Shown here in pieces: positions 1-44,216 of a stretch of DNA of 44,216 nt (position 1 is the first letter of the stretch; every line of letters begins with the position of its first letter). The translations under genes were made by a program, and so were the position numbers. Under the pieces are notes generated by a model, which saw only the letters and a list, made by a program, of their open reading frames with translations, searched no databases and had not been told where the DNA came from. The DNA comes from a virus. The stretch covers positions 1 through 44,216 of IMG/VR virus record IMGVR_UViG_3300050821_003291, one strand, 5' to 3'.

Positions 1-236
1 GTGGGGGGGGAACAAGGGGGAAGGGAGGGGGAGGGGGGCGTTACGTCACCAGTAACGTCACCCGTTACGTCACGCGTTACGCTCATGTGACGGTCACGAT
101 AACGCTGCTGCCGTAGGGCCGCCGGAGACCGAGGCTTAGGAGCGCCGGCTGCCTCGTAAGCCCTTACCGCGATGGCGATAATCTCCGGCGTAGCCCCAGC
201 TCCAACGAGCTGATCGACCAATTCGCTGGCCGTCAT
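1..236 (-). CDS. Phage replication protein, N-terminal part (runs off the left edge)
   Basis: The frame opens with ATG at 236, overlapping the upstream stop as ATGA, and stays open for 78 codons to the window edge. The N-terminal 30 residues form a small helical domain (TASELVDQLVGAG, then EIIAIAVRAYE). An Arg-rich stretch (RQQRYRDRH), a VTRD/VTGD/VTGD repeat and a Pro/Ser-rich linker follow. This layout is typical of replication-initiation or helicase-loader proteins of Hyphomicrobiales phages. The matching C-terminal domain is at the other end of the window (43818-44216), on the same strand. Joined directly, the two parts are out of register by one base, so a few bases are probably missing or miscounted in the G/C tract. 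Role inferred from architecture and neighbours (DnaA-like protein, RuvC). Confidence 0.75.
   Translation of the reverse strand, partial: MTASELVDQLVGAGATPEIIAIAVRAYEAAGAPKPRSPAALRQQRYRDRHMSVTRDVTGDVTGDVTPPSPSLPPCSPP
3..38 (+). other. G-rich tract at the left end, quadruplex-prone
   Basis: Plus-strand G runs of 8, 5, 3, 5 and 6 bases are separated by 1-5 bases. They encode the Pro/Ser linker of the minus-strand replication protein. Such a tract can form G-quadruplexes and is a usual place for polymerase slippage or assembly breaks. Confidence 0.6.
40..87. repeat. Tandem 12-bp iteron-like repeats inside the replication gene
   Basis: Three near-identical 12-bp units begin at 40, 52 and 64 (core GTTACGTCAC or GTAACGTCAC), and a fourth, decayed unit begins at 76. 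On the minus strand they encode the V-T-R/G-D repeats. Iterons inside the initiator gene recall the lambda O/ori arrangement, so an origin is possible. The repeat could also be only a protein-level repeat. Confidence 0.6.
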
Positions 237-412
237 TTGCGCTCTGTCTCCCGCTTCTCGGCATCCTCAAGGCGCACCAGCAACGTCTTGAGGATCGTCT
301 CCTCAAGGGCCATTTCAGAGCCGCGTAACCCCTTGCGAGCCAGAGGCAGGCGCTCGATGCAGCGCCCTACTGCCTCGATCTGCATCCGCGTCGAGGGGCT
401 GAACTCCCTCAT
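233..412 (-). CDS. Small phage protein, 59 aa, unknown function
   Basis: ATG at 412 overlaps the previous stop (ATGA), and its own stop overlaps the start of the replication gene (ATGA). The protein is charged and helical (MREFSPSTRMQIEAVGRCIE at the start, then a Glu/Arg-rich C-terminus RLEDAEKRETERK). It was found by reading the minus strand directly, since the frame is shorter than 60 codons. The tight coupling to the initiator gene suggests a replication-linked helper, but no family is recognised. Confidence 0.7.
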   Translation of the reverse strand: MREFSPSTRMQIEAVGRCIERLPLARKGLRGSEMALEETILKTLLVRLEDAEKRETERK

Positions 413-579
413 TCTAAGCCCTCGACTGGCAAGCGCTTCTGGCCGTAGCGTTTCTCAAGGTGGCGCTGATAGCGCGCCGAGACCGGCTGCGGAATATGCT
501 TGAGCACCCCCGCGCGCTGGGGCGAGGGGTCTTTTTCCTCTGGCTCAAAGCGCCGAGGCGTTTTTGCCTTGCGAGCCAT
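409..579 (-). CDS. Small basic protein, 56 aa, unknown function
   Basis: ATG at 579 overlaps the stop of the DnaA-like gene as TGATG, and its TGA at 411-409 overlaps the next ATG. The sequence starts MARKAKTPRRFEPEEKD and is basic and proline-rich. No family is recognised. Perfect stop-start coupling on both sides is the main support that it is translated. Confidence 0.65.
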   Translation of the reverse strand: MARKAKTPRRFEPEEKDPSPQRAGVLKHIPQPVSARYQRHLEKRYGQKRLPVEGLE

Positions 580-1091
580 CACGCCTCCTTGAGGGGCACG
601 GGAAGAGCCTCCTCGCAGGCCGCCATGGCGCGATCTACCTCGGCCTTGTAGGCCGGATCAGCCGCCATCATCACGGGCACCTTGCGCACCGTATAGAGGA
701 TCGTCGTATGGTCCCGGCCGCCGAAAGCTCTCCCGATAGCCGCGATTGACGCCCCTGGCGCGAGCTGGTAAGCGATCCAGACAGCAATCTGTCGGGGCTT
801 GACGAACTCGTTCCGGCGTCGCGGCCCTATTATGTGAGGGCGCGCGATGCCGTATAACGCCGATACGGTTTCCTGAATGATGCGCGTGGGGCTCTTGAAA
901 ACCGTCGCCGCCGCCTCGCATCTCATTGCGTAGAAATGTCTCTCCGCGGCCCCCATCGCGTCGACCAAAGAGGCGGCGGCGGTAAGAGCCTCTCGCTCGC
1001 GCGGCGGCATAGGCGCGGCGGGGTCGGCCCGAAATTTCTGCACCTGTTCGAGCGTGTAGCCACGGCTCTCCAGCATGACTTCGACGTCCAT
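579..1091 (-). CDS. DnaA domain IV-like DNA-binding protein, 170 aa
   Basis: The start is ATG at 1091, overlapping the RuvC-like stop as TGATG; an in-frame start 165 bases upstream would overlap that gene heavily. Residues about 70-140 match the C-terminal DnaA domain IV: IIQETVSALYGI, then KPRQIAVWIAYQL, then the signature GGRDHTTILYTVRKV at 124-138, which contacts DnaA boxes. No AAA+ ATPase domain is present; the first 65 residues are an unrelated helical segment. It may bind phage DnaA-box-like sequence at the origin, or compete with host DnaA (inference). It is cotranscribed with the resolvase and replication protein. A perfect DnaA box lies at 38803-38811. Confidence 0.85.
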   Translation of the reverse strand: MDVEVMLESRGYTLEQVQKFRADPAAPMPPREREALTAAASLVDAMGAAERHFYAMRCEAAATVFKSPTRIIQETVSALYGIARPHIIGPRRRNEFVKPRQIAVWIAYQLAPGASIAAIGRAFGGRDHTTILYTVRKVPVMMAADPAYKAEVDRAMAACEEALPVPLKEA

Positions 1092-1564
1092 CACTTGCCT
1101 CCCATGCTGCCAGCGAGACCGATTAGCGCCGCCTCTGCCCGGCCGTCGTCCTTGACGCGAGCAAACATCGTGCTGAGCGCGGGCCATCGGCGCACTGCCT
1201 CGGCGCGCGAGAGCTCCTTGTTCTTGCCTGCGGGCAGGCCCACAGCTCTCTTCCATTTGGGGGCTGTGATCAGCGTCACAGGGATGGTCAGCGCGGCGCA
1301 GACACCCTCGATGACGCCACGGGAGCGGCCGAAGCTAAATGCGCCAACAGCCCCTTCTCCAGGCCGCGCCCCGACGTATTCGACGTAGGCATGGGATGCA
1401 TGGAGCCGCGCGAGGAGATCGGCCAGTAGAGGCGCATTAACGGCACGCCTCCCAGCGTTGCCTCCTTCGAGCGCCGGCATGTCCCAGACACCTAAGAGAT
1501 TTCCGTCTTCTGTGAGGCGAGCGACGGCCCCGCCTATTCCAACATCGATCCCAATAATGTACAT
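1091..1564 (-). CDS. RuvC-like Holliday junction resolvase, 157 aa
   Basis: This is an RNase H-fold nuclease expected to resolve branched DNA during phage recombination and packaging. The sequence shows the RuvC pattern: beta-1 IIGIDVGIGGAV with D7, AYVEYVGARPGEG with E62, and the C-terminal acidic cluster KDDGRAEAALIG with D139/D140 and E144. Length fits the family. It is the first gene of the leftward transcript and follows a good Shine-Dalgarno sequence (AGGAGAG) just upstream of ATG 1564. It is coupled to the DnaA-like gene. Confidence 0.9.
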   Translation of the reverse strand: MYIIGIDVGIGGAVARLTEDGNLLGVWDMPALEGGNAGRRAVNAPLLADLLARLHASHAYVEYVGARPGEGAVGAFSFGRSRGVIEGVCAALTIPVTLITAPKWKRAVGLPAGKNKELSRAEAVRRWPALSTMFARVKDDGRAEAALIGLAGSMGGK

Positions 1565-1582
1565 ATTCTCTCCTGTGTTTTC

Positions 1583-1598
1583 TACGTAGTATTACGTA
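1583..1598. promoter_or_regulatory. Twin TACGTA palindromes one helical turn apart
   Basis: TACGTA occurs at 1583-1588 and 1593-1598, starts 10 bp apart, just upstream of the RuvC-like gene Shine-Dalgarno. The spacing places both on one face of the helix, which suits a dimeric regulator site. Confidence 0.45.
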
Positions 1599-1753
1599 TT
1601 GACCGCGCGCGCTGATAGGTTGCACAATGAGTCATTCGATACACCCATTCCGACAAAGTGCATTGACTTGTCTACGGGAACTTGAGAGACCTCGCCCCTC
1701 TTTAGCTTCCCACCCAGCAGAACGAACATCGAAGACAACGGCCATGTGCATAA

Positions 1754-1771
1754 AACGCACTGTGGTGCGTT
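1754..1771. promoter_or_regulatory. Inverted repeat operator candidate upstream of the repressor gene
   Basis: AACGCAC and GTGCGTT form a perfect 7-bp inverted repeat around TGTG, ending 28 bases before the repressor ATG. The position fits autoregulation by the XRE protein (inference). Confidence 0.5.
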
Positions 1772-1799
1772 GTCAACACCAAAGTTTGGAGTGTGTACC

Positions 1800-2132
1800 A
1801 TGCCCCCTGTGAAACGCCCACCCCGCACGCGGCGGCGGACCTATCTGCGTGAATGGCGCGACTATCGCCGTTTCTCGCAGGCCCAGGTGGGCAAAATGGT
1901 CGGCTGGGACCACTCCACGATCCAGCGGCTAGAAAGTGGCCAAACCCCTTACGATCAGGACCATTTAGAGGTGTTGGCTCCCGTCTATGGGTGTGAGCCG
2001 ATGGACCTAGTTACGCGCGATCCAAACGCGCCTGGAGAGGCGAACGCGCTCGCCCGGCAGATCGCTGCTGCGCCCGCGTCGGTCCAGCGGCAGATCAAAG
2101 CCGTCATTGCGGCCATGCTAAAAAGCGGTTGA
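1800..2132 (+). CDS. XRE-family helix-turn-helix regulator, probable lysogeny repressor, 110 aa
   Basis: Start at ATG 1800, chosen for the GGAG eight bases upstream; an earlier in-frame start has none. After an Arg/Pro-rich N-terminus comes a Cro/C1-type HTH: LREWRDYRRFSQAQVGKMVG, then WDHSTIQRLESG, then HLEVLAPVYGCEPMDLV. The C-terminal 35 residues are helical and could dimerise. There is no peptidase domain, so it is not a LexA/CI-type self-cleaving repressor. It sits between the divergent control region and a strong promoter with an inverted-repeat operator (2164-2210), so it most likely controls the early operons. Operator assignment is inference. Confidence 0.85.
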   Translation: MPPVKRPPRTRRRTYLREWRDYRRFSQAQVGKMVGWDHSTIQRLESGQTPYDQDHLEVLAPVYGCEPMDLVTRDPNAPGEANALARQIAAAPASVQRQIKAVIAAMLKSG

Positions 2133-2163
2133 AAACTTTTTCTCATTGGATGCACTTTTGCTC

Positions 2164-2217
2164 TTGACATCCTGTGCATGACAAGCCTATGGTGGTTCTT
2201 GTCATGCACAAATGGAG
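2164..2217 (+). promoter_or_regulatory. Strong sigma70-like promoter with a 13-bp inverted-repeat operator
   Basis: A consensus -35 TTGACA (2164-2169) is followed, 17-18 bp later, by a -10-like TATGGT (2188-2193). TGTGCATGACAAG at 2173-2185 and its exact inverse complement at 2198-2210 bracket the -10. Each arm also contains a TGT-N5-ACA half-palindrome. Binding would block polymerase directly. The Shine-Dalgarno GGAG of the next gene is at 2214-2217. Confidence 0.75.
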
Positions 2218-2223
2218 AGAGCG

Positions 2224-2475
2224 ATGGCAAATCAAACAGAAGGCTGGCAACCGAAAGTCCAAGACCTAGCTGTGAGCTTCGTGGAGCATTCCAATAGCTC
2301 GGGGCTGAAGGGGCGGGAGCGCAACGCAGCTGCGTGGTATTACTTCGATGGCGCATCGGCGATGGCCACAATCCTCGGCGAGCCCCAGCTAGCAACGGCT
2401 CTCAAAACTCACAACGAGATGATCGTTGGGCCCCGCGGGTTCGTCGGCGTCCTGATCATTGCGGAGGGGGTGTGA
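2224..2475 (+). CDS. Small early protein, 83 aa, unknown function
   Basis: First gene after the early promoter. ATG 2224 lies eight bases after GGAG, so it is preferred over the in-frame ATG at 2212. The protein is soluble, with aromatic and helical stretches (NAAAWYYFDGASAMATIL) and a hydrophobic C-terminus. No family is recognised. Its position suggests an immediate-early regulatory or host-interaction role, but nothing in the sequence proves this. Confidence 0.75.
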   Translation: MANQTEGWQPKVQDLAVSFVEHSNSSGLKGRERNAAAWYYFDGASAMATILGEPQLATALKTHNEMIVGPRGFVGVLIIAEGV

Positions 2476-2476
2476 C

Positions 2477-2626
2477 ATGGCTCACGAACTCCCCTCACCC
2501 CACGAGGACCGATGGGTTCTGTTTCTTGTGCGCACGGGGCGAGCCTCAGTCCGCTTTGCCGCTAATTGGCTGGGCTGGACGGTGTATGACGTGCAAATGG
2601 CCGTATGGGGGAGGATCGTCCAATGA
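2477..2626 (+). CDS. Small protein, 49 aa, unknown function
   Basis: ATG 2477 follows the previous TGA by one base, and its own TGA (2624-2626) overlaps the next ATG as ATGA. The protein is Trp-rich (WVLFLVRTGRASVRFAANWL, then GWTVYDVQMAVWGR). No family is recognised. Support is from operon packing and protein-like composition. Confidence 0.65.
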   Translation: MAHELPSPHEDRWVLFLVRTGRASVRFAANWLGWTVYDVQMAVWGRIVQ

Positions 2627-2820
2627 CCGACAGCATTCGCGTCATTCGCGAGACGGCCCTCCGCGATGTGCTGGAATTGGCTCCGCAGCGGATCGTTCGG
2701 CTCCTCCCCGGCCTTAGCAACGAAGTGGTGGACCAGATATTCGGGGCACTGGCCGTCCAAGCCTCCATAGATTTTCACGACAGCCGCGAAGTGCGGGAAT
2801 TTAAGGAGATCGACCCATGA
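2623..2820 (+). CDS. Small helical protein, 65 aa, unknown function
   Basis: Start ATG 2623 overlaps the upstream stop, and the end overlaps the ERF start (ATGA). It is acidic and helical (TDSIRVIRETALRDVLELA, then REVREFKEIDP). It lies directly before the recombination genes. No family is recognised. Confidence 0.7.
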   Translation: MTDSIRVIRETALRDVLELAPQRIVRLLPGLSNEVVDQIFGALAVQASIDFHDSREVREFKEIDP

Positions 2821-3452
2821 ACATGTCAGAGCACATCAACGAGATCGCCACAGCAATAGCGAAGGCCCAAGCGACGCTCGTGAACCCCAGCAAGGACAGC
2901 GAGAACCCCCACTTCAAATCGAAGTACGCGGGCCTCGCCGAAGCCCTTGTCGGCATTCGCAAAGAACTATCAGCCGTGGGGGTGGCGACCATCCAGTCAC
3001 CATGCATCGTTGGCGATATGCAAATCCTTGACACGCGATTGGTCCATTCCAGCGGCCAGTGGATCGGTTGCGAATGGCCGATTGGCCGTGTGGGCTCTAA
3101 GCCCCACGATGTTGGCAGCGGTCTAACCTACGCCCGCCGCTATAGCCTGTTCTCGCTGGTCGGGATCGCTGGGGCGGACGATGACGACGACGGCAACGCC
3201 GCGAGCGGCAAGACGCCTGCTCCCCAGGTCGAGGAGCGTCCGGTGCGGTGCATCTCCGACACGGAACTGTATCTGATCCAGAGCGGCATCGAGGCGTTGA
3301 CCGACAAGAGCATCGAGAAGGTCATTCTTGACCGCTATGGCATTGCGTCCCTGCGCGAGCTGACGAGCGATAAGCTGCACGAGGTCACGAAGGCCATCAA
3401 CGCGCGCTTCGCCAAGCAGGAGGCCGCCTCGAAGAAAATGGCGGCTGAGTGA
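2817..3452 (+). CDS. erf: ERF-family single-strand annealing protein, 211 aa
   Basis: It anneals complementary single strands in phage recombination and circularisation, as P22 Erf does. The N-terminal half carries ERF hallmarks: NPHFKSKYAGLAEALVGIRK near residue 30, GVATIQSP, and the block GSGLTYARRYSLFSLVGIAG followed by the acidic DDDDDGNA. The C-terminal third is a linker and a helical tail ending in KKMAAE. It is coupled by ATGA to the previous gene and directly precedes the exonuclease gene, a standard annealase/exonuclease pair. Confidence 0.93.
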   Translation: MNMSEHINEIATAIAKAQATLVNPSKDSENPHFKSKYAGLAEALVGIRKELSAVGVATIQSPCIVGDMQILDTRLVHSSGQWIGCEWPIGRVGSKPHDVGSGLTYARRYSLFSLVGIAGADDDDDGNAASGKTPAPQVEERPVRCISDTELYLIQSGIEALTDKSIEKVILDRYGIASLRELTSDKLHEVTKAINARFAKQEAASKKMAAE

Positions 3453-4081
3453 TGGAGCAGGGGAGCGCCGAATGGTACGCCGCAAAATGCGGGAAGGTTT
3501 CAGCTTCCCGCATAAACGACGTTATCGCCAAGGGCATAGGGAAAGCGCCTAGTGTCTCCAGGGCCAACTATATGACCGAACTGCTGTGTGAGCGGTTGAC
3601 GGGCATCAACGCAGAGAACTTTGTCTCCGAGCCCATGTTGTGGGGAAAGAAGCACGAAGCTGCCGCACGCGAGGCTTACGCCTTCATTGAAGGCAATGCG
3701 GTTGAGAGGGCTGGCTTCGTCGATCATCCGACCATCGCCATGGCGGGCGCGAGCCCTGATGGGCTGGTCGAGGGTGGCGGCCTCTTGGAGATCAAATGCC
3801 CCAACACCGCGACGCATCTGGATACGATACGTACGGGAGAGGTTCCCCATAAATACATCGCCCAGATACATTGGCAGGCGGCCTGCACGCGGCTCACATG
3901 GTGTGATTTCGTGTCTTTTGACCCTAGGCTAACACCGGAGCTGAGCTACTTCCGCCGTCGGGTCACGATTGACCCCGCCTACGTGATTGAGCTGGAGCTG
4001 GCCGTGATCAATTTCATGGTGGAGCTGAAAACGCAACTCCACGCCCTGCGCGACTATGTGGCCAAGAGGAGGGCGGCGTGA
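3452..4081 (+). CDS. YqaJ/lambda-type exonuclease, 209 aa
   Basis: It is predicted to resect 5' ends and load the ERF protein. PD-(D/E)XK nuclease residues are visible: WGKKHE (E70 region), ASPDG with D103, then LLEIKCP with E113 and K115. An N-terminal GKVSASRIND matches YqaJ recombinases. I chose ATG 3452, which overlaps the upstream TGA as TGATG; a GTG three bases earlier is possible. It ends inside the start of the NinB-like gene. Confidence 0.92.
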   Translation: MEQGSAEWYAAKCGKVSASRINDVIAKGIGKAPSVSRANYMTELLCERLTGINAENFVSEPMLWGKKHEAAAREAYAFIEGNAVERAGFVDHPTIAMAGASPDGLVEGGGLLEIKCPNTATHLDTIRTGEVPHKYIAQIHWQAACTRLTWCDFVSFDPRLTPELSYFRRRVTIDPAYVIELELAVINFMVELKTQLHALRDYVAKRRAA

Positions 4082-4491
4082 AGCAGACCATCGTCCTCTA
4101 CTCGGAGACGCAGCGCAGCCTCGCCAAATTGGGCATCGACATGCTGCCCAAGGACAGCCGCGTGATCATGCAGCCACCTCGCCGCACACTCGACCAAAAC
4201 GCCAAGATGCACGCCATGTTGGGCGATATCCAGAAGCAACACTTCATCGGCGGGTCGCTACGGTCGCTGCGATATTGGAAGGCCGGCTTCATGATCGCGC
4301 TGGGGATCGAGATGGAGGCAGTTCCCACCATCGATGAGGACGGCGTATTCATGCTGCAAGAGCGGGGAACGTCAGACCTCTACGTCAACGAATGCGCGCA
4401 AATGATTGAAATGCTTTACGCGCGCGGCGCGGAATGGGGCATCGTATGGAGCGAGCCCGACAGGTGGAACCATCCACAGAGGAGTGTGTAA
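4078..4491 (+). CDS. ninB: NinB-like recombination protein, 137 aa
   Basis: NinB (lambda Orf) family proteins bind single-stranded DNA and act with recombination mediators. The recognisable core is RTLDQNAKMHAMLGDI near residue 36, followed by a Trp-containing helical region and a C-terminal segment AEWGIVWSEP. The start is GTG 4078, overlapping the exonuclease stop (GTGA). The family member fits the ERF-exonuclease neighbourhood. Confidence 0.88.
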   Translation: MKQTIVLYSETQRSLAKLGIDMLPKDSRVIMQPPRRTLDQNAKMHAMLGDIQKQHFIGGSLRSLRYWKAGFMIALGIEMEAVPTIDEDGVFMLQERGTSDLYVNECAQMIEMLYARGAEWGIVWSEPDRWNHPQRSV

Positions 4492-4760
4492 TGGCTGAGA
4501 GAATGGATTTGGTGACGCCGCGCCAGGACAAAAACGGCAAAACTTGGTGGACGCGCATCGGCGTCGCCTGGGCCATGAATGGCGGCGGATGGCGGCTCAA
4601 TTTCGAGGCTCTGCCGATCCCCAGCAAGAACCGGGACGGCGACTACGAGGTAATGGTCCTCATGCGCGCGCCGTTTGATAGGGATGGCGATCGCCGCAGC
4701 TCTCAGTCCGTCACTAGCGGCCCGCGGTCCACCCACGAGGACGAAGACATTCCTTTTTAG
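4491..4760 (+). CDS. Small protein with an SSB-type acidic tail, 89 aa
   Basis: ATG 4491 overlaps the upstream stop as TAATG. Residues about 10-60 have a beta-rich pattern: KNGKTWWTRIGVAWAMNGGG, then WRLNFEALPI, then YEVMVLMRAP. A short flexible linker (RRSSQSVTSGP) ends in EDEDIPF. That tip is almost identical to the C-terminal tip of bacterial SSB, which recruits replication and repair partners. The body resembles small phage proteins of unknown role and is shorter than a classical OB-fold SSB. A role as a phage ssDNA-binding or SSB-mimic protein is inference from the tail and the recombination context. Confidence 0.7.
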   Translation: MAERMDLVTPRQDKNGKTWWTRIGVAWAMNGGGWRLNFEALPIPSKNRDGDYEVMVLMRAPFDRDGDRRSSQSVTSGPRSTHEDEDIPF

Positions 4761-4779
4761 CCGTTCTGAGGAGCGTGCG

Positions 4780-4959
4780 ATGAAAACAATTTGGGTGTTG
4801 ATGGTTTTGCTTGGGCAAAACCATGATTTGCCGAAAGAGGTTAATTCACATCAGGTGCTGGTCATCCTTATGCCCGATGAGGCAACCTGCAAGCAGGTGA
4901 AGCACGTCAATAGCAACGGTGGCACGGGGTTTACCTGCGTGCAGGTTGACCCAGATTGA
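4780..4959 (+). CDS. Small protein with hydrophobic N-terminus, 59 aa
   Basis: ATG 4780 follows a good GAGGAG. The N-terminus MKTIWVLMVLLG is hydrophobic but short, without a clear cleavage site. The body has two cysteines (ATCKQVKHV and GFTCVQVD), as in small periplasmic or membrane-tethered phage proteins. No family is recognised. The next gene begins inside its stop (TTGA). Confidence 0.65.
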   Translation: MKTIWVLMVLLGQNHDLPKEVNSHQVLVILMPDEATCKQVKHVNSNGGTGFTCVQVDPD

Positions 4960-5351
4960 ACCGCCGCGAGTTCTCAAAAGCCCTAAAAGTGGCCATCCGG
5001 AAGCGCGCGACCCGCGATGGCGTGCGCTACTGCGAGCAGATGGGCTGCGGCGCTCAAGCCATGCGCGGAGAGGTGCATCACATACGGCAAGACGCCATGG
5101 AGGTCGACAAGACGCGGAAGCTGACAGCCGCGGACGGGCTTTACCTCTGCCTGCCCTGCCACCGGATCGAGAGCGACCGGCAGGCCGGGGAATTGTCCAA
5201 AGCCCTGGCGCGGGAAGCGGCGCATCACGGGGAGAAGAAGGCACGGCGGCCGATCCCGTCGAGACCCAAGGAAAAGGCCCCAGAGCGGGCGAAGACAGAA
5301 GGGATGAGTGAGATATGGAGAAGATTTCAGCGACCGGCTACAGAGGCGTAA
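4956..5351 (+). CDS. HNH endonuclease-like protein, 131 aa
   Basis: It shows a zinc-supported HNH core: C26 and C31 (YCEQMGCG), H41-H42 in GEVHHIRQDAM, then LTAADGLYLCLPCHR with C65, C68 and H69. These match HNH nucleases that cut DNA. The C-terminus is basic. The start is TTG 4956, overlapping the previous stop, and the 3' end overlaps the AP2 gene by 37 bases. It may be a homing-type or recombination/packaging nuclease. Packaging HNH genes usually sit by the terminase, so an early-region role is more likely. Confidence 0.82.
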   Translation: MNRREFSKALKVAIRKRATRDGVRYCEQMGCGAQAMRGEVHHIRQDAMEVDKTRKLTAADGLYLCLPCHRIESDRQAGELSKALAREAAHHGEKKARRPIPSRPKEKAPERAKTEGMSEIWRRFQRPATEA

Positions 5352-5665
5352 CGCGCGGCCGCACCAAGAAAGACGGGACGCCGCGCTATGTGGCGACGCA
5401 CAGCCCAGCCCTCCCACCCTATATCGGCAGCTATTCGACAGCATTCGAGGCGGCGCGCCACTACGACTGGGTTGCATGGATGTGGCGCAAGCACGGCGAA
5501 GTCCCGCGGCTCAACTTCCCGCCGATCAAGTACGAACGCCGACCTTGCATGCCGGGGACGACGCTGCGCGATATGATCGTGGCCAAGGCTCGCCATGCGA
5601 TGCTCAACGCCCCCACGCGGTTCGAGCAAGAGGCGCTGCTGCGCAAGTCGGTGAGGGCGGGATGA
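5315..5665 (+). CDS. AP2-like DNA-binding domain protein, 116 aa
   Basis: Residues 8-69 follow the AP2/ERF fold pattern: GYRGVTRGRTKKDGTPRYVA, then YIGSYSTAFEAARHYDWVAW, then GEVPRLNFP. In phages this domain usually occurs fused to HNH nucleases and reads DNA sequence. Here it is a separate gene directly after an HNH gene, so the two may act together. The C-terminal 45 residues are helical. The start is ATG 5315. Confidence 0.8.
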   Translation: MEKISATGYRGVTRGRTKKDGTPRYVATHSPALPPYIGSYSTAFEAARHYDWVAWMWRKHGEVPRLNFPPIKYERRPCMPGTTLRDMIVAKARHAMLNAPTRFEQEALLRKSVRAG

Positions 5666-5895
5666 CCAACCCGAAGTACATGAGACCGGGGCTAGATTTC
5701 GCGGTGGGCAAGGCCGTCGAGGAGTTGGGGGAGCTGCAAGCAGCCCTCGGCAAGACCCTGAGATGGGGATGGGGAGGCTTCAATCCAGAGCCGGGGTCCG
5801 ATCAGGAGCCCAACGCTTCATGGGTCAGGCGAGAGATCGCAGACGTGCGCGGGGCGATCGACAATCTTCTGTTCAATATGGACGAGGAGCTGTGA
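5662..5895 (+). CDS. MazG-like helical protein, 77 aa
   Basis: ATG 5662 overlaps the previous stop as ATGA. The pattern FAVGKAVEELGELQAALGKT, RWGWGG and VRREIADVRGAIDNLL matches the EExxE/ExxD layout of all-alpha NTP pyrophosphohydrolase (MazG-like) phage proteins. Such enzymes hydrolyse NTPs or possibly alarmones. The protein is short, so activity is uncertain. It is coupled to the next gene by TGATG. Confidence 0.75.
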   Translation: MTNPKYMRPGLDFAVGKAVEELGELQAALGKTLRWGWGGFNPEPGSDQEPNASWVRREIADVRGAIDNLLFNMDEEL

Positions 5896-6110
5896 TGGCC
5901 CACAAGGTCATGAAGGAGCTCATAGCCGTCGCGATTGCGGAGGGAGCGCGGCTCATCGAGGCGCAGCACAGAGGGCACACCCATATCATGATGCTGTTTG
6001 AGGGCCCGGCTGGGCGCTTCCGTGTCCTTGCCCCTAACTCACCCAGCGATATTCGCTATCGGCTCAACTTCCGGAGCGACGTGCGGCGCGGCATGCGGGG
6101 GGCGACGTGA
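5895..6110 (+). CDS. HicA-like small protein, 71 aa
   Basis: The layout is an N-terminal helix (VMKELIAVAIAEGARLIEAQ), then RGHTHIMMLFEGPAGRFRVL, then NSPSDIRYRLNFRSDVRR. It recalls small dsRBD/HicA-like phage proteins, in which a glycine- and histidine-containing strand binds RNA. No HicB partner is adjacent, so a toxin role is not supported. It lies between the MazG-like and HTH genes. Confidence 0.65.
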   Translation: MAHKVMKELIAVAIAEGARLIEAQHRGHTHIMMLFEGPAGRFRVLAPNSPSDIRYRLNFRSDVRRGMRGAT

Positions 6111-6322
6111 ACTACACTCCAGAGGAGAGACGCGCGCATCGGCGTCTCAGCCGCGCCGAAGGCAAACGCAGCGTTGAATGGGTTCACGGGGGGCTCAAGC
6201 ACCATAAGTACCGCAAGCTGGCGCAGGTCATCGACAGAGAGGCTGTCATGCCGGCCGCCCGGCTGTTCTCGGCCGGGGTCATCTCGCGGGCCGAGATGCT
6301 TGCGCGGATCACTCCCCGATGA
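6107..6322 (+). CDS. Small basic protein, 71 aa, unknown function
   Basis: GTG 6107 overlaps the previous TGA as GTGA, and its end overlaps the HTH gene (ATGA). It is rich in Arg and His (ERRAHRRLSRAEGKRSVEWV, then LKHHKYRKLAQVIDRE). No family is recognised. It may bind nucleic acid, judging only from charge. Confidence 0.65.
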   Translation: MNYTPEERRAHRRLSRAEGKRSVEWVHGGLKHHKYRKLAQVIDREAVMPAARLFSAGVISRAEMLARITPR

Positions 6323-6585
6323 AGCGTCTGCTCACGCGCCAGGAAGTCGCCGAGGCTCTCCACGTAACTCCCCGGTGGGTATCTGACCACGTCTCTTGCG
6401 GGTATAAGATTGGGCGTCGTATGCTCTATGCCGAGGCGGAAGTCGCCTTGATCATGGAGAGCATGCGATGCCGTATAAGCTCGTCGCACCCAGACCGGGG
6501 CGTGCGTGGACGACGTTCCGTGTTCGCGGGACGGAGAACGGCGTCTATCTTGACCGAAGCACTGGAACTAGCGACCGCAAGATAG
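6319..6585 (+). CDS. Excisionase/MerR-type HTH protein, up to 88 aa
   Basis: MKRLLTRQEVAEALHVTPRW, then VSDHVSCGYKIGRRMLYAEA is a winged-helix HTH_17/excisionase-type domain, as found next to phage integrases. The frame continues 118 bases into the integrase gene; the last ~39 residues look unlike a conserved domain. Its position directly before int supports a recombination directionality factor (inference). Confidence 0.8.
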   Translation: MKRLLTRQEVAEALHVTPRWVSDHVSCGYKIGRRMLYAEAEVALIMESMRCRISSSHPDRGVRGRRSVFAGRRTASILTEALELATAR

Positions 6586-7439
6586 CGCAGAGGAGACTTG
6601 TCGAATGGAAGATGGAAGCGCAGACAACTACCCCGCGAAAGGCACATTCGTCTACCTTCGCGGAGGCGGCGATTGCCTACATGCAGTCGGGAGGAGAGCG
6701 GAAATTCCTTGCCCCTTTACTGACGCACTTCGGCGAGGCACCGCTCGCAAGCATTGGTCAGTTGGAGATAGATGCTGCTGCGACGAGCCTATACCCGAAT
6801 GGGGCTTCAGCAACGCGCAACCGGCAGGTCTATACGCCAATCAGCGCGATCATCCGCCACGTCGGCCACACGATGGTCCTCAAGAGGCCCAAGGGGGCAC
6901 AGGGAACGCCAAGGACCGCATGGTTGCAGCCGGAAGAGGCAAAGCGCCTCTTAGGCGCAGCGGGGACCGTTGACGCCCGCCTGGGGGCGCTGTGCGCGTT
7001 CCTGCTCTACACGGGGTGCCGGCTGGGCGAGGGGCTTAAGCTAGAATGGAAGGACATCGACCTTGAGCGACAGCAAGCCCTCATCCTGCAAACCAAAAAC
7101 GGGAAGCCCAGATGGGTCCATCTTACCCCCGGACTCGTCGGAGTACTCGGGGCTCTGCCCCGCGACCGGACGCGTGTGTTCGGGCTGGGCTTCGGCAATC
7201 CACTCTACCGCCTACTGTCCAACGCTGTGCGAACATCTGGCGTCGATATCCCCGAAGGCGTGGCCTTCCATATTTTCCGACACACCTGGGGGACATGGAT
7301 GCGACAGTACGGCGGGCTCGACACGGTCGGACTGATGGCCACGGGAGCATGGCGCAGCCGCCATGCGGCCGAGGGCTACATGCACGCATCGACAACCGCA
7401 GAGGCCCGCAAGGCGGACCTTCTGCCAACATGGGAGTGA
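6468..7439 (+). CDS. int: Tyrosine-type site-specific integrase, 323 aa
   Basis: It integrates and excises the phage genome. The N-terminal part (residues 1-50) is the short arm-binding-type domain (FRVRGTENGVYLDRSTGTS), followed by a SAM-like core-binding domain (60-150). The catalytic domain shows R185 in TGCRLGEGLKLEW, K210 in QTKNGKPRWVHL, H268-x-x-R271 in HIFRHTWGTW, W295 in TGAWRSRH, and nucleophile Y304 in EGYMHAS. Trp in place of the second His is known in the family. All catalytic positions are present, so it should be active. Its presence marks the phage as temperate. Confidence 0.95.
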   Translation: MPYKLVAPRPGRAWTTFRVRGTENGVYLDRSTGTSDRKIAQRRLVEWKMEAQTTTPRKAHSSTFAEAAIAYMQSGGERKFLAPLLTHFGEAPLASIGQLEIDAAATSLYPNGASATRNRQVYTPISAIIRHVGHTMVLKRPKGAQGTPRTAWLQPEEAKRLLGAAGTVDARLGALCAFLLYTGCRLGEGLKLEWKDIDLERQQALILQTKNGKPRWVHLTPGLVGVLGALPRDRTRVFGLGFGNPLYRLLSNAVRTSGVDIPEGVAFHIFRHTWGTWMRQYGGLDTVGLMATGAWRSRHAAEGYMHASTTAEARKADLLPTWE

Positions 7440-7442
7440 GCG

Positions 7443-7688
7443 ATGAGCGCGGCCGAGGAACTTCACAATCGAGGCGTTAGGATTGAGGAGATGCGCGCCG
7501 AGAACAAGCGGCTACGCGCTGTGCTGGAAAAGGCGGAAGAATATGTCTTGGGTTATGGTCCTACCTACCCTCTACAGATAGAGATTGCCGACGCTCTACG
7601 GGGTGAAGGAGCTTGGGAGAAAGAAAATCAGTCCCCGCCAGCATGGGTGTTAGACCGTGCAAAATCCGTGCACGAAGTATCTAAGTAA
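7443..7688 (+). CDS. Small coiled-coil protein at the end of the early operon, 81 aa
   Basis: ATG 7443 lies after GGGAG at the integrase stop. Residues 12-35 form a leucine/charged coiled coil (RIEEMRAENKRLRAVLEKAE), followed by a segment with PLQIEIADALRG. Similar small proteins are frequent in phages, without known function. It is the last gene before the intrinsic terminator. Confidence 0.7.
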   Translation: MSAAEELHNRGVRIEEMRAENKRLRAVLEKAEEYVLGYGPTYPLQIEIADALRGEGAWEKENQSPPAWVLDRAKSVHEVSK

Positions 7689-7871
7689 TTGATATTATTG
7701 GAACTGATCTTCCCTTGCCATGGGCAAGCCCAGAGGGGCGATCCTCTGGGCCTTTTCTTATTCAGTCAATAAAATCAACGTGGATAGCCTTCTGGGCGCG
7801 TCATGGAGACCGGCCCATCAGTGCGAACAGGCGCGGAACGCGGGGCATCAACCCGTGCAAAATCGGTGCAC
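7655..7871 (+). repeat. Two 19-bp near-identical direct repeats flanking the convergence point
   Basis: CCGTGCAAAATCCGTGCAC at 7655-7673 and CCGTGCAAAATCGGTGCAC at 7853-7871 differ by one base. Each itself contains two GTGCA units. They lie within 450 bases of the integrase 3' end, one in the 3' part of the coding frame on each side of the terminator. They could be integrase arm-type sites near attP (inference). Confidence 0.55.
7728..7760 (+). terminator. Rho-independent terminator of the early operon
   Basis: GCCCAGAGG pairs exactly with CCTCTGGGC (9 bp) around a six-base loop, followed by CTTTTCTTATT. It lies 39 bases after the last rightward gene, between convergent operons. The U-tract is on the plus strand only. 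Confidence 0.85.
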
Positions 7872-8416
7872 CGCTGCGCCTGCGACTGTTCCATCGCCTT
7901 GTAGAAGGCGTCCCTCTCGGGGACCGGTGTGAGTTCAATCCCCAGCGCCTCTCGCTCTTCATCCAAGGACTTGGCTTTCCAGTATTTGTCCATATCCTTG
8001 CTGCGTGCGGTCGATCCTCCATTAGCGGCCAGCTTGGCATAGCCCGCGATGTCGTCCCAATGGTCGAGCTCGCCGGCTTTCCCTGACAAAATTCTGGAAA
8101 TCTTCAAGACAATCATGTCGATAGCCTCTCTCTGGACGGCACTGAGGGAGGACCATCCAAGCTCGTCCCTTAATGTTTCCTTCAGGAGCTGCGCCACTCG
8201 GGCATTGTCGGTAAACTTTCCGTGGGTTTCATTGCGCTCTTCAATAAGCTCTTCAGTGGTCATTGGCGGCTCTCCTTCACCTTTCCATTCCATCATGCAA
8301 CTGTAAAAGCCGTGGTGCGTACCCTCTAATCCGGGGACCACGATGACCCAGCCCTCTCTCTCCATGCGAGGCACGTCAACGTGCCGCACATATCTGAAGC
8401 ATCTCTCCTCCTTCAC
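7775..8416 (-). CDS. DUF6378-domain protein with an N-terminal extension, 213 aa
   Basis: The start is GTG 8416, overlapping the upstream stop as GTGA. Residues 1-50 (EERCFRYVRHVDVPRMEREG, then VVPGLEGTHHGFYSCMMEW) look like a separate small domain. From the internal Met at 8263 the sequence follows DUF6378 phage proteins: TTEELIEERNETHGKFTDNA, AIDMIVLKISRILSGK, then HWDDIAGYAKLA. Their biochemical role is unknown. ATG 8263 has its own GGAG, so a shorter second product is likely. It is the last gene of the leftward block. Confidence 0.8.
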   Translation of the reverse strand: MKEERCFRYVRHVDVPRMEREGWVIVVPGLEGTHHGFYSCMMEWKGEGEPPMTTEELIEERNETHGKFTDNARVAQLLKETLRDELGWSSLSAVQREAIDMIVLKISRILSGKAGELDHWDDIAGYAKLAANGGSTARSKDMDKYWKAKSLDEEREALGIELTPVPERDAFYKAMEQSQAQRCTDFARVDAPRSAPVRTDGPVSMTRPEGYPR

Positions 8417-8661
8417 GGTTTCTTGCTCTCCTTTGGTTCCACGTATTTCATCAGCGTCTCGTTCAGGAAGGTTCCCGCACACACTTCGGTGTCTCTGTCG
8501 TCGAACCAGACGCACTTCGTCTTCTCGGGGCCGCGCTCCTCCTCGGTCATAGGCGGGCCGCCACTGCGGAGCACCCACACGCGCGCAGGCTTCTTGCGCG
8601 GAGACGCAGTTGCGCGAGCCTCACGAGCGTCGGAGATCGAAGCAATCTTGAGATTGGACAT
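8413..8661 (-). CDS. YodC/DUF2158-like small protein, 82 aa
   Basis: The core VWVLRSGGPPMTEEERG, then TKCVWFDDRDTEVCAGTF and LMKYVEP matches the DUF2158 pattern (L-x-SGGP-x-MT ... VWF ... F). It is preceded by a ~25-residue Ala/Arg-rich N-terminus. Function of the family is not established. ATG 8661 starts four bases after the phosphoesterase stop, and its end overlaps the next GTG. Confidence 0.78.
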   Translation of the reverse strand: MSNLKIASISDAREARATASPRKKPARVWVLRSGGPPMTEEERGPEKTKCVWFDDRDTEVCAGTFLNETLMKYVEPKESKKP

Positions 8662-8664
8662 GGC

Positions 8665-9555
8665 TCACCGTGTGCGACGGGGCTGCGATACCGGCCCATG
8701 GTGCGACCATCGCCGGGACGCATCGCAGTAGGCGCGGTTGAAGTACCGCAGCATCTTAGGGTCGAAGCCGAGGATCGCCCCAGTGCGCGGGTCTTGCTCC
8801 AGCGTGATGATCAAACCACCCACGTGCGCCTCCAGGCTCTTCTTGCGCATGAATGGCGTCTGGTCTTGGGCGCAGCCGGTCTGAGCGTACCAGACATTGC
8901 GGACATTGCCGGCGTCGATCTTGTGATAGTGGCCGTAGAGCGCGACTGCCGGTTTCTCGCCGCCCTCATAGCTCTCGATGATCTTCTGGGGGCGGTAGCT
9001 CAGCGCATAGGCAGAGCCGCCGCCGGGGTGAACAACTGCGAGGATGGCGCTCTTGCGGGTATTGGCGTTGACCAAGCGGACGTGGGCCTCCATGTAGCCG
9101 AGGTCGGTCCAGTTGTGCCCCGCGGCGCGCATGATGTGCTGGGCGTAGCGGCCGATGTCGACCCCCTCACGCTGTGCGTACCAGCCTTCGTGATCGTCGC
9201 CAGCGACGGCGTAGATGGGGAGCTTGGTTTTCGGATGACGCCGCGCGAGCAGGGAGCATTGCGCGTCCATGCCGACGACTTCGAGGTCGTACTTATTGAA
9301 CTTCGCCTCGCCGTCGATCCAGTTGCCCGTATCGAAGATGGCCTGGGCCTTGGCTCGTTCAGCGCGGCGGATGAGGTCTTCGCGCACATCCCAGCGGGTA
9401 TATTTCGAGGCTGCATGGAGATCGCCGAAGGCACCGAACACGAAGGTGTTGTCGGGACGCGACGTGAGCGTTACGGCCGGCCCTTCTAGGTAGCCCAGCA
9501 TCGGCGGCCCGAAGATTTCATCCTCGGCGATTTTCTTGACTGCGGCCTTGGTCAA
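8665..9555 (-). CDS. Calcineurin-like metallophosphoesterase, 296 aa
   Basis: It is a two-metal phosphoesterase. Motifs in order: D45-x-H47 in GAFGDLHAA, GNWID with N78 and D81, GDDHE near 119-123 (the GNHE position), H176 in AVVHPGGG, and GHYH at 208-211. Family members hydrolyse phosphodi- or monoesters in nucleic acids, nucleotides or signalling molecules; the substrate cannot be read from sequence. The start is TTG 9555, overlapping the upstream stop. It lies directly after lysis-type genes, an odd place for a DNA metabolism enzyme, so processing of DNA ends or removal of nucleotide signals are both open. Confidence 0.88.
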   Translation of the reverse strand: MTKAAVKKIAEDEIFGPPMLGYLEGPAVTLTSRPDNTFVFGAFGDLHAASKYTRWDVREDLIRRAERAKAQAIFDTGNWIDGEAKFNKYDLEVVGMDAQCSLLARRHPKTKLPIYAVAGDDHEGWYAQREGVDIGRYAQHIMRAAGHNWTDLGYMEAHVRLVNANTRKSAILAVVHPGGGSAYALSYRPQKIIESYEGGEKPAVALYGHYHKIDAGNVRNVWYAQTGCAQDQTPFMRKKSLEAHVGGLIITLEQDPRTGAILGFDPKMLRYFNRAYCDASRRWSHHGPVSQPRRTR

Positions 9556-9785
9556 TCGTCTCTCCTAACTCCCGCCAGATGGAGGAGCAGATCATCGATC
9601 TTTCTCTCCAGGCGTTGGAGGTGCTCGCCAACGTCGCTTTCCAGCTTGTCGAGCCGCCGGTTGTGCGACAAAAGCTGCGCTCTCGTGCCACTGACGAAGC
9701 TGAAAATGGCGTACACGACGCCTCCAATGGTCACGAGTACAGTCGATACCCAGCCGGCCGCAGGGAGGTCGGCGTCCATCGGCAT
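9552..9785 (-). CDS. Membrane-anchored coiled-coil protein, holin- or spanin-like, 77 aa
   Basis: There is one transmembrane segment at about 10-32 (GWVSTVLVTIGGVVYAIFSF), then a C-terminal coiled coil (HNRRLDKLESDVGEHLQRLE). N-terminal membrane anchor plus coiled coil is common for small lysis-cassette or accessory proteins. ATG 9785 is chosen; a Met two codons later is possible. It follows endolysin and two other small genes. Confidence 0.72.
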   Translation of the reverse strand: MPMDADLPAAGWVSTVLVTIGGVVYAIFSFVSGTRAQLLSHNRRLDKLESDVGEHLQRLERKIDDLLLHLAGVRRDD

Positions 9786-9793
9786 GTCAGTCT

Positions 9794-9973
9794 TCAATGC
9801 TTCTTCGCGTTGGCGGCGTTGCCGACATTGAGCGCCGGGAGATCGATTAGGATGGTGCGGACGATGTACCACCACGAGCCTGGAGTCCCCTGCGGTAGAA
9901 CAGCGGCAGCGGCGGCAGCGGCCGTGATATAGACGGGGATGGCGGTGAGGATTGCAGCCGAAGTAATGTCCAT
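9794..9973 (-). CDS. Small hydrophobic membrane protein, holin candidate, 59 aa
   Basis: ATG 9973 follows GGAGAACCCAA. Two hydrophobic stretches are visible: SAAILTAIPVYITAAAAAAA (residues 5-24) and WWYIVRTILIDLPAL (34-48), with a basic C-terminus KKH. Size and position just after the endolysin suit a holin, but no known holin family is recognised. Confidence 0.68.
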   Translation of the reverse strand: MDITSAAILTAIPVYITAAAAAAAVLPQGTPGSWWYIVRTILIDLPALNVGNAANAKKH

Positions 9974-9985
9974 TTGGGTTCTCCT

Positions 9986-10114
9986 TCAGGTGACGACGAC
10001 CTGCTTGCGAATGGCGTAGACCGGCTGGCCGTCCTGCTCTCCGGTCTGGACCCTGTGTGCGAGAACGCGACGCTGACGTTGCCGCCAGCGCCTCAGAGTT
10101 CCCTGCTCACGCAT
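9986..10114 (-). CDS. Very small basic protein, 42 aa
   Basis: The frame from ATG 10114 to TGA 9986 encodes a strongly basic peptide (RRWRQRQRRVLAHRVQTGEQ, then PVYAIRKQVVVT). The end is close to the next Shine-Dalgarno. No strong Shine-Dalgarno lies before the ATG. It resembles tiny lysis-region proteins in related phages by composition only. Confidence 0.5.
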   Translation of the reverse strand: MREQGTLRRWRQRQRRVLAHRVQTGEQDGQPVYAIRKQVVVT

Positions 10115-10158
10115 AAAATTACGTCTCACGCACCTTGGGGAAAACGACCTGAGGCCCC

Positions 10159-10914
10159 TCACGACGCAGCCTTCGGTGCCTGCAACTGCTTGAGGATTTC
10201 AGCGACGAAATCTTCGAGAGTGCCGGGGAAAGCGGGCGGGGTGGCTGGCGTATTCGGCGCTGGCGCATGGGTAAGCGCCGCTTTGAGGACGCCAGCAGCG
10301 AGACCGGCGAACGCCGCTTCCAGGCTGGGGGCAAAGGCCTGCGCAATGGCAAGGATGATAGCGACGGTGGCGGGGTCCAAGGTGGCACCTGTGGGGGTTG
10401 CGGGCAGGGGAGAGGGAGCCTGGACTGGCTGAGGGGCAGGCACGGCTGGCGCTGGGGCGGTGGTGACGGCGGGGTACAGCTCCTCGGCGAAGGCTATCGC
10501 CCGCGCGATCTCGGCTGGGGAGTTGGCCGGAACCTCGTAAGCCTCGACAAAAATCGGGATGAAGCTGGCGTAGGTGATCCCCGCCTGCCGGATTGCCGCC
10601 CAAACCTTCGGATACGAGTTCGCGCTCTCCGTCAGGACGAAACCAAGCTGGGTGTCTAAGCTGGCGACCGGGAGGGACTTTGCCTGCGCGTAGGCTTTAA
10701 GTTTTTCTTGCCTGTCGCCGTTCCACGACGCGATCCCATAGGCCCCGCTGGGGTTGAGTGCGCCGGGGGTCTCGGTCGATTGTGCCCCCTGCGAGCCGGT
10801 ATTTAGCTTGCTTTCCCCTGCATACAGAACGGCGACGATGCCCACTGCGACATCTTTTGAAATGCCCTTGGAGAGGTAGAAGGCTACGGCGCTAAGCGCG
10901 ACCTGCGGGACCAT
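10159..10914 (-). CDS. Endolysin with phage-tail lysozyme-type domain, 251 aa
   Basis: It cleaves peptidoglycan for lysis. Residues 5-145 match the phage tail lysozyme-like fold: VAFYLSKGISKDVAVGIVAV, LYAGESKLNTGSQG with probable catalytic E34, SGAYGIASWNGDRQEKLKAY, and a C-terminal helix AEIARAIAFAEELY. A Pro/Ala linker (150-180) and a hydrophobic/amphipathic helical tail (ATVAIILAIAQAFAPSLEAA) follow and may target membrane or outer envelope. Start ATG 10914 has AGGAG six bases upstream. It opens the lysis cassette, behind its own promoter-like region. Confidence 0.85.
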   Translation of the reverse strand: MVPQVALSAVAFYLSKGISKDVAVGIVAVLYAGESKLNTGSQGAQSTETPGALNPSGAYGIASWNGDRQEKLKAYAQAKSLPVASLDTQLGFVLTESANSYPKVWAAIRQAGITYASFIPIFVEAYEVPANSPAEIARAIAFAEELYPAVTTAPAPAVPAPQPVQAPSPLPATPTGATLDPATVAIILAIAQAFAPSLEAAFAGLAAGVLKAALTHAPAPNTPATPPAFPGTLEDFVAEILKQLQAPKAAS

Positions 10915-10989
10915 GATTTCTCCTAGCGGTGCTCTACAAGCTATAGCACGGCATCACATGCACCGCGCTGTGGAAATGTAGGGGATAAG
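10915..10989 (-). promoter_or_regulatory. Putative promoter region of the lysis cassette
   Basis: On the minus strand this short gap holds GTGCATGTGATGC (10951-10963), followed by an extended -10-like TGCTATAGC, then the AGGAG of the endolysin gene. The GTGCATGTGATGC element recurs at 38775-38788, and in both places TTATCC lies 18-19 bases before it. Confidence 0.55.
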
Positions 10990-12165
10990 TTACAGCTCTG
11001 CGTTGGCCGCCCAATGAGCCAGCGCATAATCCGCAGCAACGGCAGTCACGCCATTGAGCGCGAGACAAAATCCAGTCTGTGCTGTGGTCTTTGGGCTTGC
11101 GGAGACGGCGGTCGCGCTAACCGAAAGGTAGGCCATGGCTGTCGCGCCAGTCGCGGCATTGTACACCGTGATCGATGTCGGGGTCTGAATCATTCTGGAC
11201 GGGAACGTTATCCAGGCGGATGCGTAGCTGGTCGTCGCGCCCGCGTTCCATGCGGCCGCAGTCGCCGTTTGGCTGGCGCTGGCAGGGGCGACCCCATCCG
11301 GATAGCTATTGCAGTAATAGCGAGAGCAAAGGAAATTCTCTTCGGCATAAGGGCGCAGCTCAAATGCTGAGGCTGATGACCCAACTTCAAATTGTGCGAG
11401 TTCAAATTGAAGGAACTGGCTGGCCCCCAGCGCGTACCCGTCCGCCAAACGAACCTCAATGCCATGGGCTGCCGAGGGAGGCAGCGTGACCTGCACGCTA
11501 TATTTGGTCGCCGTAGTGGTGATGTTAAGCGTCCCGCTGGCGAACTGAGTAGACATGCCAAAGTTGTTTGTTGAGCTAGCGTAATAAACTCCCCAAGGCA
11601 GCGATGACCCGGCCATGACCGAACACCGCGCATAAAAAGATAGTGTCATAGTTTTACCCACATACGGCGCGGCACTCGCCGCCTCGATGCGCTGCAAAAA
11701 TGACAACGAGGTGCCGGATGGCGATAACATTTGCGCCATATACGGCGAGACTTGCCCAGGAGCAATTTGCTGCGTGGTCACGGTGCCGCCACTGGCATTG
11801 GTCAGCCATCGGTCGCACACATATCCACTGACAACGCTCGTTGTGGAAACTCCAGCATTGCGCCGGTCAAAAGCAAAGCCGGGATTGATAAACAGATTAC
11901 GCCAGGACGCCACGGGGTTCGCGAGGGCATAGCCAAGGGTCATTGCGTCTTGCGGATTGACGGGGTTTGCCGTATTGTTGATGGCTGAGTTACCCATGTT
12001 GAGCGGCGAGACCATAGCCGCTGACCCGTTGATGTTGATGCTTTGGGTAAGGGCTGTGGAGATATCCGTTATCAGTGTGTTGAAGGCGTTGGGATCAATG
12101 GTGTTGCCGGCGACGGCAGTGGTCCCTGTCGGCTGCGTGTAGACGCCTCCGCTATTTCTCGGCAT
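10990..12165 (-). CDS. Tail fibre protein, 391 aa
   Basis: The N-terminal pattern (NSGGVYTQPTGTTAVAGNTI, then NTLITDISTALTQSININGS, then SPLNMGNSAI and NPVNPQDAMTLGYA) is the baseplate/tail-proximal segment shared by many phage fibres. Residues about 85-280 form a beta-sandwich, carbohydrate-binding-like region (FINPGFAFDRRNAG, MTLSFYARCSV, QFELAQFEVGSSAS). The C-terminus is beta-rich and probably contacts the host receptor. It lies just before the lysis genes. Confidence 0.82.
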   Translation of the reverse strand: MPRNSGGVYTQPTGTTAVAGNTIDPNAFNTLITDISTALTQSININGSAAMVSPLNMGNSAINNTANPVNPQDAMTLGYALANPVASWRNLFINPGFAFDRRNAGVSTTSVVSGYVCDRWLTNASGGTVTTQQIAPGQVSPYMAQMLSPSGTSLSFLQRIEAASAAPYVGKTMTLSFYARCSVMAGSSLPWGVYYASSTNNFGMSTQFASGTLNITTTATKYSVQVTLPPSAAHGIEVRLADGYALGASQFLQFELAQFEVGSSASAFELRPYAEENFLCSRYYCNSYPDGVAPASASQTATAAAWNAGATTSYASAWITFPSRMIQTPTSITVYNAATGATAMAYLSVSATAVSASPKTTAQTGFCLALNGVTAVAADYALAHWAANAEL

Positions 12166-12175
12166 GGTGGTGTCC

Positions 12176-13651
12176 TTATTGGAATGGAAGCTGTTGCTGG
12201 AACCGTGGGCCAGCAGAGGCTGCGAGAGCCGATCCTAACTTGCGGGCGGCGATCTGCGCTGGCCCGACATCGATGGGAGCGCTAGACGCGCCAGAAGCGA
12301 CCGCGTCCCGGAATGCGGGGGACGCCATACGGACACTCTCTGCCGCAGAGTTCATGCCCCTCTTGGCCAGCGCCGTATTGAGGGCGTGCGTAGCCACGCC
12401 AAGCCCAGCCGCCCCGAGACCCACGCCCACGGTTTCAGGGGTAAGGCCGTGTTGCAGGGCCTCGATGAGAGCGACCGGCACCGCCGTCGATAGTCCGACG
12501 CCTGTATGCCCACCCATCGCCCCGATCGAGGAGAGGAGCTTGCGGCCCGCGCTGGGGTGCGCTACATCGCCAATCTGATCGAGCGTGTCCTGAGAGAAGC
12601 CCTGCGTTAATCGCGGGTTTTCAAGTAGACTTTGGGCTCGCTTGGCAATGAGTTGGGGGGAATTGTCGACAAGATTGGTTGCGGCTCGTCCAACAGCTTT
12701 ATCGGTTGCCCCGGTGATAGTATCTGAACCTTTTCTTGCTTGCCAATTTCCTCGGGCATTAGCGGCGTCGGAGGCGAAAGAAGCCCAATCCGGATCAGCG
12801 GCAGCTTTAGCTGCGACCAGAGCATCAATGTTTTGTTTACCCAGTCGCGCCGCTGTCGCCTCGCTAGATAGAGGGTCGTTCCGGATGATCGCGTTGAGGT
12901 TTTGGCGAGCGCTTTCGAGGCCGCCGGCAGTGACACCTGTTGCCCCTGGAGGGGGATTGGTGAGAGCGGAGAACTGCTTTGCCGTCTGAGTGCCGTCGAG
13001 CCACTTGGACCCGAGCTGACTGAGGGTGTCTTGGCCAAGTTTTTGCCCCTCCGCTAGCGGCATGGACGCGGGGTTGTTCTGTAGGGCATCATATTGGCTA
13101 TTTGTGGTCGAACGCAAGGACGCCGACGAAGGAACATTCACCCCGCGGTTGAGCATGGCATCCGCCAGCTTCCCACCCGCGCTGGTGAGCGCCGTCGCGC
13201 CCAGTTCCCCGCCGGCCCCTGCTGCGCCGCCGACGAGCGCCGGAACAGTAGGGTTTTGGCCGTTGAGCGCGGCTGAGCCGCCATTAAGAGCCGCTCCGGT
13301 CGCGCCCATGCCCGCCATCCGGCCGACGAGCCCTGCGGGTGCCAGCGCCTCCCCCGCGGCCATGTAAGGGACCGCCCCGCCGGTCGCGTTTGCGATGCCA
13401 GAAATGTAGGGGTGCTGCTTGGCGTACGCATCCCGGTCAGCCTGAATTTGCTGTCCGCCGGGCATCCATCCTTGCGGCAAATGATTGCTGACCCAGCCCT
13501 CCGCGGCTGGCAGATTGCCCATCATCGCGCCGTTCAGGATTTCGGTCGTCGGTCCCCAGTGCGAGGCGTCCCCCTGCGGGCCAGCCTGCGCCGGCATCTC
13601 GTCGGTAGGGACGCCCGCTGGCATCTCATCAGTGGGGACGAGATTAGCCAT
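12176..13651 (-). CDS. Internal virion/ejection protein, 491 aa
   Basis: The protein is Ala/Gly-rich and mostly helical, with hydrophobic stretches around residues 90-165 and 375-425 (GLSTAVPVALIEALQHGLTP). The N-terminus repeats VPTDEMPAG twice. Proteins of this type, coded between the large transglycosylase protein and fibre in podovirus-like phages, are ejected to form a DNA channel across the envelope (established for P22/T7 analogues; assignment here by position and composition). The start overlaps the previous stop (TAATG). Confidence 0.7.
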   Translation of the reverse strand: MANLVPTDEMPAGVPTDEMPAQAGPQGDASHWGPTTEILNGAMMGNLPAAEGWVSNHLPQGWMPGGQQIQADRDAYAKQHPYISGIANATGGAVPYMAAGEALAPAGLVGRMAGMGATGAALNGGSAALNGQNPTVPALVGGAAGAGGELGATALTSAGGKLADAMLNRGVNVPSSASLRSTTNSQYDALQNNPASMPLAEGQKLGQDTLSQLGSKWLDGTQTAKQFSALTNPPPGATGVTAGGLESARQNLNAIIRNDPLSSEATAARLGKQNIDALVAAKAAADPDWASFASDAANARGNWQARKGSDTITGATDKAVGRAATNLVDNSPQLIAKRAQSLLENPRLTQGFSQDTLDQIGDVAHPSAGRKLLSSIGAMGGHTGVGLSTAVPVALIEALQHGLTPETVGVGLGAAGLGVATHALNTALAKRGMNSAAESVRMASPAFRDAVASGASSAPIDVGPAQIAARKLGSALAASAGPRFQQQLPFQ

Positions 13652-16095
13652 TACTGCACCTGAAGATATTTGCCGGGCCGGTTAGGATCAGGCACAAGCC
13701 AGTTGCCGCGCGCCCCGCGCACCGCGCCGGGCATTGGAGGCTGTTCTGCGCCGCCGCGTCCCTGAACGAGGGGCGTTACGCCCCCGGCCACCGGGGCCCG
13801 GGCGTTCGCGTTCCATCCCTTGATATAGTCGAGACCAGCTTGGCCTTGCTGGTCTATAATGGGCAAATCGGGGAAGTTTTTCCCTACGCCCATGTGCCAA
13901 GTGTTTTGCAACACGTTGACTTTGTCTTGTAGTAGACCGCTCAGCATATTGAGAGCCGAGCGCCGAGCCGCAGGAGAAGCGTCAGAGCTAAGATTGGCCT
14001 TCATCTGATCTATTTCGCCCTCGGTGGCTTGCCCTCCCTTGTAAAGCTTGTCTATTTCGCCTAGCACCGGCACGAGGGCAGCGTTATAGGCTTGGGACGC
14101 CGTCACAAGATTGCCGCTAGCCCCGCCCATGTTGCGCTGTGCCCAGTCCTGCACCTTAGCGCCGAGCTCGCTGGAGGAGAGCTGCCCCTGCTGGCCGAGC
14201 AGATCGCTCGCTTCTGCCAACGACCCTAGATGACGGACGGAGGTCTGCGCCGCCATTCTCTGCCCGCCGAGCGCCGTGGGGGTCGATACGTCGGCGTTTT
14301 GTTTAATGGTGTCGAAGCGGGTCTGCGGCATGCCGTCAGGGTCGACTTGGCCGGCGATAGCCTCTGCAATCTCCACTTTCGGGTCTTTAGCCACCGCTCC
14401 ACCGGCAGTGAGAAACTGTCGATTGCCCTGCAACAGTGACGTGACGTATTGGTAGATGATGGCCTGCCCTTGGGGGTTTTGTGTGTATTGAGGGATCAGC
14501 GATTTTATCTTGCCGTCAATGGCGGGGGCGATTGGCTGCCCTTGCTGCCAGACCTGCGGCCCGGACGGCTGTCCGGCGGGGGGCGTGGCCACAGGCTGCC
14601 CAGGCGCGCCGTTCGGCGAAGGCCCGGCTGGCGTGGTAGCCTGGAAGGGCTGAAAGCCGCCAGCGGCCCCCTGTGAGGCTCCTTGAGGCCCCTGCACTAT
14701 TTGGCCTGAGTGCTCGTCGAACACAGTGGGCTGATCTTGGCCCATGATGTCCTTGCCCATCGTCATGCTGTATTTCGGGGAGCCGGTGAGGCGTCGGCCG
14801 GTCGGGACGCCGGTCAGGCTGTCGATCTGCACCTCGTCGCCGTTGGCGAGCTTTTCATAGGTGAACGGGTGTGGGCTGTTGATGGCCATGTAGCGCTGGA
14901 ACATCGTCTGCGCGAGTTCCTTCGTTGCCGGGCTCGCGTAGGGGTTCTGAAGCACCTCCATTAGGCGCTGCATCGACGGCATGCCTGCGAGCTGCGTCGT
15001 GTTCACGCCCCCGATAGAGCCTTGCTGTGCGCCTTGACCCTGTGGAGGAGCGCCGCTGTCTTGCCCCATCATGGCGTCGAGGTTCTGCGGCGTTGCGTAG
15101 GCTGCCGGGTTCGAGGGCGAGCCGGGGCCGGCGACCATGGCGCGCGGGGTCGCGCCGCCAGGACCCTGAGTGGCAAGCTGGGCGTATCTATCGGCGTTCA
15201 TGTTGCCGTCGGAGCCGGTGCCGTTCGGGCTGCCGGTGAACCATGCGCGCGCGGCTCCCTCGGGGCCATACTGGGCCATGTAGCCGCCGATCTTATGCTG
15301 CGCGACGGCTTCCTGCGCCTGCGGGCTGTTGAGGAATTGCTGCGGGGTCATCTCCTGGCCGAGTGCCTCCTGCGTCCACGGGCCGACGTTGAAGGGCATG
15401 ACCTGATATTTGCCGAGCGCGCCTGACTGCTTGTTGATGGCTCCATAATTGCCACCGCTTTCCGTGCGGGCAATGTTCTGCATGAGCTGCGCGAGCTGGC
15501 CTTGTCCAGGCGGCGGGGGAGCCGGTTGACCATCCGCAGCGAGCGCTGCGTCGAGGTCTTGGCCCCCACCCTGACCGCGGGCCTGCTGCATTCCGACGAG
15601 CGCCGCGCCTGATCCACCCGCCCCCGGCTGGCTAGCCGATGGCGGGGGAGTAAAACCCGGCGGTAACTGGGGTGCGAAGCGGGGATGGACGCCAGGAGGG
15701 CCGCCGGCCGCATTGTTGGGTGCCATCGTTGCGGCAGGCGGGCCTTGCGGCGCGGTCGGCATATGGGTGCCGCTCAACTCGTCCCCGAGCGGAACATCGT
15801 TCATGTTTTCACCGCCCGGCAATGTCATATCAGGAGGGGAGGCCATAGCGCCGCCGGCCGATGGCGCGGGAGCGCCGCCGCCCAAGGTGAGATTGCTACC
15901 CGCCTGCTGCCGCTGGGCCTGCCCTAGCGACATGCCTCCCATGAGGGCCTGCACGAGCTGCGCGTATCCTTGGGTTCTGCTGCGGATGGGAGCCGTACTC
16001 ATGCCGGCCATCAACTGCGCCTGGGCGAGCCGCAGAGCCACGGAGTTAGGGTCCGTAGTGCCGTAGCCCTGATAACCCTCATATCCGGTTGCCAT
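13651..16095 (-). CDS. Internal virion protein with lytic transglycosylase domain, 814 aa
   Basis: Residues 201-310 carry an SLT/lysozyme-like domain: NIARTESGGNYGA with catalytic E212, GALGKYQVMPFNVG, and AARAWFTGSPNG. It should cut peptidoglycan locally during DNA entry. It is flanked by a Pro/Gly/Gln-rich N-terminal region (60-200) and a long helical C-terminus (550-760). ATG 16095 follows AGAGGAAC. The gene lies in the ejection-protein cluster 12.2-19.0 kb. Confidence 0.85.
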   Translation of the reverse strand: MATGYEGYQGYGTTDPNSVALRLAQAQLMAGMSTAPIRSRTQGYAQLVQALMGGMSLGQAQRQQAGSNLTLGGGAPAPSAGGAMASPPDMTLPGGENMNDVPLGDELSGTHMPTAPQGPPAATMAPNNAAGGPPGVHPRFAPQLPPGFTPPPSASQPGAGGSGAALVGMQQARGQGGGQDLDAALAADGQPAPPPPGQGQLAQLMQNIARTESGGNYGAINKQSGALGKYQVMPFNVGPWTQEALGQEMTPQQFLNSPQAQEAVAQHKIGGYMAQYGPEGAARAWFTGSPNGTGSDGNMNADRYAQLATQGPGGATPRAMVAGPGSPSNPAAYATPQNLDAMMGQDSGAPPQGQGAQQGSIGGVNTTQLAGMPSMQRLMEVLQNPYASPATKELAQTMFQRYMAINSPHPFTYEKLANGDEVQIDSLTGVPTGRRLTGSPKYSMTMGKDIMGQDQPTVFDEHSGQIVQGPQGASQGAAGGFQPFQATTPAGPSPNGAPGQPVATPPAGQPSGPQVWQQGQPIAPAIDGKIKSLIPQYTQNPQGQAIIYQYVTSLLQGNRQFLTAGGAVAKDPKVEIAEAIAGQVDPDGMPQTRFDTIKQNADVSTPTALGGQRMAAQTSVRHLGSLAEASDLLGQQGQLSSSELGAKVQDWAQRNMGGASGNLVTASQAYNAALVPVLGEIDKLYKGGQATEGEIDQMKANLSSDASPAARRSALNMLSGLLQDKVNVLQNTWHMGVGKNFPDLPIIDQQGQAGLDYIKGWNANARAPVAGGVTPLVQGRGGAEQPPMPGAVRGARGNWLVPDPNRPGKYLQVQ

Positions 16096-16109
16096 TTTGT
16101 TCCTCTGAA

Positions 16110-17657
16110 TTAATATCTGCCGGAGCTTGCCGGCCCAGCACCGCCGTTGGCGAGAGCGCTGGCGAGAGCGGTCGCGGCAGGGCTCTGTGCGGCTGTCTTG
16201 GCGGCGGGGGCGAAGCCTAGGGCATTGGCGAGTGCATCAGCCTTCGAGCCCAAGGCGTCATAGCCTGGCAAACCGACAACATTAGTGGGCTGCCCCTTAA
16301 TGGCTTGTGAAACCCCATACGGGAAACCCGGAACAGACACGCCCCTATCTGTCGCCATGGCGGCGGCCACCGCTGCATTATTTTGACCGCTCTGGATTGC
16401 GTTAGTGGCATGGGGGCCAAAAGCTGTTGGTGAAGCAGCGTTATCTAGGTTCGCTAGCCGCTGTTGCTGGACTGGTGACAAGTCATGGGCGTAGTCCTGC
16501 TGCCCATAAGGCGTAGGGCTATTGACCCCTCCGGTTCCAAAACCTAACCCAGGAGGACCGCCTAAGCCCGAGCCAAAAGCCTGACCGTATTGCGAGCCGG
16601 AAGGAGCCGGGGTGCCTTGCGGGGTTCCGCCGACACCCACAGTGGGGTTCGCGGCCGGGAAGCCCATGTTTGTCCCTGGCACGCCAGGAGGGCCGAACAG
16701 CGCCGCCAGCTTCGCGAGCGCTGCGTTATGTACATCTGACGGAGAGCCGGGACCGACCGAAGGCTGTCCCCATCCTCTGTTGACTTGACCCAAACCCCCA
16801 TAAATCGCAGCAGCCTCATTGAGAGCTAGCTGATTTGCGCTGTGAAGCGCAGTGGCCGCGTTGCCCCCGCCGTTCGAACTTACATCTGATCCATAGGCGT
16901 TCGCCAGCCCACCGCCTACTTGGCCGCTTGATTTGCCGCCAGTGACGCCCGAGGCGTCCCCAACGCTGTTTGTGCCGAACCCCCCACGGATTCCAAAACC
17001 AGGACCGGCAGGAGCGAACCCACTCAGGCCCCCAAGGCTTGGCGTGCCGGCATCGCTAACCCCACTTACGCCACCCCCTACCCCCTGATCAGTGCCTCCT
17101 TGGCCATTTCCCCATCCAACGGTCCCGCTAACCCCCGGAACTCCACCCGTCCCAGGCTGCCCTGGCCCAAAAACAGCATTCGCAACCCCCTGCACAGCAT
17201 TGGCATTAGCTACGGAGTTACCAAACTGACCAGACGTATTGCTTGAACCGTATCCATTATCTCCACTTCCATCGCCAGTGTTGCCAACTCCAGACCCAAC
17301 CGCAACACCGCCGCCGCCCGGGCCGGGATCGCCCGTTGCAGTCCCGGTTCCATCTCCCGTGCCGTCGCCGTTGCCCGACGCGCCGCCATCGTCAAAATAT
17401 TGCTTGCCACCTCGCATTGGCGCATAAGGAGGTCTTCCCCCGGTCCCGCGCACATTGTCGATCATATGCGCCCATGCGCCGGGGCCACCCGTTGCCGCTA
17501 CTACATCCTTTGGGATGACCTCCTCACCCGCATTCAACTGAGCTCGAACGTCGTCGGTTCTTTGGCCGCGCGAGGGAGAAACTGAAGACGGCACCGGGCC
17601 GCCTTGCTTCCATCGTTGGGTGAGAGCCGAAGCGAGAGCGTCTGATGCGTAGGTCAT
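16110..17657 (-). CDS. Gly/Asn-rich virion protein, 515 aa
   Basis: The first 75 residues contain RTDDVRAQLNAGEEVIPKDV and AWAHMIDNVRG, a motif found in many phage tail/ejection proteins near the tape or internal proteins. Residues 80-400 are dominated by Gly, Ser and Asn with few charges (GDGTGDGTGTATGDPGPGGG). The C-terminus is Ala-rich. It overlaps the previous gene by ATGA. Function is unknown; flexible internal virion protein is the best guess. Confidence 0.65.
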   Translation of the reverse strand: MTYASDALASALTQRWKQGGPVPSSVSPSRGQRTDDVRAQLNAGEEVIPKDVVAATGGPGAWAHMIDNVRGTGGRPPYAPMRGGKQYFDDGGASGNGDGTGDGTGTATGDPGPGGGGVAVGSGVGNTGDGSGDNGYGSSNTSGQFGNSVANANAVQGVANAVFGPGQPGTGGVPGVSGTVGWGNGQGGTDQGVGGGVSGVSDAGTPSLGGLSGFAPAGPGFGIRGGFGTNSVGDASGVTGGKSSGQVGGGLANAYGSDVSSNGGGNAATALHSANQLALNEAAAIYGGLGQVNRGWGQPSVGPGSPSDVHNAALAKLAALFGPPGVPGTNMGFPAANPTVGVGGTPQGTPAPSGSQYGQAFGSGLGGPPGLGFGTGGVNSPTPYGQQDYAHDLSPVQQQRLANLDNAASPTAFGPHATNAIQSGQNNAAVAAAMATDRGVSVPGFPYGVSQAIKGQPTNVVGLPGYDALGSKADALANALGFAPAAKTAAQSPAATALASALANGGAGPASSGRY

Positions 17658-18982
17658 AGCGCTGCCGCCCCCACCCGGCCCAAGCCGCCGAGCACCGCGC
17701 CGCCAAGCCCGAAGAGGCCGCCATTGTTGGCCGACGTGTTCGCTACCTGCTCATTGTAAGCCGCTAGCTGGTTTTGATAGGATTGGTTCACGATATTGGA
17801 GTAATCCGTTGTAGGGATGTTAGACTGAGGCACGGACGAGAAATTAGGCGGGGCCACTTGGCTTCCACCCATGAGGGCGCTCACCTCGTTGATCGGTTCC
17901 TGCCGCCTCGTGAGGTCGGCTTGGTTCTGCGCCGTGACGGCTGAGTTCTGCGCTTGCCAATCGGATAGGCTGGTGTTGCTGTTTTGTCCCGCTGCCGCCA
18001 GATTTGCGGCGTTCCCCTCCGACCATTTATTCAGCGCGTTAGCATTGGCCGTATTGGTGGCTCCGGCTTCAGCACCAAAGAGCCCTGTCGCCGTTGCGTT
18101 GGCGCTCTCGGCCTGCGCCGCCTGGGTCGCGAACTCGTTCGCTTTCGTCCCGAACTCGCTCGCCAGCGTATTCTGCCCCGCGCTGTAGGCTCCAGCGTCC
18201 GTTCCCTCTGTGTTCCCATAGAGGCTCGCCGCCGTGCCGTACATATTGGACGCATAGGTGTCTTGAGCGTTCTGTTCCTGTTGGCTAAATTGATTCTGCC
18301 CTGTGTTCCAGGCCGCGCTCCCAGTCGTGACGCCCTGGTCAGCGAGAGATTGATTTTCCTGCTCTTGGTTTTGCCCCCACAATTGATTGAAAGGCTGCTC
18401 CCATTGCGTGTTAGCCAAATTGTTAACGGTAGCGCCAGCATTCATGCCGTTGGGGCCGAATTGGGCGTCCATCATCCCCGTGATGCCGGCTTGCGGGTCC
18501 GGGGCCGCAGGCGCGGAAAAATCAGGGGAGACGAGGCCCATCATCTTCGGATCGTTCGGAAGACCGCCGAGCGTGGGAGCCCCCGAAACGGAGGCGTAGT
18601 CCATATTTGGACCGCTCGTGTTGTAGTTCCCGAGGCTGACTGGTGTGTTTAGGATGCCGCCAATATTACCTGCTTGTGTTTGTCCTATACTGGCAATTTC
18701 CTGCTGAGTCCCTTGGTTGGTGTTGTAAATATCTTGGTTTGCGGGCGACAAACTCGTGGTTTGGGTGTAGTTTGGAATGTTGTAGGTCGTGCCGCTTACG
18801 GGGTCGGTGAAGGGCGATGAGCCGCTCTGCGAATAGGTCGAGGTATCGCCATGACTATCCGTTTGATTGACATGCGAGAGATTGGCGTTGGCAACGGCCG
18901 TATCGACGTTCTCGCCCGTCTGCGCGGCCGCGGTAGCCTGCGGCGACGGCGGCTGCGGCGGCTGGGGGGCTTGTTCACCCAT
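17654..18982 (-). CDS. Virion-associated protein, 442 aa, Gln/Asn/Ala-rich
   Basis: A proline-rich start (MGEQAPQPPQPPSPQ) is followed by a region with TYNIPNYTQTTSLSPANQDI, a heptad-like Gln/Asn/Ala helical part (residues 240-380) and a glycine/leucine C-terminus (GGLFGLGGAVLGGLGRVGAA) that could insert in membrane. It lies between the GNAT gene and the glycine-rich protein. It is likely an ejection or tail protein of the podovirus-like set; no defined domain is recognised. Confidence 0.65.
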   Translation of the reverse strand: MGEQAPQPPQPPSPQATAAAQTGENVDTAVANANLSHVNQTDSHGDTSTYSQSGSSPFTDPVSGTTYNIPNYTQTTSLSPANQDIYNTNQGTQQEIASIGQTQAGNIGGILNTPVSLGNYNTSGPNMDYASVSGAPTLGGLPNDPKMMGLVSPDFSAPAAPDPQAGITGMMDAQFGPNGMNAGATVNNLANTQWEQPFNQLWGQNQEQENQSLADQGVTTGSAAWNTGQNQFSQQEQNAQDTYASNMYGTAASLYGNTEGTDAGAYSAGQNTLASEFGTKANEFATQAAQAESANATATGLFGAEAGATNTANANALNKWSEGNAANLAAAGQNSNTSLSDWQAQNSAVTAQNQADLTRRQEPINEVSALMGGSQVAPPNFSSVPQSNIPTTDYSNIVNQSYQNQLAAYNEQVANTSANNGGLFGLGGAVLGGLGRVGAAAL

Positions 18983-19373
18983 GGTAGGGATAATCCTCTT
19001 TCAGGACACCGAACAGCAGTTCATCACAGCCGTCTTTGTAGAATTTGCGAATGACGCCCTCCTGCTTCGCCCCTAAGCGGCCAAGGGCGATGATGGCGTT
19101 GGTGTTGTCAGCGCGAATGCGAAAGGTGACGCGGCGGACGCCAAGCTGGGTGACGGCGTAGCGATAGGCGGCGCGGAGAAGCGAGCGGGGCAAGGTGGTG
19201 GCGGCGGTCCCGATTTCAATATCTGGCCCGTACCAGTTTTGAAACACTAGAACAGCGCGGTAATGGTGATCAGGATCGATTGATGCGAGGATGGTCGCGT
19301 CGGCGCGGGGCGAATAGCCGGTATGCAGACGATACCATGCGAGGGCCGGCCCTTTGGGCTCTGAGACGATCAT
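18975..19373 (-). CDS. GNAT-family N-acetyltransferase, 132 aa
   Basis: The start is ATG 19373, four bases into the preceding stop region. The C-terminal half fits GNAT motifs A/B: LLRAAYRYAVTQLGVRRVTF, RIRADNTNAIIALGRLGAKQ and EGVIRKFYKDG, as in the Rim-type L-x-x-G-F variant. Motif A (Q/R-x-x-G-x-A) is weak, near GTAATTLPRSLL. It transfers acetyl groups to an unknown substrate. Such genes recur between head-closure and tail genes of related phages, and may modify a host or virion protein. Confidence 0.8.
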   Translation of the reverse strand: MIVSEPKGPALAWYRLHTGYSPRADATILASIDPDHHYRAVLVFQNWYGPDIEIGTAATTLPRSLLRAAYRYAVTQLGVRRVTFRIRADNTNAIIALGRLGAKQEGVIRKFYKDGCDELLFGVLKEDYPYHG

Positions 19374-20962
19374 AGCCCCACCCCCTGCTCGTAGTTGATC
19401 GAGCCGCCGATGATGATGCAGTCGGTGACGTTTCCGTATGCGCCGGTGATGACAACCTTGACGCTTGGCGCGAGAGCAACACCCATGGCGCTGCCATCTC
19501 CATGAGCAAGGAGCGTGACTGAGCTGGGCCAAACCGATTGGCCCCAAATGGCGGTTCCCCACTGCGCCTGCACGAGAGCCAGCGATGAGACGGGGGACGA
19601 AGGGATGGAGATGCGATAGTCGACCGAAACTCCCATCCAGGCTTGAGCCGCAACGCCAAGCGTGCCGTTCATGCTGATGATGTTCGCTGATTTCTGACTT
19701 GTCCCGTCCGCGCCGCGCTGGAAGGCCCCCGTGAGGTACCCTGTGATCGGGGTCCCGCAGTCATTCCCGCCGGTCTCGCATTGGATCACGCGACCGTCCG
19801 TCGTGCCCGCCATTAGCTGGTTGTTGAAAATGGCGAAATGCGCGACCGGCCAGCCGGTGAACTGGCACCACGCCTTGCTCTCGGCGTTCATCACGAATTG
19901 GATGGTGCCCTGCGGGTCAGGGACGTTCACCAGCGCCATATGATGGGCCGGGTAGGTGATGAGCTGCCAGCCCAAGGTCGAGCCGCACGCCTGGACCTCC
20001 GCAAGCCAGCTGGGGAGGATTTGCTTCGTCATGCTCACCGTCTCCGACGCGGACGGTTCGAGCGAGATGGCCTGCGAGATCGGGACGATGCCCTCGGCCA
20101 TCGCGAGGGCAAGATCGGCCCCGACTTGGTAGAGGCACCGATCCGCGCCGAGGGGCGGCCCGAGCTTGAAGGTGCCTAATAGGGACCAGTTAGAGGGATT
20201 GGAGGGGTCGGACCCGGTATAGATGGCAATTTCGCCCTGGTCGGTAACAAACACGATGTTCTGAAGGATGTTGTCAAGAATAGGAATGCTCCACGTCCCT
20301 ATCGCGACAAGAGAGCCTCCGAACTTAAGGACATCGCCCAGATTGAGCGGGGTGAGCGTTCCGGTAATAGCGTCTGTCGCGCCATACCAAATTGTTTGCG
20401 TGCCTTTCTGAATGAAGTACAGACGCGAGCGATACAGGGCGACAACCGATAGCTGCGCGGGGACTAGCGCATTGCTGCTTAGGTCGGTACCAGTCCAAAC
20501 CGAGGGAGACCACGACGTTCCATTATAGGTGTAAGGGCTGTCCAGAGCGCTATTGCTGACGATTTGCAGGAACTTGCCGCCCGCCGTGGTAATCTGTGCG
20601 GAGGACAAATATGCGCTATTCAGGCCGGTGATGACTGGGTTGGATAGGACGGAGCTGCTGACGGTCACATCGTATAGGCTGCTGCCGTTGGCCGCGAATA
20701 GCTTGTTGGTTGAGCCGCTGTAGGGCACCAGCGTCTGGACGGGACCGGTACCGCCGATTGCCCAGTTGTTCGTTCCATACCGGGCGCGGACATAGTTCAT
20801 CTCCGGAAACATGTTGACCATCTGTGCCGCGGCGTCGGGGGGCAGATCGGCGAGCGGAACATCAGCGCGCCAGCCGCCCGTAGGCGCGCGCCAGTTCATC
20901 GGCCGGGAGACTTGCCCCATCGGCACGCGAGGCTGGCGCAGGGCCTTGCGACGAATGGTCAT
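19370..20962 (-). CDS. Head-closure / tail-hub protein, 530 aa
   Basis: A basic N-terminus (IRRKALRQPRVP) is followed by PLADLPPDAAAQMVNMFPEM and a long series of beta strands with repeated W/Y-G turns (LFAANGSSLYDVTVSSS, GTQTIWYGATDAITGTLTPL, VFVTDQGEIAIYTGSDP). This matches the beta-propeller-like packaged-DNA stabilisation or tubular proteins of podovirus-type phages (P22 gp10 class). It follows the adaptor gene with TGATG overlap. Assignment rests on order plus fold pattern. Confidence 0.78.
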   Translation of the reverse strand: MTIRRKALRQPRVPMGQVSRPMNWRAPTGGWRADVPLADLPPDAAAQMVNMFPEMNYVRARYGTNNWAIGGTGPVQTLVPYSGSTNKLFAANGSSLYDVTVSSSVLSNPVITGLNSAYLSSAQITTAGGKFLQIVSNSALDSPYTYNGTSWSPSVWTGTDLSSNALVPAQLSVVALYRSRLYFIQKGTQTIWYGATDAITGTLTPLNLGDVLKFGGSLVAIGTWSIPILDNILQNIVFVTDQGEIAIYTGSDPSNPSNWSLLGTFKLGPPLGADRCLYQVGADLALAMAEGIVPISQAISLEPSASETVSMTKQILPSWLAEVQACGSTLGWQLITYPAHHMALVNVPDPQGTIQFVMNAESKAWCQFTGWPVAHFAIFNNQLMAGTTDGRVIQCETGGNDCGTPITGYLTGAFQRGADGTSQKSANIISMNGTLGVAAQAWMGVSVDYRISIPSSPVSSLALVQAQWGTAIWGQSVWPSSVTLLAHGDGSAMGVALAPSVKVVITGAYGNVTDCIIIGGSINYEQGVGL

Positions 20963-21696
20963 CAGTAGGACTGGTCAGTCAGGTCGGTGATGGTGCCTGG
21001 GAACCATGTGTCCGAGTCAAAGGTCATGCGGGTCGACATCGGGATGACGCGGCCGGTACTCTCCTGGCTGGCGAGACGGTCGAGATGTGACTCGAAATCA
21101 TCCTTGAACTCAGCGTAGTCGAGGCCCTTGCTCGCCTTCCAGCGGTAGATCGCCCCCTTGCGCACCAAGGTCGAGGGAATGACGGTCAGGTCCGTGTCGG
21201 CCGCCCAGATAGGGGGCGAATACGGCACACCGAGCGAGCTTGTGATCCAGCTTCCGATCGTTGGAACGTAGGAGGCCACCTCGTTGAGCTGGAGGACGGG
21301 GAAAAACTCGATGTTTCCGCCAACCATGCGCCACACGGACGGCTGCGCCGTCACTGGCAGGAGCTTCATCACCAACAAATCTTCTTCGTTGACGGGGCCG
21401 GGCATGTGCAGGGTAGGGTAGGCGCTCGAAATGAATGTCGTGCTTGGCCCGAGGCTCTGGAAGCCCGTGGGCAGGGGGAATATGGCGGTCACCCCATTGC
21501 CCGTGAAGGTGAGCGGGACTTGCGTTTTCAGCTTCTCCCAGTTGACCCTCTCCACCACCTCGTCGCCGGCATCCTGCGCGCACGCGACCATGAGCTGGAT
21601 AGCCGGGTCCGTGTTCGCAAATGCCGCGGTCGGAACGCTGCCGTAGTTGACGCGCAGCGCAACGCCCTGAGTGATCTGGAGAAGGTTCAGTCCCAT
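20962..21696 (-). CDS. Head-tail adaptor (head completion) protein, 244 aa
   Basis: LLQITQGVALRVNYGSVPTA, then AIQLMVACAQDAGDEVVERV, NWEKLKTQV and YRWKASKGLDYAEFKDDFES are typical of the portal-adjacent adaptor of podovirus-like phages. It connects portal to head-closure protein. It lies between the coiled-coil protein and the 530-aa protein, which is the usual order. Confidence 0.82.
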   Translation of the reverse strand: MGLNLLQITQGVALRVNYGSVPTAAFANTDPAIQLMVACAQDAGDEVVERVNWEKLKTQVPLTFTGNGVTAIFPLPTGFQSLGPSTTFISSAYPTLHMPGPVNEEDLLVMKLLPVTAQPSVWRMVGGNIEFFPVLQLNEVASYVPTIGSWITSSLGVPYSPPIWAADTDLTVIPSTLVRKGAIYRWKASKGLDYAEFKDDFESHLDRLASQESTGRVIPMSTRMTFDSDTWFPGTITDLTDQSY

Positions 21697-21699
21697 GGT

Positions 21700-22308
21700 T
21701 TACCTGCGATTGTGGCCGGGCTTGGCGACGAGGGCGGCGACCTGCTGCGTCAGCTCCTCGATCTGCCTCTGCATTGCGCTGACGCTGTCCTTCAGCGCAA
21801 CGTTCTCCTCGGCATAGCGGGCGATTGCCGCGCCGTCCTTAGAGCTCTCCAGCCATGCCGCGGCCTTGGCTTTCCATTCCCTCAAGCCCTGAACCTTCTG
21901 GAGCGAGCTGTCGGGGATGTTGGCGAGCGCCTCGACGCTGAAAATCTTGATGGCCTCAAACTCAGCGATCTGAGCCGGGCCGATGAGCGGCCACTGCTTG
22001 ATGGGCGTGCCGGAGATGGTCATCGCCTCTTTCCGGTCTCTCCACTTCTGATACTGGTCGGGGAAGCGTTCCTTGATCTTACCATCCACGGGGATGGTGA
22101 TCTGATTGTACTGATCCCCGGCGACGAGGAGCGTCACGCACTCCGTGTTGTCGAAGATGGGCCGGCCGGCATCCTGGGTCTTGGATGGGTTCTTGATGGG
22201 CTGAACGAAAAAGAGCGGCGTGATGCCGCGGTTCATTTCTGCCAATCTCTCTCCACCGGGGCCAACGCTGACGTTGGCTTCACCGGGCGCTGCGAGATCA
22301 TCGTACAT
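21700..22308 (-). CDS. Coiled-coil structural-region protein, 202 aa
   Basis: The N-terminal part has ITPLFFVQPIKNPSKTQDAG, CVTLLVAGDQYNQITIPVDG and KERFPDQYQKWRDRKEAM. The middle is DNA-binding-like SPALANIP-type (SVEALANIPDSSLQKVQGLR), and the C-terminus is a clear coiled coil (NVALKDSVSAMQRQIEELTQ). ATG 22308 has AGGA before it; ATG 22236 overlaps the upstream stop as ATGA and is an equally good start (178 aa). Proteins of this shape occur between capsid and adaptor genes in related phages; role unknown. Confidence 0.72.
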   Translation of the reverse strand: MYDDLAAPGEANVSVGPGGERLAEMNRGITPLFFVQPIKNPSKTQDAGRPIFDNTECVTLLVAGDQYNQITIPVDGKIKERFPDQYQKWRDRKEAMTISGTPIKQWPLIGPAQIAEFEAIKIFSVEALANIPDSSLQKVQGLREWKAKAAAWLESSKDGAAIARYAEENVALKDSVSAMQRQIEELTQQVAALVAKPGHNRR

Positions 22309-22523
22309 TGGGGTTCCTGTTGATGGGAGGGGTGGGCTTTGGGGTGTCGAGATATTCGAGGGGCAGATAATTCGTTGAGTAGGCGCTCGAAGGCCTTCTC
22401 AGCGTCGAACAGGCGATGCTGACGTTGCCGTGAGTTGGGTGCGTCAAGCACGTCAGCAATCAGCCGCAGTCGAGCGCTGGCCAGCTTGAGGCAGACCGCC
22501 TCATTGAAGCCTTTCACTCTCAT
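22233..22523 (-). CDS. Small helical protein, up to 95 aa, uncertain
   Basis: The frame from ATG 22523 reads MRVKGFNEAVCLKLASARLR, then RQRQHRLFDAEKAFERLLNE, which is protein-like. The last ~40 residues are low quality and overlap the next gene. The downstream ATG 22236 is placed for coupling with its stop. No good Shine-Dalgarno lies before ATG 22523. It could be a real minor gene or a remnant. Confidence 0.5.
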   Translation of the reverse strand: MRVKGFNEAVCLKLASARLRLIADVLDAPNSRQRQHRLFDAEKAFERLLNELSAPRISRHPKAHPSHQQEPQCTMISQRPVKPTSALAPVERDWQK

Positions 22524-22547
22524 GGGCGCGCCGCCATACGAGAAAGC

Positions 22548-22569
22548 GGGGAGAGCCGAAGCCCTCCCC
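22548..22569 (-). terminator. UUCG-capped hairpin after the capsid genes
   Basis: On the minus strand GGGGAGGGC, TTCG, GCTCTCCCC form a 9-bp stem (one G-U pair) with the very stable C(UUCG)G loop, 10 bases after the stop of the capsid-linked gene. The sequence after it (GCTTTCTCG) has only a short T run, so it may attenuate or protect mRNA 3' ends rather than terminate fully. Confidence 0.7.
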
Positions 22570-22578
22570 GGTAGTTGT

Positions 22579-23562
22579 TTAGTTCTGAGCCGTGATGAAC
22601 GGCCAGCTGAGGAACGCCTCAACGTAGATTGTGGCCGCCAGCGAGACGGTCACGGCCACCGCGCCGGTCGTTGCCGTCGCGAGGTTGATGACGTACGCGC
22701 CCGGCTTGCCTGAGATCGAGGAGATCACAGACGAGACGTTCGTGCCGGTCAGGGTCGCGCCGGGGAAGATGCCGGGGATGTTGCCCACCGTGATTGACGT
22801 AGCGCCCGAGGCCGCCGCGACAGTCGGGAAGGTCGTCCCACTCTTCCAAGTGATCGTGCCCGTCGAGATGGTGCCCGTAACCGCCTGCGACAGGTAGATC
22901 GTCGAGCCCTGAATATCGGTGATGTACGTTCCGCCGGTCACCGAAGTGCCCGAGAGCGTCAATCCGATTTCGAGGTTGTTGGTGTCCGAAACCGAAGTCA
23001 TGGTGGACGCACCGGAGACCGCGGACGCCGTGAAGGTGCCGGTGGTCAAGCCCGAATACATGCCCTGAATGGTTTCGGAGCTGGTCGCGCCCGCGGACAG
23101 AGCGGAAACCGCCCCAGCGCCGGCCGTGGTGTAGGTGGCATCGGCCTGCGCAGTAACGACCGCGTAGTGGGCGACGCACGCGCCAGCGCGCTGCACCCAA
23201 ATGCCATAGGTTCCGGCCGCAAACGTGTACGTCCAGATGTTGCCCGCCTGATTGGAAGTCGTGTCCCCGCGGCTTCCGCCGAAGTACACAACGCCAACGT
23301 TAGCGCCCCACGGGTGGTAGGCCGATCCGAGCTTGGCCGGGACAGCCATCATCTTGGCGTCCCATACGACCACGTCCCCCTGATTAAGGGTCGTGGACGC
23401 AACAGGAGCGTATTTCAAGAAGATGAACTCAGCCCCGGCGTCGCCATCAACCACGGTCCCGAACGCGGGATCGGGAAGCGGGAACTGGCCCAGGATGTAG
23501 GGGCCGGCAGGCATAAATACGCGAGCGCCGATCCCTTCGTACTGAAGTCTAGCGATAGTCAT
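22579..23562 (-). CDS. Capsid-associated (decoration-like) protein, 327 aa
   Basis: The gene directly follows the major capsid gene. Residues 1-150 are small-beta-barrel-like (PAGPYILGQFPLPDPAFGTV, FIFLKYAPVASTTLNQGDVV, GTYGIWVQRAGACVAHYAVV). From about 165 there is an inserted, repeat-like beta region rich in Ser/Thr/Gly (SGASTMTSVSDTNNLEIGLT, GGTYITDIQGSTIYLSQAVT). The two-part structure suggests a head-surface protein with an Ig-like addition. The assignment is by position and composition. Confidence 0.7.
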   Translation of the reverse strand: MTIARLQYEGIGARVFMPAGPYILGQFPLPDPAFGTVVDGDAGAEFIFLKYAPVASTTLNQGDVVVWDAKMMAVPAKLGSAYHPWGANVGVVYFGGSRGDTTSNQAGNIWTYTFAAGTYGIWVQRAGACVAHYAVVTAQADATYTTAGAGAVSALSAGATSSETIQGMYSGLTTGTFTASAVSGASTMTSVSDTNNLEIGLTLSGTSVTGGTYITDIQGSTIYLSQAVTGTISTGTITWKSGTTFPTVAAASGATSITVGNIPGIFPGATLTGTNVSSVISSISGKPGAYVINLATATTGAVAVTVSLAATIYVEAFLSWPFITAQN

Positions 23563-23592
23563 TGTGATGATCCTTTCAAGGTTGTTGGCGAA

Positions 23593-24618
23593 TTACTGCC
23601 AGATGACGCCCTGAAGGGACAGGTTATTGGCAGTCATGTTGCCGGCCCATGCCATGATACGGACCTTCGCATCCTGGTTGACGTTCTGCCTGTCGCCGCC
23701 GATGACCTTGAAATTCCGGCGCGAATGCGGACGGAAGAACAGGTAGTCGGAATTGATCAGGTACATCGTGTTGGCCGGGATTTGGCCGTTCTTGCCGCCG
23801 TCGAGGATAACGTCTACAGACTTGCCAGCGCCGAAATATTTCAGCGAGGTAAAGCCTGCGCCCGCCGCGGTGTCGCCGGAGGTGCTGTCGATGCGCTGCA
23901 ACGGCTGTAGAGAGTTGAGGTACAACATGTAATAGTTGTTATCCGCAACTGCGAGGTCGATGCCGTCAGAGTTTCTCTTCAGGTTGATGGTGGCGTAGTT
24001 CATGTACGGGATCATCGTCCCAGACGTCCCGCCGGTCGGCGTGCCCGAAAGAGTGCCGCTGGAGAACGTGTTGGTGTTGATGCTCTCGTTCGCCCACCAC
24101 GGATACGTGGTCTGCGAGATACCGCCAACGGTGCCAGTCGGGGTCTTGCTGATCAGGGCTCCCAAGCCGTTGATCTGCTTGCCGCCCCAGCCGGTGCCGT
24201 CCGAGTAGACGCCAGCCGACATCTGGTTCCAGAAGGTGTCTTCCGCGGTTTCGACACGCTCTTCGATGAGGTTGAGCATTTGCTCATCGCCAGCATTCTG
24301 GAGCTCTTCGAGACCGGAGATGGTGACCGCAATGCTCGCCTGCTTGATGGGGAAGCGCGCGGCCGTCATGGTGTCGTTGAGGGAGATGTTGACGAACTCA
24401 TAGCCCGAGTACCACATGAAGGTCTGGTTCTGCGCGTAGCGCAGTTCCTGCATGATCTCGCGGCCACCGTCGAAGGTCTTTTCCTTGCCGCGCTTGCGGA
24501 GACGGTTCAGAAGCGCGTTGTTGTTCGTAATGTTGTCTCCGAGCTTCTTGCTGCGGAGTTCGAGCGACGTGGTGACAACGTCACCCCAATCGACCGAGAC
24601 GACTTGAGGGGATGCCAT
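23593..24618 (-). CDS. Major capsid protein, 341 aa
   Basis: The recognisable podovirus/HK97-fold capsid pattern: NNNALLNRLRKRGKEKTFDG near residue 32, GREIMQELRYAQNQTFMWYS, GYEFVNISLNDTMTAARFPI, then ISGLEELQNAGDEQMLNLIE and WNQMSAGVYSDGTGWGGKQI, and the C-terminal YLINSDYLFFRPHSRRNFKV. It has the expected size, good Shine-Dalgarno and lies right after the scaffold gene. No protease is visible, so it is probably a scaffold-dependent capsid. Confidence 0.9.
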   Translation of the reverse strand: MASPQVVSVDWGDVVTTSLELRSKKLGDNITNNNALLNRLRKRGKEKTFDGGREIMQELRYAQNQTFMWYSGYEFVNISLNDTMTAARFPIKQASIAVTISGLEELQNAGDEQMLNLIEERVETAEDTFWNQMSAGVYSDGTGWGGKQINGLGALISKTPTGTVGGISQTTYPWWANESINTNTFSSGTLSGTPTGGTSGTMIPYMNYATINLKRNSDGIDLAVADNNYYMLYLNSLQPLQRIDSTSGDTAAGAGFTSLKYFGAGKSVDVILDGGKNGQIPANTMYLINSDYLFFRPHSRRNFKVIGGDRQNVNQDAKVRIMAWAGNMTANNLSLQGVIWQ

Positions 24619-24641
24619 TTGTGATGGTCCTTATGGGATGG

Positions 24642-25751
24642 TCAGAGGTTGCCCTGCGCCTGCTCAAATGCTTGGCGGACGGCGTCTCTGACGGTTGCGG
24701 GAGGGGTGCTCTTGGGGGCCGCGGGGCGGCCGGAAGGAGCGCCGGTTGTGGTCTTGGCGGCTGCGCGGGCTTGATCTGCTGCGCGGGCGCGAATGGTGCC
24801 GTTTGAGGGCTGTCCCTGACTTTTGATCATCAGGGCTCTGATGTCTGGCCGAGCCCAGCACGCCATGTCGTAGGCGCTGGGTAGGTCTTTGGCGCGCCCC
24901 GAGCTGATCAGGGCCACCATTTCATCGACCACCGCTTCCGCATGAATGTTGGCGGGGTCGGCCAGAAATTGCTCTGCCGTCTGGCCAGCTTGCGCTTCCC
25001 TGGCGGCTTGCTCGCGCTTCGCAAACTCTTGCTGCACGAGCTGTGAAACGTTGGGCTGCGGCGCTTGCTGGCGCTGCGGCTGTCCTTGCTGCTGCGGAAC
25101 CTGTCCGCCCTGCCGGCGTAGGATTTCCTGCGATAGCCTGACCATGTCGACGTTGCCGATCCTGGCAGCATGCATGATGGTCGTGACTGGGTTTGCCTTG
25201 AGGCTCCGCTCCCACTCGACGGCGTTCTTGGTGAACTGCGCCGCGGTGAGGCCGCTCGCCTTGATGAGCGGGAGGTGCTCCTCCATTCCTTTGTACTCGG
25301 CGAGCTTGGCAAAGCCGTTGTTGACTTCCCGTTCGCGCTGGGCGACGGCTTGCTGAATGTGCGGCGGGAGCTTGGCGTAGTCGGCGCGCGCCTGGGCGTT
25401 CCATCCCACCGGAGGCTTCAGGACAAGCGGCCCATCAGAAATATGCGCGTCTTTGTCGGACGGAGATGCGGGCTTTTCCGCAGCAGGCTTTTCTAGGCCC
25501 TCAGAGGGGCTCTGCGCGTCTTTCGCAGGCTTTTGGGTACCATCGGGCTCCCGCCTGTCGAACCGGCCGTCCTTGGCCCTCCTGACGCGGATCGCTTCCA
25601 GCTTCTCGGGGTCGTCGCCGGCCTCTGCCTGCTCTTGGGCCCGCGTGTAGGCTTCGCGGACTGCGTCGCCTACATGTTCGGGCTCTGCGGGCTCCGGTGC
25701 ATCGGAAGCACCGTCATTGACGAGGTTGATGTCGTCTTGTTCGAGGTCCAT
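24642..25751 (-). CDS. Scaffolding protein, 369 aa
   Basis: ATG 25751 (preceded by AAAGAG) is chosen over a GTG 54 bases upstream. The protein is acidic and highly charged with disordered N-terminus (VNDGASDAPEPAEPEHVGDA) and long helices (PPHIQQAVAQREREVNNGFA, ARIGNVDMVRLSQEILRRQG, a Gln-rich stretch), ending in a short C-terminal helix VRDAVRQAFEQAQGNL. Such proteins guide capsid assembly. It precedes the capsid gene, the usual order. Confidence 0.82.
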   Translation of the reverse strand: MDLEQDDINLVNDGASDAPEPAEPEHVGDAVREAYTRAQEQAEAGDDPEKLEAIRVRRAKDGRFDRREPDGTQKPAKDAQSPSEGLEKPAAEKPASPSDKDAHISDGPLVLKPPVGWNAQARADYAKLPPHIQQAVAQREREVNNGFAKLAEYKGMEEHLPLIKASGLTAAQFTKNAVEWERSLKANPVTTIMHAARIGNVDMVRLSQEILRRQGGQVPQQQGQPQRQQAPQPNVSQLVQQEFAKREQAAREAQAGQTAEQFLADPANIHAEAVVDEMVALISSGRAKDLPSAYDMACWARPDIRALMIKSQGQPSNGTIRARAADQARAAAKTTTGAPSGRPAAPKSTPPATVRDAVRQAFEQAQGNL

Positions 25752-25889
25752 AGCTCTTTCTGGGGTTGCGGCCGTTGACGGCCTAGGGTGTGGTATGCTA
25801 TGCACTGCGCGCGAGCGGCGGCGGGGAGGGACCCGCGCCAGTCAGCTGTGGTGGATCAAGCTATTGCGCAGTAGCTCCACGAGTCGGTA

Positions 25890-26201
25890 TCAAGCCCGGC
25901 CCGCTCGCTCAAATTCCGGCGTGAACTCGTCGGCTCGGCGGAACACGGGTTGCCCGTCCTCAATGCCGAGGTCATAGTGCGACCCATCGACGGTGATCAG
26001 CGGGCTCGTGACGCGCGCGAAGAAGACGCCATCATGGTCCCACTGCCCGAGGCTCTCGATCTGCATGCGGACAGACAAATCAGGATCGCGATTGATCTGG
26101 TCGATGACGGGTTGGGAGACGAGAACGCTGCCCCAGCCCATGGTCTTGACTTTCAATTGCGCATGCGGTACAAGCGGCTGGCTTGCAGGACGCCACGACA
26201 A
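25890..26201 (-). CDS. Small structural-region protein, 103 aa, unknown
   Basis: The sequence shows GWGSVLVSQPVIDQINRDPD, ESLGQWDHDGVFFARV, VDGSHYDLGIEDGQPVFRRA. It looks like a compact alpha/beta protein without a recognised family. It lies between the 119-aa gene and the scaffold, and is followed by a 138-base gap (25752-25889) with no convincing gene and a small GGCCG-TCAA-CGGCC hairpin. Confidence 0.65.
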   Translation of the reverse strand: MSWRPASQPLVPHAQLKVKTMGWGSVLVSQPVIDQINRDPDLSVRMQIESLGQWDHDGVFFARVTSPLITVDGSHYDLGIEDGQPVFRRADEFTPEFERAGRA

Positions 26202-26238
26202 GTAGACCCCTAGGGCGTGACAGCCGGAGAGACGGCGC

Positions 26239-26598
26239 TTAATCCAAATCCGGGTCGTAAGCAGGCGCTACCTGGGGCCGGTAGCCCTGCTTGTACATCC
26301 CGTAAGCCTCGACGAGGTCGGGCTTGACGGCCGGCCGCGGCTTCTCCGCGGTAACCTCGGCGACGTGCGCGGCGACTTCGTTGCCCACCTCGCGATAGCC
26401 GTGCTCCCTAAGGGATGCGCGGTAGTGGCTCTTCGAGGTGTAGACCTTGCCGTCCGCCATGCTGCGCATCTCAATGGTGTCGAGATTGAGCATGGGCGCG
26501 GTGACATGGTCGCTGCGGCTCAGAAAGCCGAGATTGAGCGGCTCCGCGTGCTGCTTAAGCACGAGCTCGCCGTCGCGGTAGACGAAGGTGCCGCGCAT
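26239..26598 (-). CDS. Phage protein of 119 aa, unknown function
   Basis: The start ATG 26598 overlaps the stop of the spike gene as ATGA. MRGTFVYRDGELVLKQHAEP, then ITVDG-like MRSMADGKVYTSKSHYRASL and REHGYREVGNEVAAHV form a small, charged fold common among podovirus-like phages next to scaffold genes. Function is not known. Confidence 0.72.
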   Translation of the reverse strand: MRGTFVYRDGELVLKQHAEPLNLGFLSRSDHVTAPMLNLDTIEMRSMADGKVYTSKSHYRASLREHGYREVGNEVAAHVAEVTAEKPRPAVKPDLVEAYGMYKQGYRPQVAPAYDPDLD

Positions 26599-29531
26599 CA
26601 GTTTCTCCCGTTGCACTCGTACTTAATGACGTCCGTCCCGGTGCCGGTGAAGGTCAGTACGGTCGTGCTTTCGCTCACAGAGCTGGCATTCGCCGGGGTG
26701 GTCGCGTCGGCCGTCAGGCAGTTGGGCGCGGAGGTATAGGTCTCGGTGAGGGTATAGGTCGCCGTCCCGCCGGAAAGGGTAATGCGGCCGGTGAGGTCGG
26801 TATTGGAGGCGGTGCCGCTGCGGATGGTCTGCGCGGTATAGTCAGGGATCGTCGCGCTGTTGGAGATCGGGCACCCCGGCCGCACCCCGCCCGCGTAGTC
26901 GGTGACCTCCCAGCATCCCTGACCGCCCGAGGTTGGCGTGAGGTTGTGCCGGAAATCGCCCTGACGACGCTGGACAATGGTCAAGCTGTCGGCCGCGCCG
27001 CTCGAAGCGTGGTTCATGGCTATCTTGCCGAGGAGCGTGGCATGAGTGCCGCAGGCAGAGACGGTCCCAACGCTCGCCCCGCCTTGGGTGGTGTCGGTCA
27101 CCGGATCGCCGTTGTTGATGCCCGTGCAACTAGCGACCGGGATCATGGTTTGCGTAACCCCGAAGGGGTCCTGGGCCGCTACCACCGTCACGCCATTGTC
27201 CAACAGGCTATCAGCCGCGCCCGTCGAAGCGATGGAGGATACCGCCGTCAAGGTGAGCCAGTTCTGGGTGCTGTTGGACGAGGAGACCGTGCCAATGACC
27301 GAGGACGCGGAGAGCGTGGTGTCGACGATGGAGTACTGGGCCGTGACGCCCGTGACCGTGGAAATGGCCAGCTTTGTGCTGGTCGACAGGAAGGCTTGGC
27401 TTGCGGTGACCGTTGCCGAGGCGTCTGCTGGCGCTGAGGTTCCAGCGTCGACCAGACGCTCGCCGTTAGTTACGATGCCCTGGCCAGCGATCAGAAAACC
27501 GTTCATGAAGCAATGCAACGGAACATTGAGAGTCGGGCCGTAATATCCGGTATAGGCAGCACCAATCCAGCAATCAGCAGAGGTTGAGTTTGTTACGGTG
27601 TTTGCCGTATTGGATTGCCAAGCATCAATCGCGCTATTGTAAGCATAGCCAACGCCATGCAACGCCGTGCCGTCTCTGGAAAGCATCCCCCCAGGATAAA
27701 GGGCCCCAGTGAAGGAGTTGAAGTACGCTCCAGGCTGTCCGTTCACAGGCGCAAAGGCAAAGTTGCCAAAATTCGATGCCCCCGTAATAGCCATTCGCGG
27801 CATAGTGCTGGGCTGGCCACCAGTAGGGTTATATAATATCTGATTACCGCTTACGGCTGGGTTAGGGGCCTGGAACAACATTCCGTTGGTTGGGATGCAG
27901 AATGGTTGGGCCGGGGATGGGGTGCCCAGATAGTTGCCGTACCAAGACGTTGCGTTGCCGTTGGTACAGTTGCCAAGAATGGAGGCTGGTGAATGCGATC
28001 CTTCAACACTGTTAGAGTTGTCACCAAAATGAGAGCTACCAACCGCACCGTTTTCAACGAAATCAGCGAAGTAGCTGTTTACTCCTTCGTTACCGATCCA
28101 GGTGGAGGCAGTATTACCGCCTCCATTAAGAAATCCGATAAGCGTGTTCCACGATGTATTCTTGACAAAAATTGATGTAGTAGAGTTCTGGGCAGGCACC
28201 ATGCCTGCTGCGGAACTCTGATTGATGCCAAATGGGAAGTTGTAGAAAAAATTATTCCAAGCCTGGGCTTGTGGAACGGGCCGGAAAGCAGAAGGAATTT
28301 TCCATAGTGTGAATGAACCGGCGGAAGCAGCGTCGCAGGCAGGCTCTGAAGTGTTGACCTGCAAAGCGGAGTCCGAAAGCTTTACAGTTTGCGCACCGGC
28401 AGTTCCAGACACCGTCAGGACGACGCAACCGACGGCATATGGTTGAGACCATACGAAGTCGCCCGGCTCAAGGAGTGCGTTGGGATTGGCTCCCGGAGCC
28501 GCCGTCACCGTGAATGTGTTTGATCCAGCGCCGGTTACCGTGGTGATTGTCCATGCCCGGTTAGCCGGAAGCCGCCAAATGCCGTTAGCGGTGGCAAAGG
28601 TTGACCCCTGAGTGGGCGTAAAGCCAGCGTGTGGAGTGATGACCTGGGTTGGAGCGGTGCCGGTGGCGCTGTCGATGTAAGCCCCCGGCGGCACGACAGG
28701 AGCCCACGCTAAATTGTAGCCGGTGGAGGTAGTGGATGTTACGGTGGACGGCTGGGCTTGGGAGAGCGTGTAGACGCCAGCGCCGCCGCAGACGCCGCCG
28801 GGGCAAGCGCTGATGTACGTGTTCGGAAGGGCATTGGTGGCGGTCCAAGATGACCCAACAGTAATTGTGCCCGCCGAGATCGTGTTGACAGTGAGGGCCG
28901 TGCCTGAGACTGAGCCGGATGAGATCGTGTAGGGGTTTTGTCCAACAGCGAGGATAAAACCATCACCAGCGCCCCAGGAAGGGGTTGGAATGCCCGCAGA
29001 AGAAAAATCGTTCACCATTGTCGGGCTTAATGTCGTAGCGCCGGTGGTAAATGCAGAAACTGTTCCGAAGCCCAAACTATAGATTGGGCAATTCGTAAGA
29101 GTACCGCTTTGGCTCGTTCCGCCGTCCGAGGACGTATGGGTATCCTCGAAGCGAAATCCATCCACGCCCGGAGCAAAAACTAAAATAGCGCCCGATAGCG
29201 CCACCGGGCCTGAATAGCCCGAGCACGACCACGTGCCGCCGCGCGAGATGGACGCCTCGTCGCTGAAATAATATGGGGTGAGCCTTTGACCCGGCAGGGC
29301 TGGGAAATTGACGGCGAACCCCCCCCCCGAGGCATTGGCCGGCATAATGGCCGTCTGCAACGCCGCGAGATAGGGGATATTGTCTGCGCCGCCGCTTTGC
29401 ATGCCGACGCCGGCAAGGCGCGGATTGATCGGGGTCGACTGGCCCGGAGGTTCGTTGAACGCACCCCATGCACCAAGCGGGACAAGCAAAAGCCCCGCAA
29501 GGACGGCTGCGAGCTTCACCCAGTTCGACAT
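26598..29531 (-). CDS. Large tail-spike-like protein with Sec-type signal peptide, 977 aa
   Basis: The start ATG 29531 overlaps the previous stop as TAATG. The N-terminus MSNWVKLAAVLAGLLLVPLG, ending AWG/AFNE, is a classic Sec signal (one positive charge, long hydrophobic core). The rest is Ser/Thr/Asn/Gly-rich, beta-repeat sequence of beta-helix type with segments such as GGGFAVNFPALPGQRLTPYY and SSHFGDNSNSVEGSHSPASI. The C-terminal part (GRITLSGGTATYTLTETYTS, LTFTGTGTDVIKYECNGRN) resembles fibre/spike tails of Hyphomicrobiales phages. Tail spikes normally have no signal; see findings. Confidence 0.75.
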   Translation of the reverse strand: MSNWVKLAAVLAGLLLVPLGAWGAFNEPPGQSTPINPRLAGVGMQSGGADNIPYLAALQTAIMPANASGGGFAVNFPALPGQRLTPYYFSDEASISRGGTWSCSGYSGPVALSGAILVFAPGVDGFRFEDTHTSSDGGTSQSGTLTNCPIYSLGFGTVSAFTTGATTLSPTMVNDFSSAGIPTPSWGAGDGFILAVGQNPYTISSGSVSGTALTVNTISAGTITVGSSWTATNALPNTYISACPGGVCGGAGVYTLSQAQPSTVTSTTSTGYNLAWAPVVPPGAYIDSATGTAPTQVITPHAGFTPTQGSTFATANGIWRLPANRAWTITTVTGAGSNTFTVTAAPGANPNALLEPGDFVWSQPYAVGCVVLTVSGTAGAQTVKLSDSALQVNTSEPACDAASAGSFTLWKIPSAFRPVPQAQAWNNFFYNFPFGINQSSAAGMVPAQNSTTSIFVKNTSWNTLIGFLNGGGNTASTWIGNEGVNSYFADFVENGAVGSSHFGDNSNSVEGSHSPASILGNCTNGNATSWYGNYLGTPSPAQPFCIPTNGMLFQAPNPAVSGNQILYNPTGGQPSTMPRMAITGASNFGNFAFAPVNGQPGAYFNSFTGALYPGGMLSRDGTALHGVGYAYNSAIDAWQSNTANTVTNSTSADCWIGAAYTGYYGPTLNVPLHCFMNGFLIAGQGIVTNGERLVDAGTSAPADASATVTASQAFLSTSTKLAISTVTGVTAQYSIVDTTLSASSVIGTVSSSNSTQNWLTLTAVSSIASTGAADSLLDNGVTVVAAQDPFGVTQTMIPVASCTGINNGDPVTDTTQGGASVGTVSACGTHATLLGKIAMNHASSGAADSLTIVQRRQGDFRHNLTPTSGGQGCWEVTDYAGGVRPGCPISNSATIPDYTAQTIRSGTASNTDLTGRITLSGGTATYTLTETYTSAPNCLTADATTPANASSVSESTTVLTFTGTGTDVIKYECNGRN

Positions 29532-29809
29532 TAGGAGATTGTCCAAGTGTTGCCGCTCATGAACGGGTCGAGCGTGAGGCTCTCATAAGGCTGCGTAATC
29601 GTGACGGATGCCTGCCCGTCGATAGTGCCGCCTGTCGCCACGATGGTGATGTTAGGATTGGCGTTGCCCGTCAGGTCTTTGACCTTCCATGAGCCGCCAC
29701 TCCACCAGCCACCCCAGACCGGCAGGGTGAGGGTGACGCCGGTCGCGGTAACGCCGTAGGTGCCCGGTGAGTTGATTTGCTGGGAGATGGAGACTTGCCA
29801 AGCGGGCAT
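29531..29809 (-). CDS. Beta-rich small protein, 92 aa
   Basis: A single beta-sandwich-like unit: AWQVSISQQINSPGTYGVTA, VWGGWWSGGSWKVKDLTG, ANPNITIVATGGTIDGQASV. It may be a decoration or spike accessory domain. The order between the 156-aa beta-protein and the spike suggests a common role. No family is recognised. Confidence 0.62.
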   Translation of the reverse strand: MPAWQVSISQQINSPGTYGVTATGVTLTLPVWGGWWSGGSWKVKDLTGNANPNITIVATGGTIDGQASVTITQPYESLTLDPFMSGNTWTIS

Positions 29810-29817
29810 GGTCAGAC

Positions 29818-30288
29818 CTACTGCTGGAAGCCGCGGGCGTTAACGCAGGCGTTGGTCGAGCCGGCCCCAAGCGAAGGCAGCGTCACGGTGATCGCGGTGT
29901 TCTGAGCGCTGGCCGCGAGCGGCACCGGGAAGTTGACGCTGAGAATGGGGACGCTGAACGCGGCTGCGGTGACGCCAGCGGCGACCACGAGCTCGTAGGT
30001 CTGCGTCCACGTACCATCCGCGACCGTCACGGCGATGATGCTCGTGGCAGTCGCGCCAGTGCCCGACACATCAAAGCCGGTGATGTACGAGGTCTTGCTG
30101 GCGACAGCGGCAATGACGGCTGTGCCGGATGTTGCTGCTTTGTTCCCAGAGGAGGCGACGACCTGCGTAGGGATGGACGAGGCGGCACCAACCGGAAGGA
30201 GGGAGACCGGCATGGGATTGGAGAGGCCGAAGCCCGCCTGCGTCACCGTGTCAACCACGATGACTAGCGGCATTGCTGGATTGGTCAT
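29818..30288 (-). CDS. Beta-sandwich virion accessory protein, 156 aa
   Basis: Ser/Ala/Thr-rich beta pattern: MPVSLLPVGAASSIPTQVVA, SKTSYITGFDVSGTGATATS, VADGTWTQTYELVVAAGVTA, then VNFPVPLAASAQNTAITVTL. It resembles host-recognition or decoration proteins of podovirus-like phages. The start overlaps the upstream stop region by four bases. Confidence 0.65.
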   Translation of the reverse strand: MTNPAMPLVIVVDTVTQAGFGLSNPMPVSLLPVGAASSIPTQVVASSGNKAATSGTAVIAAVASKTSYITGFDVSGTGATATSIIAVTVADGTWTQTYELVVAAGVTAAAFSVPILSVNFPVPLAASAQNTAITVTLPSLGAGSTNACVNARGFQQ

Positions 30289-30476
30289 TTGCTCTTCCTG
30301 AGTTCAGCGTTCGCCTTGGCGTCGACGCGGGCCCGCAGCGCGGGAGACGCGAATTTCTCGGCCATGACTTTGGCCAGCTTGGCGTGGGCGGCGTCGGGGA
30401 CGGGGTAGCTCGTACCGGGGCCAGCGAACTCGCTTTTAGGCATGTTCGCCCGCACCTTGGGGGTGAGGTCTCTCAT
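30285..30476 (-). CDS. Small phage protein, 63 aa
   Basis: MRDLTPKVRANMPKSEFAGP, then YPVPDAAHAKLAKVMAEKFA is similar to small conserved phage proteins with a P-x-x-F-A-x-P ... YPx-D-x-x-HA pattern, near the portal and decoration genes. It starts inside the stop of the next gene upstream (ATGA). Function is unknown. Confidence 0.7.
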   Translation of the reverse strand: MRDLTPKVRANMPKSEFAGPGTSYPVPDAAHAKLAKVMAEKFASPALRARVDAKANAELRKSK

Positions 30477-30649
30477 TTCGGTTTCCTTGTGAGGGCGTGA
30501 GCCAGCTTAGCAGCCGGAGTTGACTTGGCTGCGTCGGCGGCGACAAAGTCGCGTCCCACGGACTGCGGCACGCCGGCGCGACGGGCGAAAGCAGGGTCGT
30601 GATCGACCGCTTCCATGAAATTGTGCTGCTTCGGGCTCTTCGAGGGCAT
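30473..30649 (-). CDS. Small basic protein, 58 aa
   Basis: ATG 30649 overlaps the stop of the beta-helix gene as ATGA, and its own stop overlaps the next ATG. The sequence MPSKSPKQHNFMEAVDHDPA, then RRAGVPQSVGRDFVAADAAK has the MPSKS-x-K-Q start seen in many small phage proteins; function is not established. It was found by direct reading. Confidence 0.7.
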   Translation of the reverse strand: MPSKSPKQHNFMEAVDHDPAFARRAGVPQSVGRDFVAADAAKSTPAAKLAHALTRKPK

Positions 30650-32124
30650 CAGAGCACGAAGTTCGCTGCGGTGAGCGCGGGCGCTCCCGCAAGCTTGATC
30701 TGCATGTCAGGGTAGTAGCTGCCGGGCATGTAGACGCTGACCACGGTATAGCCGGCGACCACAGCGAAGCTGACCTGACCGTCTCCGGTAGGGGTTCCCG
30801 CGCCGACATAGGCGAACGCGAACATGGAGCTAAGGTCGATCACGTCAGTCGCAGGGTTGAACCCGGTGATCAGATCAGGGTGCTGAGGCTGGCTATCGCC
30901 TGGGCTGAGATAGACGAAGACGCTTGGCTGGCCGGCCGCGGTGTTGATGTACTGGCCGCCGAAGCCTCCGCAGAAAATATTTGGCTTGGTCGTGACGCCG
31001 TAAAGGTGCGCGAGGGGCACACCGCTATAGAGGACATTCGCCTTGTTGGGATAAGCTGCCCACGCCGCGGCGGACCATTGCGGAGTCGAATAGTCAACAA
31101 CCGTGTTGGGCGTCATGGTGATGTTCGGGCCTGGGCTCGGGCTGGCGCTGAGCGGGTAGAATTGCTCGGTGGTCCAGAACCCCATGAAGTTGTTCGTTAC
31201 GCTGATGTTGTTAATCTGGCCGTACTGGCCCTGCGTCCCGGTGAAGGGAGGCACGAGGTAGCCAATCGTCGACTGCTGGATGTCAACGCCAGCCGATCCG
31301 CCGAGAATGACGTTGTTCGTGATGGTGACGCCATGGGTGTTGTCGCCGCCATCGGTGCGGATGTAGAGCCCACTATTCTCGTTGCCGAGAACGTCGGCGG
31401 CGTTCCACCACGTCCCGTCAATGGTGTTGCCGCTGATCGTGACCGGCGCGCAAGTGCACGGAACGCTGATCGCGTCCGCATGGGTGCCGACTACGTTGGC
31501 GAAGCCGTTGAAGTAGTTGCCGGTGACCGAGCCGCCAGCTAGGTGGATGGCGTGGCTAGGCACGTCCTGAAATAAGCATCCCGAGATTGTACACACAGCC
31601 GCGTCGCCGGAGATCGCGCCAAGACCAGGGCCGTTGGGTGCAGGCGCAGCGAACGAGCCGATGAAGGAACAGTCCGTCACCGTAAGGGCACCTACGCCGG
31701 CATTGTTCTGGACGACGAAGGTAGCTGGGCCCGAGAAGTCGAACAGGCAGTTGATGAAGCTGACGCCTTGGCCCCAGTTGACCACCGAGTAGCCGCGGAA
31801 GTCGTAGTTGGTTAGGGTAAGGCCGTTGATGGCCGTGCCAATCTCGACAGTCTTGGAGGTGGTAAGGACCGATAGCCCGGTGCCGTTGGTCGCGTTGCGT
31901 AGCGGGATCGTCGAGGCAGGCGTGAGCCCGCCACGAGGCGCGACGCACCCCACCTGGCTGTCGATGCCGCATATCTCATAGCCCTGCGGCAGGCATGCGC
32001 GTAGCATGGAGAGCTTGAGCGGGCTGAGCAGCGGGACCGTCACCCCAGCGACAGGCGGGACCGTCGCCGTCGACGAGTAGGTGGACCCGTTGGCGGCGTG
32101 GAAGAAAAGAGCGGCGGTGCTCAT
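30649..32124 (-). CDS. Right-handed beta-helix protein with M10/type I secretion-like C-terminus, 491 aa
   Basis: Residues ~100-345 show parallel beta-helix repeats (LTLTNYDFRGYSVVNWGQG, SGCLFQDVPSHAIHLAGGSV, SGNTIDGTWW, SVTNNFMGFW), as in pectate-lyase-like proteins and tail spikes. Residues 383-491 match the serralysin/M10-type C-terminal domain: FCGGFGGQYINTAAG (a degenerate RTX-like turn), VFVYLSPGDS, DLITGFNPATDVIDLSS, and the final LTAANFVL, similar to the C-terminal type I secretion signal of RTX proteins. The protein therefore looks like a secreted polysaccharide-acting enzyme, or a spike derived from one. It is cotranscribed with beta-rich proteins. Confidence 0.78.
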   Translation of the reverse strand: MSTAALFFHAANGSTYSSTATVPPVAGVTVPLLSPLKLSMLRACLPQGYEICGIDSQVGCVAPRGGLTPASTIPLRNATNGTGLSVLTTSKTVEIGTAINGLTLTNYDFRGYSVVNWGQGVSFINCLFDFSGPATFVVQNNAGVGALTVTDCSFIGSFAAPAPNGPGLGAISGDAAVCTISGCLFQDVPSHAIHLAGGSVTGNYFNGFANVVGTHADAISVPCTCAPVTISGNTIDGTWWNAADVLGNENSGLYIRTDGGDNTHGVTITNNVILGGSAGVDIQQSTIGYLVPPFTGTQGQYGQINNISVTNNFMGFWTTEQFYPLSASPSPGPNITMTPNTVVDYSTPQWSAAAWAAYPNKANVLYSGVPLAHLYGVTTKPNIFCGGFGGQYINTAAGQPSVFVYLSPGDSQPQHPDLITGFNPATDVIDLSSMFAFAYVGAGTPTGDGQVSFAVVAGYTVVSVYMPGSYYPDMQIKLAGAPALTAANFVL

Positions 32125-32128
32125 AAGG

Positions 32129-32437
32129 CTACGCCGTCGCGGTGGCAGTTAAGCCACTGACCGTCCAGAGGCGGCCGGAATTATCAACGACCGTCGTCAT
32201 GGTGACAGCGGGCGAGGAAACGATGGTCTGCGATACCGGAGGCACCGCGAAATTAAAGGTGCTCGTTGAGCCGTCTGCGGCAGTAAAGAGGATGCTGGTC
32301 ATGGCGGGCGGAAGGTTCGACGTCACGCTCTGGGTATCGACGACGCCTGACACCGTCAGGGTCATCTTGTCCCCCTTGACGTAAGAAGGCTGGTCAAAGG
32401 TTACGGTCGGGGCTGTCCAAACGTCTGTCGTTGTCAT
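32129..32437 (-). CDS. Ig-like beta protein, 102 aa
   Basis: The pattern VTFDQPSYVKGDKMTLTVSG, VVDTQSVTSN, ILFTAADGSTSTFNF, VTMTTVVDNSGRLWTVSGLT looks like one immunoglobulin-like beta sandwich. It sits between the repeat protein and the beta-helix protein. It may bind surface sugars or link spike parts (inference). ATG 32437 follows the previous stop directly. Confidence 0.65.
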   Translation of the reverse strand: MTTTDVWTAPTVTFDQPSYVKGDKMTLTVSGVVDTQSVTSNLPPAMTSILFTAADGSTSTFNFAVPPVSQTIVSSPAVTMTTVVDNSGRLWTVSGLTATATA

Positions 32438-33070
32438 TTATGCGTCCTCCAGATGTGCGACGAAGTAGGCGACTGCCTCCTCATCCTCTTGTTCCATGCG
32501 CTCTGCTTCGAGGGCGCGGTCGGTCTCTAGAGCCTGTCTTAGCTCTGCGAATGTGCGCCCCACCGGCTCGATTCTGGTCGATACCGGCGGGGCTGGCTCG
32601 GGCTGGCGACCCAACAGCGGTTTCTCGCCGCTTGCGCTGACCTTCTGGCCGCCGAGACGCGGCTCAACGCCAGCCCGAGTGTTCTCTTCTTGTTCCTTTC
32701 GCGCCTGTCTGCGGCGCTTGAGCCATTCCTTGATCCAGTAGTCTGACCCGCCGCCGTAATCGAAGACCGCGGCTGCGCTTGGATCGGAGACGGCAATCGC
32801 GGCCACATCGGCCGCCTCAGTCGTCGCCAGCGCCGCCTGTACGGGTGATGTGACCTGAAACGCAGCGGTGTCCTGGGCTTCCGTCGTCCCGAGGGTGACG
32901 ATGTTCTTGTCGGTGGCGTTGAACGCCGCCGTATCTTTGGCTTCAGTCGTCGCCAGCGTGACGAGATTGGGGTCGCTGACATTGAACGCGGCGGCGTCGC
33001 GGGCTTCAGTGGTGCCTAGCGCCGCTGTGACGGCAGTCTTTGGCGGAACTTGATAGTAAAACAGCGCCAT
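32438..33070 (-). CDS. TTEA-repeat protein, 210 aa
   Basis: Residues 18-101 contain four tandem 21-residue repeats starting at 18, 39, 60 and 81 with consensus L-G/A-TTEA-x-D-x-AAF. The rest is a charged helical part (WLKRRRQARKEQEENTRAGV, then a Glu-rich C-terminus EAERMEQEDEEAVAYF). Similar ATEA/D-AAF repeats occur in phage structural proteins. Function is unknown; coding from ATG 33070 is well supported. Confidence 0.75.
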   Translation of the reverse strand: MALFYYQVPPKTAVTAALGTTEARDAAAFNVSDPNLVTLATTEAKDTAAFNATDKNIVTLGTTEAQDTAAFQVTSPVQAALATTEAADVAAIAVSDPSAAAVFDYGGGSDYWIKEWLKRRRQARKEQEENTRAGVEPRLGGQKVSASGEKPLLGRQPEPAPPVSTRIEPVGRTFAELRQALETDRALEAERMEQEDEEAVAYFVAHLEDA

Positions 33071-33078
33071 CGGTCACC

Positions 33079-33405
33079 TCAGGCGCGGAGCATTTTCCAT
33101 GCAAAGGCGCGCGCGGTGCCGGCGAGCTGGTTGATCACGACCTGAATGGACTGATCGGAAGCGATGAACGGGGAGACCTTGAGCGGCGCGAGCGTGACGT
33201 GCTGGTAAAACGCTTCCCACATCAGGATTTGCGACCCTCCGTTGAGATCGATGGAGTTGATCTGAATTTGCAGAAGGTCGCCCAGCACCATGTTCGTGGT
33301 GTCAATCGCGAACTGAAAGGTGGCATTGTTCGTATCGGTGAAGAGCGTGCTGGGCGTGCCGACGACGGGGGTCGTCGTTCCACTGTCGGATAGTGTCCAG
33401 CTCAT
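33079..33405 (-). CDS. Beta-rich small virion protein, 108 aa
   Basis: ATG 33405 overlaps the upstream stop as ATGA. MSWTLSDSGTTTPVVGTPST, then FQFAIDTTNMVLGDLLQIQI and LMWEAFYQHVTLAPLKV, VVINQLAGTARAFAWKML form a compact beta protein. Related phages have such genes beside decoration proteins. Function is not established. Confidence 0.7.
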   Translation of the reverse strand: MSWTLSDSGTTTPVVGTPSTLFTDTNNATFQFAIDTTNMVLGDLLQIQINSIDLNGGSQILMWEAFYQHVTLAPLKVSPFIASDQSIQVVINQLAGTARAFAWKMLRA

Positions 33406-34196
33406 CGGAACATCCCCACAATGGCGCAATAGGCCGTGTCGGCTGCCGCGGCCGCGCACTGGCATCGTGCAGCGACGCGAGTGCCCGCCGGGATGGCGAT
33501 AGGAGCGTAAAACATGGCTCCCGCCGCGCTCCCAAGGTATATATTGGGCATAATAGGTATTTCGCTACCTGCCCCACCTATTGCTAGGTCTACCAAGTAG
33601 GTAGTCCCGCTGACAGCGTCGGCGTAGAAGATGAAACCAGAATAATCATGCGCCGTAGAGGCTATAAGCTGCGCATAGCTGCCTTTTGTATTTCCGGCAG
33701 CATTGGCTGTAAGCAGGGTCGGCAGGCTCGTCGCGGTCGCCACCCCCACCCCCTCGCCCCCAGAGTGGCCGGCCGGGTGCGTAAACCCTCCGCTGTATCC
33801 GTTGAACTTGATGGAGTGAGCGGAGCCGGAAGCAGTCGAACTCTGCACGCGCGCCCAGATCGCTGTTCCGGATGGAATATCGAGGGGAAGGATGATGTCG
33901 TAGGTCGGATTGACGGAAGTTATGCGGAGAGGAATGTTGGAAATCAGCACTTGCTGACTTCCGCCGGCACCTATGCCGATGTCGATCAGGGCCGACTGAT
34001 TGGCAGACGTTAGCTCCGTGAGGCTTAGGTGTATCAGTGAGATGTCATAGGTCGCCGCAGCGCCGATCTGCGTCCACGAGCCTTTGGTGTTGATTGTCCC
34101 CGACGCCGTGAGCTGCGTAGGCAGTGTGGTCGCCGTGACCGCGCCGTAGTCGATCCCTGCACAGACATCCCAGCCGATGGAGAACCCGCCGCTCAT
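33402..34196 (-). CDS. Duplicated-domain virion protein, 264 aa
   Basis: Two tandem copies of one beta-domain are visible. Copy 1 (about 15-130): TATTLPTQLTASGTINTKGS, YDISLIHLSLTELTSANQSA, LPLDIPSGTAIWARVQSS. Copy 2 (about 150-263): TATSLPTLLTANAAGNTKGS, YSGFIFYADAVSGTTYLVDL, APIAIPAGTRVAARCQCA. The copies have diverged but share T-L-P-T-x-L-T-A and NTKGS. It is likely a virion surface protein. The start overlaps the previous gene (ATGA). Confidence 0.78.
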   Translation of the reverse strand: MSGGFSIGWDVCAGIDYGAVTATTLPTQLTASGTINTKGSWTQIGAAATYDISLIHLSLTELTSANQSALIDIGIGAGGSQQVLISNIPLRITSVNPTYDIILPLDIPSGTAIWARVQSSTASGSAHSIKFNGYSGGFTHPAGHSGGEGVGVATATSLPTLLTANAAGNTKGSYAQLIASTAHDYSGFIFYADAVSGTTYLVDLAIGGAGSEIPIMPNIYLGSAAGAMFYAPIAIPAGTRVAARCQCAAAAADTAYCAIVGMFR

Positions 34197-34672
34197 TGCG
34201 TGGTGATCGTGCCGGAGGTGACCGAAACCGGCACGCTCGTGGTGAGCGAGGTCGTCGAGACGATGATGTCGGAGGCACTCGTCCCGACCGTCAGGCCGGT
34301 GCCTACTGGATTGTTTCCGCTGTCACATAGGTTCGCGAGCGCGGCCGTGCCGTTAGCAGAAGGGGTGGCCGATAAGGGAACCCCGAGAAGAGTGGCGACT
34401 TTGGAGGCAACGGAAAACGATGGCTTCTGGAGGGTTACTGTCGCGAGGACATGCGCACCCGTGCATGAGGTTGAGAGAGAGCTGTCCCCGATGACCAGCA
34501 GGCCGAAGGTGCTTTGTCCGTCGAGGGAAGCCCCCGCGGCGGTGCTGGTTGTAATAAGCCCCGCGGTTAGGCGAGCGTTGCCGGCCGCCGTCGAGTAGGT
34601 AAGGCTGGCGAGCGCCGGCGCGCATATGGCCGCGAGAGCAGCAATCGCGAAGAGGGAGCGAAAATGCCTCAT
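34193..34672 (-). CDS. Decoration-like protein with Sec signal peptide, 159 aa
   Basis: Residues 1-22 are a typical signal peptide (MRHFRSLFAIAALAAICAPA then LA/SLTY). The mature part (NARLTAGLITTSTAAGASL, GLLVIGDSSLSTSC, LATVTLQKPSFSVASKVATL, TVGTSASDIIVSTTSL) is of a widespread podovirus/siphovirus decoration-type family that normally starts directly at the N-A-R-L region. The first gene after the portal. Exported or membrane-routed localisation is an inference from the signal. Confidence 0.75.
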   Translation of the reverse strand: MRHFRSLFAIAALAAICAPALASLTYSTAAGNARLTAGLITTSTAAGASLDGQSTFGLLVIGDSSLSTSCTGAHVLATVTLQKPSFSVASKVATLLGVPLSATPSANGTAALANLCDSGNNPVGTGLTVGTSASDIIVSTTSLTTSVPVSVTSGTITTQ

Positions 34673-37437
34673 GCTTCTGAAATCTCCGACATGCGGCCAG
34701 ACTGATCGCGGCCAATCTTGAATTTGCGCTTACCGCCAGCAGGCTTCGCCTCGGGACCGGCGTCGGGGGTCTTGGTCTCGGCGAGGGCCATGGCTGACTT
34801 GGCCTTGGCATCGTTCACGTCGATGGCGTTCTTGGTCTTGAACTGGTCCATGGCCTGCGAGGCGGCGAGCTTCGTCTCGTCCGCCTGCGCCTGCTGGGAC
34901 AAGGTTTTCTGCGCGTTCTGGGTCTTCTGCGTCTCCAGGACGTGCTGCCCGCCGAGCTGCGCGGAACTGATCTGCGCCTGCTGATCGGCGAGCTTCGTCG
35001 CATGCTGCATCTTGGTCGCTTCGAGCTGGTGCTGCATGCCCAGCTTGGCCTTCTCGGCTTGCATGCCCATCTGAAGCTTTTGCGTCTCCAGATGCATCTC
35101 CATCTGCATCTGCTGCATCTTCAGGTCATGCTGCTCTTTCGCCTGCTTGCCCTTGAGCTCCACCATGGCCACGTCGGCCTTGGCCTTCTGCATGGAGGAC
35201 TGAGCATCAATCTGGGCTTTCTGGATTTCTGCTTTGGCCTTTTCTAGGTCGGCCTGCGCCTTCAGTTGCTCTCCGGAGGGAGGCTTGGCCTGTCCCGCAG
35301 CCGCCTGCAGCTTGTCGAACGCCTGTTCGAGGACTTCTTCGCATTCGCGGCCAACTCGATAGCGGCGTACTGCCGACAGTAATAGCTGCGCAGCAACTGG
35401 AAGTAGGATGGGCTGTCCCTCAATGAGAGGGACCCACGCAACGATGAATTTGCTGACTGCTTCAAGGAATTGCGCCCACTGTTGACGTTCCGCGTCCTCG
35501 TCGGTCGCGATCATGCTGTCGGTTTCGATGTCGATCAGGAAGCGGCGCGTGACGCCGTCTCTGAGCAACTGCTCGATCTGCTCCTGCGTGGGGACGATCT
35601 GGGGAGGCTGAGGAGGCTGCGGGGCCGCTCCGCCTGCGGCCGCCGGGGGGCCAGAAGCCGGGCCGGGTTGAGCAGGGGGCATTTGCCCCGCATTAGGTGT
35701 TGGAGCGGGAGATGGGGGACCTGATCCCTGCCCTTGCGGTGGCCCCGAAGCCTGTGGCGAGGGGGCATCTCCCGGTGCCGCACCGGGGGGAGAGGCCCCA
35801 GGCGGACTTAATTGCGGCTGACCCTGATGGGCCGCCGCGACCTGCTTCTGCTGTTGGGCAATCACGAACTGCCGCAGCTGAACCTGATATTGCTGGATTT
35901 GCTGGTATTGTTCGGCCTCCGCGGGAATCTTCATGTTGGCGCACTTGGCCATCGTGGAGACTTGGAAATGATTGGCTACAACCTCCGCCGCCATGCGCGT
36001 AACGTCGCGACCCAGGCGAGCAAGCTCGTTCTGACGCTCCTTCAGGCGAAGAGAGCCCCACTGGCTCTTGAGACCCTGCGCTGCGGCTGTCTCTTCAGCC
36101 TCAGTAGTTCCGCGGATAATGTCTGATATTCCGGTAAGCTGATACACATCGTCGATGAGTTGCTTTCGCATCTCGACGCAGCCCTTGAGGATTTCTCCGA
36201 CCTGCTCGACAGGCAACCAGACGATTGGCGCACCAGTATTTCCGCCTCCCTTGGTGAACGCGCCCCAGCTCTTGACCGCGATCATGCGGTTCTCGAAGCC
36301 GGGCCGCACCGCCATTTCGATCTCTGGCGCGCCTTCCCCCGAAGGGCCGGCGGGGTAGAAGCCCACCAGCTTGAGGCTCTCCGTCAGCGCGCCAATGCGC
36401 GACGTGAGCTCGTCGATTTCCTCTGCCTGATCCTGATAAAACACATAGTCAGGACGAGGCTCCAGGCTATCAGTAGAGAGAGTGCCGTATGCAGGCCGCG
36501 GGCACGGGAAAAAGCCCTCGAACTTGAGATAAGGATCGCAAGAGTCAAGAATGTCCGGATAGCCCGGCGAGAGCCAGATGACACGCTTTTCTTCCTTGTC
36601 CCAAATCTCATGGACAACGGCCTTGCGAGCGTTGATGCCCTTGCTGGCCTTCTTCTCTCGATCCTCGCCCTCGTCAATGGTGTCTAGCTGGACTTCAGCG
36701 CCGCATTTCGGGAAGCGCTTGATCAGCGCCTTGCGGCTCATATAGCTGATGAAGTCGATCCACGGCAGCTCGTGCCAAGAGCGGGCTTTAGGATGGACGA
36801 AGTCTGTTAGGTGGACGAAGTCGAGGGCGACGGTTTCGAGAGCAAGTTCCTCGACACCGTCAGTCTCGTTCCCGGTTCCTTGGCCAGAGCCAGTAGCGTC
36901 TCCATAGGAGTGTCCGGCGACAGAATTATCGTCTCCGACCATTCCTTGATCGGCCACTTCCTTGTTGCCTTCGGGCTTAGCCGCTGAGAACCCGTCATCT
37001 TCATCGTCTACCTCGTCGGTCCTGAATACCGGCTCATACCGGAGGCGTACCACACCCCTGGCGAAGAGAAGATAATCGTCGCGGCACTGCTTAAAGGCAT
37101 GATCATAGTCCATGGTGTCAAATTGGAAATCTAGAACTCTTTCGAGCAACTCGCTTGCCTTTTTGGCAACAACGTCACCGTCTTTCCATCGGTTAGAAAC
37201 TGCTGGAGAGGGGCGCTTTGCATAGACTGCTGGCCTCAAGATTTCTTGGTTCGCCCAGAGCATCTGAAACTTGCGGCGCTTGGCGCTTAAGCTGTTCTCG
37301 TACCTGTACTTCTTCCTAATCCGCTCGCACTGACGCGAATAGTCCCGCATGTCCTTCTTGGCTTCATCGATGAGTGAGAGCCACTGCCCCACGTCATCGC
37401 TCTGTGGGGTGAGGCTCTCGCCCTGATCGTCGGACAT
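34669..37437 (-). CDS. Portal protein with long coiled-coil C-terminus, 922 aa
   Basis: It forms the DNA entry vertex. The N-terminal part has FQMLWANQEILRPAVYAKRP, RSWHELPWIDFISYMSRKAL and DVYQLTGISDIIRGTTEAEE (P22/podovirus portal type). A Pro/Gln-rich linker (520-600) and a domain around 620-700 follow, then a very long coiled coil (AQIDAQSSMQKAKADVAMVE, DLKMQQMQMEMHLETQKLQM) that could form the portal barrel. It follows the terminase and small-gene block. Size is larger than usual siphovirus portals but typical for the barrel type. Confidence 0.88.
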   Translation of the reverse strand: MSDDQGESLTPQSDDVGQWLSLIDEAKKDMRDYSRQCERIRKKYRYENSLSAKRRKFQMLWANQEILRPAVYAKRPSPAVSNRWKDGDVVAKKASELLERVLDFQFDTMDYDHAFKQCRDDYLLFARGVVRLRYEPVFRTDEVDDEDDGFSAAKPEGNKEVADQGMVGDDNSVAGHSYGDATGSGQGTGNETDGVEELALETVALDFVHLTDFVHPKARSWHELPWIDFISYMSRKALIKRFPKCGAEVQLDTIDEGEDREKKASKGINARKAVVHEIWDKEEKRVIWLSPGYPDILDSCDPYLKFEGFFPCPRPAYGTLSTDSLEPRPDYVFYQDQAEEIDELTSRIGALTESLKLVGFYPAGPSGEGAPEIEMAVRPGFENRMIAVKSWGAFTKGGGNTGAPIVWLPVEQVGEILKGCVEMRKQLIDDVYQLTGISDIIRGTTEAEETAAAQGLKSQWGSLRLKERQNELARLGRDVTRMAAEVVANHFQVSTMAKCANMKIPAEAEQYQQIQQYQVQLRQFVIAQQQKQVAAAHQGQPQLSPPGASPPGAAPGDAPSPQASGPPQGQGSGPPSPAPTPNAGQMPPAQPGPASGPPAAAGGAAPQPPQPPQIVPTQEQIEQLLRDGVTRRFLIDIETDSMIATDEDAERQQWAQFLEAVSKFIVAWVPLIEGQPILLPVAAQLLLSAVRRYRVGRECEEVLEQAFDKLQAAAGQAKPPSGEQLKAQADLEKAKAEIQKAQIDAQSSMQKAKADVAMVELKGKQAKEQHDLKMQQMQMEMHLETQKLQMGMQAEKAKLGMQHQLEATKMQHATKLADQQAQISSAQLGGQHVLETQKTQNAQKTLSQQAQADETKLAASQAMDQFKTKNAIDVNDAKAKSAMALAETKTPDAGPEAKPAGGKRKFKIGRDQSGRMSEISEA

Positions 37438-37586
37438 TACAGGCGCACGATCCTCTTTTTCCAGTTCAAGGCTTCGGACGCAACGCTCTCAAGAGCCGCG
37501 ATGCGCCGGTCCAGCACCCACGAGTTCGCTATCAAGGCCACAGTCAAGAAAAGGATGGCTAGCGCTAAACCCTGAAAGTCGCTCAT
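37437..37586 (-). CDS. Small membrane protein with coiled coil, 49 aa
   Basis: MSDFQGLALAILFLTVALIA is one transmembrane segment, followed by a coiled-coil end RRIAALESVASEALNWKKRI. Its stop overlaps the portal ATG as TAATG. It may be a holin/anti-holin-like or membrane accessory gene; no family is recognised. Confidence 0.65.
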   Translation of the reverse strand: MSDFQGLALAILFLTVALIANSWVLDRRIAALESVASEALNWKKRIVRL

Positions 37587-37720
37587 GCGTCTGGGTCAAT
37601 CGTGCCGGGAACAATCCACGACGGACGGGAATGGTCTATCCATTTCCGGTAATATTTGTCGAGGCCCACGACAACATGGAAATGAGGCGCGAAGCGAAGA
37701 CTGACGTATACCACGATCAT
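37583..37720 (-). CDS. Small protein, 45 aa
   Basis: ATG 37720 overlaps the previous stop, and its stop overlaps the next ATG (ATGA). MIVVYVSLRFAPHFHVVVGL, DKYYRKWIDHSRPSWIVPGT. No family is recognised; coupling gives the main support. Confidence 0.62.
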   Translation of the reverse strand: MIVVYVSLRFAPHFHVVVGLDKYYRKWIDHSRPSWIVPGTIDPDA

Positions 37721-37836
37721 ACGAGCCCCCAGAACTGCTGAAGGCGCAGCGCGACGTAGGTCACGAAGTCGCTCCCCTCCAGCCACGCGATGCGTCCGTC
37801 ACCAAGTTCAACCGGGAACCACGCGAGGTCGGTCAT
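37717..37836 (-). CDS. Small protein, 39 aa
   Basis: ATG 37836 overlaps the upstream stop as ATGA and ends overlapping the next gene. The sequence MTDLAWFPVELGDGRIAWLE, then FVTYVALRLQQFWGLV is protein-like. Unknown function. Confidence 0.6.
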   Translation of the reverse strand: MTDLAWFPVELGDGRIAWLEGSDFVTYVALRLQQFWGLV

Positions 37837-38030
37837 GCAGCCATCCTATTGGCGACTGGCGTTCCGCCATGAGGCGTGTCGGACGGCTGCCCCTCCGGAC
37901 CGCATGAACCGACATGCGCGAGAGCAAAGGCCCATTCGGTCATTGGCACGATGACGACGCCCTGGTCGGTGGTCACACGCACGACCTTGTCTGCGTCGGA
38001 TGGGTGCGCTGAACGGTCGATCTTGATCAT
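37833..38030 (-). CDS. Small protein, 65 aa
   Basis: ATG 38030 overlaps the upstream stop as ATGA. MIKIDRSAHPSDADKVVRVT, then QGVVIVPMTEWAFALAHVGS. No recognised family; part of the tightly coupled small-gene chain between terminase and portal. Confidence 0.62.
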   Translation of the reverse strand: MIKIDRSAHPSDADKVVRVTTDQGVVIVPMTEWAFALAHVGSCGPEGQPSDTPHGGTPVANRMAA

Positions 38031-38179
38031 TTGATCTTCAGCCAGACGAAGTAGAGCACCACGGCCAATGTCTCCTCGCCCCAGTGATGAGCGAGGCCGG
38101 CAATTACCGCAGCGCAAAGCACAATCGAGACGGCTACTAGGCCGCTGGCTGGCTCAGGCGGCTGGAGGGAGGCGTTCAC
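38027..38179 (-). CDS. Small membrane protein, 50 aa
   Basis: GTG 38179 overlaps the previous stop (GTGA). Two hydrophobic stretches: SGLVAVSIVLCAAVIAGLAH and ETLAVVLYFVWLKIK. It is likely an inner-membrane protein. A holin-like role is possible but unproven. Confidence 0.62.
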   Translation of the reverse strand: MNASLQPPEPASGLVAVSIVLCAAVIAGLAHHWGEETLAVVLYFVWLKIK

Positions 38180-38262
38180 AGGTGCGCCATGAACCACATG
38201 ATCCCTGCCAATTGCACGGCCGCGAGGACGACGCAGGCGAGGCCGAGGTGGCGTATCCTCAC
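38176..38262 (-). CDS. Very small membrane peptide, 28 aa
   Basis: GTG 38262 overlaps the previous gene stop and its TGA overlaps the next GTG. VRIRHLGLACVVLAAVQLAG then IMWFMAHL is one membrane segment. Stop-start coupling on both sides is the support. Confidence 0.55.
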   Translation of the reverse strand: MRIRHLGLACVVLAAVQLAGIMWFMAHL

Positions 38263-38657
38263 GCGGGCGCGCCGAGATGAGCGCCGGGCTTGGGGAGCGC
38301 CTTGAGCAGGTCGAGTAGTTCTTTGGGAGCCGCAATCGGCGTACACACCGAAGTTCCGTCGACGAAGAGGATCATTGACGACCCTTCCCCGTCAGGCGGC
38401 GAGAGCATGATGGCGCGGTCACCCGGAGGCAGGCCCGGTGGTGTGGTGGGATACAGGGCGTAGATGCCGCGCATGAACTCGTATTCGTCGTGCGTCAGGG
38501 GGCGGATAGTGCCGTGCGTATCCTTAGCGCGCTGGGTGAGATCGGCGAGGCGCTTGCAGACGCTCTGCTCTGCGCCATTGTCAGCGGCGTGGGCGGGAGC
38601 AACGACGCCGTTCAGCAGAAGCAGGCCGAGGGCGATGTGAAAGGCGTTCAGCAACAT
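38259..38657 (-). CDS. Exported protein with Sec signal peptide, 132 aa
   Basis: ATG 38657 has GGAG upstream. Residues 1-24 are a signal peptide (MLLNAFHIALGLLLLNGVVA, ending AHA/ADNG). The mature part has two cysteines (SVCKRLADL and TSVCTPI), FMRGIYALYPTTPPGLPPGD and MILFVDGTSVCTPIAAPKEL. Proteins with this R-G-I/L-Y ... P-x-TPPGLP-x-GD pattern recur in Hyphomicrobiales phages, with unknown role. It should be periplasmic. It has its own upstream intergenic region. Confidence 0.75.
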   Translation of the reverse strand: MLLNAFHIALGLLLLNGVVAPAHAADNGAEQSVCKRLADLTQRAKDTHGTIRPLTHDEYEFMRGIYALYPTTPPGLPPGDRAIMLSPPDGEGSSMILFVDGTSVCTPIAAPKELLDLLKALPKPGAHLGAPA

Positions 38658-38774
38658 GCGGTTCTCTCCTTTGCGTGTGATGCACTTCAGTGTGGACCGG
38701 CGAGAGGTGGCTCGGGAGCGCACCCGACGTCCTTGGCAGGAGAGCCCCTCACCGGCCCACGGGTGCACAATGAC

Positions 38775-38788
38775 GCATCACATGCACC
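38775..38788 (-). repeat. Second copy of the GTGCATGTGATGC element
   Basis: GCATCACATGCACC on the plus strand is identical to 10951-10964. On the minus strand TTATCC lies 18 bases before it, as at 10.95 kb (19). Probable shared regulatory site. Confidence 0.55.
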
Positions 38789-38802
38789 ACGTAAAGAGGG
38801 GA

Positions 38803-38811
38803 TGTGGATAA
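38803..38811 (-). other. Perfect DnaA box
   Basis: The minus strand reads TTATCCACA, the consensus DnaA box. The phage encodes a DnaA domain IV protein (579-1091). Confidence 0.65.
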
Positions 38812-38821
38812 CGGGGCGCAT

Positions 38822-38867
38822 CTAATTTTGAGTTGCGTATGGGTAGAACTACCTAATTTTGAGTCGC
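38822..38867. repeat. Direct repeats of CTAATTTTGAGT, 31 bp apart
   Basis: CTAATTTTGAGTTGC at 38822 and CTAATTTTGAGTCGC at 38853 share 14 of 15 bases and start 31 bp apart, close to three helical turns. They lie beside the DnaA box and could be AT-rich unwinding elements or regulator sites. Confidence 0.55.
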
Positions 38868-38936
38868 TGTTAACCTTTACTGAACGTCCCCGTCCTGATA
38901 TGCCAACCCCATGCCAGAAAGTAGTGAGTAAGTAAC

Positions 38937-39257
38937 ATGTTAGATAATCAAGAAGACAACAACCAAGAGGTTGCACTATCCGATCCAACAGTGGTGAACA
39001 GCTCACTGCTAGATGGAATGACGATTACCAGGGCCAGCGACGGCGGCATGCGGTGCGTTGGATGGGAGGCCATCCGCAACGAGGCCGGCGATATAGTCGA
39101 AAGGCGGGTGGTCTTGCGCTTCGGCCTCACTGCGGAGGGCGTCGCGCAAAGCCGGGAGCAAGTGCAGCGGCTTTGCGGCCAGGAGATAGAGAGCCCCAAG
39201 GATCGGAGCGTGCTGGACATGCTCGTCAAAGCCGTCCGGGGCAAACTGGACAATTAG
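38937..39257 (+). CDS. Lone rightward gene, 106 aa, unknown function (moron candidate)
   Basis: ATG 38937 opens an in-frame protein: MLDNQEDNNQEVALSDPTVV, then TRASDGGMRCVGWEAIRNEA, RRVVLRFGLTAEGVAQSREQ. It is acidic, soluble and without a recognised fold. It is the only plus-strand gene in the 36-kb leftward block, has an own intergenic region and its first third has lower GC than neighbours. Its stop overlaps the convergent gene's stop by four bases. Confidence 0.68.
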   Translation: MLDNQEDNNQEVALSDPTVVNSSLLDGMTITRASDGGMRCVGWEAIRNEAGDIVERRVVLRFGLTAEGVAQSREQVQRLCGQEIESPKDRSVLDMLVKAVRGKLDN

Positions 39258-39409
39258 TCACCGAGAAGGGCGGACGCGGCAGCGCGCCTGAACCGCCGAG
39301 AATAGCCCCGCTTGATCCGCTTGCGCTGACCTGGCCGCCAACGGTGGTCGGCCTTGGCGCTCGTCAGCGCCTCGTATTCGTCGCCGCTGATCAAAGGGAT
39401 GCGTATCAT
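39254..39409 (-). CDS. Small basic protein, 51 aa
   Basis: ATG 39409 overlaps the upstream stop (ATGA). MIRIPLISGDEYEALTSAKA, then WRPGQRKRIKRGYSRRFRRA resembles a frequent small phage family with the IPLxSGDEYxAL start and Arg/Lys-rich end. Unknown function. Confidence 0.72.
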   Translation of the reverse strand: MIRIPLISGDEYEALTSAKADHRWRPGQRKRIKRGYSRRFRRAAASALLGD

Positions 39410-39606
39410 CCCAGGCTCTTCATGGCCCACGTGCGGGCCTGCTCGTAGGTGGTGATGGCAATGGCGGCGTCCCAGTCGGCCTGTTGGCCCCGCTGGCGAG
39501 CGACATTGCGGAGGAATTTGATCAGCTCGTCGGTGCGCTCCGTGATGAGGTCGATATCCGGAAGGCTGGTGTGGTTGAAGTCGCTGAACGATTTGGCGTT
39601 GGTCAT
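39406..39606 (-). CDS. Small helical protein, 66 aa; weak Acb2/Tad1-hairpin resemblance
   Basis: ATG 39606 follows GGAG. SFSDFNHTSLPDIDLITERT, DELIKFLRNVARQRGQQADW, then AIAITTYEQARTWAMKSLG suggests a helical hairpin. The end A-x-T-x-x-E-x-A-x-x-WA-x-K is like the end of Acb2-type proteins, which bind cyclic nucleotide signals of CBASS. The similarity is short and may be chance. It lies beside the terminase, among accessory genes. Confidence 0.62.
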   Translation of the reverse strand: MTNAKSFSDFNHTSLPDIDLITERTDELIKFLRNVARQRGQQADWDAAIAITTYEQARTWAMKSLG

Positions 39607-39623
39607 ACTCTGTATCTCCGTAA

Positions 39624-39722
39624 CTAATCGCGCCTGAAGGCCCAGCCCGCGACCCAGATCAGGACAAAGAGGGCAACGACAACATTTTCGCCGTCCTGAT
39701 GCAGGAAGTCGGCGAGAGTCAT
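39624..39722 (-). CDS. Very small membrane protein, 32 aa
   Basis: ATG 39722 overlaps the terminase stop as ATGA. MTLADFLHQDGENVVVALFV then LIWVAGWAFRRD is one membrane-spanning segment with a basic end. No family is recognised. Confidence 0.55.
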   Translation of the reverse strand: MTLADFLHQDGENVVVALFVLIWVAGWAFRRD

Positions 39723-41044
39723 ACGCGGTCTCTCCGTTCGTGATGGTCGGTGAGGTCGTGGAACTCGTCGAAGGTCAGCCGGTCGAGGCTGACACCGATA
39801 GGCTTCGGCTCGTCCCGCTTGATCGGTGCTAGCGACCGGGCCGCAACGCATAGATAGCGGAAGGCGTCGGCGAAATGCGAAGTCCAGTCGTGCCGCGGCT
39901 GGTCGGTGAAAGCTTTCGTCTTCTCGTTGTACTCGGTGCGGTATTGCCGCAGCGCCTCGATGCCATCGCCGCACGTCTCGGCGTTGAACCATGTCTGAGG
40001 GAGCATCAGGCGGACGGCTGAAATGCCGTCGTGCTTCGATATGTCTGGCACGCGGTCGATCTTGAGGCCCATCGAGGCCAGGAACTCAATCCGCGACCGG
40101 CCGGATGTCCATTCCCGCTGGGCCACGTCGTGCGGCAGCCAATGCCGCGTCTCTGGCGTCATCCAGCCGCGCTTGTCGAGCTCGTCGAGGTACCAGGGCG
40201 CTCCTCGGTTGGAGCCCTCGATACAGTCAAGGACGTGAATTTCGTGACCGAGGGTCTGGAAGACCCAGACCACCGTACTGTCGTGGACGCCGATGTCCCA
40301 AGCAGTCTGGACAGGTAGGCTCTTAACGACGGGGAGGCTGACAATGTGCCCAGCCCTTTCAAGGGCTGCAATTTCCTTGCCAAAGTACGCTCCCTTGATG
40401 GCGGCGTCGAAGCTGCACTCGAACTCTTGGGCGTATTCCTCCTCGGTCATGTCCTTGCCGGCGTCGGCAAGCTCCTCGGGAAGAATGAGCCCGGTCTGAG
40501 AGGCTCTCAGCATGGCGCTGAACCAGCGCGGATCAGTCTGGGCTCCATCCCAAAGGCGATGGAAGTCGTTCCTGCCCTTGGGCGTCCCTATGGCTGTGAG
40601 CCATCCTTGTCGGTCGGCGAGCATGGGGCGGATGACTTGCCCAAGGACGCTGGGTCGCATGTCGGCATATTCATCAAGAACGCAGCCATCGAGGTAGCCG
40701 CCTCGAAGCCTGTCGGGATTGTCCGCGCCATGTAGTCTAATACGGCTTCCATTCCGAAGGGTAACGTGCAGCTCGGCGACGTTGGCGTCGACCATGACGG
40801 GTTCAGCGAAGCGTCGTAGATAGTCCCAGGCAATCTCTTTGGCCTGCGAATAGAGGGGAGCAACATAGGCGTATCTCCCTGGCCCCCAGCCTTCTTGTAG
40901 CCGCAGCATGAGGGCGCGGATGATGAGGTCCTGCACCGTTGCTACCGTTTTGCCAGCGCGGCGATGAGCGACCATAATGGCGTAGCGCTGTTTCCTCTCC
41001 ATGTAGGGCTTGAACTGGCGGCGGGCGCGGAAGGTGAGGTCCAT
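39719..41044 (-). CDS. terL: Terminase large subunit, 441 aa
   Basis: It packages DNA by ATPase and nuclease activity. The ATPase Walker A is HRRAGKT at 27-33, Walker B is CVLDE at 121-125 with D124/E125, and motif III is TAIGTPKGRND. The nuclease domain starts with TAWDIGVHDSTVVWVF (D250), with further acidic residues downstream. Length and motif order are complete. It follows the small terminase-like gene and a 31-aa gene and precedes the small-gene chain. Confidence 0.95.
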   Translation of the reverse strand: MDLTFRARRQFKPYMERKQRYAIMVAHRRAGKTVATVQDLIIRALMLRLQEGWGPGRYAYVAPLYSQAKEIAWDYLRRFAEPVMVDANVAELHVTLRNGSRIRLHGADNPDRLRGGYLDGCVLDEYADMRPSVLGQVIRPMLADRQGWLTAIGTPKGRNDFHRLWDGAQTDPRWFSAMLRASQTGLILPEELADAGKDMTEEEYAQEFECSFDAAIKGAYFGKEIAALERAGHIVSLPVVKSLPVQTAWDIGVHDSTVVWVFQTLGHEIHVLDCIEGSNRGAPWYLDELDKRGWMTPETRHWLPHDVAQREWTSGRSRIEFLASMGLKIDRVPDISKHDGISAVRLMLPQTWFNAETCGDGIEALRQYRTEYNEKTKAFTDQPRHDWTSHFADAFRYLCVAARSLAPIKRDEPKPIGVSLDRLTFDEFHDLTDHHERRDRV

Positions 41045-41140
41045 TTAGAGGTTGCGCCCCTGGTCCCTATTCAGCCGAGCGGCTGAAACGCCGCCATCCG
41101 GCGACAGTTCGGAGACCAAGGGCGACTTGACCTCAGTCAT
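41045..41140 (-). CDS. Very small protein, 31 aa
   Basis: ATG 41140 overlaps the end of the TerS-like gene, and its TAA directly precedes the terminase ATG (TAAATG). MTEVKSPLVSELSPDGGVSA then ARLNRDQGRNL is plausible as a short leader or spacer gene. Uncertain. Confidence 0.55.
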   Translation of the reverse strand: MTEVKSPLVSELSPDGGVSAARLNRDQGRNL

Positions 41141-41450
41141 CATAGGTCACGTTGATGTTGATCGTGCCGTCCAGCTCGGTGTGCTGCTCCTGCACGACGC
41201 ACTTGCCCACAAGCGACATGAACGGCGAGGGGTTGGCTACCCGCGCCTGCTCGATCAGATAGTCCACCTCGTCGCCGGTAGGATGGGCATTGGCGAGAGC
41301 CAGGAGGATGAGGCCCTTCACCTCGCCGGAAACCTTGTTGCGGCTGCCCTTGGGACGGCCAGGGCCTGGGATGTGGCCGGCGAGGTTTAATACCGCTTTG
41401 GGATTGCTTTTCTTAAGCCTTGGCGTAATACCGGGGCGGCCTCGTGGCAT
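41133..41450 (-). CDS. terS: Terminase small subunit-like protein, 105 aa
   Basis: It carries the GRPKGSRNKVSGEVKGLILLAL pattern (residues 30-52) common in DUF5681-type and other TerS-like phage proteins, followed by VDYLIEQARVANPSPF and a beta end GTININVTYDD. N-terminal RPKGS is the likely DNA-binding arm. Position two genes before TerL supports the call. Shine-Dalgarno GGGGA lies upstream of ATG 41450. A 117-base gap (41451-41567) above it holds no clear gene. Confidence 0.72.
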   Translation of the reverse strand: MPRGRPGITPRLKKSNPKAVLNLAGHIPGPGRPKGSRNKVSGEVKGLILLALANAHPTGDEVDYLIEQARVANPSPFMSLVGKCVVQEQHTELDGTININVTYDD

Positions 41451-41567
41451 TTGTCACATCCCCGTTTGATTGGGGCCTTCTGGTTAGCTTTGGCTGGCGA
41501 GTGACCGTCCCTGGCACCATTGGCACTATCGCCGCGTTGCACTTGCTTCGAGTTTCGCCAACCAAAT

Positions 41568-41750
41568 TCACTGAATGCGTGCCTCGCACGCGCCGAGAAC
41601 CTCTGAGGCTTCATCGATGAACTGCTGTAGATTGTCCCCGATGGGACCGTCCGCGATCAGCTTGAAGGGCTTTTCCTCGTCGATGTAGTGGACGCCGTCG
41701 CGCTTGCGTATCTCCATTGCGGTCTTTAAAGCGTCATGCCTAGTCGTCAT
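41568..41750 (-). CDS. Small protein, 60 aa
   Basis: ATG 41750 overlaps the previous gene by 11 bases. MTTRHDALKTAMEIRKRDGV, then HYIDEEKPFKLIADGPIGDN and LQQFIDEASEVLGACEARI. It is helical and acidic; no family recognised. It precedes the packaging genes. Confidence 0.65.
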   Translation of the reverse strand: MTTRHDALKTAMEIRKRDGVHYIDEEKPFKLIADGPIGDNLQQFIDEASEVLGACEARIQ

Positions 41751-41955
41751 CGACCTCGTCCAGCATGGGCGACCTGCGCCGCTTGGCTTGCAGCCGCTCA
41801 ACCTCGTCAAGGACGGCGTTTTCCACGTCGTCAAATTCTTCGAGAAGGTTGACCGGGCTCCAGTCAAATGCCTCATGGGAGACCGTGGGGTGCTTCAACG
41901 TGAACGGTGGACGCTGGGCGCGCTCGAACTCTGAGTTGCCCCAGCGCCGGCCCAT
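41740..41955 (-). CDS. Small acidic protein, 71 aa
   Basis: ATG 41955 (GGGGA upstream) is preferred to a TTG 12 bases before. MGRRWGNSEFERAQRPPFTL, SHEAFDWSPVNLLEEFDDVE and an acidic C-terminus DEVDDD. Unknown function. Confidence 0.62.
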   Translation of the reverse strand: MGRRWGNSEFERAQRPPFTLKHPTVSHEAFDWSPVNLLEEFDDVENAVLDEVERLQAKRRRSPMLDEVDDD

Positions 41956-42031
41956 TACGATCCCCAAGTATGAAAAAGCGCGCAGTTCTCCCGCACCGAC
42001 AAAACCAACCTATCACGCATGGAATGCACTG

Positions 42032-42523
42032 TCAAGCGTCCCATGCACGACGAGGCGCAAGCCCCCACGCGTCCGCCAGGAGCGCGAGCCCAGCCTTCAG
42101 GGTAGGTGCCGCACCAGCGCTGGGCTCGCAATCCCGCTCCTCATAGCACAAGTCGCGCATCCACCCAGGCAGCCGCGTATCTATGCGGCGCAGCAAAGCG
42201 TTGGCGTTGTCCTCCCTCTTTCGGGCGAGTGTGGCCTGCGCCATGATCTGAGCATCCGATAGGCCAACAACCCACCTATTGCCAGGGGCCCAACCGTGGA
42301 CCTTGAAACCGCGCGTCCGGAGGCTCTCCAAGACGATGTTTCGGTAATCTATACCAGCCCCATAGCAATGGCCCCCAAGCGCCATCCGCCGACAGAACCG
42401 CCCCAGCGCGCTCTCCCGCGCCGGGTCAGGACTGCCCTGCCTGTGTGGCTGGGCCAGCGCCACCGACATGGCGTTGGCCTGCGCAGCGCGCTCTGCGGGG
42501 GTCTGTCGGTCTACGGATGCCAA
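42032..42523 (-). CDS. Conserved phage protein, 163 aa, unknown function
   Basis: The start overlaps the methyltransferase end by 13 bases. PDPARESALGRFCRRMALGG, then HCYGAGIDYRNIVLESLRTR and GWAPGNRWVVGLSDAQIMA, WMRDLCYEERDCEPS. Four cysteines may bind metal. This type of protein is common next to methyltransferase and packaging genes in Hyphomicrobiales phages, without known function. Confidence 0.7.
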   Translation of the reverse strand: MASVDRQTPAERAAQANAMSVALAQPHRQGSPDPARESALGRFCRRMALGGHCYGAGIDYRNIVLESLRTRGFKVHGWAPGNRWVVGLSDAQIMAQATLARKREDNANALLRRIDTRLPGWMRDLCYEERDCEPSAGAAPTLKAGLALLADAWGLAPRRAWDA

Positions 42524-43359
42524 GGGATTGTCTCCATTAGGCTTTTGAGGACTTCCGCCGCGACTTGCGGAACAATGCTATTGCCTGCAAGACGCCAGAG
42601 GTCAGTTCTTCCGGCCATCCCATCAACCAGCAGGCGAAGATCGGGTTTGGCGCGCCGTGCTTTCCCGTCGGCGCACCGGAGCCAGGAGGCTTCCATCCAG
42701 AAGCTTCCAGCATCTGCCTGGCGATTGATCCGCCTTTCGTCCCGTACAATTTCCCATGATCCGAGCGCCATTCCCTCGCCATCGGCGTGGCCCACCACGC
42801 CTGCGTCATCTGCATCGTCAGCGGATTGCCGCCCTGCGCGTAACGGTTCGAACGGCCTGCTGCGTCTGTCGCGCTGACCGTCGTCCACAGCGACCCACCA
42901 GTTGCGGGACCGTTTGTGTGGCGCGTCGCCGGCACAAGCCGGGACTTCAACCGCCCGGAAGGCATAGCCTTCGCCTTCCAGATTAGCGCGCACTCCGCCG
43001 AGCCAATCATCGCCAGGCGCTCCCGCAACCTGTTCTCCCACGATGCAAGGGGGCCTGACGGCACAGGCGAGGCGAAATAAGTCAGGCCACAAATACCGCG
43101 GGTCATCTGCTCCGGCTCCCCTGCCGGCGACCGAGAAGGGCTGGCAGGGACAGGAGGCGGTCCAAAGAGGTCTTCCGTCCGGCCATCCAGCCATGCGTCG
43201 GGCAACTTCCCAGAGACCGGCTCCAGCGAAGAAATGGACAATCGTTTCGCGAACGTCATCTGGGGTCAGCTCCTTGATTGAGCGGCCATCAACATGCATC
43301 CCATGCACCGCTGAGAGCGCAGCGCAGGCGACGGGGTCGATTTCGTTGAAGAGAACCAT
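42511..43359 (-). CDS. DNA (cytosine-5) methyltransferase, 282 aa, permuted motif order
   Basis: It transfers methyl from SAM to cytosine C5, probably to protect phage DNA from restriction. Catalytic motif IV is ASCPCQPFSVAGRG with C72; motif VI-like GEQV is at 108-111; SAM-binding motif I HFFAGAGLWEV is at 43-52; a C-terminal motif X-like AGNSIVPQVAAEVL is near 260. The acidic motif II (FNEIDPVACAAL, E6/D8) comes before motif I, unlike canonical enzymes. The target domain is short. No cognate restriction enzyme is adjacent. A second long reading frame overlaps it. Confidence 0.9.
   Translation of the reverse strand: MVLFNEIDPVACAALSAVHGMHVDGRSIKELTPDDVRETIVHFFAGAGLWEVARRMAGWPDGRPLWTASCPCQPFSVAGRGAGADDPRYLWPDLFRLACAVRPPCIVGEQVAGAPGDDWLGGVRANLEGEGYAFRAVEVPACAGDAPHKRSRNWWVAVDDGQRDRRSRPFEPLRAGRQSADDADDAGVVGHADGEGMALGSWEIVRDERRINRQADAGSFWMEASWLRCADGKARRAKPDLRLLVDGMAGRTDLWRLAGNSIVPQVAAEVLKSLMETIPWHP
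42537..43259 (-). CDS. Alternate-frame ORF, 240 aa, overlapping the methyltransferase gene
   Basis: In the +1 frame of the methyltransferase gene an open frame of 240 codons starts at ATG 43259. Its protein has EDLFGPPPVPASPSRSPAGE, ENRLRERLAMIGSAECALIW, NPIFACWLMGWPEELTSG and a basic, Ser-rich end KSRRKSSKA. The WLMG-x-P-x-E-W-like and ENRLR patterns recall hypothetical phage proteins annotated near such methyltransferases (from memory). Translation is not shown; it may be only a result of GC-rich codon bias. Confidence 0.35.
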   Translation of the reverse strand: MTFAKRLSISSLEPVSGKLPDAWLDGRTEDLFGPPPVPASPSRSPAGEPEQMTRGICGLTYFASPVPSGPLASWENRLRERLAMIGSAECALIWKAKAMPSGRLKSRLVPATRHTNGPATGGSLWTTVSATDAAGRSNRYAQGGNPLTMQMTQAWWATPMAREWRSDHGKLYGTKGGSIARQMLEASGWKPPGSGAPTGKHGAPNPIFACWLMGWPEELTSGVLQAIALFRKSRRKSSKA

Positions 43360-43396
43360 GTGCGCACCATGCCAGATAATTGCTTGAGATGCAACA

Positions 43397-43828
43397 CTAC
43401 GGACACGCTTTTTCCACAGATGGCGCGTAGCCCAGCCTCGTGCGGAACAGTTTCATCACGCGCTCCCGGCTGTTGGGTATGATGGGCTCTGCGGGAAAAC
43501 GCCCATACTGGCTGCCTATCGGATACTCGCCGTCGAAGTCCCACGGCCATTCGCACGGAACCGTGCCAACTTTGTGCACGTCCAGTGCTACATGCGAAAG
43601 CCCCCTCTCGTCTAAGTACGCCATCCAGGCGACCCACTGAGGCTCGGTGACAGGCATATGGCGAGCATTGTTGGGCTTGGCGATGACGAAGCCCGCTCCG
43701 CGCGTACGGACCACAGACATAGCGCGGTCGACGTAGTTCTCCTTCGTAACGCCGAACTGGGGGCCGACCCCGCCGCCGTCTCCCACGCCAGCGTTATCGA
43801 CTTTCGACTTACGGAGCTCAGGTTTCAT
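43397..43828 (-). CDS. Phage protein of 143 aa, unknown function
   Basis: ATG 43828 overlaps the replication gene by 11 bases. TKENYVDRAMSVVRTRGAGF, HMPVTEPQWVAWMAYLDERG and VGTVPCEWPWDFDGEYPIG. The end has a DnaA-box-like TTTTCCACA (43410-43418). The fold is unknown; phages of Hyphomicrobiales carry similar genes after the replication gene. Confidence 0.68.
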   Translation of the reverse strand: MKPELRKSKVDNAGVGDGGGVGPQFGVTKENYVDRAMSVVRTRGAGFVIAKPNNARHMPVTEPQWVAWMAYLDERGLSHVALDVHKVGTVPCEWPWDFDGEYPIGSQYGRFPAEPIIPNSRERVMKLFRTRLGYAPSVEKACP

Positions 43829-44216
43829 AGTTTCCCTCCATGATCTTCGTGAACGAAGCCTTGGTCGTGACGAATGCAAAATCAGCCTTCCATGGCCTTG
43901 CGCCGTTTTTGCCCGGTACCTCACCCCGCAGGAGCGGGCTAGCGCGAACCTTGGCGAACACGTCTGCCCAGCCGGCCAAGGCATCTGGGAAGTCGTAGAT
44001 TTCCATCAGGTCGTCGGATCGAGCCAGAATGGCGGCTTGGCGAGCCGCGTGGATGTCACGCACCGATTGCAGACGATAGCGGGACGCCAGCTCATTCCAC
44101 GCCAGAACCACGTCCTGGCACAGCGCAATCCTTTCTTTCCGACGAGCCTTTTCAGCCTCGGCGCGGGGGTCGACGGTCACGTCGACATGATCTTGGGGGC
44201 TGGGGGTGGGTTGGGG
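43818..44216 (-). CDS. Phage replication protein, C-terminal part (runs off the right edge)
   Basis: The frame is open from the window edge: a Pro/Gln/Ser-rich linker, then EAEKARRKERIALCQDVVLA, WNELASRYRLQSVRDIHAAR, ALAGWADVFAKVRASPLLRG and RPWKADFAFVTTKASFTKIM with EGNYET at the end. The W-K-x-x-F ... F-x-K-I-x-EGNY ending is the classical C-terminus of phage replication/DnaA-type helicase-loader-like proteins. It completes the gene begun at 1-236. A GTG at 44180 would give a short protein but leaves no upstream signal; the long frame is preferred. Confidence 0.78.
   Translation of the reverse strand, partial: PQPTPSPQDHVDVTVDPRAEAEKARRKERIALCQDVVLAWNELASRYRLQSVRDIHAARQAAILARSDDLMEIYDFPDALAGWADVFAKVRASPLLRGEVPGKNGARPWKADFAFVTTKASFTKIMEGNYET
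44195..44216 (+). other. G-rich tract at the right end, quadruplex-forming pattern
   Basis: Four G runs (5, 5, 3, 4) with loops of 2, 1 and 2 bases give a complete G-quadruplex motif. They encode part of the linker of the split replication protein. Confidence 0.6.

Follow-up and report, generated by a model that had tools for sequence, protein, structure and literature searches.

The window considered here is an entire IMG/VR virus record of 44,216 bases, and the question it raises concerns the fourth gene of a recombination operon: why should a very small protein that ends like a single-stranded DNA-binding protein (SSB) be encoded directly after an ERF annealase, a YqaJ exonuclease and NinB? 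These three genes overlap one another by a few bases (Table 1), and the identities given to them in an earlier, sequence-only reading were borne out by Pfam (PF04404, PF09588, PF05772). That reading also placed an 89-aa ORF with an EDEDIPF end behind them, and translation of the forward strand from 4491 to 4760 does give 89 residues (MAERMDLVTPRQDKNGKTWWTRIGVAWAMNGGGWRLNFEALPIPSKNRDGDYEVMVLMRAPFDRDGDRRSSQSVTSGPRSTHEDEDIPF), terminating in THEDEDIPF and a stop. The gene probably encodes the minimal phage SSB analogue of this operon, with a core that would coat ssDNA and a tip that would dock partners. Phage annealases rely on a few residues at the very end of SSB, and this restricts the hosts in which a recombination system works (RecT; PMC10711431); a phage with its own very small tip-bearing SSB would carry the docking platform along.

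Table 1. Features of the recombination operon and its immediate surroundings in the window.
Feature	Position	Strand	Evidence
ERF single-strand annealing protein	2817..3452	+	PF04404 E 1.1e-18; PHROG 2324 E 8e-35
YqaJ/RecE-like recombination exonuclease	3449..4081	+	PF09588 E 3.1e-25; PHROG 149 E 4e-39
NinB/Orf recombination mediator	4078..4491	+	PF05772 E 6.9e-18; PHROG 72 E 6.7e-17
AGGAG Shine-Dalgarno-like site	4480..4484	+	6 bases 5' of ATG 4491; read directly from sequence
Minimal SSB-like protein, 89 aa (probable)	4491..4760	+	translation; PHROG 18187, AlphaFold2, family alignments, charge calculation
SSB C-terminal-type tip, codons for DEDIPF	4740..4757	+	stop codon 4758-4760; conserved in homologues
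HNH endonuclease-like protein, downstream, same region	4956..5351	+	PHROG 333 E 3.4e-6; no Pfam match at E 0.01

The ATG of the SSB-like gene (4491–4493) shares its first base with the NinB stop codon (TAA, 4489–4491, giving TAATG), and since an AGGAG also lies six bases before it, translational coupling of the two genes is likely. A longer in-frame version from an ATG at 4434 (108 aa) was considered and rejected; the start at 4491 is preferred because of the AGGAG and because relatives begin at the same place, with N-termini such as MTTRYDL and MSKRYDV. The resulting protein consists of a beta core (residues ~1–62), a Ser/Gly-containing linker (~63–82), and the tip EDEDIPF (83–89). By charge calculation the core is basic, with a pI of 9.5, and the tip has a net charge of −4. 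Elsewhere in the window, on the opposite strand, positions 579–1256 encode a 225-aa protein with the DnaA box-binding, C-terminal helix-turn-helix domain of DnaA (PF08299, E 3e-19), beside a RuvC-like Holliday junction resolvase at 1091–1564 (PHROG 1770, E 5e-29).

The SSB of E. coli terminates in DDDIPF, and the window protein shares with bacterial SSBs (PF00436) an acidic D-x-I-P-F tip after a flexible linker, as well as a proposed role as a hub on ssDNA. The sequence-only reading had made its case depend on conservation of the IPF tip in homologues, and conservation was found: an acidic I/V-P-F-type tip is terminal in 28 of 47 non-redundant family members (<90% core identity), against an SSB-type terminus in 2 of 1102 control ORFs from the same loci, and a chance C-terminus was rejected on these counts. 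The associated Fisher p of ~1e-41 is a guide only, because the ORFs are not independent and because relatives were found with alignments that took in the tip region (although the pattern searched for was the FNPAG stretch). Three of the remaining relatives have the tip followed by a short extension, two have near variants, and 14, including the Shewanella/Colwellia type, do not show the pattern, several of these having looser ends (NVPF, MPPF, DTTPF). Between core and tip, the linker varies from relative to relative and is rich in Q, P, and G; the tip is kept across divergent relatives. Within the window, the EDEDIPF-bearing ORF is the only one with an SSB-type tip among 174 ORFs of at least 60 aa.

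Two kinds of departure from the terminal tip can be described. In L009 (5001–5285), L037, L062, L066, L071, and L106, residues continue beyond it (DDIPFMMEWR, DDMPFAPEWRI, DDIPFADPYRGARSLLI, DDDIPFGPRNDPF), and the extension EWR or DPYRGARSLL recurs after the internal tip in some relatives. SSB-Ct pockets usually require a free C-terminal carboxylate; residues past the tip, as in DDIPFADPYRGARSLLI or DDIPFMMEWR, may block access to pockets with this requirement. The Shewanella/Colwellia-type branch (L040, L041, L042, L051, L108) has the core and a Q/G-rich linker with no acidic tip, ending in GGYNNNRG, GGHRS, or similar.

Residues 1–89 of the protein match the full PHROG 18187 profile (1–94 of 94) at E 2.1e-9, and its Pseudomonas phage relatives match at 1e-41 to 1e-47. 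The family is listed with unknown function, and the window protein differs from most of its phage members in having no FNPAG insertion. No match was found in Pfam (E up to 1) or NCBIfam scans, a PDB sequence search gave chance matches only, and the literature searched yielded no paper describing the family; several GenBank records of Pseudomonas phages label relatives as single-stranded DNA-binding protein, without shown evidence. Relatives had to be reached in steps, since direct tblastn with the window protein gave one Microviridae record among phages and no plasmid match. Single-protein scans, with the window protein against viral contigs and with that of L009 against viral and genome contigs, gave no new kin.

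The relatives comprise (a) the protein of a second viral contig, L009, 38% identical to the window protein and with the tip DDIPF; (b) an ORF, un- or partly annotated, that lies in gokushovirus-like Microviridae between the genes for scaffolding/VP3 and the replication initiator; (c) a large set with the FNPAG insertion from Pseudomonas, Bordetella, Shewanella, Cobetia, Microcystis, and uncultured phages; (d) short proteins carried by 155 or more PLSDB plasmids; and (e) two versions of 65–66 aa in ERF loci, L155 (1283–1480) and L158 (1812–2012). The Microviridae ORF is conserved in L002 (2842–3030) and seven further records, unannotated in most, and the two short versions terminate in NGDAPF and NSDTPF, almost without a linker. 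When linkers and tips were removed, hhalign comparison of the cores with the window-type group gave probabilities of 98.7% (microvirus), 97.9% (plasmid), and 94.4% (FNPAG phage), with reversed-sequence controls below 1%. The direct link between the FNPAG phage and plasmid cores is weak (52%), so the joining of these two rests on the window-type group. The gokushovirus-like Microviridae and many plasmids have the core without a tip. Both are elements with ssDNA stages, and the presence of the core there would fit ssDNA binding. Tentatively, and with the chances slightly against it, the family could represent a non-OB ssDNA-binding domain of ~60 residues common to Microviridae, many plasmids, and dsDNA phages, to which a tip was added in the recombination modules of dsDNA phages as a non-homologous replacement for SSB, down to 65–66 residues in L155 and L158 (ending DAPF/DTPF).

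The gene neighborhoods of the relatives were compared. The SSB-like gene is often immediately 3' of annealases, YqaJ exonucleases, or helicases: the order is Bet-exo-SSB-like gene in phage PS-1, ERF-SSB-like gene in phage Shamal, Rad52-SSB-like gene in a Microcystis phage, and exo-SSB-like gene in Shewanella ZP9 and one Pseudomonas phage. ERF-exo-SSB-like gene is the order in L155 and ERF-SSB-like gene that in L158, with overlapping genes. For the 41 representatives in which an upstream ORF was identified (a heuristic choice), the upstream gap is 15 bases or less, or an overlap, in 31; PHROG matches of these 41 ORFs include ~10 exonucleases, six helicases, two Sak4, and one RecT. This fixed position adjoining annealase and exonuclease genes is what would be expected of a recombination accessory factor comparable to Gam, Arf, or an anti-nuclease. 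In such a factor the core would bind the annealase or exonuclease proteins rather than DNA, and the tip would link the complex to host replication forks. Such a role is nevertheless very unlikely, given that the gene also occurs with no recombination gene beside it. In a Bordetella phage it comes after a helicase, and one gene further on is a gene whose annotation is CHC2 zinc finger protein, the domain being of primase type; in Microviridae it adjoins the replication initiator; and on plasmids it is near relaxase/transfer or replication genes. A shared ssDNA lifestyle is a simpler account of this spread. L009 is an exception of another sort, with the SSB-like gene after an HNH/HTH-type gene.

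The doubt expressed in the sequence-only reading, that the body is not a full classical OB domain, agrees with AlphaFold2 models and with profile comparison. The model of the window protein (44 sequences) has strands at residues 4–12, 18–28, 34–38, and 57–59, with pLDDT 84–91 over the first 40 residues; the linker is of low confidence and, as modeled, probably disordered. L111, the best-covered relative (49 sequences), has pLDDT 91–97 over residues 1–70, strands at 4–18, 21–35, 38–44, and 60–64, and no helix, and its strand order is repeated in the window protein model at lower confidence. The window core is unlike bacterial SSB in being only ~60 residues long and in its predicted four-stranded, helix-free form, and PF00436 matches neither this protein (E up to 1) nor anything else in the window. 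Homology to canonical OB-fold SSBs was rejected: in hhalign the core scored 0.4–0.7% probability against those of phages, which aligned with none of four core profiles. Foldseek found no PDB fold match at E 0.001 for the predicted core, and the matches in BFVD are uncharacterised phage proteins. The best VIA-align row was the PUR repeats of PURA (Z 3.4, rmsd 3.5 Å, 46 residues), which is weak and may be chance, although a solved fold may still underlie the core. The PUR repeat is nucleic-acid-binding; a PUR/PC4/Whirly-like fold is not claimed, neither Foldseek nor VIA-align having given a convincing fold.

As to DISPLACEMENT of SSB, none of the 36 virus records that carry the family, among them the window, gave a PF00436 match, against 12 of the 33 comparable ERF records taken as controls (Fisher p 3e-5 on 32 of these, L158 left out). 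The 36 include many Pseudomonas phages close to one another; with ~19–20 non-redundant records p is ~0.002, to be read with the caution that records may be incomplete and that the two sets of phages differ in other ways too. A search of the ERF control records with the A2 model stayed below threshold even for L158, known from the local HMM, and so is not evidence of absence.

These results bear on what the sequence-only reading had left as a choice, a minimal SSB or a decoy. As a decoy or adaptor, the protein would not coat DNA; its tip would titrate or recruit host RecO, PriA, exonuclease I, RecQ, and others, and the core would do no more than tether it to the recombination complex of the phage. 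Linker and tip do strongly resemble those of SSB, a known activity can be assigned, by analogy, to the tip only, and none of the known DNA-binding folds matches the predicted core. Against this, the core is basic and is the most widely shared part, persisting in tip-less form in Microviridae and on plasmids, which makes a tail-only decoy less likely; a fixed place beside annealase and exonuclease is not needed for a decoy, and the same records have no canonical SSB. On balance a decoy is unlikely and is not needed, and the minimal SSB is favored by the conserved tip, the SSB-like layout, the neighborhood, and the lack of a canonical SSB; a point against it is that the core matches no proven ssDNA-binding protein by profile or fold.

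As a minimal SSB the protein might act as follows. The YqaJ exonuclease would resect ends and expose ssDNA, which the basic, four-stranded beta core would coat, probably as an oligomer. The flexible linker would present the SSB-type tip, and this would dock the phage's own ERF annealase and/or Orf (NinB) mediator onto the ssDNA, and possibly host SSB-binding enzymes (PriA, RecO, exonuclease I) as well. We infer the binding of ssDNA by the core, its oligomeric state, and the partners of the tip; the protein would then fill the role taken by a PF00436 SSB in other ERF phages. If the core does bind ssDNA, tailed phages, ssDNA microviruses, and plasmids would share a new non-OB ssDNA-binding module; PHROG 18187 and many genes now listed as “hypothetical protein” would gain a function, and genome editing by recombination would gain a compact part.

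Some known systems invite comparison. The non-classical SSB of phage HK620 (DUF669, PF05037) likewise adjoins an annealase gene and has an SSB-like tail (NDYPPF), and these last six residues are required for Sak4 binding/loading on SSB-coated ssDNA and for its stimulation (PMC5928155); the annealase, Sak4, is however of another type. PF05037 matches neither the window protein (E up to 1) nor anything in the records searched, in a search run without a positive control. Red-beta binds SSB, and in vivo recombination by Red-beta depends on this contact (PMC8303780). SSB is also a partner of YbcN, which binds it via the C-terminal tail of SSB, and of the related Orf, reported to bind with or without that tail (PMC4118853). 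None of these results comes from the window-protein family; they show that a role of the kind proposed does occur in phages. The CcPol-MP small SSBs of SCCmec-type elements are similarly small, beta-rich, ssDNA-binding proteins of mobile elements that are missed by simple sequence search, but have a predicted OB fold and an A-family polymerase partner and belong to Bacillota; the parts of the source consulted describe no conservation of an SSB-type tip (PMC10061031). A phage SSB with an SSB tip is of an already known kind; as far as could be tested, it is the core and its spread that are new.

Small phage SSB families PHROG 18154 and 7364 are also short proteins with an SSB-type tip, but relatives of the window protein match them over the linker and tip only, not the core. 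In L175, positions 5751–6005 beside ERF encode an 84-aa protein that matches PHROG 18154 (single strand DNA binding protein) and ends in DDFGDDIPF. Since it looks unrelated to the window protein, this suggests that several unrelated small cores have gained an SSB tip.
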